Assembly: GCF_001190945.1 (NCBI RefSeq)
Contig: NZ_CP011112.1
Span: 248,001 to 312,000, forward strand
Reading direction: 5' to 3'
Source: Luteipulveratus mongoliensis
GTDB taxonomy: Bacteria > Actinomycetota > Actinomycetes > Actinomycetales > Dermatophilaceae
Length of the DNA stretch: 64,000 bases
Below, piece after piece: positions 1 to 64,000 of the stretch; position 1 is the stretch's first letter; each line of letters begins with the position of its first letter. The translations under genes and the position numbers were made by a program. The notes beneath the pieces are model-generated. The model was not told the DNA's origin. It saw only the letters and a program-made list of their open reading frames with translations, and made no database searches.

Positions 1-2
1 CA

Positions 3-830
3 CTCGGCTATCCGATCGACTCGGTGCGTGGTCCGGCCGGTGGCTATCGCCTCGGCAACCACGGCAAGATGCCACCGCTGCTGCTCGAGGACAACGAGGC
101 GGTCGCCGTCGCGGTCGGACTCAGTGCGGTGAGCGACTCACCCGGCGTCGCCGAGTCGAGCGCCGTCGCCCTGGCCAAGCTCGAGCAGGTCCTGCCGGAC
201 CGGCTGCGACGTCGGGTCCGCGCCCTCGCCGACAGCACCGACCTCGGGCCGTCCGACACCGAGACAAACATGGACGAACCCGTCGTGGACACCAGGGTTC
301 TCGCCGACCTGGCCGCCGCCGTACGAGATCACGAGGGCCTCCGGTTCTTCTACGGCGACGACGAGGAGCGGTTCGAGGCGGACCCCTATCGGCTCGTCAG
401 CTGGCAGCGGCGCTGGTACGTCGTCGCCCGCGTCCGGCCGTCGCAGGAGTGGCGTTCGTTCCGTGTCGAGTGGATGGCGCTACGCACTCCCGGTGCGAGT
501 CGCTTCACGCCGAATCCCCTTGGTGGCGGCGACTACTCGGCGTTCGTCCTGCGCGAGGTCGCCTCGACCGGATGGAAGGTGCACGCCCGGGTGCTGGTCG
601 ATGCGCCCGCCGCGGAGGTGCTCTCACGCATCCACGCAGCAGTCGGCGTCGTCGAGACCATTGACAGCGAGCACTGCGTCCTGGTCACGGGTGCCGACAC
701 ACTCGAGACGGTCGCCGTCTGGATCGGCATGCTCGGACTCGACTTCCACGTCAGCGAGCCGCCCGAGCTGGTCGAGCACCTGCGCGTCCTTGGCCGCCGC
801 TACCTCGCCGCCCTCCCCGACCCAGCGTGA
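3..830 (+). CDS. WYL-domain transcriptional regulator (5' end cut by window edge)
   Basis: The reading frame is open from the first bases of the window, so the true start and most of the N-terminal DeoR-type winged helix lie upstream. The visible product begins with the end of the HTH_11 domain (YPIDSVRGPAGGYRLG). A linker follows, then the WYL domain (RFFYGDDEERFEADPYRLVSWQRRWYVVA and later residues) and the WCX C-terminal extension ending in ELVEHLRVLGRRYLAALPD. WYL regulators are DNA-binding repressors or activators that sense a small ligand or nucleic acid through the WYL fold. No target gene can be assigned because the upstream neighbour is outside the window and the downstream DNA is degenerate. 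Family assignment is firm; the ligand is unknown. Confidence 0.9.
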   Translation, partial: LGYPIDSVRGPAGGYRLGNHGKMPPLLLEDNEAVAVAVGLSAVSDSPGVAESSAVALAKLEQVLPDRLRRRVRALADSTDLGPSDTETNMDEPVVDTRVLADLAAAVRDHEGLRFFYGDDEERFEADPYRLVSWQRRWYVVARVRPSQEWRSFRVEWMALRTPGASRFTPNPLGGGDYSAFVLREVASTGWKVHARVLVDAPAAEVLSRIHAAVGVVETIDSEHCVLVTGADTLETVAVWIGMLGLDFHVSEPPELVEHLRVLGRRYLAALPDPA

Positions 831-847
831 CGATCAAGGGGTCATAG

Positions 848-967
848 CCTGCCCTCGCGACGCCACCGAGCCGCGACGTGCTCGACGCCGACGCCGCAGC
901 GGAGTACGCCCGCCGCTGCGTCCTCATTGATGCTCGCCCCGCCGACCGGTTCCGTGGCGAGAACTGA
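848..967 (+). pseudogene. Remnant of a rhodanese-type sulfurtransferase
   Basis: One frame is open for 39 codons between a stop at 845-847 and the stop at 965-967. It reads RDVLDADAAAEYARR followed by VLIDARPADRFRGEN. The VLIDAR-(5)-RG segment is the typical second beta-strand region of SseA-like thiosulfate or mercaptopyruvate sulfurtransferases. The expected continuation (GHIPGA and the active-site Cys loop) is missing, and there is no start signal. I interpret it as the debris of a deleted gene rather than a functional short ORF. It lies in the same 450-bp degenerate stretch as a WYL remnant. Confidence 0.55.
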
Positions 968-1050
968 CCCGGATCGCCCGGTGGCTACCTCTCCCAGCCA
1001 CGCGCCCGCCCGCTGACCGCACGCCGCGAGTCCCCCGCGATGAGTGCCTG

Positions 1051-1149
1051 CTCACTGCGCATTTTCGGCAGTGAGTGCGCACTCAGTGCGCACGAAGGGC
1101 TTCCAGACCCACGGAAGGGAGCCGTTGGCGCGCACTGAGTGGACACTCA
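1051..1149. promoter_or_regulatory. Cluster of TGAGTG/CACTCA palindromes without an attached gene
   Basis: Two 14-bp palindromes share the same half-site: TGAGTGCGCACTCA (perfect) at 1072-1085 and TGAGTGGACACTCA at 1136-1149. Just upstream, CTCACTGC (1051-1058) pairs with GCAGTGAG (1068-1075). The half-site resembles that of the TetR operators at 18474 and 19095 in this window, but the centre is 2 bp instead of 6 bp. No intact ORF starts just downstream; only the WYL remnant follows. Most likely these are operators left behind by a lost TetR/MarR-type locus, or sites bound by a regulator encoded elsewhere. Confidence 0.45.
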
Positions 1150-1190
1150 CTCGAGGGCTGACCCGACGCCGCTGCACCTCAGGTGCCTAG

Positions 1191-1277
1191 TACAGCGCGG
1201 ACCAGCTCGACGAGCTGGTCGAGCACCTGCGCGTCCTCGGCCGCCGCTACCTCTGTGCCCTCCCCGATGCTCCCTGA
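1191..1277 (+). pseudogene. Remnant C-terminus of a second WYL regulator
   Basis: The frame opens after a stop at 1188-1190 and reads YSADQLDELVEHLRVLGRR, then YLCALPDAP and a stop. The last 20 or so residues are nearly identical to the C-terminus of the WYL gene that ends at 830 (PELVEHLRVLGRRYLAALPDPA), at DNA level as well. No WYL or HTH domain precedes it. It is a paralogue fragment or a partial duplication of the upstream gene, left after a deletion that also removed most of the rhodanese-like gene. Confidence 0.7.
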
Positions 1278-1282
1278 CTGCG

Positions 1283-1927
1283 TCAGCTGCCCTCGGCCTC
1301 GCGGCGCTGCTCGTCGGTGTAGCCCTCCATCTTGGCGGCCGCGCCGCCGGCCCGCGCTCCCCGGTATCGAGCGATGTTGCCCGACGTCGCCGTCATCGCC
1401 TCCTTCACCGCACCCCGGCTGTACGACATCGAGTGCTCCCGCGCGACCCCGAGCCCGGCGCCGACCTCGATGGCGTCCTGGTCCGCACCCATGTAAAGGA
1501 ACTGCCACTCGTAGTCGCGAGTCTGCTGCTCCACCAACGACTTGATGGCCGGACGGGTCCACTCGCGGCTGGCGTTCTCGAGCCCGTCGGTCATGATCGC
1601 GACGATGATCGTCGCGGGCCGCTGGTCCTCGGGGAGACCGGCGAGCGTCGTACCCGACTCCGTGATCAGCCGACCCATCGCATCCAGCAACGCGGTCGAC
1701 CGGCGCGGCTGAAGCGCCAAGGGAGGTACGTCGGCCACCGGCTTGTCGGTGTAGACCACGTCGTACTCGTCGTCGAACTGCGCGAGCGTGACGCGGCAGT
1801 CGCCGTCCGCCTTGCGCTGCTCCTCGATGAAGGCGTTGAACCCGCCCTCGGTGTCGGACTTGATGGTCTGCATCGAGCCGCTCCGGTCGAGCAGGAAATA
1901 GATGTGGGTCAGGTCGGAACGCGTCAT
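1283..1927 (-). CDS. VWA-domain protein
   Basis: The 214-aa product is essentially one von Willebrand factor type A domain. It starts MTRSDLTHIYFLLDRSGSM, and the DRSGSM segment is the classical MIDAS metal site (DxSxS, D14). A later TDG (IMTDGLENAS) supplies further MIDAS residues. There is no signal peptide or membrane segment, so it should be cytoplasmic. I chose the ATG at 1927 because a GAGGAGG ribosome site lies just upstream and the domain starts immediately; the frame extends further upstream without support. It follows the HTH-like gene by about 10 nt, so the two are probably cotranscribed. Such proteins mediate metal-dependent protein-protein contacts; the partner is unknown. Confidence 0.88.
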   Translation of the reverse strand: MTRSDLTHIYFLLDRSGSMQTIKSDTEGGFNAFIEEQRKADGDCRVTLAQFDDEYDVVYTDKPVADVPPLALQPRRSTALLDAMGRLITESGTTLAGLPEDQRPATIIVAIMTDGLENASREWTRPAIKSLVEQQTRDYEWQFLYMGADQDAIEVGAGLGVAREHSMSYSRGAVKEAMTATSGNIARYRGARAGGAAAKMEGYTDEQRREAEGS

Positions 1928-1937
1928 GCCGTCCTCC

Positions 1938-2303
1938 TCAGGTGTTGCGACGAGGCTTGAACCGCAACGGTTTTCGATCGTCCGCGACCCGCGCCTCGCC
2001 ATTTTCGTGGTCGTACTGAGCACGTTGTACGCCGGTCGCAGTCACCCGACCGTCGGCGTTGGCGTACGCCCCCAATGAGCGGGTGCGCGCGAGCCGCGGA
2101 CCAACCGCGTTCTCGGACAGACCCGCACTGGCGCCCGCCGACCGGATGGATGCACCCTCACTCAGCACTGCCTGCGCCATGGACTCATCGATGAGCCCGC
2201 TCAGCCGCTCCGCAGCAGCACGCAGGTGCGGCAACGCTTCGGCCGCCGCGACGTGCTCGGCGGCGTCGAGCTCAGCCCTGATGTCATCCAGATCGTCAGG
2301 CAT
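1938..2303 (-). CDS. Small protein with HTH-like C-terminal region
   Basis: A 121-aa soluble protein (MPDDLDDIRAELDAAEHV...). The first half is a predicted amphipathic helical bundle. The second half (GASAGLSENAVGPRLARTR and beyond) looks like a helix-turn-helix followed by a wing-like strand, but I cannot name a family. The ATG at 2303 was preferred; an in-frame ATG at 2321 is possible. It is divergent from the kinase gene and precedes the VWA gene in the same direction. The shared upstream region carries nested inverted repeats (2362-2431) that could be its operator if it is a regulator. Function otherwise unknown. Confidence 0.65.
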   Translation of the reverse strand: MPDDLDDIRAELDAAEHVAAAEALPHLRAAAERLSGLIDESMAQAVLSEGASIRSAGASAGLSENAVGPRLARTRSLGAYANADGRVTATGVQRAQYDHENGEARVADDRKPLRFKPRRNT

Positions 2304-2361
2304 GACCCGACCGTACCGCATAAACTGCGGATCCGCATCAACTGCGTTGGCCGGCAGCGCC

Positions 2362-2431
2362 AGAGTGGCCCACTCGAGGCACCGATGGCCCATCATGTGG
2401 TGGGCCGTTCGTGCCCGGAGTGGGCCACTCT
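2362..2431. promoter_or_regulatory. Nested inverted repeat in the divergent promoter region
   Basis: AGAGTGGCCCACTC at 2362-2375 is exactly mirrored by GAGTGGGCCACTCT at 2418-2431. Each arm is itself almost a palindrome, and GGCCCA/TGGGCC elements lie between them. The element sits between the small HTH-like gene (-) and the Ser/Thr kinase (+). It could be a pair of operator sites for a dimeric regulator, or form a cruciform or RNA hairpin. No experimental motif is known to me. Confidence 0.5.
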
Positions 2432-2483
2432 CGCAGCGGCACGAGGAGTGCGCGGAAGACAGGGACGGAAGGATCGACAGGGG

Positions 2484-4031
2484 ATGACCGGGGAGATCGA
2501 TCGCGTCATCGACGGTCGCTTCGAGCTGCTGGACCGGCTCGGGAGTGGCGGGATGGGTCTGGTGTGGCGCGCGCGCGACACAGCGCTCAACCGCGAGGTC
2601 GCCCTCAAGGAGGTCCGCCCGCCCCACCCGACCGTTGAACAGGAGGCCGATGCCGCCGAGCAGCTGCGGGAGCGCGTCATGCGCGAGGCTCGGTCACTGG
2701 CGCAGCTCAACCACCCCAACGTCGTCACCATCCACCAGGTCCTCGACGACCCGTCGTTGCCTCATCCGTGGCTCGTCATGGAGCTGGTGACCGGTGGTTC
2801 GCTGGCGGACCGTCTCGCGTCCGGGCCGATTCCGCCCGACGAGGCCGCGCGCATCGGGCGTGGCGTGCTGTCCGCCCTCACCGCCGCGCATCGCGTGGGC
2901 ATCATGCATCGCGACGTGAAACCGGCCAACGTGCTGCTGCGCGAGGACGGCAGCCCGGTGCTCACCGACTTCGGCATCGCCGCCGGCCAGGAGGCCACGC
3001 ACCTGACAACGACCGGTCAGGTGCTGGGCTCGCCCGAGTACATCGCACCCGAGCGGCTGCGCGGCGAGGAGGGCAACCCGGCCTCAGACCTCTGGTCTCT
3101 GGCCATGACGCTGTACGTCGCGGTCGAGGGCCGCAACCCGTTCAGCCGACCCACCGCGATGGCGACGCTGGCCGCGGTCCTGACCGAACCCGTACCCCAG
3201 GCCGCGCACGCGGGCCCGCTGCATGACTTCCTGGCCGCCACGCTCGTACCCGACCCTGCCGACCGAGCCGCGCCCGCTGAGCTCGACAGCCTGCTTTCGG
3301 GGACCGAGACGCGAGCCGCGGCGCCACTCCATCTGGCGGAGACTCAATCCGCGAATCTCATGCCGTACGAGGGTGGTTCGGTCCCGGCCCACGTTCCGCC
3401 GCCAGCACCGCGGCGTCGGCGTCGTGTTCGCACGATCGCGATCGTCGGTGCGCTCGTCGTGGCGCTGCTCGCTTCTGCCGGCGGATTCGTCGTCTATCGA
3501 TTCCAGACTCGCGTGACGTATGCCTTCTCCTCGACGCCGACCACGGCGTCCGGCAAGCTGTCAGCCTCGTCCGCACCGACCGAGATCGCCGAACCGCTCC
3601 TGACCTCTGACAAGGCACGCCAGGTGATCGCCGCCCTGCGAGCCGCCAGCGGCCCGGGCACGGTCACGTCCTTCGATCTCAACAACTCCAGCGCATCGAT
3701 GGATGTCCTGGTGGCGGGCACGAATGGCAACAAGTACGCCACGCAGCGATACACCTACGTGCACGGCGACATTGCCCTGAGCGGCTCACCCATCGCGCTG
3801 AACAAGACGACGTCGGACGTGGATCCGGCTGCGTACAACTGGGACGCGCTACCGGATCTCCTGAAGGCGGCGCGCACCGAGTTCGGGATCTCCGGCAGCG
3901 GCACGCCGTCCGTCTCTCTTTATCGCAACCCCAGGCCGACCATGTCGGTATCCGTCCTCGAGGGCAACAAGGCGGGACGCCTCGAGACCGACATGAACGG
4001 CAAGGTCACCAAGAAGTTGGCGGCCGATTGA
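2484..4031 (+). CDS. Transmembrane serine/threonine protein kinase
   Basis: A 515-aa PknB-type kinase. The N-terminal kinase domain (about 10-270) shows the glycine loop LGSGGMGLVW, the ATP-binding Lys42 in VALKEV, the catalytic loop HRDVKPAN with Asp144, the DFG motif in LTDFGIA, and the APE-like IAPERL. A basic stretch (RRRRRVRT, about 310) precedes one membrane helix (IAIVGALVVALLASAGGFVV), and about 175 extracytoplasmic residues follow. That sensor part has no PASTA repeats and no family I can name. The start is ATG 2484 with GGAAGG nine bases upstream. It signals by phosphorylating cytoplasmic proteins in response to an outside cue; the VWA/HTH neighbours are divergent and could be partners. 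Confidence 0.93.
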   Translation: MTGEIDRVIDGRFELLDRLGSGGMGLVWRARDTALNREVALKEVRPPHPTVEQEADAAEQLRERVMREARSLAQLNHPNVVTIHQVLDDPSLPHPWLVMELVTGGSLADRLASGPIPPDEAARIGRGVLSALTAAHRVGIMHRDVKPANVLLREDGSPVLTDFGIAAGQEATHLTTTGQVLGSPEYIAPERLRGEEGNPASDLWSLAMTLYVAVEGRNPFSRPTAMATLAAVLTEPVPQAAHAGPLHDFLAATLVPDPADRAAPAELDSLLSGTETRAAAPLHLAETQSANLMPYEGGSVPAHVPPPAPRRRRRVRTIAIVGALVVALLASAGGFVVYRFQTRVTYAFSSTPTTASGKLSASSAPTEIAEPLLTSDKARQVIAALRAASGPGTVTSFDLNNSSASMDVLVAGTNGNKYATQRYTYVHGDIALSGSPIALNKTTSDVDPAAYNWDALPDLLKAARTEFGISGSGTPSVSLYRNPRPTMSVSVLEGNKAGRLETDMNGKVTKKLAAD

Positions 4032-5231
4032 TCATGCAGCCTGGACGACCGCCGACACTGGCTTGGCGGACCGGCTCAGGCGAGGCATCAACACCCCGGT
4101 CGCGATGAGCGAGAGCCCCGCCATCACGGCGATCGACCACCCGGCAGCACCTGGACCGTCGAGCACCTGCGCGATCCCGCCGGCCAGTGCAGCGCCAATC
4201 GCCTGCCCCGCCATCAGACCCGTCCCGGACAGACCGAACGCTTGGCCGCGCGCGTCATCCGGTGTGTGCCAGACGAGGCGCTCCTGCAGCGGCAGGGCCG
4301 CTGGGTAGCCGAACGCCGACACCGTGATCAGGATGATCGCGACGGGTAGCGGCAGGTCGAGCGGGAACAACAAGAACGGCACCGCGAGCAGCAGGCGCAG
4401 CGGCAGCACCATGCGATCCCGCACGGCCTCGGGGATGAACCGCCCGATCACGATGTCGCCGGCCAGCATGCCGACCGCACCCGCGGCGAAGAGGTAGCCG
4501 GCGTCGTCGGCGGCGTACGGGATGAACATCGCCTCACACCCGACGATGAGCCCGTTGGGCACCCACATCATCAGGTAGAGCGGCAGCAGGACAGGGGACC
4601 GGAGGAGCTCTCGGTTGATGCGACGGCTGCGCTCGACGACCTTGCCGACCGCACGCGGAGGGTGGTCGCTGATCCAGAGTCGCACGATCGAGCCGGACAC
4701 CACGCCGGTGACCGTTGCGATGCCGAACAGCCACGACGGCGACATGGCGGCGAGCAGGACGGCGCCGACGCCGTACCCGATGATCTGCATGCCGCCGACG
4801 GTGATGTTCATGGTCGCGCGGGCGAGCACGAACGCGTCCTTCGGCACGATGTCCGACAGGAGCGCGACGACCGTGCCCGAGGTCGCGGCCAGCGCGACAT
4901 AGCCGGCGGCGAGGATGACGAACCGCATCCACCAGGTGAGGCCAGGGAGCAGCTGCAGCGCGGCGGTCGACGTCGTCACGGCCGCCGTGAAGACCATGGC
5001 CGTACGCGGGCGCATCAGGTCCGAGGAGGCCAGCAGGTAGCGGGCGGTGACGAGCTGCACGAGCGGGCCACCGAACAGCGAGATGGCGGTCAGCAGGGGA
5101 GAGCCGGTCTCGGCGTACATGACCGTGCCGAGTGCGAGGTTGGAGACGACGATGCCGACCATCGCGAACAGGCGAGCGATGAACAGCACTCGGAACTCTC
5201 GGATCCCGAAGATCTCACGGTAAGTCGTCAT
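4032..5231 (-). CDS. MFS transporter
   Basis: A 399-aa, roughly 12-TM major facilitator protein starting MTTYREIFGIREFRVLFIARLF. The short N-terminus leading straight into TM1 supports ATG 5231; the frame continues far upstream, antisense to the next gene, but without protein character. Hydrophobic segments alternate with typical MFS loops (for example ARYLLASSDLMRPRTAM). The stop lies next to the convergent kinase stop. The gene is divergent from an ArsR-like winged-helix regulator 58 bp away, the usual arrangement for a regulated drug or metabolite exporter. The substrate cannot be inferred. Confidence 0.88.
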   Translation of the reverse strand: MTTYREIFGIREFRVLFIARLFAMVGIVVSNLALGTVMYAETGSPLLTAISLFGGPLVQLVTARYLLASSDLMRPRTAMVFTAAVTTSTAALQLLPGLTWWMRFVILAAGYVALAATSGTVVALLSDIVPKDAFVLARATMNITVGGMQIIGYGVGAVLLAAMSPSWLFGIATVTGVVSGSIVRLWISDHPPRAVGKVVERSRRINRELLRSPVLLPLYLMMWVPNGLIVGCEAMFIPYAADDAGYLFAAGAVGMLAGDIVIGRFIPEAVRDRMVLPLRLLLAVPFLLFPLDLPLPVAIILITVSAFGYPAALPLQERLVWHTPDDARGQAFGLSGTGLMAGQAIGAALAGGIAQVLDGPGAAGWSIAVMAGLSLIATGVLMPRLSRSAKPVSAVVQAA

Positions 5232-5289
5232 TAGACGTACTCTGACGCGCACGAGAGCAGGACGCCATCTCTTCGCGTGGAGGCGAAAC

Positions 5290-6246
5290 ATGGGTACATG
5301 GCAGGTCCCGGCGTCGGTCCTGGCCAACGCTCGCTTCGACGTCTCGCCGATGGCCGAGGTCGCGGGAGCGCTCGGGCATCTGTCGCGCGACCGCAGCCGT
5401 GGTGAGCGAGCCTTCGTCGCAGCCCATGCGGAGGCCTTCGACCAGATGCTCGCCGACCACCCGGGGCGCGCCGCCGTGGTGGACCACCACTTCCGGAAGG
5501 GTTGGCTCGCCGACTTCCTGTCGCTGCCCCCGGACCGACCGTCACCGACCTTCGCCGACGAGCTGGCCCTCGTGGAGTCATTGGGAGACAAGCAGATTCG
5601 CGCGGATCTGCGGGAGTCGTCGCCGTCGACGTTGCCTCGCGTCCTCACCCGACCTGGCGTCGCGACCCATGCCGTCGAGCTGCTGGACTGGCTGTGGACC
5701 CACACCATCGCGAGCGACTGGCCCCGCCGCGAACGCATTCTGCGCGCCGACATCGTGGCCCGCACCTCTCGCCTTGCTACCCACGGGTGGGCCGGCGTAC
5801 TCCGCGATCTCGGACGCAATCGCGAGTGGCTCGACGGCGAGGAGCTGCGGATCAACCGCGCCGAGTACCCGACCCGACGCCTCGACGCCGACGCGCAGCT
5901 GACGTTCATCCCGGTGGGTTGGGTCGCGAGCTGGGTCGGCTGGGCGCTCCCGAAGAGGTACGCCGTCTACTACCCGGTGACCGGCGCCCTCGCCCCTCTG
6001 GCGGGTGGATCACCCGACGGGCTCGGCCGGCTCGTCGGTCCCAACCGGGCTCGCATCCTGCTCGAGCTGGCGGACCCGGCGAGTACGACCGCGCTCGCCG
6101 CCCGGACCGACCTACCTCTCGGGGCGGTCGGCAACCATCTCAAGGTGCTGCTCGACAGCGGGCTGGTCCTGCGCAGGCGCTCCGGGCGCGAGGTGCTCTA
6201 CTGGCGCACCGCGCTCGGGGACGGCTTGGTCGCGGCCGGCAGCTGA
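5290..6246 (+). CDS. ArsR-like winged-helix transcriptional regulator
   Basis: A 318-aa protein whose last 90 residues form an ArsR-type winged helix (PDGLGRLVGPNRARILLEL, then TDLPLGAVGNHLKVLLDSGLVLRRRSGREVLYW). The N-terminal 220 residues are a larger domain without metal-binding Cys clusters, as seen in actinobacterial ArsR proteins that sense organic ligands. It is divergent from the MFS gene and probably represses it; the 58-bp gap must hold both promoters. A strong hairpin follows its stop (6269-6305). Confidence 0.82.
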   Translation: MGTWQVPASVLANARFDVSPMAEVAGALGHLSRDRSRGERAFVAAHAEAFDQMLADHPGRAAVVDHHFRKGWLADFLSLPPDRPSPTFADELALVESLGDKQIRADLRESSPSTLPRVLTRPGVATHAVELLDWLWTHTIASDWPRRERILRADIVARTSRLATHGWAGVLRDLGRNREWLDGEELRINRAEYPTRRLDADAQLTFIPVGWVASWVGWALPKRYAVYYPVTGALAPLAGGSPDGLGRLVGPNRARILLELADPASTTALAARTDLPLGAVGNHLKVLLDSGLVLRRRSGREVLYWRTALGDGLVAAGS

Positions 6247-6268
6247 GCGGCCGGGACCACCGCGACGT

Positions 6269-6305
6269 CGACTCGGCCGCTCAGCTGACCTGAGCGGCCG
6301 AGTCG
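6269..6305. terminator. Bidirectional hairpin terminator
   Basis: A 16-bp perfect inverted repeat (arms 6269-6284 and 6290-6305, core GACTCGGCCGCTCAG, 5-nt loop CTGAC) lies between the convergent ArsR-like and AraC-like genes. It overlaps the last codons of the AraC gene (stop at 6281-6283). A weaker CTGAGCGGCCG copy sits at the ArsR stop. There is no T-run, as is common for actinobacterial terminators. Confidence 0.75.
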
Positions 6306-7222
6306 CCGCGCAACGAGCCGGGCGAGGCGTCATAGGTCTGCCGGAAGGCGATGTGCAGCCCGACCGCGCTGCGGTAGCCGACGCGGTGGGCGATGGCCTC
6401 CTGCGACAGCGAGGTCGTCTCGATCAGCCGCCGCGCCTCGGCCAGCCGCCGGAGACGCAGGTGGCGGGCCGGCGTCTCGCCGACGATGTCCTTGAACACG
6501 ATCGCGAACGCCGAGCGCGACATCTGGGCGATCGCGGCCAGCTCGGGGATGGACCACGGCCGGGCGTAGTCCTCGTACATCGCGATCAGCACGCGGCCGA
6601 TCGATGGGTGCGCGAGCGCGCGGCTGATGGGGGCGGGCGGGTCCATCGCCTGCAGCGTGGACCGCAGCCCGAGCACGAACACCATCTCGAAGATCCGCAG
6701 CAGCACGGCGTGCGTGCCTGAACCCTGCTCGTCGAGCTCGGACATCAGGCCGGCGAGCGTGTGGGCCATGGTCGGATCGGCCTGGATCTGGTCGCTGCGG
6801 GCGATCAGGACGTTGGGCAACGTGCGGTAGAGCGGGTACTCACCCTGCGGCGCGTAGTCGAGGCCGGCGCAGACCATCCGGCCGACCATCCGACCGCGCC
6901 CGAGGTTGAGGACGTCGGCGCCACCGGGCTCTCGATCGGGCAGCAGCTCATCAATGGTTCGCGGGACGGCATTCACGTCCTCGGCGATGGTGTGGGACGC
7001 ACCGCGGGGAAAGATCGCGAGGTCGCCGGCGCTCAGGTAGCGAATGGGCTCGCCTGTAATCCGCACCACTCCGCTGCCTTGCAGCATGTAGTGCAGCAAT
7101 GCCCTGGGCTCGCGCTCGCCCCGCACCCCCCAGCCCTGCCGTAGTCGCCAGTCGGACACATACGCGCCGCGCAACCGCAGTGGGCGGAGGAGGTGGCTCA
7201 GAGAGTCGCCTTGGTCCCACAT
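6281..7222 (-). CDS. AraC-family transcriptional regulator with cupin sensor domain
   Basis: A 313-aa regulator. The N-terminal 190 residues are an AraC_binding_2/cupin_6-type beta-barrel (LHYMLQGSGVVRITGEPIR, then YLSAGDLAIFPRGASHTI). The C-terminal 100 residues hold two helix-turn-helix motifs (WSIPELAAIAQMSRSAFAIVF and, near the end, QEAIAHRVGYRSAVGLHIAF) and the usual FRQTY...PGSLR ending. It is divergent from the NmrA-PrnB-monooxygenase operon 142 bp away, so it is the obvious candidate regulator of that cluster, probably an activator responding to a pathway compound. Confidence 0.92.
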   Translation of the reverse strand: MWDQGDSLSHLLRPLRLRGAYVSDWRLRQGWGVRGEREPRALLHYMLQGSGVVRITGEPIRYLSAGDLAIFPRGASHTIAEDVNAVPRTIDELLPDREPGGADVLNLGRGRMVGRMVCAGLDYAPQGEYPLYRTLPNVLIARSDQIQADPTMAHTLAGLMSELDEQGSGTHAVLLRIFEMVFVLGLRSTLQAMDPPAPISRALAHPSIGRVLIAMYEDYARPWSIPELAAIAQMSRSAFAIVFKDIVGETPARHLRLRRLAEARRLIETTSLSQEAIAHRVGYRSAVGLHIAFRQTYDASPGSLRGDSAAQVS

Positions 7223-7364
7223 AAGACGAATTCTACGAGTCCCGCGCGTCCTCTTTATGGAAGATCCCGTTATTCGAGGTCAGGATCAACACTTCAAACC
7301 CCAGTCACCGGGCCAAAAAACCCGGGTCGCGGGGCCATGTTCACGCGGGAAAGAGGAGCTCAAG

Positions 7365-8255
7365 ATGTTCAACGGGTCTGCTGCCATCGGGGTCTTCGGG
7401 GCCTACGGAGCACAAGGGGGAGCCATCGCCGGCGCCCTGGAGAGCCGCGACGTCGCAGTGCGCTGCTTCGGCACGAAAGCCCGCATGCACGGGCAGGCCC
7501 ACGAGAGCGTCCGGGTGGATCTGGGTGAGCAGGAGCAGGTCACTGCAGCCCTCCGGGGCCTCGAGGCCATCAGCCTCACCATCCCGCTCGAGTACGACGC
7601 GCGTCGTACCCGTCTGTACGCCGAGAACATCGCGCACGCCGTCAAGCAGAACGACGTCCGTCGGGTCGTCTTCAATACCAACACCCGCATCCCGGCGCGA
7701 CTGACTGCAGTCCCAGCCTTCGAGACGCGACGGGTCGTCGAGGACGTCCTGCGCCAGTCGGGCATCCCGCTGACCATCGTGCGGCCGGCGATGTACCTCG
7801 AGAACCTCCTGGCGCCGACGGTCGCGGCCGAGGTGATCTCCAACGGCGTCCTTCGCTACCCCGTGCCGGCCGAGACGCCGATCGCCTGGATCAGCCTCAA
7901 GGACCTCGGTTCGGCGGTGGCGAGCGCGCTGCTCGACGACGGTCGTACGGGCGAGGACATCAACATCGGCGGCGAGGACCTCACCGGGCCGCAGCTGGCG
8001 TCGCATCTGCAGCGCGCGCTGGACCGCCCGGTGACCTTCGAGGCGATGGACCCGACCCGCTTCGAGGACGGTCTCGCGCTGGCCATCGGCACCCAGGCGG
8101 CGCACGGCGTCGCCGGGCTCTACCACTGGATCAACGTTCACCCCGAGACCAGCACCATGAGCGGCGGCTACGAGTCGCTGCGGACGCTCGGCGTGACGCC
8201 GGGCTCGGCCACCGAGTGGGCAGGTGCCCGCTGGCCTGCCCTCAGCAGCATCTGA
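7365..8255 (+). CDS. NmrA-like NAD(P)-binding protein
   Basis: A 296-aa atypical short-chain dehydrogenase. The N-terminal Rossmann motif reads IGVFGAYGAQGGAIAGAL (GxxGxxG-type), followed by the NmrA pattern LTIVRPAMYLENLL and a C-terminal substrate part. The start is ATG 7365 behind AAGAGGAG; an in-frame start at 7257 would run through the promoter region. Members act as redox-sensing regulators or as reductases of quinones and other carbonyls. As first gene of the AraC-controlled operon it may reduce an intermediate or recycle a quinoid product; I cannot decide between enzyme and sensor. Confidence 0.85.
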   Translation: MFNGSAAIGVFGAYGAQGGAIAGALESRDVAVRCFGTKARMHGQAHESVRVDLGEQEQVTAALRGLEAISLTIPLEYDARRTRLYAENIAHAVKQNDVRRVVFNTNTRIPARLTAVPAFETRRVVEDVLRQSGIPLTIVRPAMYLENLLAPTVAAEVISNGVLRYPVPAETPIAWISLKDLGSAVASALLDDGRTGEDINIGGEDLTGPQLASHLQRALDRPVTFEAMDPTRFEDGLALAIGTQAAHGVAGLYHWINVHPETSTMSGGYESLRTLGVTPGSATEWAGARWPALSSI

Positions 8256-8290
8256 TCACCCGCCTGATGTCAACGCTCCGGGAGGAGACG

Positions 8291-9400
8291 ATGATGACCT
8301 CATCGTCCGCTCACATCCACTACGACGTGGTCTCGGTTCAGGAGGCTGATCCGCTGATCGCGGACTCCCTCCTCGCCGAGCTACCGGCCATGAACGCCGC
8401 CGCCGACACCCGCGAGCTCGCCGAGCTCCTGATAACGCTCAGCGGACGTGCCCGCGCCCTCTGTGCACACCGCCTTCCACCACCCGTCCAAGGTTTGGCC
8501 GTCATGCGCGACCTCGGGATCGTGCTCGGCTCGATCAAGCGGCACGGCACCGAACCCCTGGACGTGGTGCCCGAGCTCACACCGCTGCTGCTGGCGCTCG
8601 GCCGGCAGACGGACCTGGTCCCGCGTGACACGGTCCAGCACTACACGTCCTGGAACCCACCAGGCGCGCGAAGACGCACCTACACCGATGACGAGCAGGA
8701 GACTTGGCTGCAGGACTCGGTGTCCCACGTGTTCCCCGACCTCAGCGCATCCCTCTCGATCAGCGAGACCCTGGTCGACCTCGACCCACGCGACACCCGA
8801 TTCGCCGCGAACGCGCGACTACTGGCCCGGACCGTCCACTCGATGCTCGAGGCGATCGACTCGGTCACCGCTCGAGTCTCTCCGATCTTCTTCGCCCAGG
8901 AGATGCGGCCCTACTTCGAGGAGATCACGGTCGACGGCACGGAGTACCTCGGCCCGGCCGCTGCCCAGGTCCCCCTCTGGCTGGTCGACCTGTGCCTGTG
9001 GGCCTCGGACCGCAATGCCGACGCGTATGGCTCGTTCCTCTCGGAATCCCTGCAGTACGCCCTGCCGGACTGGCGTGACTTCCACGGCCGCCACCACCAC
9101 CGACCGTCGCTGGTGACGAGGTTGAGCAACCTCATGATGGCCGACCCGCGGCGGACCTCGCCGGCCCTGATCGAGAGCGCGAAAGCGGTCGGTGACCTCC
9201 TTCGTACGCTCAAGACCTTCCGTGGGCGGCACATCACCATCGCCAAGAAGGCGTACGCCGAAGATGTCCGCCTCTACGAGAACGGCAGCGGCGGAGCACC
9301 CATCGCGCTGCTGCAGGAGATTCTCGACCTGACGCGGGAGAACGAGAACCTCATCCGGTCGCGGCACCGGCCGGCACCTCGAGCGGCAGGAGCAGCGTGA
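8291..9400 (+). CDS. PrnB-like heme-dependent enzyme (DUF1864/IDO-TDO superfamily)
   Basis: A 369-aa soluble protein matching the length and layout of PrnB (about 361 aa), the monodechloroaminopyrrolnitrin synthase that rearranges 7-chlorotryptophan. The segment RHITIAKKAYAEDVRLYENG places a His at residue 314 (313 if the second ATG at 8294 is used), where the proximal heme ligand of PrnB lies as I recall it. Other family-like stretches are DFHGRHHHRPSL and PLDVVPELTPLLLALG. GGAGGAG precedes tandem ATGs at 8291/8294; the second has better spacing. The superfamily (IDO, TDO, PrnB) binds indole or aromatic amino-acid substrates at heme. The stop overlaps the next ATG (TGATG). Confidence 0.78.
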   Translation: MMTSSSAHIHYDVVSVQEADPLIADSLLAELPAMNAAADTRELAELLITLSGRARALCAHRLPPPVQGLAVMRDLGIVLGSIKRHGTEPLDVVPELTPLLLALGRQTDLVPRDTVQHYTSWNPPGARRRTYTDDEQETWLQDSVSHVFPDLSASLSISETLVDLDPRDTRFAANARLLARTVHSMLEAIDSVTARVSPIFFAQEMRPYFEEITVDGTEYLGPAAAQVPLWLVDLCLWASDRNADAYGSFLSESLQYALPDWRDFHGRHHHRPSLVTRLSNLMMADPRRTSPALIESAKAVGDLLRTLKTFRGRHITIAKKAYAEDVRLYENGSGGAPIALLQEILDLTRENENLIRSRHRPAPRAAGAA

Positions 9401-10677
9401 TGTCACGCATCGTCATCGCAGGCGGCGGAATCGCCGGGCTCTGCACCGCGCTGGCGCTCCATGCGACCGGCCACCGCGACATCACCGTCCTGGAGCGCGC
9501 CCGATCGGTCGAGCCGCTCGGGTCCGGGATCAACGTCATGCCGCAAGCCGTCCGCGAGCTGGATCGGCTGGGCCTGCTGGACGACCTGCGGGCGATCTCC
9601 GTCGAGACCACCGAGCTGGTGTACGCGACAGCCGGCGGCGAGGAGATCTGGCGGGAGCCGCGTGGTCGCCGCGCAGGGTTCCGTTGGCCGCAGCTGTCCA
9701 TCCACCGGGGCTGGCTCCAGATGTGCCTCGCGCGGCACGTTGCCGAGCGGCTCGGACCGGACACCATCGTGACGAGCTCTCATGTCCTGGCCGAGCCGGG
9801 CGGGCTCGAGGCCGGTGTCGTGCGGTACGAGGACCGCAGCATCCGCTCCATCCGCAGTCTCCCCGCCGATCTGCTGATCGGTGCCGACGGCATCCGGTCC
9901 GAGGTCCGGCAGGCGGTCGCTCCGGAGGACCCCGGGCCGCGGCCCAACCCACAGGTGGTGTGGCGCGGGATGGCCTGGGGTGAGTCCTTCCTGGACGGCA
10001 GCTCGATGGTGATCGCGGGCGACGGCACCCGCAAGGTCGTGTTCTATCCGATCGCCCACAAGAACGGTCGCGCGCTGATCAACTGGGCGGCAGCCGAGCC
10101 CATGGTGTCGGAGACCGAGGGCGGCAACTGGAACATGCCGGCCCGCCCGAAGGCCTTCGCTCCCGGGTTCGAGGGGTGGCAGGTCGAGGGCGTCGACATT
10201 GCCGAGCTGATGCTCGCCAGCGACGACTGCTTCGCCTACCCGATGGTCGATCTCGACCCGCTCGACCACTGGAGCATCGGGCGGACCACCCTCGTTGGTG
10301 ATGCCGCGCACGCGATGTATCCCGTCGGGTCCAACGGTGCGACGCAGTCGATCATCGACGGGGCCGCACTGGCCCACCACCTCGCCGCCCACCACACGCT
10401 CGATGAAGGCCTGGCGGCGTACGAGCTGGATCGCCGCACGGCCACTCGCCCGATCCAGGCCGCCAACCGAGCCCAGGGGCCAGAGGTCGTCGTCGACCTG
10501 GCCGCTGCACGGGTTCCAAGCCAGTTCACTACTGTCGCAGAGGCATTCGAGGACGGCGAGCTGGCGGCTATCGCCAGCCGCTACGCGCGTACGACGTCCT
10601 TGGACCAGGCCAACACCGACAGTCCCTACCCGGCACCGACGACGGCTGCCCGGTTGTTCGAACGGAGTCATGCATGA
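9400..10677 (+). CDS. FAD-dependent aromatic monooxygenase
   Basis: A 425-aa class A flavoprotein hydroxylase of the salicylate/3-hydroxybenzoate 6-hydroxylase type. It shows the GxGxxG dinucleotide motif (VIAGGGIAGLCTALAL), the DG motif (LLIGADGIRSEVRQA) and the GD motif (TLVGDAAHAMYPVGSNG). These enzymes use NAD(P)H and O2 to hydroxylate electron-rich aromatics. ATG 9400 overlaps the stop of the PrnB-like gene by one base, and its own stop overlaps the next gene's ATG by four bases, so translation is coupled. It probably hydroxylates an aromatic intermediate of the pathway. Confidence 0.92.
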   Translation: MSRIVIAGGGIAGLCTALALHATGHRDITVLERARSVEPLGSGINVMPQAVRELDRLGLLDDLRAISVETTELVYATAGGEEIWREPRGRRAGFRWPQLSIHRGWLQMCLARHVAERLGPDTIVTSSHVLAEPGGLEAGVVRYEDRSIRSIRSLPADLLIGADGIRSEVRQAVAPEDPGPRPNPQVVWRGMAWGESFLDGSSMVIAGDGTRKVVFYPIAHKNGRALINWAAAEPMVSETEGGNWNMPARPKAFAPGFEGWQVEGVDIAELMLASDDCFAYPMVDLDPLDHWSIGRTTLVGDAAHAMYPVGSNGATQSIIDGAALAHHLAAHHTLDEGLAAYELDRRTATRPIQAANRAQGPEVVVDLAAARVPSQFTTVAEAFEDGELAAIASRYARTTSLDQANTDSPYPAPTTAARLFERSHA

Positions 10678-12143
10678 CCAGGAACGGGCAGGAATACCTC
10701 GAGGCATTGCAGGACGGACGCACCGTGTGGCTGGGGCGCGAGCGCGTCGACGACGTGACCACACACCCGGCGTTCGCCCAGGCGGCACGCTCGTTCGCGC
10801 GGCTGTACGACCTCACCAACGATCCTGAGCACCGCGACGACCTCACCGTTTCCTCGCCGAGCGGACGGACACTGCGGGCGTACGACGTGCCGAAGTCGTA
10901 CGACGACCTGGTCGCCAAGCGTGAGGCGCACCGCGTGTGGGCTGCGGACAGCTTTGGCTTCCTGGGGCGTTCGCCCGACTACATGGCGGCCGGTGCGGCG
11001 GGCTTCCTGGCGCGGCCTCAGGTGTTCACCACGGACACCTATGACGGCGCCGACAACGTCCGGGCGCTGCACCAGCGGTGGAGTCGCGACAGCATCTTCC
11101 CGGCATTCACGATCACCAACCCGGCGAGTGACCGCTCCAAAACCCTTGGTGAGCAAGAGGTTCCGGACCTGTTCCTGTCAGTCGACCAGGAGCGCGACGA
11201 CGGCATCGTGGTGTCGGGCAGCAAGATGATCGGCACGGCTGCGGTGTTCGCCGACGAGATCATGGTCGGCACGATCGAGCCGCTGGGGCCCGACGACCAG
11301 GACTTCGCGTTCAGCTTTGCGCTGTCCCCGTCGACGCCCGGCGTCAGCCTGATCTCCCGGATGTCCTACGAGGCGCAGGCCGCGTCCGGCAAGGATTACC
11401 CGCTGTCGTCCCGGTTCGACGAGAACGACGCGCTCCTCGTGTGTGAGTCGGTGTTCGTCCCGTGGGAGCGGGTCCTCACCTATCGCAACGTCGAGTCGAC
11501 GTTCGGGATGTGGTGGCAGACACCGGCGTACACCTATATGGCACACCAGGCTTCGACGCGGTTCTGGACCAAGATGGAGTTCCTGGCCGGCGTTGCGGTG
11601 CTGGTCACGCGCGCCAACGGCTCAGCCGAGAACCCTGCGGTGCGGTCCGAGGTCGGCCGGCTGCTCGGCTACGTCCAGATGGCCAAGTCGATGGTGCTCG
11701 CCTCGGAGGCGGCGCTCGATGCCCAGCCCGAGGACGGTGGCGCCGTACGCCCGGACGCCGCGATCACGTACGCCCAGCGCATCCTGGCCGGCGAGATCTA
11801 TCCCAAGTTCGTCCACCAGATCAAGATGTTCAGCGGCGGCAGCCTCACCCAGGTGCCGGCGTCCTGGCACGACCTGCACGACGCGACCGTCGGCCCGCTG
11901 CTCAAGACGTACGCCCGGTCGGTCACCCAGGACACCGAGGACCGGGTCGCGCTGATGAAGCTCGCGTGGGACGCCGTCGGGTCCGAGTTCGCTTCGCGTC
12001 ACGCGCATTACGAGCAGTTCTACCAAGGCGCGCCGCACGTCTACCTGACCCAGATGGCGTTCGCGGGAGGCGCCGACGAGTGCGCGGACCTCGCCGGGCG
12101 AGCCTTGAGTGAGGCTGCCGGGATCGACAGCCCGAAAACATGA
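10674..12143 (+). CDS. HpaB-type FADH2-dependent hydroxylase (4-hydroxyphenylacetate 3-monooxygenase family)
   Basis: A 489-aa protein with the acyl-CoA-dehydrogenase-like fold of HpaB/PvcC/HsaA-type group D monooxygenases. The N-terminal segment (MTRNGQEYLEALQDGRTVW) is the family signature. Central parts (GIVVSGSKMIGTAAVFADE, FVPWERVLTYRN) and the C-terminus (GGSLTQVPASWHDL) also match. Such enzymes need reduced flavin from a separate reductase (HpaC type), and none is encoded in the operon. ATGA overlaps at both ends place it firmly in the operon. It likely performs a second hydroxylation on a phenol or phenol-like intermediate. Confidence 0.9.
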   Translation: MTRNGQEYLEALQDGRTVWLGRERVDDVTTHPAFAQAARSFARLYDLTNDPEHRDDLTVSSPSGRTLRAYDVPKSYDDLVAKREAHRVWAADSFGFLGRSPDYMAAGAAGFLARPQVFTTDTYDGADNVRALHQRWSRDSIFPAFTITNPASDRSKTLGEQEVPDLFLSVDQERDDGIVVSGSKMIGTAAVFADEIMVGTIEPLGPDDQDFAFSFALSPSTPGVSLISRMSYEAQAASGKDYPLSSRFDENDALLVCESVFVPWERVLTYRNVESTFGMWWQTPAYTYMAHQASTRFWTKMEFLAGVAVLVTRANGSAENPAVRSEVGRLLGYVQMAKSMVLASEAALDAQPEDGGAVRPDAAITYAQRILAGEIYPKFVHQIKMFSGGSLTQVPASWHDLHDATVGPLLKTYARSVTQDTEDRVALMKLAWDAVGSEFASRHAHYEQFYQGAPHVYLTQMAFAGGADECADLAGRALSEAAGIDSPKT

Positions 12144-13528
12144 CCGACACGGTGGCGAGCACCACGGTGGACGCCGGGACCACCACGCGGTGGTTCCTGG
12201 CGCTCACCCAGTTCTTGCTGATCCTGGACACCGCGCTGCTCAACGTCGCGGTCCCGGCGATCGGCACCGACCTCGGGCTCGGCGCCACCGGTCAGACCTG
12301 GGTGCTCAACGCGTACGTCGTCGCGTTCGGCGGTCTGCTCCTGCTCAGCGGGTGTCTGGCCGACGCTCGCGGCCCCGGCCGGGTGCTCATCGCCGGCCTC
12401 CTCGTTCTCGCCCTCGGCGCAGCCGTGGGTGCAGTGGGACAGACCGGCGCCATCGTGATCGCCAGCCGTGCGGCGCAGGGGGCCGGCGCGGCTTTGGCGG
12501 CAGCATCGGCGATGGCGCTGGTCTTCTCCCGCTTCACGGGTCCGGCGCGTGGTCGTGCCTTGGGTCTCGTCGCCGCGATGGCGGGCTTGGGTGGCGCGGT
12601 GGGGACCGTGCTCGGCGGCGTGCTGACTGAGTGGATCAGCTGGCGAGCGACGTTCTGGCTCAACGTGATCGCGGCTCTTGCGCTCGCCATCGCCGCGCGC
12701 TGGGTGCCCGATCTCTTCGGCCGCGGGCGTCCTCGTACGTTCAACGCTGTCGGAGCCGCCTGCATGACTCTTGCGCTGGCAGCGACGGCGTACGCCGTGA
12801 CGTCGACTGCCGACGTGGGCTGGCTCTCGCCTCAGGTCCTCACCTCGGCCGCGGTCGCGGTCGTCGCGCTGCTCGCGTGGTTGAGGTCCGAACGGCGTCC
12901 GATGAGACCGCCGCTCGTCAACCCGATCGTCTGGCGTACGCCGGCGCTGCTGCGGGCGCTCGTGCTCGCGGGCATCGGGCAGTGGGTGCTCGTGCCGGCC
13001 TTCCTGGTGATCAGCCTCTACCTGCAGCACGTGCTCGGTTACGAGCCCGCGGCCGCGGGCCTGGGTCTGCTGCCGATGTCGGTGGCGATCTGCTTCATCG
13101 CACCGCAGGTGCCTCGCGCGATGGCGCGATGGGGTCTGCGGATGGTCATGGTCGGTGGGTTCATCCTGGTCGCGCTGGGGGCGACCTGGCTGACCCAGAT
13201 CTCCGCGGACGGCTCGTTCTTCGTCTCCGTCCTCGGTCCGACGATGCTGCTCGCGCTCGGGCTGCCGACGGTGTCGATCGCGACCAACATCGCGGTGGCG
13301 GAGACGACGCCCGCGGACGAGCCCGGGCTCGGGTCCGGGCTGCTGACGACGGCTCAGCAGCTCGGCGCGACGCTCGGGCTCGCGGCGTGGGTGTCGATCT
13401 CGGCCGCCGGGTCGCCGACGGGTGCGGTCGATGTCACCCAGGGCTACGCGCGGGCCTTCGCGGCCGGCGCGGTGGCGATGGTCGCGGCGGCGGTGCTCGC
13501 GTCGCGAACCTCCCGGCTCTCGCAGTAG
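12140..13528 (+). CDS. MFS transporter, DHA2 family (14 TM)
   Basis: A 462-aa drug:H+ antiporter of the EmrB/QacA type. It starts MTDTVASTTVDAGTTTRW and shows the TM1 motif LILDTALLNVAVPAIGTDL and the motif-C-like MAGLGGAVGTVLGGVLTEW. About 14 hydrophobic segments follow. It is translationally coupled (ATGA) to the HpaB-type gene and closes the operon. In this context it most likely exports the product of the cluster and confers self-resistance. A long hairpin follows the stop. Confidence 0.92.
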   Translation: MTDTVASTTVDAGTTTRWFLALTQFLLILDTALLNVAVPAIGTDLGLGATGQTWVLNAYVVAFGGLLLLSGCLADARGPGRVLIAGLLVLALGAAVGAVGQTGAIVIASRAAQGAGAALAAASAMALVFSRFTGPARGRALGLVAAMAGLGGAVGTVLGGVLTEWISWRATFWLNVIAALALAIAARWVPDLFGRGRPRTFNAVGAACMTLALAATAYAVTSTADVGWLSPQVLTSAAVAVVALLAWLRSERRPMRPPLVNPIVWRTPALLRALVLAGIGQWVLVPAFLVISLYLQHVLGYEPAAAGLGLLPMSVAICFIAPQVPRAMARWGLRMVMVGGFILVALGATWLTQISADGSFFVSVLGPTMLLALGLPTVSIATNIAVAETTPADEPGLGSGLLTTAQQLGATLGLAAWVSISAAGSPTGAVDVTQGYARAFAAGAVAMVAAAVLASRTSRLSQ

Positions 13529-13568
13529 GTCCTGGCAGGTGCGCGCTGGAGCGCGCGCGTCCCAGGAC
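13529..13568. terminator. GC-rich hairpin terminator (repeat family A)
   Basis: GTCCTGG (13529-13535) pairs with CCAGGAC (13562-13568), and inside lies GCGCGC-TGGA-GCGCGC. It separates the convergent transporter operon and dodecin gene. A second element of almost the same sequence occurs at 29383-29428, so it belongs to a dispersed hairpin family. Confidence 0.75.
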
Positions 13569-13590
13569 GCTGCCAGCTGCTCGTCGCGCG

Positions 13591-13800
13591 TCAGCCTTCG
13601 AGGCGGAAGCCGAGCTTGACCGTGACCTGCCAGTGCGCGATCGCGCCGTCAACGATCTGGCCTCGAATGCTGTCGACCTCGAACCAGTCGAGGTTGCGCA
13701 CCGACTTGGAGGCTTGACTGACGGCCGTGGCAACGGCTGCCTCGACACCGTCCGGTGAGGTCCCGACGACCTCGGAGATGGAGTACACGTGATTGGCCAT
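13591..13800 (-). CDS. Dodecin (flavin-binding)
   Basis: A 69-aa protein starting MANHVYSISEVVGTSPDGV, matching dodecin in length and throughout (SVRNLDWFEVDSIRGQIV, then HWQVTVKLGFRLE). Dodecins are dodecameric shells that store or buffer FMN/FAD, with an aromatic side chain from the LDWFEV strand stacking on the flavin. It sits next to a cluster with two flavin-dependent hydroxylases, which may be coincidence because it is transcribed convergently with it. Divergent from the AhpD-like gene. Confidence 0.95.
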   Translation of the reverse strand: MANHVYSISEVVGTSPDGVEAAVATAVSQASKSVRNLDWFEVDSIRGQIVDGAIAHWQVTVKLGFRLEG

Positions 13801-13892
13801 GGCATTGCTCCGTCCTGCGGCGGCCGAGCGTCGCCGTCGTCGTCACGCTAGACCTGCCGGCGGTTGGCGGCCAGCGCTCGGGAGCGCGGTCC

Positions 13893-13919
13893 TGTCACGT
13901 TCTCGTCGTGCGCGTTGTC
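13893..13919 (+). promoter_or_regulatory. Candidate ECF41-type promoter
   Basis: TGTCACG (13893-13899), a 16-bp spacer and TGTC (13916-13919) resemble the TGTCACA-N16-CGTC pattern reported for ECF41 sigma factors. It lies about 40 bp upstream of the AhpD-like gene, whose downstream neighbour encodes an ECF41 sigma factor. One mismatch in each element. Confidence 0.5.
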
Positions 13920-13959
13920 GGGATAGATGAACGACCCCACCACGAAAGGAAGCACCTTC

Positions 13960-14403
13960 ATGACTCTGCAGCGGATGGACCTGATGGCCGTCATCCCGGA
14001 CGCCTACCAGGCAGTCCTCGGCCTCGAGAAGTACAGCCGCAGCCACGTCGACCCGACTCTTTATGAGCTGGTCAAGCTGCGCGCGTCGATGATCAACGGC
14101 TGCGCGTACTGCGTCGATATGCACAGCCACGACGCGATGGAGGCGGGCGAGACCGCACAGCGGCTGTTCGGGCTCGCGGCCTGGGAGGACGGTCCGTTCT
14201 ACACCGACAAGGAGCGCGCCGCGCTGGCGCTGACCGACGAGGCGACTCGGCTCGGCGAGCACGGCGTCACCGACGAGGTCTGGAACAACGCGACGTCGCA
14301 CTTCACCGATGAGGAAGTCGCCAATCTCCTCGTCGCGATTGCGACCATCAACGTGTGGAACCGCATCTGTGTCCCGACTCGGCGCGAGCCGGCGCACCGC
14401 TGA
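13960..14403 (+). CDS. AhpD-like carboxymuconolactone decarboxylase-family protein
   Basis: A 147-aa all-helical CMD/AhpD fold. The active motif CAYCVDMHSHDA contains the CxxC-x3-H redox pair typical of AhpD-type alkylhydroperoxidases. I used ATG 13960 with GAAAGGA upstream; an in-frame ATG at 13927 is preceded by no ribosome site. The gene is followed after 43 nt by an ECF41 sigma factor. Carboxymuconolactone decarboxylase-like, oxidoreductase or epimerase (COE) genes are the known partners and main targets of ECF41 factors, so the pair is a standard regulatory unit. The physiological substrate is unknown. Confidence 0.92.
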   Translation: MTLQRMDLMAVIPDAYQAVLGLEKYSRSHVDPTLYELVKLRASMINGCAYCVDMHSHDAMEAGETAQRLFGLAAWEDGPFYTDKERAALALTDEATRLGEHGVTDEVWNNATSHFTDEEVANLLVAIATINVWNRICVPTRREPAHR

Positions 14404-14446
14404 CCCCGATGATCGACCTGACAGTCCGTCAACGACGGTCAGCGTG

Positions 14447-15295
14447 ATGTCGGAACGATCGTCGGAGCAGCACTGGGTCGCCGAGCGCTCGCACCTGCTG
14501 GCGCTCGGCTACCGGATGCTCGGCTCGTGGCACGACGCCGAGGACGTGCTCCAGGAGGTGTGGATCGCCTGGGCGGCCGCTGACCGTACGCCGGTGCGCA
14601 ACCCCGCGGCGTACCTCACCACCGCCATGACCCGGCTCTCGATCAATCGGCTGCGACAACGCCAACGGCGGCAGGAGACGTACGCCGGACCCTGGCTCCC
14701 GGAGCCCGTCGCCACCGAGCGGCTCCCCGAGGACTCTGCTGTCGACCGCGACTCGATGTCGCTCGCGACCTTGCACCTGCTCGAACGGCTCACGCCGCCC
14801 GAGCGTGCGGCGTACGTCCTGCGCACGGGATTCGCCTACTCCTTCAAGGAGATTGGGCTGATCCTCGACCGCACGGAGCCGACGTCGCGGCAGCTCTATC
14901 ACCGTGCGCGAGAGCGGATGGACGCCGACGCGCGGTTCCAGCCCGATCCGGCCGAGCACGAGCGGCTGCTCATCGCTGTCCTCGCGGCCGCTCGCCAGGG
15001 CGCCGTCGAGGACCTCGAGCGCGTGCTGCACGAGGACGCGGTGCTGTGGTCCGACGGTGGTGGCAAGGTGGCGGCGGCGTACAAGCCGATCCTCGGCTCG
15101 AACCGCGTCGCCCGATTCATGACCGGGATCTTTGCGAAGCATCCGTACGCAACGCGCATCATCCAGGTCAATGGGTTGCCGGCGGTCGAGTTCTCGGTCG
15201 ATGGCGTCCGGCGGATCTACGCGCTGCGCATCGTGGACGGAGCGGTGGCCGAGATCCTGATCCTCGCCAACCCCGACAAGCTCGCCTACGTCTGA
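14447..15295 (+). CDS. ECF41-type RNA polymerase sigma factor (SigJ-like)
   Basis: A 282-aa sigma factor. Region 2 (LLALGYRMLGSWHDAEDVLQ...) and region 4 (LTPPERAAYVLRTGFAYSFK, then EIGLILDRTEPTSRQLYHRA) are followed by a SnoaL-like domain of about 110 residues (residues 170-282), the hallmark of ECF41/SigJ. In this group the fused C-terminal domain replaces an anti-sigma factor. A GTG three bases upstream of the ATG is also in frame. No anti-sigma gene is present, as expected. Its last 10 bases overlap the convergent racemase gene. Confidence 0.93.
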   Translation: MSERSSEQHWVAERSHLLALGYRMLGSWHDAEDVLQEVWIAWAAADRTPVRNPAAYLTTAMTRLSINRLRQRQRRQETYAGPWLPEPVATERLPEDSAVDRDSMSLATLHLLERLTPPERAAYVLRTGFAYSFKEIGLILDRTEPTSRQLYHRARERMDADARFQPDPAEHERLLIAVLAAARQGAVEDLERVLHEDAVLWSDGGGKVAAAYKPILGSNRVARFMTGIFAKHPYATRIIQVNGLPAVEFSVDGVRRIYALRIVDGAVAEILILANPDKLAYV

Positions 15296-15975
15296 GCCGC
15301 GTCGATGGCTGCTGTCACGTGCAAGGACGTGGTGGCAAAGACGGGAACGGGCGAATCATCCTGCCCCACAAGCAATTCCAGCTCTGTGCAGCCGAGGACG
15401 ATGCCCTCGACGCCCCGCGCGACCAGTCGCTCGATGACCGTGCGGTACGACGCCCGTGACTCCTCGCGTACGACGCCCTGGCACAGCTCGTCGTAGATGA
15501 CCCGGTGCACCTCGGCGCGGTCCTTCGCGTCCGGGACGATGCACTCGATGCCACGCTCGGCCATCCGTTCGACGTAGAACGGCTGCTCCATGGTGAACGC
15601 GGTGGCGAGCAGGCCGACTCGCGAGATGCCCTGTGCGGCAACGTGATCGGCCGTCACGTCGACGATGTGCAACAGCGGGATGTCGCAGGCGTCCTCGATC
15701 TGCGGCGCGACGAGGTGCATCGTGTTGGTGCACAGGACGAGGAGACCCGCGCCCGCTCGCTCGAGCCCGACCGCAGCCTCTGCGAGGATCTCCCCGGCCG
15801 CGTGCCAGTCGCCGGCGACCTGCAGCCGCTCGATCGGTGCGAAGTCGACCGAGTGCAGCAGGATCGGCGCCGAGTGCAGGCCGCCCAGCCGCTCACGGGT
15901 CAGCTCGTTGGCCCGTCGGTAGTAGATCGCGGTCGACTCCCAGCTCATCCCGCCCAGCATCCCGATAGTGCGCAT
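15286..15975 (-). CDS. Aspartate/glutamate racemase family protein
   Basis: A 229-aa enzyme starting MRTIGMLGGMSWESTAIYY. It has both catalytic cysteine motifs of PLP-independent amino-acid racemases: LVLCTNTMH in the first half and IVLGCTELELL in the second. Members interconvert L- and D-aspartate or glutamate. It is 15 nt downstream of the glycosyltransferase and in the same direction, so it may be the last gene of the TetR-led operon. Confidence 0.93.
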   Translation of the reverse strand: MRTIGMLGGMSWESTAIYYRRANELTRERLGGLHSAPILLHSVDFAPIERLQVAGDWHAAGEILAEAAVGLERAGAGLLVLCTNTMHLVAPQIEDACDIPLLHIVDVTADHVAAQGISRVGLLATAFTMEQPFYVERMAERGIECIVPDAKDRAEVHRVIYDELCQGVVREESRASYRTVIERLVARGVEGIVLGCTELELLVGQDDSPVPVFATTSLHVTAAIDAAQT

Positions 15976-15990
15976 GGGGCCAATCCTGCG

Positions 15991-17172
15991 CTAGTCAGCA
16001 ACCGAGGCCGCGAGGGCGTCCTGCACGGCATCGGCACCCAGCGCTCCCGCGTCGAGCGACTCCAGCAGCCAGGCCCACTCGTCCACCCTGGCCCGCACCT
16101 GCTCGTCCCCGCTCACCTGGTCGATCGCCGCGCCGACCTCTGCCGGACTGGGCGCGTCCCCCAACGCCACGCCCAGCCCGAGCTCGGCCACCCGAGCAGC
16201 GACAGCGTGCTGCTCGGTCGTCTGCGGCAGGCACACCATCGGCACCCCGAGCGCGAGCGCCTCCTGCACGCTGCCCATCCCTGCGTGGGTCACGAACACC
16301 TCCGCACTCGCCAACTCCGCGAGCTGATCTGCCTCCCGCACGACTCGCACCGCTTCGGTGCTGGGCGGCACCTGGTCAGGCGCCAGGTCGCCGACGGCCA
16401 GCAACCCCGGGCGACCGGTGGTCTCGATCGCCCTCGCGATCGCGCGGAACGTGTCAGCTCGCTGTGTGAACGAGGTACCGAGGGCGGCGTAGACGCCGCG
16501 GCGTTGAGCGGACGGCTTGGGCGCATGCCGCGTCCGGAGCGCGGGCCCCGCGAAGACGTAGCTCGCGGGGAAGGTCCCCCCGGCTGGCTGGAACTCGCGC
16601 GGGATCGCTACGACGGCGCGGTCCGCCCGACCTACGGCGAACTCCTCGACGGTCACGGCCGTCGTACCCCACTCCTTTGCCAGACCGGCGTAGCCGTCAC
16701 TCAGCTGCCTGTACGCGTCGTGCCCCGGGTTGAGGATCGTCGCGCGCTCCAGGTCGCCCGCGATGTCGAAGTGCTCGTTGTAGGCGAAGGACGGGAACAG
16801 CTCGACCGACTGACAGCCAACGATGTCGACCAGCGCCCGCGCCGTCACATAGGTCGTCCGGTCGAACACGAGGACGTCCGGTGGGAGCGACGTCATCAGC
16901 GGAACTAGCTGCGGCAGAACGTGTTTCGTCTCCTCCAGGAGCACGAAAGGCAGCCAGGCCGCGAATTCCGGCCCCGGCGGAGTCTCCGCCGGAGCCGGGA
17001 CCAGCGTGGAGTCGTACGCCACGTGCCCGGCTCCCGTGAGCCGCGCCGCCCAGCCGTACGGCTCGGGCACGACGTAGGTCACCTGGTGCCCGCGCCGGAC
17101 CAGCTCAGCGGCGAGGTCGAGCGTTGGATTGACGTGGCCGGTGGCCGGAATCGTCAGCAGTGCCAACCTCAT
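15991..17172 (-). CDS. Macrolide-type UDP-glycosyltransferase (GT1)
   Basis: A 393-aa GT-B enzyme. The N-terminus MRLALLTIPATGHVNPTLDL with GH-NP is typical of the MGT/UGT family. The C-terminal nucleotide-sugar site reads FVTHAGMGSVQEALALGVPM, followed by VCLPQTTEQHAVAARVAELG, with the HxGxxS-type and Q-containing motifs. Relatives inactivate macrolides or decorate lipophilic natural products. It lies 3 nt after a membrane-protein gene and downstream of a TetR regulator, so glycosylation is probably induced by a xenobiotic or endogenous ligand. Confidence 0.92.
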   Translation of the reverse strand: MRLALLTIPATGHVNPTLDLAAELVRRGHQVTYVVPEPYGWAARLTGAGHVAYDSTLVPAPAETPPGPEFAAWLPFVLLEETKHVLPQLVPLMTSLPPDVLVFDRTTYVTARALVDIVGCQSVELFPSFAYNEHFDIAGDLERATILNPGHDAYRQLSDGYAGLAKEWGTTAVTVEEFAVGRADRAVVAIPREFQPAGGTFPASYVFAGPALRTRHAPKPSAQRRGVYAALGTSFTQRADTFRAIARAIETTGRPGLLAVGDLAPDQVPPSTEAVRVVREADQLAELASAEVFVTHAGMGSVQEALALGVPMVCLPQTTEQHAVAARVAELGLGVALGDAPSPAEVGAAIDQVSGDEQVRARVDEWAWLLESLDAGALGADAVQDALAASVAD

Positions 17173-17175
17173 TGG

Positions 17176-17811
17176 TCACGCTCGCATGCCGTGACGAGCG
17201 GTGTACGGGAAGAACCAGCCGAGCAGACCGGCGAGCATCACGACGTACTGGATGTTGGTCACGAGCGGGACCGCGTCGAGCGGCACGGTGTAGGCGATGA
17301 CCACTCGAACGATCGCGTCGAGCACCAGCACGACACCGACCACGCAGCTGACCAGCCTCAGGTCGCGACGGAAGCGAGGCTCGTCGTGCCAGCGCTGCTC
17401 CCAGATCTCGCCTGCGCCGTCACCCTTCTTGACGGTGGCGATCATCCGACCGAGGTGCAGCATGAACGGCCGCCTCATCCACAAGGACGCGATGATCCAG
17501 AGCCCGAGCATGCCGGTCAGCCAGCCGTCTTTGGCGAAGATGATCCGCGGATCACCCTCCAGGTAGGCGACTGCGGCACCGACCACGAACAGGCTCAACA
17601 TCACCAGCCCGACGACGTCGATCCGCCCGCGCAGCAGCGACAGGACAGCCCGCGCTCCGGGGATGGCACCGCTGACGACCGACGCGAGCAGGATCGAGGC
17701 GCCGGTCTGGCGCAACAGGTAGAACACGGCGAGCGGCAGGATCACGTCGATGACCAGCTGCACGACGAGCTGGCGCTTGAGCGCCGCCTGAGACTGCGTG
17801 GCCGCGGTCAT
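17176..17811 (-). CDS. Integral membrane protein, VC0807-like
   Basis: A 211-aa protein with about six hydrophobic helices (for example VIDVILPLAVFYLLRQTGAS and VVGLVMLSLFVVGAAVAYLE). The pattern of six helices with a central WEQRWHDEPRFRRDLRLVS loop resembles the VC0807-type membrane proteins often found next to TetR regulators. Its ATG overlaps the TetR stop by four bases. Function unknown; it may help in transport or in lipid-linked chemistry with the adjacent glycosyltransferase. Confidence 0.78.
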   Translation of the reverse strand: MTAATQSQAALKRQLVVQLVIDVILPLAVFYLLRQTGASILLASVVSGAIPGARAVLSLLRGRIDVVGLVMLSLFVVGAAVAYLEGDPRIIFAKDGWLTGMLGLWIIASLWMRRPFMLHLGRMIATVKKGDGAGEIWEQRWHDEPRFRRDLRLVSCVVGVVLVLDAIVRVVIAYTVPLDAVPLVTNIQYVVMLAGLLGWFFPYTARHGMRA

Positions 17812-18395
17812 CGCTGCACCTGCGTCGCCCGCTCGAAGATCTCGACGAGCTCATCTGCGTAGTGACCGAGGTCGGTGTCACCGTTGGCCGCCCGGCCGAC
17901 GGCTCGGTCGATCGCCGCCCGCAGCGTGACGGCCATGACGGTCGGGTCGAAGTCGCGCATCTCTCCTGCTTCCTGTGCTGTCACGAACAACTGCTCGAGC
18001 AGGGCAACCGACACGTCGGCGGCCTCTGCGTCGTCTTCCGAGGGTGTGAGGTTGGGGACGATCTCCAGGGCCGCACGGGCGTACGTCGGGTGCTCGGCCA
18101 GGAAGTCGAGGTTGCTCCTGATGTACGCCGCCAGCCGGGTCCGCGAGGTGCGCGCCCGTTGGATGGGCGGCTGCATGAACTGCTGGGCCTCGACCACGAC
18201 GTACGCCAGGGCCTCGCGCATCAGCGCGTCCTTGGATTCGAAGTGGTAGGAGATCAGCCGCGTGCTGCTCAGCTGCGCGTGCTCGATGATCCGAGCGAAT
18301 GATGTTGCGTGGTAGCCCTGCTCGGCCACGACCTCAACAGTGGCCCGCAGGATCTGCTCTCGGCGGTCGGTGACGGCCGTGTCTGTTACTCGCAT
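17808..18395 (-). CDS. TetR-family regulator
   Basis: A 195-aa repressor. The N-terminal TetR HTH reads RREQILRATVEVVAEQGYHA, then TSFARIIEHAQLSSTRLISYHFESKDALM. The ligand domain follows. I prefer ATG 18395 because it lies in the centre of an operator-like palindrome; the frame could also begin at 18431. Two tandem palindromes cover the start region, so the gene is probably autoregulated, together with the membrane protein, glycosyltransferase and perhaps the racemase that follow with 3-15 nt gaps or overlaps. Confidence 0.93.
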   Translation of the reverse strand: MRVTDTAVTDRREQILRATVEVVAEQGYHATSFARIIEHAQLSSTRLISYHFESKDALMREALAYVVVEAQQFMQPPIQRARTSRTRLAAYIRSNLDFLAEHPTYARAALEIVPNLTPSEDDAEAADVSVALLEQLFVTAQEAGEMRDFDPTVMAVTLRAAIDRAVGRAANGDTDLGHYADELVEIFERATQVQR

Positions 18396-18421
18396 GAGTA
18401 AGAAGTTACCTGACCAAGTAA
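18386..18421. promoter_or_regulatory. Two tandem TetR operators
   Basis: TTACTC-GCAT-GAGTAA (18386-18401) and TTACCT-GACC-AAGTAA (18406-18421) are 16-bp palindromes with the same half-site and a 20-bp phase, i.e. about two helical turns. The first contains the proposed start codon of the TetR gene. Tandem same-face sites fit binding of two TetR dimers and tight autorepression. Confidence 0.78.
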
Positions 18422-18473
18422 CAATCCGCAACCGGCCGGCGGGGGCCGGCCCCGGACTGGCCAGTTCGAGAAA

Positions 18474-18493
18474 GTGAGTGTACGGTCACTCAC
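18474..18493. promoter_or_regulatory. TetR operator at the second tetR start
   Basis: GTGAGTGTACGGTCACTCAC is a 20-bp inverted repeat with 7-bp perfect arms, ending one base before the ATG at 18495. TACGGT in its centre could serve as the -10 box of a leaderless transcript. A matching site lies at 19095-19114. Confidence 0.8.
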
Positions 18494-18494
18494 T

Positions 18495-19055
18495 ATGCAG
18501 ACCGAGCGCATTCGATCCACCTCCGAAGCCCGTCGACACACCGTCACGCGCAGCGCCGTCGAGGTCTTCGCCCGCTCGGGTTATGCGACCAGCCCGATCA
18601 CCCAGGTGGCCGAGCACGCCGGCATCTCATCGGCGTACGTCATGAAGCTCTTCCCTCGCAAGGTCGACCTGTTCGTGGCCGCGATCGACGACTGCTACGA
18701 GCGCATCGTCACCTGTCTCGAGCAGGCCGCCGACGGCGCCGAGCGCGGCACCACCGAGGAGCTGCTCGATCGCATGGGCGGGGCCTACGCCGAGCTCATC
18801 GCCGACCGCGACCTGCTCCTGCTGCAGGTTCAGGCGCTCGCCGCGGCCCAGATCCCCGAGGTGGCCGAGGCCGTACGCCGGGGGACGGGCGCGATCACGA
18901 CCCTGCTGACCTCGCGCGCCCGCACGTCCGAGCGCCAGGCCCAGGACTTCATCGCGCGTGGCCAGCTGTGCCACCTGCTCACGGCCACCGGCGCCTTCGA
19001 CGTCGACGAGAAGTGGGCACAGACCCTCACGCTCGGACTCCGCCACCCCGCCTGA
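18495..19055 (+). CDS. TetR-family regulator
   Basis: A 186-aa repressor starting MQTERIRSTSEARRHTVTRS. HTH residues VAEHAGISSAYVMKLFPRKVD match the TetR_N domain, and an all-helical ligand domain follows. There is no clear ribosome site before ATG 18495 and an operator abuts it, so the mRNA may be leaderless. The same operator type lies in front of the epimerase gene downstream, implying control of itself and of that gene. A hairpin (19065-19087) separates the two transcription units. Confidence 0.93.
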   Translation: MQTERIRSTSEARRHTVTRSAVEVFARSGYATSPITQVAEHAGISSAYVMKLFPRKVDLFVAAIDDCYERIVTCLEQAADGAERGTTEELLDRMGGAYAELIADRDLLLLQVQALAAAQIPEVAEAVRRGTGAITTLLTSRARTSERQAQDFIARGQLCHLLTATGAFDVDEKWAQTLTLGLRHPA

Positions 19056-19064
19056 CCCCCCAAC

Positions 19065-19087
19065 CCCATGCGGGGCTTCCGCATGGG
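19065..19087 (+). terminator. Hairpin terminator after tetR
   Basis: CCCATGCGG (19065-19073) pairs perfectly with CCGCATGGG (19079-19087) across a 5-nt loop, 9 bp after the TetR stop. It should end the tetR transcript before the separately regulated epimerase gene. Confidence 0.7.
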
Positions 19088-19094
19088 CCAGCAA

Positions 19095-19114
19095 GTGAAT
19101 GACCAGTCACTCAC
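19095..19114. promoter_or_regulatory. TetR operator in front of the epimerase gene
   Basis: GTGAATGACCAGTCACTCAC is the same 20-bp layout as the site at 18474-18493, with identical outer half-sites. It lies 15 bp before ATG 19130. The ribosome site CAGGAG lies between the two. Confidence 0.78.
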
Positions 19115-19129
19115 CATCAGGAGAGCATC

Positions 19130-20077
19130 ATGAGCACCTCACCACTGCACGTCGTCCTCGGCGCCGGCCCCGCTGGCAGCACCCTCGTACGGGAACTCGC
19201 ATCGCGCGGGCTGCGAGTGCGGCACGTCAACCTCAGCCCGATTGACGACGCGCCTGACGAGGTCGAGACCGTGGAGGCGGACGTCTCGTCCGTCCCCGAG
19301 GCGACTCGGGCGACCGAGGGCGCCGCAGCGATCTATCACGCAGTGAATGTTCCTTACCACCAACAGGTTTCGTTGATGCCGGGCATCGGACAGGCCGTTG
19401 TCGCTGCCGCCGCACAGCACAGCGCGCGACTCGTCGTGCTCGACACGCTCTACCCGTACGGCGAGGCGGATCCGACGGCGATCACCGAGCAGACGCCGTG
19501 GGCGGCGTCCACGCGCAAGGGCTTGATGCGGGCCGAGCTCGATCAGATGTACCTCGACGCACATCACGCCGGCACGGTCGAGGTGGTCCTCGGCCGCTCC
19601 GCCGATTTCTACGGGCCGCGGGTGCTGAACTCGACTCTCGGCGGCGCCTTCTTCCCCGCCGCCCTCAGTGGTGGCCAGGCCCTGGCGTTCGGTGACATCA
19701 CGCTGCCGCACAGCTACTCATATCTGCCCGATGTCGCCCGCGGTCTCGCTGAGCTCGGTACGACGGACCGCGGGCTCGGTCGGATCTGGCACCTGCCCAC
19801 CGTCCCGGCTGTGAGCACCGCTCGCGTGCATGAGCTGGTCGGTCAGATCCTCGGTCGCGCTGTCTCGGTCGACGTAGTGGCCAAGCCCGAACCGGTCGGT
19901 CCGTTCGATGAGCTCTTCATGTCCGAGTACGAGGAGATGTTCTATCAACACGTCCTGCCGCAGAACATGGTGTCGGCCGCGTTCGAGCGCGAGTTTGGTT
20001 TGACACCAACCCCGCTCGAGGACGGTCTGCGCACGACCATCGACTGGTACGCCGAGTCGTTCGCCAGCCGGGCCTGA
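19130..20077 (+). CDS. NAD-dependent epimerase/dehydratase-family protein
   Basis: A 315-aa extended short-chain dehydrogenase. It starts with the Rossmann motif VVLGAGPAGSTLVRELASRG and has YPYG and RSADFYGP elements typical of the NAD-dependent epimerase family. The catalytic YxxxK is not clearly conserved (TLYPYGEADP is near), so it may be a reductase or a sensor. An operator identical in layout to that of the upstream TetR gene precedes it, so it is the likely target of that repressor. The substrate is unknown. Confidence 0.85.
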   Translation: MSTSPLHVVLGAGPAGSTLVRELASRGLRVRHVNLSPIDDAPDEVETVEADVSSVPEATRATEGAAAIYHAVNVPYHQQVSLMPGIGQAVVAAAAQHSARLVVLDTLYPYGEADPTAITEQTPWAASTRKGLMRAELDQMYLDAHHAGTVEVVLGRSADFYGPRVLNSTLGGAFFPAALSGGQALAFGDITLPHSYSYLPDVARGLAELGTTDRGLGRIWHLPTVPAVSTARVHELVGQILGRAVSVDVVAKPEPVGPFDELFMSEYEEMFYQHVLPQNMVSAAFEREFGLTPTPLEDGLRTTIDWYAESFASRA

Positions 20078-20079
20078 GC

Positions 20080-21696
20080 TCAGTCAGTCGCAGAGTGCCG
20101 GGCTCGCCGGCCGCGTCTCGCGGCCACCACGACGGCGCCCAGGCCACCAGCGCCCAAGGCCGTGGTCAGCGCCACGACGTCACCGTTGTCGTACGTCGGC
20201 TGCACGGGTCCGTCGGTGGCGACCGGCGGGCCCGAGACGGTGGCAGAGGGAGGCGCACTGGAGGTCGGCGACGTCCGTCGCGCGGTCACGGTGACGTCGA
20301 CCATCGAAGCGCCGGGAGCCAGCGACAGGACGAGTTCGCGCGCGTTGGGCGCGGAGCGCACGTGGGCGCCGGTGACCCGCACGTCATAGCCGTGCGGAGC
20401 GTCGGAGGCGGGGATCAGGATCGTGGTGCTCGACCCCGCGCCGAAGCTGCCACCGCCGACCCGCCTTGGGCTGTACTTCATGGTGAATCTGCCTGCGGCC
20501 CGGTCGAATCCGTAGCTCAGCGGAGTTCCCGAGACCCGATCCGGGTGCGGGACCGCGACGTACTCCAGGGAGGCGGTGTCGGTCTCGTTGTACGCCCAGA
20601 GCATGGTGCCGACGCGGTGTCGGGCAGCGAGGTCGGTCACGCCTGCCAGCGCGCCGCGATCTTCGGTGGCGCCGTACTCGGTGAGAAGGAGTCCATGGCC
20701 GGTATCAGCGGCGTGACGGTCAGCATTGTCGAACGCTCGCCCGTCCGGCTCGGAGCAGCCGGCGTAGGTACCCGTCTGGTCGAACGAGGCGCAGTACACG
20801 TGGAACGACATGCCGAGGTTGTTGCCCCGCTGACGCACGTGAGTCGGGAAGCCGAGGTTGAACGTCACCTGCGGCTCGTAGTAGACGGTCGTGTGCGGAT
20901 CGACATGTCGGACGACGTCGATGGCCTTCTGCTGGACCGCGGCCAGGGCGGCGTCCTGCGTGGGGCAGCCGTTGGAGGAGACGCAGGGCAAGAAGTCCGA
21001 GCCCGGCCACGGCTCGTTGTAGAGGTCGATACCGAAGACGCCCTTGGCGTCCTTGAAGTAGGCCGCCGTGTGCCCGATCGCCCGCGCGTAGTGCGTCGCG
21101 ACCCCGACACCGTCCGGCGCCGGCTTGTCCGCGAGGAAGTTGTCGTACACCCGCTGCAACGCCTTGCTGCTGAAGTAGTTGGCCGGAAAGCCGTAGGTCG
21201 CGTCGTTGGGCAGGCCGTCGTCCAGGACCGCCCAGTCGGGCCACCCCAACCCTTGGTACTTCGGGTTGGCCATGTCCTGGTGGAAGTCCAGCAGCGTCGA
21301 GATGCCGTGCCGCTGCAACGTCTGGACCGTGCCGCGCAACCGAGCCAGATAGGCATCGTCGTACGTCCCCGGCTGCTTCTCCAGCGCGTTCCAGTACACA
21401 CCGAGGCGCACGCTGGTGTATCCCTCACGCTGCAGCAGCTGAGCATCCTTCTCGCCGAAGCCCGCGCCGTCGGGCGCGTAAGGCGGCGACTTCTGCACCT
21501 CGTTGACGCCCTGAGTGATCACGACCCGGCCGTGCTCGTCCACGATCCATCGACCGGACGTCTGCCACCGAGGCGCATCGGCGGCGCTGGATGTCGGGCG
21601 GTGCCCTGCCGCATGGGCCGCGACCGCGCCGCTTGCTCCGCCAAGCACGATGGCTGCCACGCCACACGCGGCGCCCAGAGTCCTGACCGGATGCAT
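20080..21696 (-). CDS. Endoglycoceramidase-like GH5 glycosidase, surface-anchored
   Basis: A 538-aa secreted enzyme. A signal peptide (about 1-30, hydrophobic core LGAACGVAAIVLGGASGAVA) is followed by a GH5 barrel. The acid/base Glu228 lies in DLYNEPWPGS and the nucleophile Glu340 in LLLTEYGATED. NEPWPG and the wide loops are those of endoglycoceramidases, which release the whole glycan from ceramide, rather than plain cellulases. A beta-sandwich region (about 390-470) and a Ser/Thr/Pro-rich linker precede a C-terminal membrane helix (TTALGAGGLGAVVVAA) with a basic tail; no LPXTG motif is seen. Its stop is 2 bp from the convergent epimerase stop. Confidence 0.85.
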   Translation of the reverse strand: MHPVRTLGAACGVAAIVLGGASGAVAAHAAGHRPTSSAADAPRWQTSGRWIVDEHGRVVITQGVNEVQKSPPYAPDGAGFGEKDAQLLQREGYTSVRLGVYWNALEKQPGTYDDAYLARLRGTVQTLQRHGISTLLDFHQDMANPKYQGLGWPDWAVLDDGLPNDATYGFPANYFSSKALQRVYDNFLADKPAPDGVGVATHYARAIGHTAAYFKDAKGVFGIDLYNEPWPGSDFLPCVSSNGCPTQDAALAAVQQKAIDVVRHVDPHTTVYYEPQVTFNLGFPTHVRQRGNNLGMSFHVYCASFDQTGTYAGCSEPDGRAFDNADRHAADTGHGLLLTEYGATEDRGALAGVTDLAARHRVGTMLWAYNETDTASLEYVAVPHPDRVSGTPLSYGFDRAAGRFTMKYSPRRVGGGSFGAGSSTTILIPASDAPHGYDVRVTGAHVRSAPNARELVLSLAPGASMVDVTVTARRTSPTSSAPPSATVSGPPVATDGPVQPTYDNGDVVALTTALGAGGLGAVVVAARRGRRARHSATD

Positions 21697-21843
21697 GGTG
21701 TCTCCTCGTCGAGATTCGCCCAGCTCAAGCGCACGGGCCGAACCCGGGGCCTCCGCCCGAGGCTAGCCAGGTCGAGCACTCCCACATGCATAAATGAGTC
21801 AATCGACCAAGACCTTTGACTTAGTCCGGCCTGCGCAGAGAAG

Positions 21844-23049
21844 TCATGGTTCCGGCGCAGAAAGCGCAAGGACGAGGTCGCGGACGGCATCCGGGTCTTG
21901 AAGCCGGTCGCCGAAGATCTCTCGCACCTGGCCCATGCGATAGCGCACCGTCTGCGCGTGGACGTGCAGCTCGGCGGCCACGTCATCGCGCCGCCCTTGG
22001 TGCAGCAACCACGACCGCAGCGTCTCGGCCAACCGCGCCGCCGTCGCAGGGGTCTGGCCTGCGAGGGGCGCGAGCGCCCGAGCCCGCAGGTCCGCATGAG
22101 CCTCGCGGTCGGCGTACAGCACGAGCTCGGCCAGGTGCTCCTCGGTGTCGAGAGGGCTGCCGTCCGCGAGGCCGAGGGCCTGGGCGCTCAACGCGCGGCG
22201 GTAGGAGACCGCGGCCGCCCGCCAGGGACGCACCGGCCCGACGTACGCCGACCGCCCGGCCAATGCGCGGAGCACATGTCGCCGCCCGGGCCCGTCGGCG
22301 TCGGGGACGAGGAGGATCGCGCTCGACAGCTCGCCCGTGTCGTCGATGGCACGCAGGCAGCCGGAGCCGAGCTGGGCGGTGATCGCGCTGATGCGCTCGG
22401 CGGGCAGGACGACGGCCGTCAGCGTCTGGGGGACCGGCCACTCGGCGCGCTCCGCCAGGGCGATCAAGGTGTCCTCGTCACGCTCGGCGAGCAGGGCTGT
22501 CGCCAGGCGTTCGCGCCGACGTTCACGGACTCGGCCGGCAGCCGCGAGCTCGTCGGCATGCCCGGACACGCTCGACGCAGACAGGGTGTCGATGTAGGCG
22601 AAGACCAGCTCGGCGAAGCGGACCAGTGACGAGGCGTCGAGTCCTGCCGCGACCGCCACCTCGGCCAGGTCGCGCCACGCGACCCGCGCTCCGACGCGAT
22701 AGGCCGCCAGCAAGGCATCCATCGAACGACCGCTGCTGGCCTCGCCCTGACCGAGGACGTACGCACCATCCACCGACGCGCGCAACGGGCGGGCTGGATC
22801 GCCTCCCGGACCAGCGGCGGCGATGCGGAGGAAGCCGGCGAGGGCGAGCTGAACGGCGTTCTCGATCGTCTCGAGCATGCCGCCGGCGAACGCGCTGGCG
22901 TAGCTGGGGACCTCATCGATGACGGCCGCGACGACGCGCTCGGCCACGTGGGGCAGCTGGTCGCGGAGCCGGTCGATCACGTCGGGCGGCAGCACCAGAT
23001 CGGTCGACCGTGGCAGCTCAGCATCGGGCATCTTGATCGCTCCGAACAA
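21844..23049 (-). CDS. PucR/CdaR-type transcriptional regulator
   Basis: A 401-aa regulator. The N-terminal helical domain (RLRDQLPHVAERVVAAVIDE...) resembles the RsbT-antagonist-like part of this family. A central GGDEF-like domain follows, and the C-terminal HTH_30 reads DVAAELHVHAQTVRYRMGQV. An in-frame ATG at 23031 is an alternative start. It is divergent from the ferredoxin-reductase/desaturase genes (66-bp gap with a GGTGGG/CCCACC inverted repeat near 23069-23098), so it is the likely regulator of that lipid-desaturation operon. Confidence 0.88.
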   Translation of the reverse strand: MFGAIKMPDAELPRSTDLVLPPDVIDRLRDQLPHVAERVVAAVIDEVPSYASAFAGGMLETIENAVQLALAGFLRIAAAGPGGDPARPLRASVDGAYVLGQGEASSGRSMDALLAAYRVGARVAWRDLAEVAVAAGLDASSLVRFAELVFAYIDTLSASSVSGHADELAAAGRVRERRRERLATALLAERDEDTLIALAERAEWPVPQTLTAVVLPAERISAITAQLGSGCLRAIDDTGELSSAILLVPDADGPGRRHVLRALAGRSAYVGPVRPWRAAAVSYRRALSAQALGLADGSPLDTEEHLAELVLYADREAHADLRARALAPLAGQTPATAARLAETLRSWLLHQGRRDDVAAELHVHAQTVRYRMGQVREIFGDRLQDPDAVRDLVLALSAPEP

Positions 23050-23115
23050 TTCAGGGCATTCGGTTCACGCCTGGTGGGCAAGATTTTAGACCCCACCGGG
23101 CAGCACTCTGGTCTC

Positions 23116-24228
23116 ATGACAGCTCCAGCAACCAGCCGCACGCCGGCTGACGGCCCTCTCGAAGGGCGCCCGGGCTGGCGTAACCACGCCTTCCGGTTGG
23201 TGAAGGCGGCCACCACGCCGCTGCTGCCCGAGGACTATGTCGACCTGTTCGACCCGCTGCGCTCCACCACCCAGCTGCGCGGCCGCGTCGAGGCCGTAAC
23301 TCCCGAGACCACTGATGCCGTGACCGTCACGATCCGCCCCGGGCGAGGCTGGCGCGGCCACGTGCCCGGCCAGTACACCCGCGTGGGCGTCGACATCGAT
23401 GGCGTACGCATGTGGCGGGCCTACTCGATCACCTCCGGTCCGCGCACCGACAGTTGCATCGCGATCACCGTCAAGGCGATCAGTGGCGGCGCGGTCAGCA
23501 CTCACCTCGTCGAGTCGCTCCAGGCCGGCAAGGTCATCCAGATGGAGCAGGCGGCCGGCGAGTTCGTCCTCCCGCAGACACTGCCGCGCAAGGTCCTCCT
23601 GCTCACCGGCGGCAGCGGCATCACTCCAGTCATGGGCATCCTGCGACACACGGTCGAGCGCCTCGATGACGTCGTCCTGCTGCACTCCGCACCCCGCCCT
23701 GAAGACGTGATCTTCGCCGACGAGCTGCGCGGCCTGGCTGCCGACGGCCGAATCTCCTTGCAGGAGAGGCACACTGACGTTGACGGGATGCTCAACGCGA
23801 CAGAGCTCGACAGCCTCGTGCCCGACTGGCGCGAGCGCGCGACGTTCGCCTGTGGTCCCGGCGGAATGCTCAACGCACTCGAGTCCCATTGGGAGACAGC
23901 GGGACTCGCGGATCTGCTGACCATCGAGAAGTTCCGCCCCGCGCTCCGCGAGGCGTCCGGCGAAGGCGGCACGGTCCGCTTCACCAAGCTCGACCGCGAG
24001 GTCGAGTCACCCGGCTCACGTCCGATCCTCGACGTCGGCGAAGAAGCCGGCGTCCTGATGCCGTCCGGGTGCCGCATGGGCGTCTGCTTCGGCTGCGTGC
24101 TGCCCCTGCGCGAAGGGTCCGTCCGCGACCTGCGCAGCGGCGACGTCACCACGGCCCAGCCCGGCGACGGCGTACTCATCCAGACCTGCATCTCGGCTGC
24201 TGCCGGGCGCTGCGACATCGACCTCTGA
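23116..24228 (+). CDS. Ferredoxin reductase with C-terminal 2Fe-2S domain (Rv3230c-like)
   Basis: A 370-aa electron-transfer protein. Order: FAD-binding barrel with RAYSITS, NAD-binding domain with LLTGGSGITPVMGIL, and a plant-type 2Fe-2S domain with CRMGVCFGC and a fourth Cys in IQTCISA. It passes electrons from NAD(P)H through FAD and the cluster to a membrane desaturase. The desaturase gene follows after 28 bp. The arrangement equals the mycobacterial DesA3-Rv3230c pair. ATG 23116 was chosen because the frame upstream crosses the divergent promoter. Confidence 0.93.
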   Translation: MTAPATSRTPADGPLEGRPGWRNHAFRLVKAATTPLLPEDYVDLFDPLRSTTQLRGRVEAVTPETTDAVTVTIRPGRGWRGHVPGQYTRVGVDIDGVRMWRAYSITSGPRTDSCIAITVKAISGGAVSTHLVESLQAGKVIQMEQAAGEFVLPQTLPRKVLLLTGGSGITPVMGILRHTVERLDDVVLLHSAPRPEDVIFADELRGLAADGRISLQERHTDVDGMLNATELDSLVPDWRERATFACGPGGMLNALESHWETAGLADLLTIEKFRPALREASGEGGTVRFTKLDREVESPGSRPILDVGEEAGVLMPSGCRMGVCFGCVLPLREGSVRDLRSGDVTTAQPGDGVLIQTCISAAAGRCDIDL

Positions 24229-24256
24229 CCTGACTCGTCCACCGAAAGGACGCACC

Positions 24257-25438
24257 ATGACTGCTTTGCAGAAGAAGGAGCACAACCCGATCGCGCACCT
24301 CACGCGAGAGGACATCGAGTCGCTCGGGAACGAGCTCGACGCGGTGCGCGCCAGCGTGATCGAGGCCCGCGGAGCCAGCGACGCGGCGTACATCCGACGC
24401 GTGATCAAGACTCAGCGGACCCTCGAGATGGCCAGCCGCGCGGTGCTGCTGTTCTCGAAGTCGAAGCCTGCCTTTGTCGCCGGCACCATCGGCCTCACGG
24501 TCTCAAAGGTGTTGGAAAACATGGAGATCGGGCACAACGTCATGCACGGCCAGTGGGACTGGATGCGTGACCCGAAGATCCACTCGACCACCTGGGAGTG
24601 GGACAACGCGTCGCCCGCCGACCTGTGGAAGCACAGCCACAACGAGCTGCACCACACGTACACCAACGTGCTCGGCCGCGACAACGACCTCGGCTACGGC
24701 ATCATGCGCGTCGACGAGGACCAGCCGTGGATCCCCTTCTACCTCGGACAGCCGGCGTGGAACTTCGTGAACGCGTGCTTCTTCGAGTACGGCATCGCGG
24801 CCTACGACCTGGAGCTCGGCAAGTACTTCGCCGGCCGCAAGGACAAGGCGATCTTCAAGCGCGACATGACCAAGGTGGTCAACAAGATCCGCGAGCAGGC
24901 GACCAAGGACTACGTCGTGCACCCCGCGCTGGCCGCCCTGACCGGCTCCGGCCGTCGGACCCTCCTGGCCAACTTCACCGCCAACCTGGGCCGCAACCTG
25001 TGGACCCACTCGGTCATCATGTGCGGCCACTTCCCCGAGGGCGTCGAGACGTTCACCAAGACGTCGATCAAGGGCGAGACTCGCGGTGACTGGTACCTCC
25101 GCCAGATGATCGGCTCGGCCAACATCCACGGCTCCAAGGCGATGCACATCGCAACCGGCAACCTGTCGTTCCAGATCGAGCACCACCTGTTCCCGGACCT
25201 GCCGAGCAACCGCTACCAGGAGATCGCGCCCCAGGTGCAGGACATCTGTGAGCGCTACGGCCTGCAGTACACCTCGGGTTCGCTGCCGCGGCAGGTCGCG
25301 TCGGCCTGGTCCAAGGTGATCCGGCTGTCGCTGCCCAACCACATCGCGGCCAAGGTCAAGCGCCCCAGCCGTCGTACGCCGATCGTGCCCACCGCGCTCC
25401 CGTCCCGCCTCGCCGCAGCCGAGAAGCGCGCCGCCTGA
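24257..25438 (+). CDS. Membrane fatty-acid desaturase (DesA3-like)
   Basis: A 393-aa integral membrane desaturase. Three histidine boxes bind the di-iron centre: HNVMH at 93-97, HSHNELHH at 126-133 and QIEHH with His309/His310. Hydrophobic stretches are modest, with a clear one around the first box. Homologues insert a cis double bond into stearoyl-CoA or acyl lipids using O2 and electrons from the reductase encoded just upstream. The ATG has GAAAGGA 6 bases before it. Together with the PucR regulator this is a self-contained module for adjusting membrane lipid unsaturation. Confidence 0.94.
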   Translation: MTALQKKEHNPIAHLTREDIESLGNELDAVRASVIEARGASDAAYIRRVIKTQRTLEMASRAVLLFSKSKPAFVAGTIGLTVSKVLENMEIGHNVMHGQWDWMRDPKIHSTTWEWDNASPADLWKHSHNELHHTYTNVLGRDNDLGYGIMRVDEDQPWIPFYLGQPAWNFVNACFFEYGIAAYDLELGKYFAGRKDKAIFKRDMTKVVNKIREQATKDYVVHPALAALTGSGRRTLLANFTANLGRNLWTHSVIMCGHFPEGVETFTKTSIKGETRGDWYLRQMIGSANIHGSKAMHIATGNLSFQIEHHLFPDLPSNRYQEIAPQVQDICERYGLQYTSGSLPRQVASAWSKVIRLSLPNHIAAKVKRPSRRTPIVPTALPSRLAAAEKRAA

Positions 25439-25444
25439 CGAAGC

Positions 25445-25710
25445 CGCTGGTCGAGTAGCCGGAGCGCCAGCCCCACCGCTGGTCGAGTAGCCGGAGCGCT
25501 AACCCGCACCGCTGGTCGAGTAGCCGGAGCGCTAACCCGCACCGCTGGTCGAGTAGCCGGAGCGCCAGCGGAGGCGTATCGAGACCCCTTGCGTCGCAGG
25601 GAGACTCGGGCCTCGCCGTAGCCAGGTCTCGATACGGCTCGGCTACTTGGGTCGAGTAGTCCGGAGCGCTAGCGGAGGACGTATCGAGACCCGCCTCGCC
25701 TACTCGACCA
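25445..25710. repeat. Tandem and inverted array of palindromic repeat (REP-like family B)
   Basis: Four tandem copies start at 25445, 25477, 25510 and 25543 with unit lengths of 32-33 bp. Each begins CGCTGGTCGAGTAGCCGGAG. The last continues into GGCGTATCGAGACC, and inverted copies follow (GGTCTCGATACGGCTCGGCT from 25625, and a final inverted end). The same motif occurs at 36705, 37422 and 46706. The rightmost copy supplies the last codons and the stop of the MocR gene (stop 25700-25702). There is no spacer diversity, so this is not a CRISPR array. Confidence 0.9.
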
Positions 25711-27097
25711 GCGATTGGGCGAGGAGGCGGACGCCTTGCACGATGGCCCGCTCGTTCAGGTTGGAGTAGCCGAAGATCAGCCCACCGCGGCCGGGACTCA
25801 AGCGATACGGACGCAGCCCGACGATGTGCACGCCCGCCCGCGCGGCAGCCTCGACCACGACGTCCTCATCCAGGTGGTCGGGCAGCCAGGTGACGACGTG
25901 CAGACCCGCCGCGATACCGGTCGGCTCCAGGTCGGGCAAGTGCTCGGCCAGCGCCGCGAGGAGCACGTCGCGACGTGTCCGATAGACCGGACGCATCCTC
26001 CGCAGATGCCGGTCCAGCTCACCGCGCTGGAGGAAGTCGGCGAACGCGAGCTGATCGATCGCCGGCGCGCCTCGGTCGGCCAGCACCTTCGCCTCGGCAA
26101 CAGGACCGACCAGGTCCGGAGGCAGGATGAGCCAGCCCACGCGGAGACCGGGCGCGAGCGTCTTGCTGGACGATCCGGCGTACGCGACGACATCGGGCGC
26201 CAGACCCTGCATGGCGCCGAGAGGTGTTCTGTCGTAACGATATTCGGCGTCGTAGTCGTCCTCGATGACCAGCGCATCGCGCGATCTCGCCCACTCGATG
26301 ACCGCGGCACGACGCTCCGCCGTCAGCACGCCTCCGGTCGGCCACTGGTGTGACGGGGTGAGGATGATCGCGTCGGCCTCGACGTTGGCGAGCGCGTCGT
26401 CGCGCAGGCCGTCATCGTCAACGGGTACGCCGATGACCTTGATCCCGTGGGCGTCCGCGAGCGGTCGTACGTCGTCGTTGGCGGACGGGTCCTCGACCAC
26501 CACGACGCGAGCACCGCGCGCCGCAAGGACGGCCATGAGCAGGTGGCTCGCCTGGGCGTACCCGGCGGTGATGACCACGGTCTCCGGGTCGGCACACGTA
26601 CCCCGAACGCGGTTGAGATAGTCGGCGATGCCTTCGCGCAGCTCAAGCATGCCGTTGCCGCTGAGGTAGCCGAGTCGGTCGTTCGGCGCCTCGGTCAACA
26701 CCCGACGCAACGACCTGAGCCAGACCGCGCGCGGGAAGCTCGCGACGTCCGAGCGTCCGTAGCCGAAGTCGACGACGTACGACGGCCTCGCCTCCGGAGT
26801 GGGCGCCGGCGTCGGGGTGCCCGGCCCCGCCGCGACGCGGGTGTAACCACCTGGCGTGCTCGCGAGGTAGCCCTCCGCGACAAGCTGTTGGTACGCCTCG
26901 ACCACCACTCCCCGCGACACACCCAGATCCGCAGCGAGGCTGCGAGAGGCGGGCACGGACGTACCAAGGGGGAGCCCGCCGGTCCTGATCCGGTCGCGGA
27001 TGGCGGACTCGATCTGACGGTGCATCGGCTCGGCACCTGCCCGGTCGAGCTCGACCAGGAGGTCCGAGGCCAGCTGGGTGGTCTTCCGCGCGGCCAT
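25700..27097 (-). CDS. MocR-family regulator (GntR HTH fused to aminotransferase)
   Basis: A 465-aa protein. The N-terminal GntR winged helix (IRTGGLPLGTSVPASRSLAA, DLGVSRGVVVEAYQQL) is fused to a fold-type I PLP aminotransferase domain. The PLP lysine lies in AGSSSKTLAPGLRVGW, and VIEDDYDAEYRYDR is a conserved active-site stretch. Such proteins regulate vitamin B6 (PdxR), GABA or related genes. No pdxS/pdxT lies nearby. It is divergent from the small VOC gene. The final residues SLVE and the stop are encoded by the adjacent repeat element, so the natural C-terminus may have been replaced. Confidence 0.93.
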   Translation of the reverse strand: MAARKTTQLASDLLVELDRAGAEPMHRQIESAIRDRIRTGGLPLGTSVPASRSLAADLGVSRGVVVEAYQQLVAEGYLASTPGGYTRVAAGPGTPTPAPTPEARPSYVVDFGYGRSDVASFPRAVWLRSLRRVLTEAPNDRLGYLSGNGMLELREGIADYLNRVRGTCADPETVVITAGYAQASHLLMAVLAARGARVVVVEDPSANDDVRPLADAHGIKVIGVPVDDDGLRDDALANVEADAIILTPSHQWPTGGVLTAERRAAVIEWARSRDALVIEDDYDAEYRYDRTPLGAMQGLAPDVVAYAGSSSKTLAPGLRVGWLILPPDLVGPVAEAKVLADRGAPAIDQLAFADFLQRGELDRHLRRMRPVYRTRRDVLLAALAEHLPDLEPTGIAAGLHVVTWLPDHLDEDVVVEAAARAGVHIVGLRPYRLSPGRGGLIFGYSNLNERAIVQGVRLLAQSLVE

Positions 27098-27131
27098 CGC
27101 CTGATGCTAGGCCGGACGGTTAGATGGCTCC

Positions 27132-27545
27132 ATGGCAGCGCGAGCGATTCACCACCTTGACCTCTGGGCCGACGACTACGCGACCGCGGGTGACGAGTGG
27201 GCCTGGCTGCTCGGGCATCTCGACTGGGAGTCGGACCTGTCCTGGGAGTCGGGACGATCGTGGGCCCACCCGGACGGCACGTATCTGTTCATGGAGTCCT
27301 CGTCGGATCAGTCCGGTGAGCACGACCGGATGCGTGCAGGCGTCAACCACATCGCCTTCGTGATCGAGGACCGCGAGCTGCTCGACCGGATGCGCGCCGA
27401 GTCCTCGGGCCACGGGTGGCACGAGCTGTTCGCCGACCGATTCCCGCATGCCGGCGGCGACGAGCACACCGCGCTCTACCTGGAGAGCTCCGAGGGTTTC
27501 GAGGTCGAGATCGTCGTCGAGCCCACCGCCACCGACCCGAGCTGA
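27132..27545 (+). CDS. VOC-family (glyoxalase-like) protein
   Basis: A 137-aa protein with paired beta-alpha-beta-beta-beta modules. It starts MAARAIHHLDLWADDYATAG, with the metal-ligand-like His at position 8, then VNHIAFVIEDRELLDRM in the middle and ALYLESSEGFEVEIVVEP at the end. The family covers glyoxalase I, dioxygenases and antibiotic-binding proteins. It lies divergent from the MocR gene, 34 bp apart, and may be controlled by it. The substrate is unknown. A 90-bp palindrome follows the stop. Confidence 0.85.
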   Translation: MAARAIHHLDLWADDYATAGDEWAWLLGHLDWESDLSWESGRSWAHPDGTYLFMESSSDQSGEHDRMRAGVNHIAFVIEDRELLDRMRAESSGHGWHELFADRFPHAGGDEHTALYLESSEGFEVEIVVEPTATDPS

Positions 27546-27559
27546 GTCGTACACCGACC

Positions 27560-27649
27560 TTTGCTATCGCAAGACGACTCGCTAACTCGTAGGTGCCTCC
27601 CCTCGAGGGGAGGCACCTACGCGTTAGCGAGTCGTCTTGCGATAGCAAA
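27560..27649. repeat. 90-bp near-perfect palindrome
   Basis: Arms 27560-27604 and 27605-27649 are mirror images over 45 bp with a single mismatch (27587 against 27622). The arms start TTTGCTATCGCAAGACGACT and the centre is CCCCTCGAGGGG. It lies between convergent genes and could act as a very strong bidirectional terminator. Its length and lack of loop exceed what a terminator needs. Confidence 0.95.
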
Positions 27650-27713
27650 CAGCACCGCTCGATCGGTACGTCTTCGCTTGTCTAGGGCGAACGCTAGAGT
27701 CCGCGATACGCGG

Positions 27714-28658
27714 CTAGGCGAGGACGCGTACGGGCGCGCCGTCGAGGAAGGCGGCGATGTCCTCGACGACCTGGGTGAAGTAGACGGCGTACCCCTGCTC
27801 GACCACGTAGCCGAGGTGCGGCGTGAGGATCGTGCGTGGCGCGGCCAGCAGCGGATCGTCCGACGGGATCGGCTCGTCGTCATAGACATCGACGGCCGCG
27901 CCGGCGATGTCCCCGGTCTGCAACGCCTCGGCGAGCGCGTTCTGATCGACGAGGCCCGAGCGCGACGTGTTGATCAGGTAGGCGTCGGCGCGCATCCGCC
28001 TCAGGTCGGCCTGGCCGATCACGCCGCGGCTGCGGTCGCCGAGCTTGAGGTGCAGGGTGACGAATCGTGACGTGGCAAGCAGCTCTTCCTTGGAGACAGC
28101 CGCGGCCCCGACCTCGACCGCGCGCTCAGGCGTGAGGTTCGGCGACCACGCGACGACGTCCATCCCGAACGCCGCGCCCAGCTGGGCCACGCGCGAGCCG
28201 AGCCGCCCGAGTCCCATGACGCCGAGGCGCTCGCCGGACAGCGCGACCCCGACCGACGTCTGCCAACGACCCTCTCGCAACGAACGATCCTGCTGTGGGA
28301 TCTGCCGGGCGAGCGACAGGATCAGCGCGAGCGCATGCTCGGCGGTCGGGTGGGGGAGCGAGTCGGTGCCGCAGACGATGACGCCCTGCTCAGCCGCGGC
28401 CGCCATGTCGATGGCCGCATTCTTGGCGCCCGTCGTGACGAGCAGCCGCAGATCGGGCAGCTGAGCGAGTACCTCCCGGCTGAACGCCGTCCGCTCCCGC
28501 ATCGCGACGACCACGGCCGCTCCGCTCAGCAGCTCGGCCAGCGCCCCGACATCGCGGACGTGGTGGTCGACGAACGTGACGTCACAGCCCAGGGCGTCCC
28601 AGTCGGCGTACGTCCGGGCCACCTGCTGGTAGTCGTCCAGCACCACCACGCGAGTCAT
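27714..28658 (-). CDS. D-2-hydroxyacid dehydrogenase family protein
   Basis: A 314-aa NAD-dependent dehydrogenase. The Rossmann motif LGVMGLGRLGSRVAQLGAAF is central. The catalytic Arg lies in INTSRSGLVDQNAL, the Glu in DVYDDEPIP, and the His in ILTPHLGYVV. Family members reduce 2-oxoacids (glycerate, phosphoglycerate, formate dehydrogenase relatives). The N-terminus MTRVVVLDDYQQVARTYADW is typical of a subgroup often annotated as phosphoglycerate dehydrogenase-like. It stands alone, bounded by the palindrome downstream and a 100-bp gap upstream. Confidence 0.92.
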   Translation of the reverse strand: MTRVVVLDDYQQVARTYADWDALGCDVTFVDHHVRDVGALAELLSGAAVVVAMRERTAFSREVLAQLPDLRLLVTTGAKNAAIDMAAAAEQGVIVCGTDSLPHPTAEHALALILSLARQIPQQDRSLREGRWQTSVGVALSGERLGVMGLGRLGSRVAQLGAAFGMDVVAWSPNLTPERAVEVGAAAVSKEELLATSRFVTLHLKLGDRSRGVIGQADLRRMRADAYLINTSRSGLVDQNALAEALQTGDIAGAAVDVYDDEPIPSDDPLLAAPRTILTPHLGYVVEQGYAVYFTQVVEDIAAFLDGAPVRVLA

Positions 28659-28762
28659 CGCACCTCCAGCTGAGCGGTCGGGCCCTCATCCTCACCCGAC
28701 CGTCCGAGCCGTCGATACCCGGGTGCCGTACGACTGCGGCCGGGTCAGGCGCCGGCCGCCGA

Positions 28763-29341
28763 CTAACCGACCGGACGGCCGAACGTCACGGCGTCGCGCA
28801 CCTGCGCAGGGACACGTTCGGCGAGCTGGACGTCGGGTCCGGCACCGAGCGCATCGTTGACGGTCGAGAACGCGATCCGCCAGCCGATGAACATCGTCGC
28901 CTCCACGATCTCGCGGTCCTCGAAGCCGGCGTCGCGCAGCGCGTCGACCTCTTTCTGGGAGGTGCCGTTGGCGTCGGCCACGACCCGCCGGGACCAGATC
29001 GCGATGGCCCGCTCGCGCGCGGAGAGCTCCTCGGGCAGTCCGCCCGCGATGATCGCGGCCGTGAGGTCCGCCCCGGCGAGCGCGTTGAGCTTCTCGCCCC
29101 AGCCGTACGAGCAGTAGGAGTCGCGCATCGTCGAGACGGTCGCGCAGACCAGCACCGCCAGCTCGCGATCGCTCAGCGTCGACGGGCCGGTCGTCATCCC
29201 GCGCAGCTGGACGAAGGCGTCGTAGACCTCCGGGCGCCAAGCCCACAGCTGCGTGTAGTTGGTGACGTAGCCATCACCGGCTCGATCGCGCTCGTAGAGG
29301 CGGTCGACGTCAGGTCCCCCGGGCGGCTTCTGCACAAACAT
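28763..29341 (-). CDS. Carboxymuconolactone decarboxylase-family protein
   Basis: A 192-aa helical CMD/AhpD-fold protein (LAVLVCATVSTMRDSYCSYG and GWGEKLNALAG in the core helices). The CxxC-x3-H motif of AhpD is not intact; only scattered cysteines remain, so peroxidase activity is doubtful. The N-terminal VDRLYERDRAGDGYVTNYTQ resembles actinobacterial CMD proteins annotated as peroxidase-related. It appears monocistronic and is followed by a 100-bp gap. Function unknown. Confidence 0.8.
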   Translation of the reverse strand: MFVQKPPGGPDVDRLYERDRAGDGYVTNYTQLWAWRPEVYDAFVQLRGMTTGPSTLSDRELAVLVCATVSTMRDSYCSYGWGEKLNALAGADLTAAIIAGGLPEELSARERAIAIWSRRVVADANGTSQKEVDALRDAGFEDREIVEATMFIGWRIAFSTVNDALGAGPDVQLAERVPAQVRDAVTFGRPVG

Positions 29342-29382
29342 GGCTCACGGTACGTCCGCGCTCCGTCCGGCGTACGACGAAC

Positions 29383-29428
29383 AAGGTCCTGAGGCCCGCG
29401 CGTTGGAGCGCGCGCTACCCAGGACCTT
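29383..29428. terminator. GC-rich hairpin (repeat family A)
   Basis: AAGGTCCT (29383-29390) pairs with AGGACCTT (29421-29428), enclosing GCGCG-TTGGAG-CGCGC. The sequence is largely shared with the hairpin at 13529-13568. It lies downstream of the YdeI-like gene on the minus strand and probably ends its transcript. Confidence 0.72.
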
Positions 29429-29441
29429 GACTGAGTTTCGG

Positions 29442-29717
29442 TCAGCGGCGGGCGTGTGGGGTCTTCGTCGAGGGCTTGTGGGCCATCCCCATGTAGACGC
29501 CGCCCTCGCGCAGCTCATCGACCATCTGGTCGATCCGCTTCTGCCGGGTCGCGGGCTGCTTGGCCTTCTCGATCCAGCCGATGTAGTCGTTCTGCTGGTA
29601 CGCCGGCCGCTCGTCGTACGCCTTGAGCACACCCTCGTCGGACAGCGCCGTGCGGACGTCGTCCGGCATCGGGTAGCGAGGGCGGTGCAGGCGAGAAGTG
29701 TCGGCCATACGAACCAT
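29442..29717 (-). CDS. Small YdeI/OmpD-associated-type protein
   Basis: A 91-aa soluble protein. The core YPMPDDVRTALSDEGVLKAY and DYIGWIEKAKQPATRQKRID match the C-terminal module of YdeI/OmpD-associated proteins, in which the WI-x-AK-x3-TR-x2-RI segment is diagnostic. Several start codons are possible (29720, 29717 and 29708); GGCGGGGTG supports the first two. The molecular role of this family is not established. It is followed by a family A hairpin. Confidence 0.82.
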   Translation of the reverse strand: MVRMADTSRLHRPRYPMPDDVRTALSDEGVLKAYDERPAYQQNDYIGWIEKAKQPATRQKRIDQMVDELREGGVYMGMAHKPSTKTPHARR

Positions 29718-29831
29718 CATCACCCCGCCCACGAACGCCCGCAAGCGAACGAGAATGCCCGTATCAGAAGGGTGTTCGGCAGGCTCCTTTCAGTATCGGC
29801 AAGGGCACTGAGCCCGGCCCCGCAGACGTGG

Positions 29832-29862
29832 CGTACGTCGGTCGGTCACCGACCGGCGTACG
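29832..29862 (-). terminator. Hairpin after the methyltransferase gene
   Basis: CGTACG-x-CGGTCGGT pairs with ACCGACCG-x-CGTACG around 29847 with one mismatch. It begins 2 bp past the methyltransferase stop on the minus strand. Confidence 0.65.
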
Positions 29863-29864
29863 GC

Positions 29865-30683
29865 TCAACGTCGTGCGTGCACGATGTGTCCGGCGGATCG
29901 CTGCTCGGGGATCTCCTCGCGACCGAGGACGCGATCAATGGCTTGCCGCGCCGTCAGATCATCGATCTCGCCAAAACCGTTGTCATTCAACAGGTCTCGC
30001 ATTTGCGGCGGCGTGAAGAAGGACAGCCACGGCTCCCCGATGGCCTCGACCTTGCTGATGGCACGATCGCGTGCCTGTGCGTCAGCGTCATCCAGGTGCT
30101 CACGTGGCGCCGCGTAGTCGAGGACCAGCTCGGCCCCCGGCAGACCGCCCACCACGGACAGGGTCTCGGCGATCGCCGACGCTGTCAGGTAGGGGACGAC
30201 ACCGAGCCAGAGATAGACGGCCGGCAACGACGCGTCGTACCCCGAGGCGATCAGCCGCTCAAGAAACGACTCCCGCTCGAAGTCGACCCCGACGTACGCG
30301 ACGTCGGAAGTCGGCTCGAGGCCGACCTGCGCGAGCTGGGCCTGCTTCCACTCCTGGGTGCTGGGGTGGTCGACCTCAAAGACGCGAGGCGGGGCGACGG
30401 GGCGGTACGCCGTCGTGTCGAGTCCGGCGCCGAGGATCACGACCTGTGTCGTGCCGGCCGCGACAGCACGGTCCACGACCCGCGCCCCGATGCCGTGCCG
30501 GGCCGCGATGAACAGCCGCATCCGACTGCGATCTGCAGACCGAGGGTCATCCAGCGCTGCAGCGTCGCCGAGGATCGTGACGGCGAGCGGGTCAGCGAAG
30601 ATCGTGCCGGACTCGAGAACCTGATGGGTCGCGCGATGGACCGCTGCAGACCACGCCGTACGACTGGGGCCGGTGCCGTCCAC
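29865..30683 (-). CDS. SAM-dependent methyltransferase, Ppm/LCMT-like (TIGR00027 type)
   Basis: A 272-aa class I methyltransferase. The SAM loop VVILGAGLDTTAYR and the acidic FEVDHPSTQEWKQAQL are diagnostic for the leucine-carboxyl-methyltransferase-like group that is expanded in actinobacteria. RMRLFIAARHGIGARVVD precedes the loop and YLWLGVVPYLT follows. These enzymes are thought to methylate carboxyl or hydroxyl groups of lipids or metabolites; targets are mostly unknown. The start is GTG 30683. It lies 3 bp downstream of a small membrane-protein gene, so both are likely cotranscribed. Confidence 0.92.
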   Translation of the reverse strand: MDGTGPSRTAWSAAVHRATHQVLESGTIFADPLAVTILGDAAALDDPRSADRSRMRLFIAARHGIGARVVDRAVAAGTTQVVILGAGLDTTAYRPVAPPRVFEVDHPSTQEWKQAQLAQVGLEPTSDVAYVGVDFERESFLERLIASGYDASLPAVYLWLGVVPYLTASAIAETLSVVGGLPGAELVLDYAAPREHLDDADAQARDRAISKVEAIGEPWLSFFTPPQMRDLLNDNGFGEIDDLTARQAIDRVLGREEIPEQRSAGHIVHARR

Positions 30684-30686
30684 GGC

Positions 30687-30902
30687 TCAGGCCTGCCGGT
30701 GCTTGCGCCAGGTCCTGACGGCGTCCTGGACGACCAGCACGGCCACCACGACGTTGAGGACGAAGAAGACCCAGGACAGCGTGCCCCAGTCTGCGCCACC
30801 TGCCAGGTCGATGAGCTTCGTGACGAGTAGGAAGACGACAGCGACTGCCAGGGCCGTCGAGAACCACGGGCTGCGCAGACCGGTAAGGGAAGGTTCGCTC
30901 AC
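30687..30902 (-). CDS. Small two-helix membrane protein
   Basis: A 71-aa protein with two hydrophobic helices (LAVAVVFLLVTKLIDLAG and LSWVFFVLNVVVAVLVVQDA) and a basic C-terminus (RTWRKHRQA). I used GTG 30902; a TTG at 30911 is in frame. The methyltransferase gene follows after 3 bp. No family is recognisable. It may anchor or assist the methyltransferase. Confidence 0.7.
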   Translation of the reverse strand: MSEPSLTGLRSPWFSTALAVAVVFLLVTKLIDLAGGADWGTLSWVFFVLNVVVAVLVVQDAVRTWRKHRQA

Positions 30903-31090
30903 GAGAAGCAAGCCTAGGGTGCGGTCTCGGATACCTGCGCGGACGGCTGGCCTGCGAAATCGGGAGGCCGCGTCCGGCGTACCGGCGTAAATTCGTTGAA
31001 CTCAGTTGTATCAACGGCGCGACGACCTGCTCCTGTGCGGATGAGAGGCTCCGACCGGGGTCTCGTCGTCGAGGCCGGGAGGAGGTCAGC

Positions 31091-31693
31091 GTGACCATTG
31101 AAAAGACGTCCACGGCTCCACCGGGGGAGAGTGTGTGGACTCAAGCGGCCGGCTGCTTCCGACGGTGGAGCAATGGGGATGCTCAAGGTCTCGACGAGAT
31201 GGTGCGGGTGCTGAGCCCGGTGCTGTGGCAGGTCGTTCGCGCGTACGGGCTTGACCGTGACCGCGCTGAAGACGTCGTCCAGAGCACCTGGCTCGCGCTC
31301 GTACGCCGACGTGACTCGATCAATGACGCGCAGGCAGTGGGTTCCTGGCTCACGACAACGGCCCGCCGCGAGGCATGGCGCGTGTCGCGACTCGAGGGAC
31401 GCACCGAGCCGGTGAGCGACGACGTCATCGAGCTGCGGGCGCCCGAGCTGCGATCGGCCGAGTCCGAAGCCATCGCCCACGACGAGGGCGACCGCCTCTG
31501 GGCCGGCGTCTCGCAGCTGTCCGAACGATGCCAGCGGCTGCTGCGTGTCATCGCTTTCTCCGACCGACCCGACTACTCCGGACTTGCCTTGGAGCTGGGC
31601 ATGCCCGTAGGCAGCATCGGCCCGACCCGAGGCCGATGCCTGGACAAGCTGAGGACCCTCCTCGCCGAACCGACCGATAGGGGCCCCCAATGA
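31091..31693 (+). CDS. Sigma-70 family factor (ECF-like) of the protease module
   Basis: A 200-aa sigma factor. Region 2 (GLDRDRAEDVVQSTWLALVR) recognises -10 DNA and region 4 (LSERCQRLLRVIAFSDRPDY onwards to RGRCLDKLRTLL) the -35. No SnoaL domain or extra C-terminal extension is present. GGGAGGAGG precedes GTG 31091. Its stop overlaps the next gene (ATGA), and that gene plus the S8 and CHAT genes follow on the same strand. This order is a recurring actinobacterial unit in which the sigma factor is the regulatory end of a protease system; the trigger is unknown. Confidence 0.9.
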   Translation: MTIEKTSTAPPGESVWTQAAGCFRRWSNGDAQGLDEMVRVLSPVLWQVVRAYGLDRDRAEDVVQSTWLALVRRRDSINDAQAVGSWLTTTARREAWRVSRLEGRTEPVSDDVIELRAPELRSAESEAIAHDEGDRLWAGVSQLSERCQRLLRVIAFSDRPDYSGLALELGMPVGSIGPTRGRCLDKLRTLLAEPTDRGPQ

Positions 31694-32163
31694 AGCCTGA
31701 CGTGACGTACGCCGACCTCGCCACGATGTGGTCGGCCCACGACCCGATGCCGGACAGGCTCGTCGACAAGGTGCTGGTCTCCGTGGCCATGGAGGACATG
31801 GACGCCGAGTACGAGCTCCTACACCTCGTCGAACGCAGCCGCGAGCTGGTCGGTACCCGGCGCGACAACGACGAGACGCTGACGATCGTGTTCTCGGGAA
31901 GCACCTGCTCGCTGATGATGCGCGTGAGCTCACTCGATGCGTCGATGCGTCGGGTGGACGGTTGGGTGTCACCGCCGCGCTGCGTGCGCGTGACGGTCAA
32001 GCATCAGGACTCCGAGGTGTCCACCGAGTCCGACTCCAAGGGCCGCTTCGAGATCGACCGCGTGCACGGGGGGCTGTGCCGCATGATCGTCAACGATCTT
32101 GCGCCGGATTCCGGCGACGACAACACCCAAAACCTTTTCGCCACACCATCGTTCGAACTCTGA
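31690..32163 (+). CDS. Partner protein of the sigma factor with beta-sandwich-like C-terminus
   Basis: A 157-aa soluble protein. The first 45 residues are helical and acidic (TYADLATMWSAHDPMPDRLV). The rest looks like a carboxypeptidase-regulatory-type beta sandwich (PPRCVRVTVKHQDSEVSTES, DSKGRFEIDRVHGG). No membrane segment exists. The four-base overlap with the sigma gene suggests a direct functional link, for example as a modulator or anti-sigma-like partner. That role is an inference from position, as the sequence has no zinc anti-sigma motif. Confidence 0.72.
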   Translation: MKPDVTYADLATMWSAHDPMPDRLVDKVLVSVAMEDMDAEYELLHLVERSRELVGTRRDNDETLTIVFSGSTCSLMMRVSSLDASMRRVDGWVSPPRCVRVTVKHQDSEVSTESDSKGRFEIDRVHGGLCRMIVNDLAPDSGDDNTQNLFATPSFEL

Positions 32164-32236
32164 CCGGGCCCGCGCAGACACTGTCCTGCGCGGCGACCTG
32201 CCACAGGCCATGACATCGCATTGATAGGGGAGAGCT

Positions 32237-33961
32237 GTGACCGAGTCCAACACGCCCAATCTGATCGTTCCGCCGAAGCGGCACGATCATGACCCTGACC
32301 TTCCGTCACGGAAGGTCATGGGCGATGCGGATGGTCGCATCCTCGATCCCCGTAACGCAGCGTCGGTGGCGGGTGTCAGTCCGCGTTCAACGGCCTACGT
32401 CGGACACCGGCTGACCATCTCGCTGCAGACGGATCGGGACAAGGTCATGCCGATCCTGGAGGAAGCCGCCGACCAGCTCGGGTGGGAGCTCGCTGAGGAC
32501 ACGCCGGGCGATGGCCGGGGACGCGCGAAGAAGGCGCGACAGACGGCGTACCTCCACGACGAGAGCGGCCCGCTCGGCGTGGCAACGGTCTCGATCGGAG
32601 TCAAGAAGGGCACTGTCGCGCAGACGCCGGACGGCTGGACGCTGCTGCAACGCGCACGCGCCAACCACTCCCTCGAGGACCTGGCCGGCGTCGCGCTGGA
32701 CCACGTCCTGGTGGCCAGCCACTCCGAGACGCCGACCGCGATGCGAATCACTCCCAACCCGGTCGGACGGGGCAACCCCGTAGGGCGGGGCAACCCCGTA
32801 GGACGCGGCAACCCCGTAGGGCGGGGCAACCCGGTCGGACGCGGCAACCCCGTCGGACGCGGCAACCCCGTAGGACGCGGCAACCCCGTAGGGCGGGGCA
32901 ACCCAGCCGATGAGGCGGCCACCAGCTACGCCGTCGCGTCGTACGGGCTGGCCGGCAGCGGCGGGCGCCAGCCGGTTGCGTTCCTTGGCCCGGCTCCGCA
33001 TCGACGTGCTGATCGGGACATCAAGGGCAGGCGCCCGGTCGTCGCGATTCTGGACACAGGCTGTGGCTCGCACCCCTGGCTCGACGGAATCGTCAAGACC
33101 GAAGTCAGGCTGGACGGCAAACCGATCGGCGACATCGACGCCGCAACGGACGGCGAGCGGAATCCCGATCAGACCGGACCGCTCGACGGTGGGCTCGATG
33201 ACCTGGCGGGTCACGGCACGTTCATCGCCGGTCTGGTCCACCAGGCGTGCCCGGACGCCGACATCGTCTCGTGGCGACTCATCAGCTCGGCCGGCGTCAT
33301 CGTGGAGTCGACCTGGCTGACCGCGCTGACGCAGATCGCTGAGCTGGCCCGACGCCATGCTTCCGGAGAGCCCGGGGGCCATCCGATCGACGTCCTCAAC
33401 CTGTCCTTCGGCTACTACCACGAGACCCCCGAGGACCTTCTGTTCGACTCGACGTTGCAGAAGATCCTGGATGTCCTGTCCTCCAGCGGCACGACGGTCG
33501 TGTGCTCAGTCGGCAACGACGCCACCGCTCGACCGTTCTATCCGGCCGCCCTCGCACCACACGATGGTGGGCTCAACGCGACACGCAAGAAGCTGCCCAT
33601 CGTCTCGGTCGGGGCGCTCAACCCGGACAACACGACGGTCGCCCTGTTCAGCAATAGCGGCAGCTGGGTGCGGACGTACGCTCCGGGGGCTTCCGTGATG
33701 AGCACGACGCCACCGTTCCAAGGTGGGCTCGAGCCCATCGCGCGGACGTCCGCTGAGGGCGAGGAGCGTGCCTCGATCGACCCCGACGACTTCACCAGCG
33801 GCTTCGCGCTGTGGAGCGGGACGTCTTTCGCCGCGCCCTACGTCGCCGGCCGGATCGCTCAGGTCCTGGCCAAGGATCTGCCTCCCAAGGCCGACGATGC
33901 GCGCAGCGCAGTTCGACGGGGTTGGAGGGCAGTCCGCGAAGTCACCGGCATCACGCCATGA
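32237..33961 (+). CDS. Cytoplasmic subtilisin-like S8 peptidase with NPVGRG repeats
   Basis: A 574-aa protease without signal peptide or membrane helix. Residues 1-170 form an N-terminal domain with an alpha/beta pattern (AYVGHRLTISLQTDRDKVMP...) that may be inhibitory or regulatory. Residues 174-221 are eight exact NPVGRG hexapeptides. The S8 domain follows with Asp273 (VAILDTGCG), His326 (GHGTFIAGL) and Ser530 (GTSFAAPYVAG), so the triad is intact. GGGGAGAGCTGTG marks GTG 32237. The CHAT gene starts 7 nt after its stop. The enzyme presumably acts inside the cell, perhaps on the CHAT protein or the sigma-factor partner. Confidence 0.93.
   Translation: MTESNTPNLIVPPKRHDHDPDLPSRKVMGDADGRILDPRNAASVAGVSPRSTAYVGHRLTISLQTDRDKVMPILEEAADQLGWELAEDTPGDGRGRAKKARQTAYLHDESGPLGVATVSIGVKKGTVAQTPDGWTLLQRARANHSLEDLAGVALDHVLVASHSETPTAMRITPNPVGRGNPVGRGNPVGRGNPVGRGNPVGRGNPVGRGNPVGRGNPVGRGNPADEAATSYAVASYGLAGSGGRQPVAFLGPAPHRRADRDIKGRRPVVAILDTGCGSHPWLDGIVKTEVRLDGKPIGDIDAATDGERNPDQTGPLDGGLDDLAGHGTFIAGLVHQACPDADIVSWRLISSAGVIVESTWLTALTQIAELARRHASGEPGGHPIDVLNLSFGYYHETPEDLLFDSTLQKILDVLSSSGTTVVCSVGNDATARPFYPAALAPHDGGLNATRKKLPIVSVGALNPDNTTVALFSNSGSWVRTYAPGASVMSTTPPFQGGLEPIARTSAEGEERASIDPDDFTSGFALWSGTSFAAPYVAGRIAQVLAKDLPPKADDARSAVRRGWRAVREVTGITP
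32756..32899 (+). repeat. Eight tandem 18-bp repeats inside the S8 gene
   Basis: The unit encodes Asn-Pro-Val-Gly-Arg-Gly and is present eight times without any amino-acid change. Synonymous differences (CCG/CCC, GTC/GTA, GGA/GGG, CGG/CGC) remain in the codons. The array forms a 48-residue linker between the N-terminal and catalytic domains. Confidence 0.97.
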
Positions 33962-33968
33962 TTGGTGG

Positions 33969-36467
33969 GTGCTGACTGCCTCGGAGCTGCATGAGCGTGG
34001 CCTGACCCAGAGTCGGGCGGGCCGCCATGCCCAGGCGCGCCGCACGCTCAGCGTTGCGCTGTCGCGGGCTAATGACAACGCGACGATCGCGCACATCGAG
34101 CTGAGTCTGGCGTGGGCTGAGTCCGAGCTCGGCACGGTCCAGGACGGCATCGATCTGTGCGAGCACGCACTCCAGCTGACCGGTGTGCCTGATCCGATTG
34201 TCGGTCTGATCTGGTCCCAGAAGGGGCTCCTGCACTCGTTGGCCGGCAACGGGTCAGCCGCGCTGGAGTCGTTTGCGACGGCTTCGCCGCTCCTCGACCT
34301 GCAGGAGCACGAGGCGATCGGCAACCTTCATCTCAATCGCGGTCTCGTCTACTTGCAGCGCGGCCAGGGAACCGCCGCGAGTGACGAGTTCGAGCGCGCC
34401 CTTGAACAGTTCGAACGAGCCGAGCTCTCGGAGGCGTGCGACAAGGCACGCCACAACCTCGGGTACGCCCGACTCGTCGCTGGCGACGTAGCCCGAGCCG
34501 TCAGCCTCATGGAGGAGGCGCGGACCGGGATGGATTCGCTCGGCCCTGTCTACGAGGCCGTCAGCGCACAGGACAGATCAGAAGCACTCATCGCGGCTGG
34601 TCTGCCCCACCAGGCGGCCGACAGCCTCCGCGAGGCCAGCGGAGTCCTCGGTCGCCGGGGGCTCCGTCAGAGCCAGGCCGAGGCGCTGCTCGTGCTCGCT
34701 CGGCTCAACATCGGCAACGACGAGCCGCGCGAGGCCCGCAAGATCGCTCGTCGGGCGGCGCGCTTGTTCAGCAACCGCGGTAGCGATGCCTGGGCGACTC
34801 GCGCTCAGGCCGTCGCGCTCTCGGCCGAGGTGGCCGCCGGCGTACGACGTCCTGCGCTGCTCGAGGAGGCGACCGACATCGCGGGCCGGCTGCGCGAGCA
34901 GGGTCTGGTTCACGACGCTTCGGCCGTGCTGCTGCAGTCGGCCCGGATGGCCGTACGCACGGGAGACCTGGCGGAGGCGCGGCGTCGCGTGCGCGGCGTA
35001 CGACAGCGTGCTGACGCTCCCCTCGAGAACCGGCTGCTGCAGCACGAGGTACGGGCCGAGCTGTCCCTCGCCGGGCGGCGGCGCGCGGACGCCATGCAGC
35101 ACGTACGCGATGGGCTGGCCGAGCTGCACGACTGGCAGTCGTCGTTCGGGAGCCTCGACCTGCAGAGCTCCGTCGTCGGTCACGGTCGCACGCTCGCGCA
35201 GGCCGGCCTTCGGCTCGCTGTCGAGGACGGGCACCCCGGGGTCGTGCTCGAGTGGACCGAACGCGCTCGTGCACTGACGACTCGCGTCGCTCCAGTGCGA
35301 CCGCCGGACAACCCCGAAGGTGTGGAGCAGCTGCAGGAGCTGCGCGAGATCCACGCGGCCATCCGGGCGGCAGACACCGCTGGCGACAGTGTCACCGGGC
35401 TCGTGCGCAAGTCGTCACGCCTGCAGCAGCAGATCCGCGAAAGAGCTTGGCACGACCCAGGATCCGGCCTTGTCACCGAACCGGCCACCCTCGACACGCT
35501 GATGGCTCAGCTGGCGATCCACGACGGTGTGATGCTCGTCCACCTCGTCACGCACAGCGGGCAGCTGCGACTCCTGGTCGCCACCGGAGACGAGGCGCGC
35601 CTCGTCGATCTCGGCCGTTTCGAACCTGTGAAGCGCATCCTCCAAGGCCTGCAGGCCGACCTCGACATGTCTGCCGCGCACCTGCCCGCCCAGCTGCGCG
35701 AAGTCGTCCATGCCAGCCTGGCCGATCGTCTCGCCACGCTCTCCGATCATCTGATCGCGCCGGCCGCGGACCTGATCGCCGACCGGCCCGTGCTCGTTGT
35801 GCCGACAGGCGGTCTCGCCGGGACGCCCTGGACCCTTCTCCCGGATCTCGCCGGCCATCCGCTCACGATGCCGCGATCAGCGTCGCTCTGGCTCACGCAT
35901 CAGGAAGCTGGCGAAAAGCCCCCGGGCACAGCGGCTTTCGTCGCCGGACCGCGCGTGGCACGTGCTGACGAGGAGGTACGCCGGTCGGCTGCAGCCTGGG
36001 GTCGTGGCGCGTCTGTGCTCGCCGGGTCGGCGGCGACCGCGGAGAAGGTCAGCGCCGGCGCGGCGCAGGCCGACGTCTTGCACGTCGCCGCACACGGGCG
36101 TCACTCGGCGGACAACCCCCTGTTCTCCGGTCTGGAGCTGGCCGACGGACCGTGGTTCGGCTACGACATCGACCGGCTCGCCTCGGTGCCGCGCACCGTC
36201 GTCCTCTCGTCATGTGAGCTGGGCCGCTCCACGGTTCGATGGGGTGAGGAAGCGATCGGCATGACCGTCGCCTGGCTGCATGCCGGCGCAGAGACCGTCA
36301 TCGCCGCTCCCGCGAGCGTCGATGACGACGTCGCCTGCGAAGTCCTGGCCGGGACGCACGCGAGGTTGGCGGCCGGCCGGCTCCCGTCGTACGCCCTGGC
36401 TGAGGCGACCGCGGAGCTGGACCTCGACGTACCCAGCTCGTTCATGTGCTTCGGCGCCGGCTGGTAG
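33969..36467 (+). CDS. TPR-CHAT protease (caspase-like)
   Basis: An 832-aa protein. Residues 1 to about 500 are helical TPR-like repeats (for example ELHERGLTQSRAGRHAQARR and NLHLNRGLVYLQRGQGTAAS). The C-terminal CHAT domain (about 540-832) has the catalytic dyad His709 in HVAAHGRH and Cys749 in VVLSSCELGRS, and the usual start VLVVPTGGLAGTPWTLLPDL. CHAT is the caspase-HetF-TPR peptidase family linked to regulated proteolysis and cell-death-type defence. I used GTG 33969, 7 nt after the S8 stop; the frame is open further upstream inside the S8 gene. Intact catalytic residues argue for an active enzyme. Confidence 0.92.
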   Translation: MLTASELHERGLTQSRAGRHAQARRTLSVALSRANDNATIAHIELSLAWAESELGTVQDGIDLCEHALQLTGVPDPIVGLIWSQKGLLHSLAGNGSAALESFATASPLLDLQEHEAIGNLHLNRGLVYLQRGQGTAASDEFERALEQFERAELSEACDKARHNLGYARLVAGDVARAVSLMEEARTGMDSLGPVYEAVSAQDRSEALIAAGLPHQAADSLREASGVLGRRGLRQSQAEALLVLARLNIGNDEPREARKIARRAARLFSNRGSDAWATRAQAVALSAEVAAGVRRPALLEEATDIAGRLREQGLVHDASAVLLQSARMAVRTGDLAEARRRVRGVRQRADAPLENRLLQHEVRAELSLAGRRRADAMQHVRDGLAELHDWQSSFGSLDLQSSVVGHGRTLAQAGLRLAVEDGHPGVVLEWTERARALTTRVAPVRPPDNPEGVEQLQELREIHAAIRAADTAGDSVTGLVRKSSRLQQQIRERAWHDPGSGLVTEPATLDTLMAQLAIHDGVMLVHLVTHSGQLRLLVATGDEARLVDLGRFEPVKRILQGLQADLDMSAAHLPAQLREVVHASLADRLATLSDHLIAPAADLIADRPVLVVPTGGLAGTPWTLLPDLAGHPLTMPRSASLWLTHQEAGEKPPGTAAFVAGPRVARADEEVRRSAAAWGRGASVLAGSAATAEKVSAGAAQADVLHVAAHGRHSADNPLFSGLELADGPWFGYDIDRLASVPRTVVLSSCELGRSTVRWGEEAIGMTVAWLHAGAETVIAAPASVDDDVACEVLAGTHARLAAGRLPSYALAEATAELDLDVPSSFMCFGAGW

Positions 36468-36651
36468 GTCGCTCAGACCTCGATCTCAATATGTGAGACG
36501 GGCGAATGGGGGCGTATCACCGGTGAATCGGGCCGCTCTTCCCTCATGTCAGCTGATGACAGCGTGACACCTCGGCCTACCGGCGCCGCCTAGCGCCTGG
36601 CTCGAGGGAAGGCGGCCCACGGTTGGGGGACTTTCGGCCGCCGATGCATGA

Positions 36652-36690
36652 CCGATGGGCGTGGCTGCTGGAGGGGGTCACGCCCATCGG
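36652..36690. terminator. Hairpin downstream of the CHAT gene
   Basis: CCGATGGGCGTG (36652-36663) pairs perfectly with CACGCCCATCGG (36679-36690). It lies between the convergent CHAT and GNAT genes in a 280-bp gap that otherwise holds no ORF I can support and one family B repeat. Confidence 0.7.
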
Positions 36691-36704
36691 GCATGCCGCA
36701 CCTT

Positions 36705-36749
36705 GGTCTCGATACGGCTCGGCTAGCGCCTCGCCTACTCGACCAGCGG
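36705..36749. repeat. REP-like family B half element
   Basis: GGTCTCGATACGGCTCGGCT followed by CGCCTCGCCTACTCGACCAG is one inverted arm of the element seen at 25445, 37422 and 46706. It ends directly before the GNAT stop codon. Confidence 0.85.
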
Positions 36750-37295
36750 TTACGCGGGGCGCAGGTCGCGGACGTGCAGCACCCGGTCGAGGCGGTGCAC
36801 ATCGTCGGGTGCGACGAAGTGCGGGAGTCGCCCGTACTCGCGGAAACCGCACGACAGGTACAGCTGCTCAGCCCCGAGGTTGTCACCGCGGAAGTCCAGC
36901 GTCAGCATCTCGACGCCGGCGTCTGTCGCCGTGAGCACGAGTTCCTCGACCAAGGAACGGGCCACCCCGCGCCGCCGGAAGTCCAGGCTCACCGCGACCT
37001 TCTCGAGGTCAGCGTGCGGGCGATAGGTCGGCCGCAGATAGCGCCGCCAGAAGCCCATCCCGGCCAGCCGGTCATCGACCGACGCAATCACCAGGCGGGC
37101 GTCCTTCGGGCCGTCATCCACGACTTCCCAGAGGAGGTCTGCGACCTCGGCACGGCTCGGAGGACTGGTCCATCCGAGCGCGGCACCATCGGCCACCAAA
37201 GTTTGCAGCAAAATGGCCGCCTGATCAGTGAAATCTGTTGTCAGGTGGTGGTTTTCGACAGTGTGGCAACGGATCGCCAGAGCATTCGACGACAT
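36750..37295 (-). CDS. GNAT-family N-acetyltransferase
   Basis: A 181-aa acetyltransferase. The acetyl-CoA site is DLEKVAVSLDFRRRGVARSL (R-x2-G-x-A motif), followed by EMLTLDFRGDNLGAEQLYLS and CGFREYGRLPHF, the usual GNAT C-terminal strand. The acceptor is unknown. I used ATG 37295; an in-frame start at 37340 is less likely. The gene ends in a family B repeat. Confidence 0.88.
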   Translation of the reverse strand: MSSNALAIRCHTVENHHLTTDFTDQAAILLQTLVADGAALGWTSPPSRAEVADLLWEVVDDGPKDARLVIASVDDRLAGMGFWRRYLRPTYRPHADLEKVAVSLDFRRRGVARSLVEELVLTATDAGVEMLTLDFRGDNLGAEQLYLSCGFREYGRLPHFVAPDDVHRLDRVLHVRDLRPA

Positions 37296-37421
37296 GGGCT
37301 CATCGTGGCACTCAGTTGGCCGATTTAGCGGATCGCGCACGCACCGTCCCGACCCGTGATCCAGTCTTTACCTCCCCGTGACCAGCGGCCGCGAACGACC
37401 CGCCGTGTGGTGGGACCCAAG

Positions 37422-37525
37422 GCTGGTCGAGTAGGCGAGGCGCCAGCCGAGGCGTATCGAGACCCGGTGAGCGCGCGCACCGGGTCTCGATACGCCTCCG
37501 CTGGCGCTCCGGCTACTCGACCAGC
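37422..37525. repeat. REP-like family B long hairpin
   Basis: GCTGGTCGAGTAG at 37422 is mirrored by CTACTCGACCAGC ending at 37525. Inner arms GGCGTATCGAGACCC and GGGTCTCGATACGCC flank a GTGAGCGCGCGCAC centre. This is a complete copy of the family, located between the GNAT promoter and the beta-helix gene's 3' end. Confidence 0.92.
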
Positions 37526-37538
37526 GAGGGCGTGGTGG

Positions 37539-39455
37539 CTAGGTCTTCTTGAGGAGGCCGGTGACCCCGGCGAGGAGCAGACCGCTGAGCATCCAGCCGA
37601 ACGCCTTCAGCACGACCAGACCCCACGAGATCCATTGGTAATTCTCGGAACTCGGCGCCCACATCGGACTCTGCAGCGCGCCGATCGGCGTGACAGTGGT
37701 CAGCGCGTAGGGCACCGGATCGAAGCATGGATAGTCGGCCGCGATCTCCTTGCAGGGAGTGCTGCCGGTGATCGGCTCACCGTGGTGGGTCGTGTCGCCA
37801 GTGACGTCGGCGTACCCCAGAGGGTCGGCCATCACGAACGCGCGATGGTTGGTCGCGCAGATGCCGCAGCTGAGAATGATCACGAGCGCCAGCGGGATCA
37901 TCGGCCAGAACGGGTGGTAGCCGTAGCCCACCAGCCAGCGATAGCCCCACTCGTAGGGCTTGGCGTACCACTTGGTGTTGTAGCGGGTGTCGCGAACCGC
38001 TGCCTGGTAGCGCAGCCAGTTGGCGTCGACGGACGCGCCGGCGCGGTCGTAGACCGACGCGACCTCGTGCCAGGGCTGCGAGGCGAACCGATCGCCGCCC
38101 TCGGGGGTCGGTGCGGTGTCCAGCCACCGGGCGACGGCGTCACGGTCGCTGCGCAGCGGGCCGTCCAGGTCCTTCAGCTCCCACCCGATCGCGTCGAGCC
38201 TGGCCTTGGTCAGCTCGGCATCCTCCTCACCGGTCTTGCTGACGATCAGGTCGCCGATCTCGGCGCGCCGCAGGCTGATTCGGCCCTCGATGTCTGGCCG
38301 CCGGTCAAGCAGGAGTGCGGCGATCTCAGCACGGTAGAGCTGCAGCGCATCCCCGTTGGCACGTGACAGATGCACGCCCGTGAGATCCATGGGGCCCTTG
38401 ATCTTGGCGCGTTTGGCACGCACCGTGCCCTTGACGGTCAGACCCGTGGCGAACAGGTAGCCGCTCAGGCGCAGCCCGTCGAGCGTCAGCGCGTCGCCGT
38501 CGTGCTCGCTGAGCCGAGCGTTCTTGAAGACCACGTCGCCGTCGATCTCCGCGAGCCGTGCACGCACCTCACCGGAGGCGGTCATGTCCTCAGCGATCAC
38601 ACCGCCCCGGATCACCGCGTTGTCCAGCGTCAGCGCGTGCAGCTTGCTCCATTGCCCGTCGGGCGTGGTCGATGCCCGCTCATGGGGTTTGCTCAGTCGC
38701 GCGCCGGCCAGGCTCAGGTGCCCCAGCTCGACACCACGAGCTCGGACCTCGCCGCGCGCCAACATCCTTCTCGCGATCAGGGCGCCGGTCACGACCGCGC
38801 CGTCCAGCTTCAGGGAGTCGCCCTTCGGGTTGGTCAGCTGGGCCTCGGTCAGGTCGAATCGTCCGGCCAGATGGGCCCGTACCGCCGTGACCACTCCGGT
38901 CGAGATCAGGCCGACGGCTGTCACCGGCCCGCTGATCCGGGCACCGTCGAGGCACAGCGTGGTGGCCCCCGGGTTGGTCAGTCGGACGTCGCTCAGTTCG
39001 ACCGGCCCGCCGACCTGAATCTCCGACAGCTGCAACTCGCCCGTGAAGACGGCCCCTTGTGCAGAGATCTGCTGGGCGATGTTCGCGCCGACCAGCGTGA
39101 TCCCCGCCAGGCGCGAGCCACGCAGGTCGAGCCGGCGGATGCTGGCCCCCGAGCCCAGGACCTTCTCACGGACGTCGCACTGCACCAGCGACAGCTCACC
39201 CAGTGCGGGGACGTCATCCAGGTCCAGCTGACCCTCGATGCGCGCGCCGCGGATCCGCAGGTCCGCGGCTCGGCCGCCCGTGCTGACCAGCGCACTCAGG
39301 AGGGCGGCGGCAGGGATCGTACGATCACCACGCCACGACGATGAGTCCTCCGGTGAGAGGTCCTCGTCCTCGACCTCGGGCGCGAGGTCGATCACGTCGC
39401 CCACCTCGAGCGCCGCTCGGATGCGCTGGTCCCAGTCTTCGATGTCCCCTGTCAC
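37539..39455 (-). CDS. Membrane protein with pentapeptide-like beta-helix repeats
   Basis: A 638-aa protein. Residues about 60-440 consist of irregular repeats with a leucine/valine/alanine every fifth position (RIRGARIEGQLDLDDVPALG, LDLRGSRLAGITLVGANIAQ), typical of a right-handed beta-helix related to pentapeptide-repeat proteins. The C-terminus has two or three membrane helices (FWPMIPLALVIILSCGICA; LVVLKAFGWMLSGLLLAGVT) separated by a loop with a CKEIAADYPC cysteine pair. Streptomyces homologues are usually labelled 'membrane-associated oxidoreductase' without evidence. There is no signal peptide, so the beta-helix is cytoplasmic. It is divergent from the cysteine-peptidase operon, 156 bp apart. 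Confidence 0.8.
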   Translation of the reverse strand: MTGDIEDWDQRIRAALEVGDVIDLAPEVEDEDLSPEDSSSWRGDRTIPAAALLSALVSTGGRAADLRIRGARIEGQLDLDDVPALGELSLVQCDVREKVLGSGASIRRLDLRGSRLAGITLVGANIAQQISAQGAVFTGELQLSEIQVGGPVELSDVRLTNPGATTLCLDGARISGPVTAVGLISTGVVTAVRAHLAGRFDLTEAQLTNPKGDSLKLDGAVVTGALIARRMLARGEVRARGVELGHLSLAGARLSKPHERASTTPDGQWSKLHALTLDNAVIRGGVIAEDMTASGEVRARLAEIDGDVVFKNARLSEHDGDALTLDGLRLSGYLFATGLTVKGTVRAKRAKIKGPMDLTGVHLSRANGDALQLYRAEIAALLLDRRPDIEGRISLRRAEIGDLIVSKTGEEDAELTKARLDAIGWELKDLDGPLRSDRDAVARWLDTAPTPEGGDRFASQPWHEVASVYDRAGASVDANWLRYQAAVRDTRYNTKWYAKPYEWGYRWLVGYGYHPFWPMIPLALVIILSCGICATNHRAFVMADPLGYADVTGDTTHHGEPITGSTPCKEIAADYPCFDPVPYALTTVTPIGALQSPMWAPSSENYQWISWGLVVLKAFGWMLSGLLLAGVTGLLKKT

Positions 39456-39611
39456 GCTGAGCGATCCTGTCAGGTCACATCGTTGTCACGTGGGCCTTCG
39501 CCATTCCCCGTGATCGCCCCGGTCGCGATCGCGGTATCACGGTGCGCCGCGTCGCCCTCCTAGTTGTGTCGGCCCCCGCACCGGAGACCGCCGGGACGAG
39601 GGAGCAGGACC

Positions 39612-40736
39612 ATGGCCAAAGAGCAGATCAACATTGCGGCCGTACAGGCGGCCGTCGCCGACACCGATGGCGCTGACTGGGAGGCCGGCGAGAATCACCT
39701 CACCGCGTTGACCGCCAAGCAGCGCCGCATCCGCCTCGGCGTGCCGGTACCCGACGACAGCCATCGCGCCGCCCTCGAGCGGCGAGCAGCAGGCGTGCGT
39801 GCAGCAGGCCCACAAACCCTTGACGCCGGGCCGGCCGCGGATGCCGGAGCGGCCGCGTCGTTCGACCTCCGCAACGTCTCGGGACAGAGCTATGTCAGTG
39901 GGATCCGCGACCAGGGGTCGTGCGGTTCGTGCGTGTCCTTCGGGAGCGTGGCCGTCATGGAAGGCACGGCACGGTACGCCCGCAGGATGCCTGCGCTCGC
40001 GGTCGACCTGTCGGAGGCGCACCTGTTCTACGGACACGGCGGCACCGTCGGCGTCACCTGCCTCACCGGTTGGCTGCCCCTCCCCGCGCTGACGTTCTGC
40101 ACGACCAAGGGAATCACCTACGAGACCGAGTTCCCTTACACACCAGGCAATTCCGGTGGCGGATCTGCTCCGTCTGGTTGGGAGAGCCACCGCGCTCGCG
40201 CGACCGGGACCGCCGACCTGACCAACAAGATCGCCGCGATCAAGCAACATCTGGTCGATGTCGGTCCGGTCACCGGCTGCTTCATCGTCTACACCGACTT
40301 CTACAGCTACTCCGCCGGCGTCTACAAGCACGTGACCGGAGCGGAAGAGGGCGGCCACTGCGTCGCCATCGTCGGGTACGACGACGCCAAGCGTGCGTGG
40401 ATCATCAAGAACAGCTGGGGAACCGGTTGGGGCATGGGCGGATTCGGCTACATCGGATACGGCGAGTGCCTCATCGACACCTGGTCCAACATCGGCGTCA
40501 CCGGAGTCCGGCTGCGCACGTGGACCGCTGCGAAGAAGGTGCTCGGTGGCTACGGCTCGGGCTACGACCGCAGCGGCTGGGTCTACGTCCAGGACAACGG
40601 CTGGCTGCACGTCGGAGGTACGACGAGCACGGCCCACGTCGCGATGTTCGCCGACCTGCTGACTGCCAAGGGAAAGGGCGCCTTCGTCAACGCCTACGAG
40701 GACGAAGGCCTCATCACCCAGGCCTACGCGTACTGA
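39612..40736 (+). CDS. Papain-like (C1) cysteine peptidase, no signal peptide
   Basis: A 374-aa enzyme. Residues 1-80 form a short pro-region (IAAVQAAVADTDGADWEAGE... RRIRLGVPVPDD). The C1A catalytic domain follows with Cys107 in QGSCGSCVSF, His249 in GGHCVAIVGYD and Asn267 in IKNSWGTGWG, so the triad is intact. Residues about 305-374 are an extra C-terminal domain beyond the papain fold. I used ATG 39612 (GAGCAGG upstream). No export signal is visible, so it should be intracellular. It is followed by a small gene with a similar C-terminal domain and by a chagasin-like inhibitor gene, making a three-gene unit. Confidence 0.93.
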   Translation: MAKEQINIAAVQAAVADTDGADWEAGENHLTALTAKQRRIRLGVPVPDDSHRAALERRAAGVRAAGPQTLDAGPAADAGAAASFDLRNVSGQSYVSGIRDQGSCGSCVSFGSVAVMEGTARYARRMPALAVDLSEAHLFYGHGGTVGVTCLTGWLPLPALTFCTTKGITYETEFPYTPGNSGGGSAPSGWESHRARATGTADLTNKIAAIKQHLVDVGPVTGCFIVYTDFYSYSAGVYKHVTGAEEGGHCVAIVGYDDAKRAWIIKNSWGTGWGMGGFGYIGYGECLIDTWSNIGVTGVRLRTWTAAKKVLGGYGSGYDRSGWVYVQDNGWLHVGGTTSTAHVAMFADLLTAKGKGAFVNAYEDEGLITQAYAY

Positions 40737-40761
40737 CCGCACGAGACTCAAGGAGAACGTC

Positions 40762-41232
40762 ATGCCCACCAAGACCACACGCACCCGCAAGGCCGCCCCA
40801 AAGGCGAGTATCCCTCGTACGGCCGCCTACTCGGCCCCCACGACGGAAGTCGCGCCCGATCCACACCCGCTCAGTGACGCCGAGCTCCAGCTGATGGCCG
40901 GCGATGCGTCGACGGCCGACGCAGCGGCTGATGACGCGTACGCGCCCGAGCCCACGATGCAGCCGCCTGGCACCGCGGTAGCGGCCGGCTACACCGCGGC
41001 GACCGCGGCGGCGGCGATCACGGGCCAGAAGGTCACCGCCCTCTGGGCCGAGCAGACGAACCGCAACGCTCAGATCCACCTGCAGACCGCGGGCTGGAAG
41101 AAGCTCGGTCGCCAAACCGATTCCGGCTCAACGGTATTGACGCTGCTCGCTGCTCACGCTCAGTCGTCGGGGATCGCTCCGGTCGCCCAAGAGGACCCTC
41201 CGGGCTCGATCATGTCGATGTACGTCTGGTGA
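40762..41232 (+). CDS. Peptidase-linked small protein sharing the peptidase's C-terminal domain
   Basis: A 156-aa protein, 25 bp after the cysteine peptidase; AAGGAGAA precedes ATG. Residues 1-80 are basic, then Ala/Pro-rich and probably disordered. Residues about 85-156 align with the C-terminal extension of the peptidase: KV-x-W/Y..., then QTAGW against QDNGW, then an LLAAHAQSSG against LLTAKGKGAF region, and both end in an aromatic pair. Identity is low (roughly a quarter by eye), so the relation is likely but unproven. No known family. It could be a substrate, targeting factor or decoy subunit of the peptidase. Confidence 0.7.
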   Translation: MPTKTTRTRKAAPKASIPRTAAYSAPTTEVAPDPHPLSDAELQLMAGDASTADAAADDAYAPEPTMQPPGTAVAAGYTAATAAAAITGQKVTALWAEQTNRNAQIHLQTAGWKKLGRQTDSGSTVLTLLAAHAQSSGIAPVAQEDPPGSIMSMYVW

Positions 41233-41245
41233 CCGAGACACCCTC

Positions 41246-41569
41246 ATGCATCACGTCATGGAGTCCCCCAGGCCCGGTCAGCAGATCGACTTGTCGGTCG
41301 AGGACAGCCTCGAGATCCGGCTGAGTCATCCCAGCGGCACGGGCTATCGATGGAGCGCGGACCGGGTCCCCTCGTGCGTCGTCCTGCGCCGGGCCGACGC
41401 CGAGCTCGGGCCGACCAAGAGCCCCGTGCGAACCCCTGGTCAGGCACGCACCAGTGTCATCGAGCTGATGGCCACCGAACCGGGGGACGGCGAGCTGCGG
41501 CTGGCGCTCGGCCGTCCCTGGGAGTCCGAACCGGCGGAGGTTGTCGACCTCATGCTCACCGTGCGCTGA
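41246..41569 (+). CDS. Chagasin-type inhibitor of C1 peptidases (I42)
   Basis: A 107-aa beta-rich protein. It shows the inhibitory loops of chagasin: L2 as HPSGTGYRW (usually NPTTGY), and L6 as GRPW. The remaining strands (ISLEIRL-type and RTSVIELMA) also fit. I42 proteins block papain-like C1 enzymes tightly. It lies 13 bp downstream of the small partner and shares the operon with a C1 peptidase, so self-protection is the obvious role. It lacks a signal peptide, in line with the cytoplasmic peptidase. An in-frame ATG at 41258 is an alternative start. Confidence 0.82.
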   Translation: MHHVMESPRPGQQIDLSVEDSLEIRLSHPSGTGYRWSADRVPSCVVLRRADAELGPTKSPVRTPGQARTSVIELMATEPGDGELRLALGRPWESEPAEVVDLMLTVR

Positions 41570-41575
41570 GCCCGG

Positions 41576-42748
41576 TCAGGCGGTGTACAGCAGGCTGTCC
41601 TGCTGCTGCGGGATCCGGGTCCAGAGCGTCACGTTGCCGACCTCGAAACGCCCGACCACGACGCGCCCCTGTGTGGTGATGTCCGGTCGGAGCAACATCT
41701 GGGACCAGGACTGGGCAGTGCTCGTCGAACGACCGGTCTTGACCATCTCGGTCAGTCGCGTCGCACCCGTCTTGGCCGTGGAGTCATCGGCGTGCACGAA
41801 GGTCACGATCAGCAGCTGCTTCGCGCCGTCTCGTGCCTGGCCGAGTCCCATTGCGGCGTAAGGAGGTTGGCCCGTCTTGGTGAGGTCCCCGATCGCTGCC
41901 TTGAGCTGCTCGGGTGTCAGTGGGCGACCGCGGGTGGCCGACGTCGGTGAGACCCGCTCGGTGCTCAGCCATGCGGCGTACGCACCGGCCTTGTCGAGCG
42001 CATCGGCCGCGGCTCTGAGATCGGCTGCGTTCGCGAGCGAAGTGCCCTGGCCCTCGGCGAGCCCGGCGAGCGCCTTCAGGCCGGCGTCGGTGCGGGCGTA
42101 GACGAGGGTGCTGCCATCAGGAATGGCGACGCGGCCGGATTGGCCGATCTGGGTCAGTGGTGACTTGCCCGCGAGCGACATGTCGATCTTGAGGTCGTCC
42201 AGCCAGCGCACCGCTTCGACGCCGCCGATCTTGGTCACGGTGGCCTGGGGTCCGACCGAGGTCTTGACGGCCTTCTGCACCGCGGCCGAGTCGAAGACCC
42301 CACGGACCACCTGGTGCGTCTCCGGTGGAGCACCCGCGGAGATGTCGGCGGTCAGCCGGCCCGGGTCGTACCCGAACTTCGCCTGCACCTCGCTCGGCCG
42401 AATCAGGTTGCCTGCGAAGAACGTCGTGGGCGCCAACCCGATGGTGCTGCCCTTCGTTCCGCCACCGATCGTCAGTCCGAGGCCTCCGCGATCGAGCTCG
42501 GCACCGGTGGCGTGGCGGTCGAAGCCGGAGGCCTTCCAGGCGGGGTCGAACCGGTTGACGGTGACGTCTTTGCGGTTCGCTGGAGTGTCCGGCACGAGGG
42601 AGAGCATCCCGGCGATCGAGTCCTGCGGCGTCTTCGTGTCCCCCTTGCTGCCGGTGCTCGGGCCGTCGTCACTGCACGCCGGTAGCGCGGCCAACGAGAA
42701 CGCCACGAGCAGGCTGCCGCGGATGACCTGGCGACGGGTAGTGGGCAC
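41576..42748 (-). CDS. Lipoprotein of unknown function
   Basis: A 390-aa exported protein. The N-terminus MPTTRRQVIRGSLLVAFSLA carries a twin-arginine, and LPAC is a lipobox, so it is probably a (Tat-type) lipoprotein on the outer face of the membrane. The mature part (VNRFDPAWKASGFDRHATGA..., LLIVTFVHADDSTAKTGATR) is soluble and mixed alpha/beta without catalytic motifs I recognise. It is convergent with the I42 gene (6-bp gap) and divergent from aminopeptidase N. Confidence 0.8.
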   Translation of the reverse strand: MPTTRRQVIRGSLLVAFSLAALPACSDDGPSTGSKGDTKTPQDSIAGMLSLVPDTPANRKDVTVNRFDPAWKASGFDRHATGAELDRGGLGLTIGGGTKGSTIGLAPTTFFAGNLIRPSEVQAKFGYDPGRLTADISAGAPPETHQVVRGVFDSAAVQKAVKTSVGPQATVTKIGGVEAVRWLDDLKIDMSLAGKSPLTQIGQSGRVAIPDGSTLVYARTDAGLKALAGLAEGQGTSLANAADLRAAADALDKAGAYAAWLSTERVSPTSATRGRPLTPEQLKAAIGDLTKTGQPPYAAMGLGQARDGAKQLLIVTFVHADDSTAKTGATRLTEMVKTGRSTSTAQSWSQMLLRPDITTQGRVVVGRFEVGNVTLWTRIPQQQDSLLYTA

Positions 42749-42887
42749 AGCGGACCTCCGCAGAAGAAGAGCGACCAGACGACTTTGGCCGACCGTACGG
42801 GTGTAGACGTCCGCACTGTCGGGGGCGCTCCGTCCGAGCGCGCTTTATACGGTCGCGCGAGTCCAGGTGGACTGAGAGGGTGCATGG

Positions 42888-45341
42888 GTGTCGCTGACTC
42901 ACGCTGAAGCCCGGGAGCGGTCCGCCCTCATCGCGGTCCAGTCGTACGACGTACTGTTCGAGCTCGACAGCGGCCGTACGTTCCGATCCCGCAGCGAAGT
43001 CACGTTCGCGTGTCGTCAGCCGGGCACCTCCACGTTCATCGAGCTGACCAACGCGACGGCCGTGACCGTCACACTGAACGGCGAGCGGCTGCCGGCCCAG
43101 GCGTACTCCGATCAGCGGATCACGTTGCCAGCGCTCACTGCTGCCAACACCGTGGTGGTGGAAGCGACGTTGCCGTATGTCAACGATGGCGAGGGCATGC
43201 ATCGCTTCGATGACCCTGCAGACGGTGCGACCTACATCTGTGCGTTCGGCGGTATGGATGCGACGCAACGCATCTTCGCGTGCTTCAACCAGCCTGACCT
43301 CAAGGCAACGGTGCACCTTGCGGTGCGTGCCAACACCGCCTGGAGCGTGTTGGCCAACGGTGCTTTCGAGTCATCGGCGTCCGGCCTGACGACCTTTTCA
43401 CCGACGCCACCGATCTCGCCCTACCTCTTCACCATGTGCGCCGGGCCTTGGCACTCAGTGCGATTCGAGCACGCAGGCATCTCGTTCGGCTGGCATGCCC
43501 GGGCGTCCCTCGGGGCGCAGCTGGACCGCGACGCTGACGAGCTGCGTGAGGTCACCACCGCGTGCTTCGACCACTACACAACGATCTTCGACGAGCCGTA
43601 CGCGTTTGGGCCCTACGACCAGGTCATGGTTCCCGGTCTGAACTGGGGCGCCATGGAGTCGCCGGGATGCATCACCTTCCGCGACGAGCTGTTGTTCCGT
43701 GGGCAGGCAACCGATGCCGAGCGTGGGCTGCGCGCCGAGGTGATCGCCCACGAGATGGCCCACATGTGGTTCGGGGATCTCGTGACGATGCGCTGGTGGG
43801 ACGACTCGTGGCTGAGCGAGTCGTTCGCGGACTACATGGGGTTCCAGGTGAGCGCGGCCGTCACCGAGTTCGATGCGGCTTGGCTCCGATTCTCCCTTGG
43901 GCTCAAGGGATTCGCCTACCGGGCGGACGAACGTCGATCAACACATCCGGTGGCTCCGGACCCCGGCTCGGTCCCGGACGTCGACACAGCGATCGGCATC
44001 TTCGACTCGATCTCCTACGGCAAGGGCAACTCCGCGCTGCGGCAGCTGGTGACCTGGCTGGGCGAGGACGAGTTCCTCGCCGGCGTCAACGCGTACCTCT
44101 CCCAGTACCGCTTCGGCAACGCCAGCCTGGACGATCTCATCGATGCGCTCGACACTGCGTCGACTCGGGACGTCCGGGGCTGGGCCCAGTCCTGGCTGCG
44201 CACAACGGGATTCGACACTCTTCGGGTGGGCCGAGACGGCGACGTTCCCGTCATCTCGCGCGAAGGCGACCGGCAGCACCGAACTCGGATCGCGGCGTAC
44301 ACGATCGACAACGACCGGCTGCGCGAGGTCTCGACGGAGTCGTACGAGATCAGCCAGGCTTCCCTGTCGCTGCCCCAGCTCGCTGGGCTCGCCGTCATTC
44401 CCAACAGCCACGACGAGACCTTCGCGCGGGTGCTGCTCGACCCATTGTCCTGGGGCGCCGTACGCCAGGGCCTCTCGACCATCGAGGACAAGACCGTTCG
44501 CGCGGTGGTGTGGTCCACGGCCTTCGACATGGTGGCCTCCTCGGAGCTCACGCCGACAGAGCTCCTGGACCTCGTGGCCGCCCATCTTCCGAGCGAGTCG
44601 CACGCTTCGATCGTCGAGAGGGTGATCGATCGGCTCGGTGGTGTGCTCAGCTCCTGGATTGCACCGGACGCGCTCGCGCAGGCCCATCGGCAGCTCGCGT
44701 CGACGTTCGACTCTGTGCTCGACCGTGCCTCTGACGCGTCGATCCTGCTGGCCGCAACCCGCGCACGGGTCCGCTCGGCATCAACGAATGACGTTGGAAT
44801 GCTTGAGGACTGGCTCAGGTCGGAGCGCACCAGTCACGGTGTCGACGTCGAGGCGGACCTGCGTTGGCGGATCGTGGGACGCCTGGCCGAGCTCGGTGCC
44901 ATCGACGAGCAGCGGATCGGTGAGGAGGCGCAGCGGGACAAGTCGACGCAGGGCGAACAGGGTTCGGCACGCGCCCTTGCGGCGCAACCCACCGCTGAGG
45001 CGAAGGCCGTCGCGTGGGAGGCACTGTTCGGTCGTAGCGCCACTGACTCGAACCGCACGTTCGAGGCCCGTGCCAAGGGTTTTTGGTCGGCCGAGCACGC
45101 GGATCTCGTCGCGCCGTACGTCGGTCGCTACCTCGACGAGGCTCCGAGTCTCGCCACTCGCAGCCAAGGTGTGGCGCAGCAGATCGGAGACGCGTTCCCG
45201 GTCCACGCCGCCACACCTGAGACCGTGAAGCAGGTGCGCACGGCGCTTGCCGCCGAGCCACCGACCGTGCTGCGGCGCATCTGGGAGGACCGTCTCGACG
45301 ATCTCGAGCGCTCCGTACGGATCAGACAGGTCAGGCGCTGA
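42888..45341 (+). CDS. pepN: Aminopeptidase N (M1 metallopeptidase)
   Basis: An 817-aa enzyme. It has the exopeptidase motif GAMES (a variant of GAMEN) near residue 255, the zinc motif HEMAH with His288, Glu289 and His292, and the third ligand Glu in SESFADYMGF downstream. A long helical C-terminal ERAP1-like domain follows (LIDALDTASTRDVRGWAQSW...). It removes N-terminal residues from peptides in the cytoplasm. The start is GTG 42888 just after the divergent lipoprotein promoter. The 3' end overlaps the convergent MFS gene by 11 bp. Confidence 0.95.
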   Translation: MSLTHAEARERSALIAVQSYDVLFELDSGRTFRSRSEVTFACRQPGTSTFIELTNATAVTVTLNGERLPAQAYSDQRITLPALTAANTVVVEATLPYVNDGEGMHRFDDPADGATYICAFGGMDATQRIFACFNQPDLKATVHLAVRANTAWSVLANGAFESSASGLTTFSPTPPISPYLFTMCAGPWHSVRFEHAGISFGWHARASLGAQLDRDADELREVTTACFDHYTTIFDEPYAFGPYDQVMVPGLNWGAMESPGCITFRDELLFRGQATDAERGLRAEVIAHEMAHMWFGDLVTMRWWDDSWLSESFADYMGFQVSAAVTEFDAAWLRFSLGLKGFAYRADERRSTHPVAPDPGSVPDVDTAIGIFDSISYGKGNSALRQLVTWLGEDEFLAGVNAYLSQYRFGNASLDDLIDALDTASTRDVRGWAQSWLRTTGFDTLRVGRDGDVPVISREGDRQHRTRIAAYTIDNDRLREVSTESYEISQASLSLPQLAGLAVIPNSHDETFARVLLDPLSWGAVRQGLSTIEDKTVRAVVWSTAFDMVASSELTPTELLDLVAAHLPSESHASIVERVIDRLGGVLSSWIAPDALAQAHRQLASTFDSVLDRASDASILLAATRARVRSASTNDVGMLEDWLRSERTSHGVDVEADLRWRIVGRLAELGAIDEQRIGEEAQRDKSTQGEQGSARALAAQPTAEAKAVAWEALFGRSATDSNRTFEARAKGFWSAEHADLVAPYVGRYLDEAPSLATRSQGVAQQIGDAFPVHAATPETVKQVRTALAAEPPTVLRRIWEDRLDDLERSVRIRQVRR

Positions 45342-46650
45342 CCAGAGGCCGACGAGGGGCAGGGGCACGCTCGAGGCAGATCAGCACCATCGAGCCCGCC
45401 ACGACGTAGCCGACTCCTTGGCAGGCCAGGACCGGCATGATGCCGATGGCTTCGCCGAGGAAGCCGGCCGCGGTCGTACCCACCACCATCGCCACCGACC
45501 TGGCCAGCATCACCAGCGCGAAGACTCGGCCCCGCTGTCGATCGGTGCTGTGCTGCTGGAAGAGCGTCATCATCCCGGCAGACACGATGGCTCCGGGAAG
45601 ACCGACCACGACCATGCCGACCGCGGCGGGCCAGGTGGCCACGAGCGTCAGTGGGTAGAGGAAGACCACGAGGTCGACCACACCGAACGCGAGCGCACCG
45701 CATCCGAGCATCCGTCTCGGCGACCAGCGGCCGCCGAAGGTCGCGACCACGAGGGCGCCGACGACTCCGCCGACCGCCTGGATGCCGCTGATGAGGCCGA
45801 GCGCCTGCGGTCCTCCGTGGAGCACCGACCGGACGAACGGGGCGAAGAGCGTGCCCATGATCCCCTCGCCGACGGAGGTGATCAGGCAGAAGACCAGCAG
45901 CACCCGCACGGTCGGCGAGCCCCACGAGACGCGCAGACCCTCGGTCCACTCAGCACGCAGCTCGGCGAGCCGGCCGAGCACGAGGTCCTCCGCGGAGTCA
46001 TCGCCGTCGTCGGACGTACGTCGCCCAGAGGTCTTGATCGCCAGCACCAGCGCGCCCGCGATCAGGAAGGTGATGGCGTCGACCACGGCGACGGCCGGAA
46101 TGCCACCCACCGCCGCAACCACGCCCCCGAGCCCGCCGCCGACGAGGCGTGCGACGTTCTGACTCTGGGCGTTCAGCGCGTTGGCGGTGATCAGCTCGCC
46201 TGCGTCGGACTCCTCGACGACTCTGGGCAGCATCGCCTGCTCGGCCGGCGCGAAGAACACCTCGATCGCCGACTCCCAGATCAGCACCGGGAAGACGATC
46301 CAGACCTGGCCCACCCCCTGCACCGCGAACAGCGGCAGCAGCCCGGCCGCGAGCAGGACGTGCGCGATGACCATGGTGCGTCGGCGGTCCCACCGGTCGA
46401 CGAAGACGCCCGCCACCAGACCCGCCAGGACCTGCGGCACGAAGCCGGCCAGCAGCGTCGCCGCCGACGCCAGCGTCGAGCCGGTGAGCGCGTACACCGA
46501 GTAGGTCAGGCCGATCGCGAGCAGCCAGTCGCCGGTCATCGAGACGAGCCCGGCGCCCACGAGGAGCCTCAGGTCTCGCCGGCGACGGAGCAGGCGCCAC
46601 GGGGCGCCGAGATCGAGGTGTGCGATGAGTGACGTCACAGTTGACACCAT
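45331..46650 (-). CDS. MFS exporter, DHA3-like (MacB/EntS-type antiporter)
   Basis: A 439-aa 12-TM transporter starting MVSTVTSLIAHLDLGAPWRL. The N-terminus has the DHA3 signature LVGAGLVSMTGDWLLAIGLT and then AGVFVDRWDRRRTMVIAHV. The middle loop (SGRRTSDDGDDSAEDLVLGR) is polar. Such proteins export macrolides or siderophores. I used ATG 46650, preceded by a strong inverted repeat; the frame could continue further upstream through a repeat element and is not credible there. No regulator gene is adjacent. Confidence 0.88.
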   Translation of the reverse strand: MVSTVTSLIAHLDLGAPWRLLRRRRDLRLLVGAGLVSMTGDWLLAIGLTYSVYALTGSTLASAATLLAGFVPQVLAGLVAGVFVDRWDRRRTMVIAHVLLAAGLLPLFAVQGVGQVWIVFPVLIWESAIEVFFAPAEQAMLPRVVEESDAGELITANALNAQSQNVARLVGGGLGGVVAAVGGIPAVAVVDAITFLIAGALVLAIKTSGRRTSDDGDDSAEDLVLGRLAELRAEWTEGLRVSWGSPTVRVLLVFCLITSVGEGIMGTLFAPFVRSVLHGGPQALGLISGIQAVGGVVGALVVATFGGRWSPRRMLGCGALAFGVVDLVVFLYPLTLVATWPAAVGMVVVGLPGAIVSAGMMTLFQQHSTDRQRGRVFALVMLARSVAMVVGTTAAGFLGEAIGIMPVLACQGVGYVVAGSMVLICLERAPAPRRPLVSA

Positions 46651-46685
46651 AGCGACGTCATCACGATGTCGTCTAGACGTCGCTA
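46650..46685. promoter_or_regulatory. Operator-like inverted repeat over the MFS start
   Basis: TAGCGACGTC (46650-46659) and GACGTCGCTA (46676-46685) are perfect 10-bp arms, with a further CGATGTCGTCTAGACG palindrome between them. The element overlaps the start codon of the MFS gene and should bind a regulator that is not encoded next to it. Confidence 0.6.
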
Positions 46686-46705
46686 GCGACATCACCGAAG
46701 CTCCG

Positions 46706-46809
46706 TTGGTCGAGTAGCCGGAGCGCCAGCGGAGGCGTATCGAGACCAGGTGCGCGCACTCACCAGGTCTCGATACGGCTCGCGCTGGGGCGCTCACCTA
46801 CTCGACCGG
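46706..46809. repeat. REP-like family B long hairpin
   Basis: GGTCGAGTAGCCGGAGCG at the left is mirrored by CGCTCACCTACTCGACC at the right, with GGCGTATCGAGACC and GGTCTCGATACGGC as inner arms. It is the fourth location of this family. It fills most of the gap between the MFS gene and the ABC operon. Confidence 0.9.
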
Positions 46810-46913
46810 CGCGGGTAGCAGGCGCTCGCTCGTGACCGGTAGGGACATCCGTACCTCGAAGTGTCGGGCTGGCTGGCTAGTGATGTCACCGGCGTCCCGG
46901 CAGGTTTGAGGAC

Positions 46914-47663
46914 ATGCAAACCAAGGAAGTCCGGGGGCCGGTTCAGCCGGTGGTCGAGGTCGTGGACATCGCCAAGACGTACGCCGGTGCGGGCGGAGTG
47001 CCCGCGCTCGACGGGGTGTCCGTCGCGTTCGCAAGAGGGACGTTCTGCGCCGTGATGGGGCCGTCAGGGTCCGGGAAGTCGACGCTGCTGCACTGCGCGG
47101 CCGGTCTCGACCGGCCCGACCGCGGCGACGTGCGGCTCGGCGGTGAGGACATCGGGCGGCTGAAGGAGCCGGCCCTGACGCGGGCGCGACGTCGCCGCGT
47201 CGGGTTCGTCTTCCAGTCGTACAACCTGATGGACTCGTTGACCGTGTGGCAGAACGTGCTCCTGCCGCGGAAGCTCGCCGGTGACCGGCCGGACAAGGCG
47301 TGGGCACGTGAGGTGATCGCTCGGGTGGGGCTGAGCGGACGCGAGCATGATCGGCCGGGTCAGCTGTCCGGCGGTCAACGCCAACGGGTCGCGCTCGCTC
47401 GAGCACTGGCCGCTCGCCCCGAGGTGATCTTCGCCGACGAGCCGACCGGTGCCCTCGACCTGTCGACCGGTCGCGAGGTGCTGACGCTCCTGCGCGAGGC
47501 GGTCGACGACTTCGGTACGTCGGTCGTGATGGTCACGCACGATCCCGCATCTGCCGCCTGGGCGGACCGGGTGGTGTTCCTGGCCGACGGTCGGATCGTC
47601 TCCGAGCTCGGCTATCCCACGTCGGAGCAGATCGCGGCGCAGATGATGGCGGTCAGCGCATGA
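46914..47663 (+). CDS. ABC transporter ATP-binding protein (MacB/LolD type)
   Basis: A 249-aa ATPase. Walker A is GPSGSGKST, the signature is QLSGGQRQRVALARAL, Walker B is VIFADEPTGALD, and the switch His lies in VMVTHDPAS. VGFVFQSYNLMDSLTVWQNV is the MacB-type Q-loop region. The membrane partner gene starts at 47660, overlapping the stop by four bases. Such pairs act as mechanotransmission exporters or peptide-antibiotic resistance systems, not as classical importers. Confidence 0.95.
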   Translation: MQTKEVRGPVQPVVEVVDIAKTYAGAGGVPALDGVSVAFARGTFCAVMGPSGSGKSTLLHCAAGLDRPDRGDVRLGGEDIGRLKEPALTRARRRRVGFVFQSYNLMDSLTVWQNVLLPRKLAGDRPDKAWAREVIARVGLSGREHDRPGQLSGGQRQRVALARALAARPEVIFADEPTGALDLSTGREVLTLLREAVDDFGTSVVMVTHDPASAAWADRVVFLADGRIVSELGYPTSEQIAAQMMAVSA

Positions 47664-50191
47664 TGCTGCGACTCGCTCTCGGCACCCTGCGGCACCGGGT
47701 CGGCGCGTTCGTCGGGACCTTCGTCGCAGCGGTCCTCGCGGTCGCGCTGCTGGCGGCGGGCGGGCTGCTGCTCTTCTCCGTGCTGACCGCAAAGGCGCCC
47801 GCGGACCGGTTCGCCGCCTCCGACCTGGTCGTCTCCACCGACCGTCACGTTACGGTGACGAGCACGCACGAGAAGAAGAAGGGTAAGACCAAGACGAAGA
47901 CCAAGAGCGAGCGGCTGACGGGCGCGGGCACGTTGCCGCCCGACCTCGCCGATCGACTGTCTCGGGTCCCGGGTGTGGCTGCGACTGTTGCGGATTCGGC
48001 ATTTCCGGTGGTGCTGGTCGGCCCACATGGGCAGTCCGTTCACGGCGCTGACGATGCTCCTGTGATCGGACACGGTTGGGGCTCGGCCCAGCTCACGCCG
48101 TACGCCCTCCGCACCGGCCGTACGCCGCGCGCCGGCGAGGCGGTCATCGACGCCGATCTGGCTCAGCGGGGCGGACTGTCGGTCGGCTCCCGGGTGATGG
48201 TCACCTCTCGCGCCGGCACCCGACCGCTGGTCGTCTCGGGAGTCGCGGCACCTTCTGGTCGCGCTGGCTTGCCCGCGCAGGGCGCGTTGTTCGTCGCGGA
48301 CTCCGCCATCGGGCAGGTGTCGGGTCTGAGCGGGCCGACAGCGGTCGGCGTACAGGCTGTTCGTGGGACGTCGATCGGTGAGCTGCGTGACGGCGTACGG
48401 TCGGTGGCCGGCGATCTGCCGGTGCGGACCGGTGGGGATCGCGTCGAGGCAGACCTTCCTGGGGCGGTACCGGACTACATCGGGCCGATCTCGATCTTCG
48501 GCTTCACCATCGGAATCACAGGATTCGCAGCGGTATTCGTCCTTACGGGCACGGTCTCCTTGGGCGTGCGGCAGCGGCTGCGTGAGCTCGCGCTGCTGCG
48601 TACGGCAGGGGCGACACCTCGTCAGCTGCGACGTCTGCTGGGTGCCGAGGCGGTCGTCCTGGCGATCCTCGCGGCGATCCCAGCCGTGCCGCTCGGCATC
48701 GTCCTGTCTCGCGTGATTGCTGCGCGGTTCAAGGAGATTGACGCGATTCCGGCTCAGTTCGAGGTACGCACCAACCCGGCGGTCCTCGTCGCTGCGGTGG
48801 TGGTGGGAGTGTTGCTGACCTTCGTGTCTGCACGGGTTGCCGGTCGACGCGCCGCCAAGATCGCTCCAACTCAAGCGCTGGCGGAGACCGCAGTCGCGCC
48901 GACAGGAGCGCTCGTCCTCCGAACCCTCATCGCGCTCATCACCGCTGGTGGTGCGGTCGCCGTCCTGACCTTCGTACCGCTCGGTGGCGACCTGGGCATG
49001 GGCATGAGCTTCATCTCTTCGGCCCTGCTGCTGTGCGCGGTGGCCGCGCTGGGACCGGTGCTGGTCCACGGTCTGACCGCGGTCTTCGGACGCGTCGCCG
49101 GGCTCGGCGGGGTGACGGCGTGGCTCGCGGGCCTGGTGACACGGGCCGAGAGTCGCCGGGTCGCGGCCGTGGCGGTGCCGCTGGTGCTGATGTTCGCGAT
49201 CAACGCCACGATGCTGCTGACCTCGAACCTGCTCACCAAGGTCACCCACTCCGAGGCCGCCGCACGTGGTGCTGTGGCCACGGCTCAGGTGACCAGTCGG
49301 GACGGGATTCCACTCACGACGGTGGCGGACGTCGTACGGCAGCCGGGGGTGACCGGCTCTGCTGCGACGGTGCCGACGAGCGTGATCCTGCCGGAGGAGG
49401 ACGAGCCCGAGGACCATCCCGCTCAGGGCATCGAGCACTCCGGCGACTCAGCGATCGATCTCGGCTTCACGGCCGGAAACCTCGGAGGCGCAGGCACATT
49501 CGCCGCGAGCAAGCCACTCGCATCGGCACACCACTGGAAGGTCGGGGAGTCGGTCTCCATGTGGCTCGCTGACGGCTATCCGGTGACGTTGCGCCTGACG
49601 GGCATCTACGAACGAGCACGCGGATTCGGCGAGCTGGCACTGCCCGGCGCACTCGTCGCCTCACACGATCCGCGCGGGCTGGCGACCGGTGTCGCGCTGC
49701 GGTACGACGGCGACGTCGCCTCGCGGATCACGGCCCGCTGGCCGGACCTGACCGTGACTCGGGGCGCCTCGACTGCGACCGCGGCCGACACCGAGGACCA
49801 GGAGGGAGCGTGGGAGGTGATGATGGCAATCACGTTGGGGTTCACCGCAATTGCCGTCATCAACACGTTCGCGATCTCGGCGTCGGGGCGGCGGCGCGAG
49901 TACGCAGACCTGCGGCTCGCGGGGGCAACCGTCGGTCAGGTGCGGGGCGCAGCCCTGCGCGAGGCCGTCGTGACGGTCGCGGTCGGGCTCGTGCTCGGCG
50001 CGATCGTGACGGGAATCGTGGTGGGAGCGTTCAGCATTGCGCAGGACGGCGCGTTCAGGATCATCGTCGACCCAGCGCGGTACGCCGCACTCGCCGGTGG
50101 CGTGGCGGCGCTCGGCCTGGTCGCCGGGATCGTCCCGACGCGGGTGCTCCTGCGACGACGCAGCCTGCCCGACATCGTGTCGCCGGAGTAG
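47660..50191 (+). CDS. Large FtsX/MacB-type ABC permease
   Basis: An 843-aa permease with two FtsX domains and about 8-10 membrane helices. The N-terminal TM (TFVAAVLAVALLAAGGLLLF) is followed by a large periplasmic domain that carries a lysine-rich KKKGKTKTKTKSER stretch. Further helices occur at about 275-300, 330-350, 380-400 and at the end (GFTAIAVINTFAISASGRRR). Conserved FtsX-type ELALLRTAGATPRQL and ADLRLAGATVGQVRG segments are present twice. It forms the transmembrane part of the ABC system with the ATPase encoded upstream. Confidence 0.92.
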   Translation: MMLRLALGTLRHRVGAFVGTFVAAVLAVALLAAGGLLLFSVLTAKAPADRFAASDLVVSTDRHVTVTSTHEKKKGKTKTKTKSERLTGAGTLPPDLADRLSRVPGVAATVADSAFPVVLVGPHGQSVHGADDAPVIGHGWGSAQLTPYALRTGRTPRAGEAVIDADLAQRGGLSVGSRVMVTSRAGTRPLVVSGVAAPSGRAGLPAQGALFVADSAIGQVSGLSGPTAVGVQAVRGTSIGELRDGVRSVAGDLPVRTGGDRVEADLPGAVPDYIGPISIFGFTIGITGFAAVFVLTGTVSLGVRQRLRELALLRTAGATPRQLRRLLGAEAVVLAILAAIPAVPLGIVLSRVIAARFKEIDAIPAQFEVRTNPAVLVAAVVVGVLLTFVSARVAGRRAAKIAPTQALAETAVAPTGALVLRTLIALITAGGAVAVLTFVPLGGDLGMGMSFISSALLLCAVAALGPVLVHGLTAVFGRVAGLGGVTAWLAGLVTRAESRRVAAVAVPLVLMFAINATMLLTSNLLTKVTHSEAAARGAVATAQVTSRDGIPLTTVADVVRQPGVTGSAATVPTSVILPEEDEPEDHPAQGIEHSGDSAIDLGFTAGNLGGAGTFAASKPLASAHHWKVGESVSMWLADGYPVTLRLTGIYERARGFGELALPGALVASHDPRGLATGVALRYDGDVASRITARWPDLTVTRGASTATAADTEDQEGAWEVMMAITLGFTAIAVINTFAISASGRRREYADLRLAGATVGQVRGAALREAVVTVAVGLVLGAIVTGIVVGAFSIAQDGAFRIIVDPARYAALAGGVAALGLVAGIVPTRVLLRRRSLPDIVSPE

Positions 50192-50201
50192 GCCCGGACG
50201 G

Positions 50202-51911
50202 TCAGGCGATCCACTTCGGTCGCCCGGCACGGATGGTGAGCGAGCCCAGGAGCGCGCAGAGTCCGGCGCCGGCGACCGCGAGCAGGATGGTGAGCGGGAG
50301 CGGGTTGGCCAGGCCGTAGGGCAGCGAGCCGGAACCGGTGTAGAACATCTCGTTGCGCAGCTGCACCAGCGTGACGGGGCCGGTCCGGTCCTCCGGCGTG
50401 ACGGCGACCGCCAGCTGCCAGCCGATGTTCTGCGCGTGGCTGACGATCAGGCCGAGGAACATCAGCAGCACCGCGGCGGGCAGCGTGAGGATGGCGGCTA
50501 GGGGCGCTGGACCGCCGCGGGCCTGCGACTCGTCCCAACGACGTCGTACGCCGGCACTCACCAAGGTGCACACCACGAGTGCCGGCACGCTGACCCACAT
50601 GGGCGGGGTCAAGGTGCGGTCGTCACCGATCTGATCGATGAAGTGGGTCATCGACAGGGTGCCCAGACCGACGAAAAGCCATGGCATGAAAGGCAGTAGG
50701 AGCCACTCACTGACGCGGCCGAGGGGCCGGAGCGCCCCGAGTCCGAACCCGCCGAGCGCCGCGACGAGGGCGGCGACACCGGCCGGCGGGATCCCGGGAG
50801 TCCACGTGTTGCTCGTCAGGTTCGGCGGCGTGGACGCGCCTCGAGGGAGATCGGTGTCGGACAGACCGGTCGCCCAGTCGTGCAGCAGGACCGCGATCAC
50901 GACGACGGCCAGGACCGCGAGAACGATGGCGACGATGCCGCTGACGTTGGACCGTCCGGGCGAGTCCTCGGCGGCCGCGGGTTCAACACGGAGGCGGCTG
51001 CCGAGGATGAGGAGGCCGGCGATCAGGCCGAGCACTCCGACGATCACGAGGGTCAAGGTCTGCGATGCGGCACCCCGCCCGAACTGCATGCGCTGGAATC
51101 CGGACTGGTATGCCAACAGATTCGGCGTCAACGTCTCGCCCTTGGGTCCGCCCGTCGTCGCGACGAGCGAAGGCGCCAAGGACTGGATCGCGATGGCGAC
51201 GATGGCCATCAGCGCAATGATCCCGACCAGCACCGCAGTCGCGACCGGGGCCATCCCCGACGACTCAGCGGACCGGGTGCGACTCACCGCGACGAACACC
51301 AGACCGCTGAGCCCGACCACGACCGGTAGGCCGCAGAGCATCGCGATCACGCGTACATCCATGCCGTCGCCGAGCGAGCGCTCGGGGAGGCTGGCGAGAA
51401 TGATGCCGGTCGTGCCGACCAGCAGAACCAGAACGCCGAGCACGCCCGTGATGACGCGACGCAGGGGCGTCGAGGCACGGGCCGCGACCGCCCCGATGAT
51501 CGGGCCGACAACGAGCGCGATGAGGGCCGGCAGCAGGGCGAGGCTCAGCGCGAACACCAACGCCTTGCCGTAGTCGAGGTTCTCGTAGTTGTCCATGCCG
51601 ACCGAGGTCGCGGTGTCGCGCAGCGGGTTGCGGTTCTCGGTGCTGAGCTTGGCGGTCTGCCAGGACGGCACGACCAGATCACGAATCCAGAAGAACACTG
51701 CGGGCAGCAGCAGCGCCGCACCGAGGACGCGCAGCCCGACGGGAGTGGTCTGCCCGTACGACGTCACCCTGGGCACGTAGGGCGAGTAGACCGTCGATGT
51801 CGCGCCTGGTCCGCCGGGCCAGGTGGATGCTGGCGGGTTTGGCCCACCCTGCTGGGTCTGCGCGGACTGCTCTGCGGCCCAGCGGTTCTCATCGTTCGGC
51901 GGCTGCGACAT
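50202..51911 (-). CDS. Polytopic membrane protein with proline-rich N-terminus
   Basis: A 569-aa protein. Residues 1-45 are Pro/Gly/Gln-rich and disordered (QTQQGGPNPPASTWPGG...). About ten hydrophobic helices follow (for example VLGAALLLPAVFFWIRDL, VITGVLGVLVLLVGTTGIIL, VLAVLAVVVIAVLLHDWATG). A long polar loop near residue 290 separates two halves. It resembles the large 'streptophobe'-like actinobacterial membrane proteins, but I can assign no function. It is convergent with the FtsX permease gene (10-bp gap). Confidence 0.78.
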   Translation of the reverse strand: MSQPPNDENRWAAEQSAQTQQGGPNPPASTWPGGPGATSTVYSPYVPRVTSYGQTTPVGLRVLGAALLLPAVFFWIRDLVVPSWQTAKLSTENRNPLRDTATSVGMDNYENLDYGKALVFALSLALLPALIALVVGPIIGAVAARASTPLRRVITGVLGVLVLLVGTTGIILASLPERSLGDGMDVRVIAMLCGLPVVVGLSGLVFVAVSRTRSAESSGMAPVATAVLVGIIALMAIVAIAIQSLAPSLVATTGGPKGETLTPNLLAYQSGFQRMQFGRGAASQTLTLVIVGVLGLIAGLLILGSRLRVEPAAAEDSPGRSNVSGIVAIVLAVLAVVVIAVLLHDWATGLSDTDLPRGASTPPNLTSNTWTPGIPPAGVAALVAALGGFGLGALRPLGRVSEWLLLPFMPWLFVGLGTLSMTHFIDQIGDDRTLTPPMWVSVPALVVCTLVSAGVRRRWDESQARGGPAPLAAILTLPAAVLLMFLGLIVSHAQNIGWQLAVAVTPEDRTGPVTLVQLRNEMFYTGSGSLPYGLANPLPLTILLAVAGAGLCALLGSLTIRAGRPKWIA

Positions 51912-51943
51912 GCGAGCAGACTATGCCGAGCGGGCCGCCCGAT

Positions 51944-53410
51944 TCAGGCTGCTGCGCGGAGCTCGGTGATGCTGGTGCTGCGCCGCAGGAAGACCAAGGA
52001 CACGGCAGTCACCGCGGTGGCGAGCAGCAGCGTGCCTCCCGCGAGCACGGCCAGATCAGACCACGGCACGGGTACGCCTACCTCACGGCCTTCGGGCGAT
52101 CCACTCACGTACGCGGTCGTCCCGAAGACACCACGAGCCGCAAGCAGTCCTGTCCCGGTGGCGACAAGGACGGTGGGCACGAGCGGGAGGACTGTCTCCA
52201 GCACGGTTGCGACCGCGAGCGTACGACGCGGCACGCCGACTGCAGTCAGTGCTGCGAGCGTGCGACGCCGGGTGACGACACCTTCGGCGGCGACCACCAG
52301 CAGACCTGCAACAGCAATCACGACGGCGATGACGAGCATGGCGTTGACCGCGTTGAACGAGTCGGTGAAGAACCCGTCCCGTTCGGTCTCGTCGCCGGCC
52401 TTCCCACCGACCGAGGTCATGAAGTTCGCGCGGACGCCTTGAGCACCGGCGCCGATGAGGACGGCGAGCACGACTGCCGAGCTCACCCGGCTCGCCGTGA
52501 ACGGTGCGTCGACCATCCGACGGGCGGCGATCAAGAGCGCCGGTCGGCGAGTACGCGATCCGATGAACCGCCCGAGCAGGTAGGCGCACGAGGCCGACCC
52601 GAAGATGAGGCCCAGACCGGCCAGGAGCACGAGCACCGGCATGGCCAGGAAGCCCCACCCGCTGACGCCGCCATCACCTGAGAGGAAGGACACGAGAGTC
52701 GACCAGAGCACGAGGCCAAGGACGCCCACGGCGAAGAGGATCGCCGGTGCGACCGCCGGCGGGCGGTGCGCGACTCGACGCAGCACACCAAAGGGCGTGA
52801 TCGCCGTGCGGCGCAACGCGATTCGACTGCCGACCAGCGCGCCGACCGGCACCGCCGCAAGGCAGAGCACGATCAACCACAGCGGTGGAATGACATCAGC
52901 GGGAAGGACGCGCGCAGGTGGATGCACGATCTTCTCGCCGAACTCCCCGTGACCGACTCGCGCGGGTCCGAGGCCGGAGAAGAAGACATGCAGCACCACG
53001 TACGCGGCGCCACCGATCACCGAGCCGACCCCAGAGGCCACGAAGGACTCGAGGGCAACCACTCGGCGTACATCGCTCGGCGTGCCACCGGCCATGCGGA
53101 AGGCGGCCAAGCGACGGTCGCGGGCCGGCGCGCCGATGCGAGAGCACTGACCGACGAACGCCAGCACCGGCACGCAGACCAGCAGCATCGCCGTGATGAC
53201 GCCACCGCGCAGACCGCTCTCGTTCAAGAGGTTGAGCCGATAAGGCCCGTCGCCCGGACCGATCGACACCACGGCGGCAGCGAGCAGCAGGGCCACGGTC
53301 GCGGCCGCCGATCCCAACGCAGTCAGCACGATCCGGAGCCCGTCCGCACGACTGCCGGTCACCGCCATCCGTAGCAGCGTGCTCAGTCGCGGCCCCCGAT
53401 CGACGCTCAT
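51944..53410 (-). CDS. FtsX-type ABC permease of the PadR-controlled system
   Basis: A 488-aa permease with two FtsX-like blocks of four helices (DRRLAAFRMAGGTPSDVRRV in the first half and TLAALTAVGVPRRTLAVATV in the second). Paired helices such as VLTALGSAAATVALLLAAAV open the protein. Its ATG overlaps the upstream ATPase stop by four bases. With the ATPase and PadR it forms a compact efflux or stress-response transporter, as in bacitracin-type resistance modules. Confidence 0.92.
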   Translation of the reverse strand: MSVDRGPRLSTLLRMAVTGSRADGLRIVLTALGSAAATVALLLAAAVVSIGPGDGPYRLNLLNESGLRGGVITAMLLVCVPVLAFVGQCSRIGAPARDRRLAAFRMAGGTPSDVRRVVALESFVASGVGSVIGGAAYVVLHVFFSGLGPARVGHGEFGEKIVHPPARVLPADVIPPLWLIVLCLAAVPVGALVGSRIALRRTAITPFGVLRRVAHRPPAVAPAILFAVGVLGLVLWSTLVSFLSGDGGVSGWGFLAMPVLVLLAGLGLIFGSASCAYLLGRFIGSRTRRPALLIAARRMVDAPFTASRVSSAVVLAVLIGAGAQGVRANFMTSVGGKAGDETERDGFFTDSFNAVNAMLVIAVVIAVAGLLVVAAEGVVTRRRTLAALTAVGVPRRTLAVATVLETVLPLVPTVLVATGTGLLAARGVFGTTAYVSGSPEGREVGVPVPWSDLAVLAGGTLLLATAVTAVSLVFLRRSTSITELRAAA

Positions 53411-54123
53411 GACGCGTCGCCGGCCAGGCCGACCAGGTCGGCGTGGCCCGACTCGAGCGCGCCGTCGCGCAGGTGGATCTCGCGGTCGCCGTACGCCGAC
53501 ACCCGGGCGTCGTGGGTGACGAGGACGACCGTGGTCCCGGCTTCACGAGCGACGCGGACCAGCTGATTCATGACGAGCTCGCCGGCCAACGTGTCGAGGG
53601 CGCCCGTCGGCTCGTCGGCACAGACCACGGTCGGCTCGGTGACCATCGCGCGAGCTATGGCGACGCGCTGGGCCTGACCGCCCGAGATGGCCGACGGCCG
53701 AGCGTTCGCCACGCCGGACACCTCGAACCTCTCGAGCCAGGTCCGCGCCGCGCTCTCGGCCGCCCGGCGACTCGACCCACTGAGAAGCAAGGGGAGACAG
53801 ACGTTTTCGAGTGCAGTCAGCTCAGGCACGAGCTGCCCGAACTGGAAGACGACACCGATCTCACGCCTCCGCAGCCGGGACCGAGCGGCTTCGTTCTCGG
53901 CGCTGATGCGGCGGTCGCCGAGCAGGACGTCCCCGGCGTCCGGCGTGAGCACTCCGGCGAGGCACAGCATGAGCGTGGACTTGCCCGACCCGGAAGGCCC
54001 GGTGATCGAGACGACCTCCCCCCGTCGTACCTGCAGGCTCACCCCCTTGAGCGCCGGCTCGTTGTCGTAGGAGTAGACGAGCGATCGCGCGGACAACGCG
54101 ATGTCGTTCAGCTGATGACTCAT
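53407..54123 (-). CDS. ABC transporter ATP-binding protein
   Basis: A 238-aa ATPase. Walker A is TGPSGSGKST, the signature is AISGGQAQRVAIARAM, Walker B is VVCADEPTGALD, and the switch His lies in VLVTHDARVS. IGVVFQFGQLVPELTALENV is the MacB-type Q-loop region. I used ATG 54123, which overlaps the PadR stop by four bases; a longer upstream frame is antisense to nothing credible. It energises the FtsX-type permease encoded next. Confidence 0.94.
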   Translation of the reverse strand: MSHQLNDIALSARSLVYSYDNEPALKGVSLQVRRGEVVSITGPSGSGKSTLMLCLAGVLTPDAGDVLLGDRRISAENEAARSRLRRREIGVVFQFGQLVPELTALENVCLPLLLSGSSRRAAESAARTWLERFEVSGVANARPSAISGGQAQRVAIARAMVTEPTVVCADEPTGALDTLAGELVMNQLVRVAREAGTTVVLVTHDARVSAYGDREIHLRDGALESGHADLVGLAGDAS

Positions 54124-54656
54124 GCGGTGATCTCCTCCGTGAGAGCGCTGACCCGCTGCAGGGCGGTCTCCATCCAGCGCAGATCGGCATCCAGATGCGA
54201 GATGGCGTAGTCGGCTGCGAGCACGTCGTGCAGCGACGAGGCCGGGTCGGTCTTGAGCTTGGTGAAGTGGCGCATCCGGTCCAGGTGCGCTTCGCGCTGA
54301 CGTTGCAGGTACGCCGCCGCCTCGTCCTCGCCCGCGGCCAGGATGGTCAGGGTGACCTTGATGGCGAGCGGGTTGGCGACGTAGGGCGCGGGGTCCTCGG
54401 GCGCCTCGAGCCAGCGGTGCAGCTCCTCGCGCCCGGCGTCGGTCATGGCGTAGACCGTGCGGTCCGGTCCATCGACCCGCTGCACCGCGACGGGCTCGAC
54501 GAAGCCCTTGTCCTGCAGGCGCTGCAGCGTGGCATAGACCTGACCGAAGGCCAGCGGCTTGGCAGCAGGGAAGTGTTCGTCGTGCACTCGCTTCAAGTCG
54601 TAACCGTGCTGCTGCCCCCTGGCCAGCAGCCCCAGCACTACATGCCCCGTCGTCAT
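54120..54656 (-). CDS. PadR-family transcriptional regulator
   Basis: A 178-aa repressor. The N-terminal winged helix reads TGHVVLGLLARGQQHGYDLK, followed by FGQVYATLQRLQDKGFVEPV, the PadR hallmark. The C-terminal Vir-type helix domain (TKLKTDPASSLHDVLAADYA, ISHLDADLRWMETALQ) dimerises. It leads the ABC operon and a perfect inverted repeat lies directly upstream, so it probably represses the operon until a drug is bound. Confidence 0.94.
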   Translation of the reverse strand: MTTGHVVLGLLARGQQHGYDLKRVHDEHFPAAKPLAFGQVYATLQRLQDKGFVEPVAVQRVDGPDRTVYAMTDAGREELHRWLEAPEDPAPYVANPLAIKVTLTILAAGEDEAAAYLQRQREAHLDRMRHFTKLKTDPASSLHDVLAADYAISHLDADLRWMETALQRVSALTEEITA

Positions 54657-54664
54657 GGAGGTAT

Positions 54665-54683
54665 CTATTCACACAATGAATAG
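54665..54683. promoter_or_regulatory. PadR operator
   Basis: CTATTCA (54665-54671) and TGAATAG (54677-54683) form a perfect inverted repeat with a 5-bp centre, 9 bp upstream of the padR ATG. The centre ACACAATG may overlap the -10 region. This is the expected place for PadR autoregulation. Confidence 0.75.
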
Positions 54684-54731
54684 TCCGGTCAAGTGGCGCC
54701 GCTCCGCGCTCGGGCTGGGGCCGGACATAAG

Positions 54732-54767
54732 TGCGCCGTGCCCGCTCGGAGGTTCGGGCACGGCGCA
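54732..54767 (-). terminator. Strong hairpin terminator
   Basis: TGCGCCGTGCCCG (54732-54744) pairs perfectly with CGGGCACGGCGCA (54755-54767) over a 10-nt loop. It lies 31 bp after the stop of the unknown 200-aa gene and insulates the PadR operon from it. Confidence 0.85.
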
Positions 54768-54798
54768 GGGGTCGATCCCTGGGGTGGGGAATCGACGT

Positions 54799-55401
54799 TT
54801 AGTTGGGCGACCAGCGCTCCGGCGACTGGTGCACCACGTCGGTCAGCCGGCGCGCGGCGACCTGCCGCCTCGTCAACATCCGCAGTCCTGCTCGGACCCG
54901 GACCTCGTTGACGGCATTGGTCAGCCGGTCGCCGATGTCTCCCGGCCGGCCGAGCGGGTCGGGCCCGAAGCGCTCCAGGTCCTGCCACGCCTGAACGAGA
55001 AGGGCGTCCACGCCGAGGTGACCGCGCAGGTGCTCCACCAGGGCCGGGTCATCGGCGGTCGCGACCATGTCACCGCGGTGCCTGATCAGCAGCCGCAGGA
55101 CAGGGGGCTCGTCGAACTCCTCGGGGTACAGCGCGCACTCGGCGAGGATCGCTGCGGCCCGACGGCACCGCTCGCGGTTGGCGACAGCCGACGGGCCTTC
55201 GACGCCGAGGCCGAGCAGGTCGGCAGGCGCCCAGTCCGCGACCTGCTCGAAGGTGCATCCCTGGGCGCCGGTGATGTGCCGCGACTCGCGGACGACGACC
55301 GGGGCAACGGGACTGCCGTGGTCAGAACTTCTCGAGACGAACCGGCCGAAGCCGGCGCGGGGGCGCGTCGAGGCGCTGAGGGTTCGGGTCATGATGCTCA
55401 C
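54799..55401 (-). CDS. Protein of unknown function, coupled to a small ORF
   Basis: A 200-aa soluble helical protein (TFEQVADWAPADLLGLGVEG, RERCRRAAAILAECALYPEE, LLIRHRGDMVATADDPALVE). I recognise no family. The GTG at 55401 overlaps the stop of the 40-aa ORF upstream by four bases (GTGA), and an in-frame ATG occurs at 55392. The N-terminal 50 residues are basic and probably disordered. A strong terminator follows. The tight coupling to a small peptide gene is its most notable feature. Confidence 0.7.
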   Translation of the reverse strand: MSIMTRTLSASTRPRAGFGRFVSRSSDHGSPVAPVVVRESRHITGAQGCTFEQVADWAPADLLGLGVEGPSAVANRERCRRAAAILAECALYPEEFDEPPVLRLLIRHRGDMVATADDPALVEHLRGHLGVDALLVQAWQDLERFGPDPLGRPGDIGDRLTNAVNEVRVRAGLRMLTRRQVAARRLTDVVHQSPERWSPN

Positions 55402-55520
55402 CGGCTGACCGGCGCTGCCGAGTGGCCACGGCGATGCGCATTCAAAGTCAGCGGGTCCGCGCCGACATCTTTGAAGAGCTTCTGGAAATCACACTGACGG
55501 ATCATCATCCGTTTGGCCAC
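55398..55520 (-). CDS. Small 40-aa ORF, translationally coupled
   Basis: GTG 55520 has a GAAAGG ribosome site 7 bases upstream. The peptide starts VAKRMMIRQCDFQKLFKDVG and ends NAHRRGHSAAPVSR. It has no signal peptide or membrane helix and carries one Cys. Its TGA overlaps the GTG of the next gene by four bases. Good ribosome site, coupling and position argue for a real gene, but there is no homology that I recognise. It could be a small partner protein or a leader peptide controlling the next gene. Confidence 0.55.
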   Translation of the reverse strand: MAKRMMIRQCDFQKLFKDVGADPLTLNAHRRGHSAAPVSR

Positions 55521-55643
55521 GTCCGAACCTTTCGCTAGTCACGACGCATAACGCCTCTGGTGCGGAAGACCCCGATTACTGCCGCTTGGTTTGGTGTGTT
55601 TTCAAGACTGGACCAGATCGTGGGACGTCAACACCACATCATT

Positions 55644-55670
55644 CGGACACCTGGGGACACTTCCGGACAC
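55644..55670 (+). promoter_or_regulatory. Three helical-phase direct repeats before the HD gene
   Basis: CGGACAC, GGGACAC and CGGACAC start at 55644, 55654 and 55664, exactly 10 bp apart. They sit in a 200-bp gap shared with the divergent small ORF. Repeats on one face of the helix suggest cooperative binding of an activator; the XRE protein encoded at 56849 is one candidate. Apart from these, the gap holds no ORF that I can support. Confidence 0.55.
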
Positions 55671-55720
55671 TTCATAAAACTTCATGCTTCAGGCCCCAAT
55701 TCGGTTGGCACACAGGCACA

Positions 55721-56344
55721 GTGGGGGCCGTGATTTTTAACAGAGACGTGCTACGCGCTCGCTACGGCGACTTGCTCGCCGAGCTCTCACCGCAGCGAAT
55801 CGATCACTCACTTGCCGTCGGCGTGACGGTGGCGGCCATCGCCTATCGCGTACCCGTCGGTGTGCGTTCCGACCTCGTCACCGCAGGCGTACTGCACGAC
55901 ATCGGCTACAGCCCTCGGCTGGCGCACCATGGATTCCATCCCCTCGATGGCGCGAGACACCTTGCGGCGCTTGGGTTTTCGCGCACGGTCTGCGACCTCG
56001 TCGCCACCCACACACTTGCGGGACGCGAAGCCGCCGCACGCGGTATCGATCCGTCGCTCTTCGACCCGTACATCTCGGATCACCCAGCGGCCGACTACCT
56101 GCGACGAACCTTGTCGTGGGCAGACCTCAACACCAGCCCGAGTGGTCAGCCCGTCACGGTGCATCAGCGCATCGACGAGATCCTGAAGCGCTACCACCCC
56201 GACGACGTCGTCCACCGACACGTCACTCGCCACCGCGCGCTGCTCACCCGACTCGGAGGACCCCTCCCGTCGTTCGATCGGGAAGAGCAGCTCAGTCCCT
56301 ACACGCTGTTACCGGCATACTGCGTCAGCGCACACGACGCCTGA
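55721..56344 (+). CDS. HD-domain phosphohydrolase-like protein
   Basis: A 207-aa protein. The HD signature is GVLHDIGYSPRLAHHGFHPL, with a preceding conserved His in RIDHSLAVGVTVAAIAYRVP and a later DLVATHTLAG, so the metal ligands H...HD...D appear in place. HD proteins hydrolyse nucleotides or cyclic nucleotides. GTG 55721 and GTG 55730 are alternative starts. Iterated direct repeats lie upstream. Similar genes often neighbour XRE-DUF5919 regulators, as here (across the convergent Nudix gene). Confidence 0.82.
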   Translation: MGAVIFNRDVLRARYGDLLAELSPQRIDHSLAVGVTVAAIAYRVPVGVRSDLVTAGVLHDIGYSPRLAHHGFHPLDGARHLAALGFSRTVCDLVATHTLAGREAAARGIDPSLFDPYISDHPAADYLRRTLSWADLNTSPSGQPVTVHQRIDEILKRYHPDDVVHRHVTRHRALLTRLGGPLPSFDREEQLSPYTLLPAYCVSAHDA

Positions 56345-56371
56345 CCGACCCGTGCGCGAAAGCGCGAATAG

Positions 56372-56848
56372 TCAACCGAGCCAAGGCCCTTCGCGGTTCA
56401 GCGCGTGCTCGATCCGCAGGCGCTGGCTGCGATCCATCGGCAGGTTCGGCATCTCGGATACGTCGATCCATTCGACCCGGCTGCTCTCCGAGCTCGTCTT
56501 CGGAGGCTGGTCGGGATCGTTCGGTCGCGCTCGGTAGACGACCGTGAACTCTTGGCGCACCTCGTCGTCGCTGGTGTAGTGGATGAGGTGGCGAGGGTCG
56601 CTGTAGATCCCGATCAGCCCGACGATCTCGACGTCGATGCCGGACTCCTCGCGGGTCTCGCGGACCGCGCACTCGGGGAGTGACTCGCCCAGGTCGAGGG
56701 CGCCGCCGGGCATGGACCAGTGCCCGTTGTCGGTCCGTTCGATCATCAGCACGCGCCCGGCGTGCTGGACGAAGGCGGTCGCGGACGGAACAACGCTGGT
56801 CGGTGGCGGTGCAGCAGGATCGTCGAAGTAGTCGAACCGCTGGGGCAT
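56372..56848 (-). CDS. Nudix hydrolase
   Basis: A 158-aa protein with a complete Nudix box, GGALDLGESLPECAVRETRE followed by ESG (G-x5-E-x7-RE-x2-EE-x-G pattern). Metal-dependent diphosphatases of this kind clean up nucleotide diphosphate derivatives. GAGGAGAG inside the previous gene's end serves as ribosome site, and its ATG is directly adjacent to that gene's stop. It is thus in an operon with the XRE-DUF5919 regulator. The substrate is unknown. Confidence 0.93.
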   Translation of the reverse strand: MPQRFDYFDDPAAPPPTSVVPSATAFVQHAGRVLMIERTDNGHWSMPGGALDLGESLPECAVRETREESGIDVEIVGLIGIYSDPRHLIHYTSDDEVRQEFTVVYRARPNDPDQPPKTSSESSRVEWIDVSEMPNLPMDRSQRLRIEHALNREGPWLG

Positions 56849-57652
56849 TCAGCTCTCCTCGCACGCTGGGTCGCGTGCCTCGTCCCACACTCTCTCGTAC
56901 GCCGCCGTGTAGTAATCGAACAACTGGCCCCCGTGAATACGGCGCAGCCGCAGGACTGGATTGTCCTTTGCCGGTAGCCCATGGGTATGTGGATTCACCA
57001 TGAGCGTGTCATCGAATCGGTAGACGCTCACATAGAGCGGGGTCGAGTGGACTCTTATATCCACGCCCGGCAGGTCTCGTACGCCGGCGAGGTATTCCCA
57101 CGTCGAGGCTGCCCGCCAGGGCAAGGAGGGCAAGCCTTCATCAAGGCCGCGCTGCTGGAGCTGGTCGCTCTGGGAGTCGCCGATCAGGATCCGTACTGAC
57201 CCGCCTGCGTCACTCAGCTCGGTGATGCGGTCGATCAGCCGGAATGTCTCGACAATGAATCCACCGGCGTAGACCAGAATGTCGACCCGCTTTTGCGCGT
57301 CTTCGATCAACGACTGCCAGATCTCAACCGGAACCTGGCTGCGGGACGGCCACATCTGCTCGAGCTCGGTGGGGGCCGGTGCGACCGACGGCACCGAACC
57401 CAGCAGGGAGGGCCACAGGTGGCTCTCCTCCTGGTCGAGGACAGTCGCCACCGCCAGTCGGGTACGTGCGTGCGGGACTCGTCCTTGCGACAGCCACCGC
57501 TCGACGCTCTTAGGATCGACATCGACGTGCTCTGCCAGGCGTTGCGCTGTTAGGCCGGCCTCGGCCAACGCAGCGCGCAGCCTGAGATTTGCCTGCCGCA
57601 CCGCATCAACTCCTCTCCGGCCTCCGGGCCAAACTTTGCCACCATCGGCCAC
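56849..57652 (-). CDS. XRE-type regulator with DUF5919 (PLD-like) domain
   Basis: A 267-aa protein. The N-terminal XRE HTH reads LTAQRLAEHVDVDPKSVERW, with LSQGRVPHARTRLAVATVL after it. The C-terminal 150 residues form the DUF5919 domain (KRVDILVYAGGFIVETFRLI, VRILIGDSQSDQL, then a phospholipase-D-like VDIRVHSTPLYVSVYRFDDT and NPHTHGLPAKDN). The start is GTG 57652. It heads the operon with the Nudix gene. DUF5919 proteins may sense a nucleotide-like ligand; this is inference from the fold and the Nudix/HD neighbours. Confidence 0.85.
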   Translation of the reverse strand: MADGGKVWPGGRRGVDAVRQANLRLRAALAEAGLTAQRLAEHVDVDPKSVERWLSQGRVPHARTRLAVATVLDQEESHLWPSLLGSVPSVAPAPTELEQMWPSRSQVPVEIWQSLIEDAQKRVDILVYAGGFIVETFRLIDRITELSDAGGSVRILIGDSQSDQLQQRGLDEGLPSLPWRAASTWEYLAGVRDLPGVDIRVHSTPLYVSVYRFDDTLMVNPHTHGLPAKDNPVLRLRRIHGGQLFDYYTAAYERVWDEARDPACEES

Positions 57653-57868
57653 CCGAGTGCTGTTTACGCGTCAACTGAATATTCGCGTTGTCGCATCGCA
57701 CGAAGGAGACCCCGCGTTACACGTGAACGACAACGTGCGTCTACTTAAGAGGACGGCGCACGAGGCCAGATGTGTCGCGGTTCGAGCCGATCTGTCGCAG
57801 CGAGGCGTGCCCGTTCGTGGAGAGAATGAGAGGCAGCCGCTCGGGTTGCCTCACGCGAGGAGGACACC

Positions 57869-58447
57869 ATGACTGCCACCTACACCTTCGACGTCTTCTC
57901 CAGCCTCGACGGCTTCGGCTCGGTCAGCGGCGGCGACTGGGGCGGCTACTGGGGCAAGCAGGGCCCGGAGCTGCTCGACCACCGCCTCGGCCTGTACGAG
58001 GAGAACCAGCGAATGGTCTTCGGCGCCAACACCTTTCGTGCCTTCGCGGGGATGCTGGCTACCAGCACCGAGGAGTCCGAGGTACGCGACCCCTGGGTCA
58101 CGCGGATGATCAACCTTCCGTTGACCGTCGTCTCGTCGACCCTCGAAGAGCCCCTCGACTGGGCGGACGCCACCGTGGTCAGCGGCGACGCCGTGGACGT
58201 CATCACCCGCCTCAAGGAGGAGTCGGATGTGCCGTTGCGTTCACACGGCAGCCTCTCGCTGAACCGAGCGCTGATGGCCGCTGGTCTGGTCGACCGCGTC
58301 CAGGTGACGCTGTTCCCCGTGATCACTGGCGAGAACGGCTCGGAGCCGATCTTCGAGGGTGCGGCGGACTTCGATCTGGAGCTGCTCGAGCAGCGGACGC
58401 TCGACGGTCGCACCCAGGAGCTCATCTACCGACCGACCATGCACTGA
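57869..58447 (+). CDS. DHFR-like (RibD C-terminal) reductase, copy 1
   Basis: A 192-aa protein of the dihydrofolate reductase/RibD_C superfamily. It starts MTATYTFDVFSSLDGFGSVS, and the C-terminal part has LRSHGSLSLNRALMAAGLVD and VQVTLFPVITGENGSEPIFE, the typical pteridine-reductase signature. AGGAGG precedes the ATG. The gene is a tandem paralogue of the next one, 29 bp downstream. The physiological substrate of these stand-alone proteins is unknown. Confidence 0.88.
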   Translation: MTATYTFDVFSSLDGFGSVSGGDWGGYWGKQGPELLDHRLGLYEENQRMVFGANTFRAFAGMLATSTEESEVRDPWVTRMINLPLTVVSSTLEEPLDWADATVVSGDAVDVITRLKEESDVPLRSHGSLSLNRALMAAGLVDRVQVTLFPVITGENGSEPIFEGAADFDLELLEQRTLDGRTQELIYRPTMH

Positions 58448-58476
58448 CCACGAGCGAAGACACGAGGAGAAACACC

Positions 58477-64000: not shown

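Follow-up and report, generated by a model that had tools for sequence, protein, structure and literature searches.

A leaderless papain-family peptidase, a tail-sharing partner and a chagasin-family inhibitor encoded side by side in Luteipulveratus mongoliensis: a possible guarded protease unit

The encoding of a cysteine protease together with its inhibitor is already known in principle in bacteria. Staphopain and staphostatin (sspB-sspC), and likewise SpeB and Spi, pair a protease of papain-like fold with an adjacently encoded cytoplasmic inhibitor, as does the gene set described here, and the zymogen of staphopain B is matured by another protease. In contrast to this set, the staphopains and SpeB carry signal peptides and are secreted, their inhibitors do not belong to family I42, and no partner shares a tail with the protease. 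Procathepsin B and the chagasin-cathepsin B complexes (3cbj, 3cbk) resemble our peptidase and inhibitor in the C1A zymogen fold (Z 30) and in an I42 protein acting on that fold, but they are eukaryotic and lysosomal, have neither an OB tail nor a partner, and are not gene-linked. A bacterial chagasin-like inhibitor has been described in Cip1 of Pseudomonas syringae, which is secreted and directed at a plant protease, and whose target, unlike that proposed below, is not encoded beside the Cip1 gene (PMC5014320). Csx29, a CRISPR-bound TPR-CHAT protease, occurs in a system linked to an ECF sigma factor; our locus likewise has a TPR-CHAT protease and an ECF sigma factor nearby, whereas the Csx29 system contains no papain and no chagasin (PMC10028731).

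We analysed 64,000 nucleotides of L. mongoliensis (contig NZ_CP011112.1, positions 248,001 to 312,000), hereafter the window, in which an earlier note had read a papain-like peptidase, an unknown protein and a chagasin-type inhibitor as one operon, suggestive of a toxin/antidote-like system or of controlled proteolysis. The set consists of the following features.

39534..39561, + strand: promoter-like motif GTATC-N19-TCCT, 78 bp before the start codon of the peptidase gene
39612..40736, + strand: C1A papain-family peptidase (C1), a predicted leaderless zymogen of 374 aa with a Pfam Peptidase_C1 match; prodomain at about residues 1-79, catalytic domain at about 80-300, OB tail at 301-374
40512..40733, + strand: C-terminal OB-fold tail of C1, homologous to the tail of P
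40762..41232, + strand: partner P, 156 aa, with a disordered N-terminus followed by an OB tail; no Pfam match
40951..40968, + strand: P-x-L/M-x-P-P motif (PTMQPP) in the disordered part of P
41008..41229, + strand: OB-fold tail of P, from alignment to the C1 tail, the structure model and a fold search
41246..41569, + strand: chagasin-family inhibitor (I42), 107 aa, leaderless, with a Pfam Inhibitor_I42 match and the family loops

The three genes of the window share one strand, the gaps between them are 25 bp (C1-P) and 13 bp (P-I42), and no terminator-like site was found between them on the plus strand, so that co-transcription is likely here. As a general trait of the set, however, the single operon does not hold, because I42 is convergent in 14 loci elsewhere. 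The peptidase matches Peptidase_C1 (E=4.4e-36) with the catalytic C107, H249 and N267 in place, and the inhibitor matches Inhibitor_I42 (E=1.7e-11) with the GTGYxW and RPW loops of the chagasin family (GTGYRW and GRPWE in the window), which bears out the earlier identification of both. The same is true of the proposed lack of signal peptides, since a search for hydrophobic N-terminal segments in C1, P and I42 found none that is strongly hydrophobic.

The C1 start at 39612 is backed by conservation and by the promoter-like motif ending at 39561. The structure model of C1 (pLDDT 91, pTM 0.91) matches procathepsin B including its prodomain (Z 30 over 269 residues), in line with the C1A assignment from Pfam and the Cys/His/Asn residues, and C1 is therefore predicted to be a procathepsin-B-like zymogen without a signal peptide. 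A zymogen with a prodomain, together with an inhibitor, fits the idea of controlled proteolysis, although that idea had missed the relationship of the third gene to the peptidase. The residue after the catalytic Cys in the window C1 is Val and not Trp. Among the C1s sampled, those with an adjacent I42 read CGSCV, with Ser or Thr after the Cys in a few Pseudonocardiaceae, and those of the CGSCW type have no I42 nearby. The second C1 of genome G000 (L045; G000:C1:1126923-1127504) reads GQVGSCV and has no I42 nearby.

The middle protein, taken as unknown, indeed has no match in Pfam, NCBIfam or PADLOC, but its 70 C-terminal residues can be aligned with those of C1. When 42 tails were placed in a tree, the P tails (22) and the C1 tails (20) each formed one clade (support 97/99). 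Because this branch splits all P tails from all C1 tails, the two predicted OB folds are, on sequence comparison, products of one ancient duplication followed by joint inheritance. Pairwise distances among C1 tails and among P tails are correlated (r=0.86). For the C1 catalytic domain the correlation is lower, both with P (0.74) and with I42 (0.55), and all of these values partly reflect common descent. In its model, P has the OB fold behind a mostly disordered N-terminus, in which the P-x-L/M-x-P-P motif recurs; it is present in 24 of 30 P proteins, and 1.07 would be expected from shuffled sequences. These tail data make a C1-P complex moderately probable. A resemblance of the LSDAELQLMAG helix of P to a RiPP leader finds no support in the shared tail.

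The set is rare but recurrent. Eight of 98 related genomes have P (one weakly, with stops), which lies beside I42 in seven; C1 is whole in six of these relatives (G000, G002, G036, G051, G081 and G090) and truncated in G001. When 84,980 species genomes were scanned, 80 C1 loci emerged. With a tail profile, 38 loci (six from the related genomes and 32 found by scanning, with L035 and L064 being one and the same contig) proved to carry this domain. In nearly all of them it ends both C1 and P, and where P was found in these loci it lies downstream of C1 on the same strand. They belong to Actinomycetota, Bacteroidota (Niabella), Cyanobacteriota (Elainella), Thermodesulfobacteriota and an archaeon (Methanosaeta); a further set on the Deinococcus plasmid pDAETH-2, beyond the 38, brings the total to five bacterial phyla and one archaeon. 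Across the whole phylum, the tail was detected in 1 of 396 genomes, an undercount since only 15 candidates per genome were scored. The conservation of the neighbourhood, on which the first reading depended, is thus supported, and because the arrangement recurs in distant genomes it is beyond chance. A search of the openly searchable literature, with subscription papers outside it, found no published description of a C1-P-I42 cassette. Together, rarity and joint retention across phyla suggest a guarded-protease system without earlier description. At L067 (Niabella), a second, tail-less C1 precedes the set and an ECF sigma factor follows it (9070-9846 and 12132-12740).

The inhibitor is tied to the tailed peptidases in particular. 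I42 is adjacent in 34 of 38 tailed loci (within about 2 kb; co-directional in 20, convergent in 14, absent from 4) compared with 10 of 48 tail-less C1 loci (p=1.7e-10, one duplicate contig removed). In addition, in three genomes in which the catalytic Cys of the peptidase has become Ser (L059, L072 and L087), I42 is absent from the entire genome; these are close relatives, and the change perhaps reflects one or two events. Because I42 is linked to the tailed peptidases and is missing from the genomes whose peptidase has no catalytic Cys, it is very likely the cognate guard of the linked C1, as judged from sequence. Joint loss of CHAT and I42 was also considered for these three genomes, which keep the sigma factor and regulator and have no adjacent CHAT, and was dropped, as CHAT homologues (52-53%) occur elsewhere in them. 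At L066, I42 is absent from a genome with an active-looking peptidase. Beyond the tailed set there is a wider class of C1-I42 pairs: L039 (8214-10498), L082, L084, L091 and L117 encode tail-less, leaderless C1s with C-terminal FG-GAP/DUF346 propellers and I42 immediately downstream. At L083 (11158-11514; Malikia), the gene between C1 and I42 differs and encodes an unrelated small protein starting MSGCGCKCG. Genome G000 has a second I42 (L044, 7634-8104; G000:C1), which is lipoprotein-like and has no C1 beside it.

Upstream of the set, the window contains a second module.

31008..31034, + strand: promoter-like motif GTATC-N18-TCCT, upstream of the sigma gene
31091..31693, + strand: ECF-type sigma factor (Sigma70_r2)
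31690..32163, + strand: 157-aa regulator-like protein of the sigma module, with a weak CarboxypepD_reg resemblance
32237..33961, + strand: S8 subtilase (E=7.4e-22) belonging to the sigma/CHAT module and also conserved in G001 and G002
33969..36467, + strand: TPR-CHAT (caspase-like) protease (CHAT E=2.6e-25); GTG start inferred from sequence
36514..36540, + strand: promoter-like motif, second copy, 47 bp beyond the stop codon of CHAT

Between the CHAT gene and C1-P-I42 lie two unrelated genes on the opposite strand. In the window, as in Pseudonocardiaceae, the sigma/regulator/CHAT module adjoins the set: L073, L074 and L075 have the order C1-P-I42-sigma-regulator-CHAT, CHAT is also beside the set in G001, G002 and G036, and in the last (G036/L032) it is directly upstream of C1. 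On pDAETH-2, two caspases follow the set. The motif GTATC-N18/19-TC[CT], a putative promoter, stands ahead of C1 in 12 of 39 loci. Its distance from the ATG is 61-78 bp in the window, in L030-L033 and in six loci of Pseudonocardiaceae (11 in total), and 95 bp in L063. The motif also precedes the sigma genes of the window, L073 and L074, and the window has three sites against 0.27 expected. The sigma factor/CHAT module is the probable switch of the unit in the window and certain other actinobacteria. The site after CHAT, kept in G001 and G002 with no obvious plus-strand gene downstream, may be left over from an earlier CHAT-C1 arrangement. A further site at 29761 was rejected as a promoter, as no gene reads from it. 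Most loci (in Streptomyces, Kribbella, Amycolatopsis and others) have neither module nor motif, and for this reason the module is an add-on and not an obligate part of the set; among the neighbours tested in these three genera, no consistent partner beyond the cassette was found.

The reading that we prefer, to which we give an even chance as a whole, is that of a guarded intracellular protease unit. C1 would be synthesised in the cytoplasm as a zymogen resembling procathepsin B, with its short prodomain over the active site, and the co-encoded I42 would block enzyme that matures prematurely. P most likely would bind the C1 tail through the shared OB tail, or form a mixed oligomer with it, leaving the disordered N-terminus with its proline motif free to recruit substrate, to lie in the cleft or to be cut. 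The unit would be turned on by the sigma factor/CHAT module where this is present, and maturation of the zymogen may fall to a clan CD protease (CHAT, or a caspase in Deinococcus). When there is more active protease than inhibitor, cellular targets would be cleaved, in regulated proteolysis or in suicide. It is the sigma, CHAT and caspase links that lead us to favour such an internal role.

Alternatively, C1 may be an exported effector that leaves the cell by lysis or a signal-free route, with its tail (together with P) binding a target surface and cytoplasmic I42 providing immunity. The nearest solved folds of the tail are compatible with this, as B subunits of secreted toxins, which are pentameric, are among them (Foldseek E 6e-4), and so are the C-terminal beta-propellers, some of them perhaps lectin-like, of tail-less relatives that have I42 next to them. 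Immunity would also fit G001, in which the peptidase has lost its prodomain and N-terminus, with the remainder out of frame from the ATG, and the promoter motif, the ATG, P and I42 are intact. However, OB folds are common, and similarity to the predicted tail fold extends to SilF and to the pro-protein-glutaminase prodomain (Z 8-11 for these and AB5 B subunits, in fold only); by sequence, neither P nor the tail has a match in the PDB. P and C1 do not have the strongly hydrophobic N-terminus of a secreted B subunit, and no secretion genes were seen adjoining the set. OB-fold likeness alone shows no function, and there are no grounds on the models to name P a toxin. As the sigma/CHAT and caspase linkage points instead to an internal stress circuit, we regard export as unlikely.

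Still less probable, in our view, is a toxin-antitoxin or abortive-infection system, in which I42 would be a labile antidote and C1 would kill the host upon inhibitor decay or a phage trigger. The patchy spread across phyla, including a plasmid, and the retained inhibitor of G001 would agree with it, but C1, P and I42 match none of the curated PADLOC defence models (CHAT has only a weak match to BovA, E 0.005), and the set has no match in phage records. Moreover, the lability of I42 is an assumption, L066 lacks I42, and 14 loci have it on the opposite strand. A viral origin of the set was likewise rejected, because, besides the lack of a phage record, 43 viral contigs carry only C1s whose matches end at or before residue 312. 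Cleavage of P itself, by C1 or by CHAT or a caspase between the disordered N-terminus and the OB tail to release a signalling fragment, is very improbable, since P, although it follows C1 in tailed loci and has a disordered N-terminus with a conserved PxLxPP motif, persists beside the catalytically dead C1 of L059 and L072, and a proline-rich motif is a poor cleavage site for papain.

To our knowledge, the endogenous targets of bacterial chagasin inhibitors are mostly not known. Under the guarded-unit reading, the probable target of a bacterial chagasin is encoded next door to it, and a small protein family without a database name, represented by P, is tied to the same peptidase by a shared domain. 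If the link to CHAT and caspases is true, bacteria would have a papain-type enzyme acting downstream of caspase-like proteases, a caspase-to-cathepsin cascade that we consider doubtful at present.
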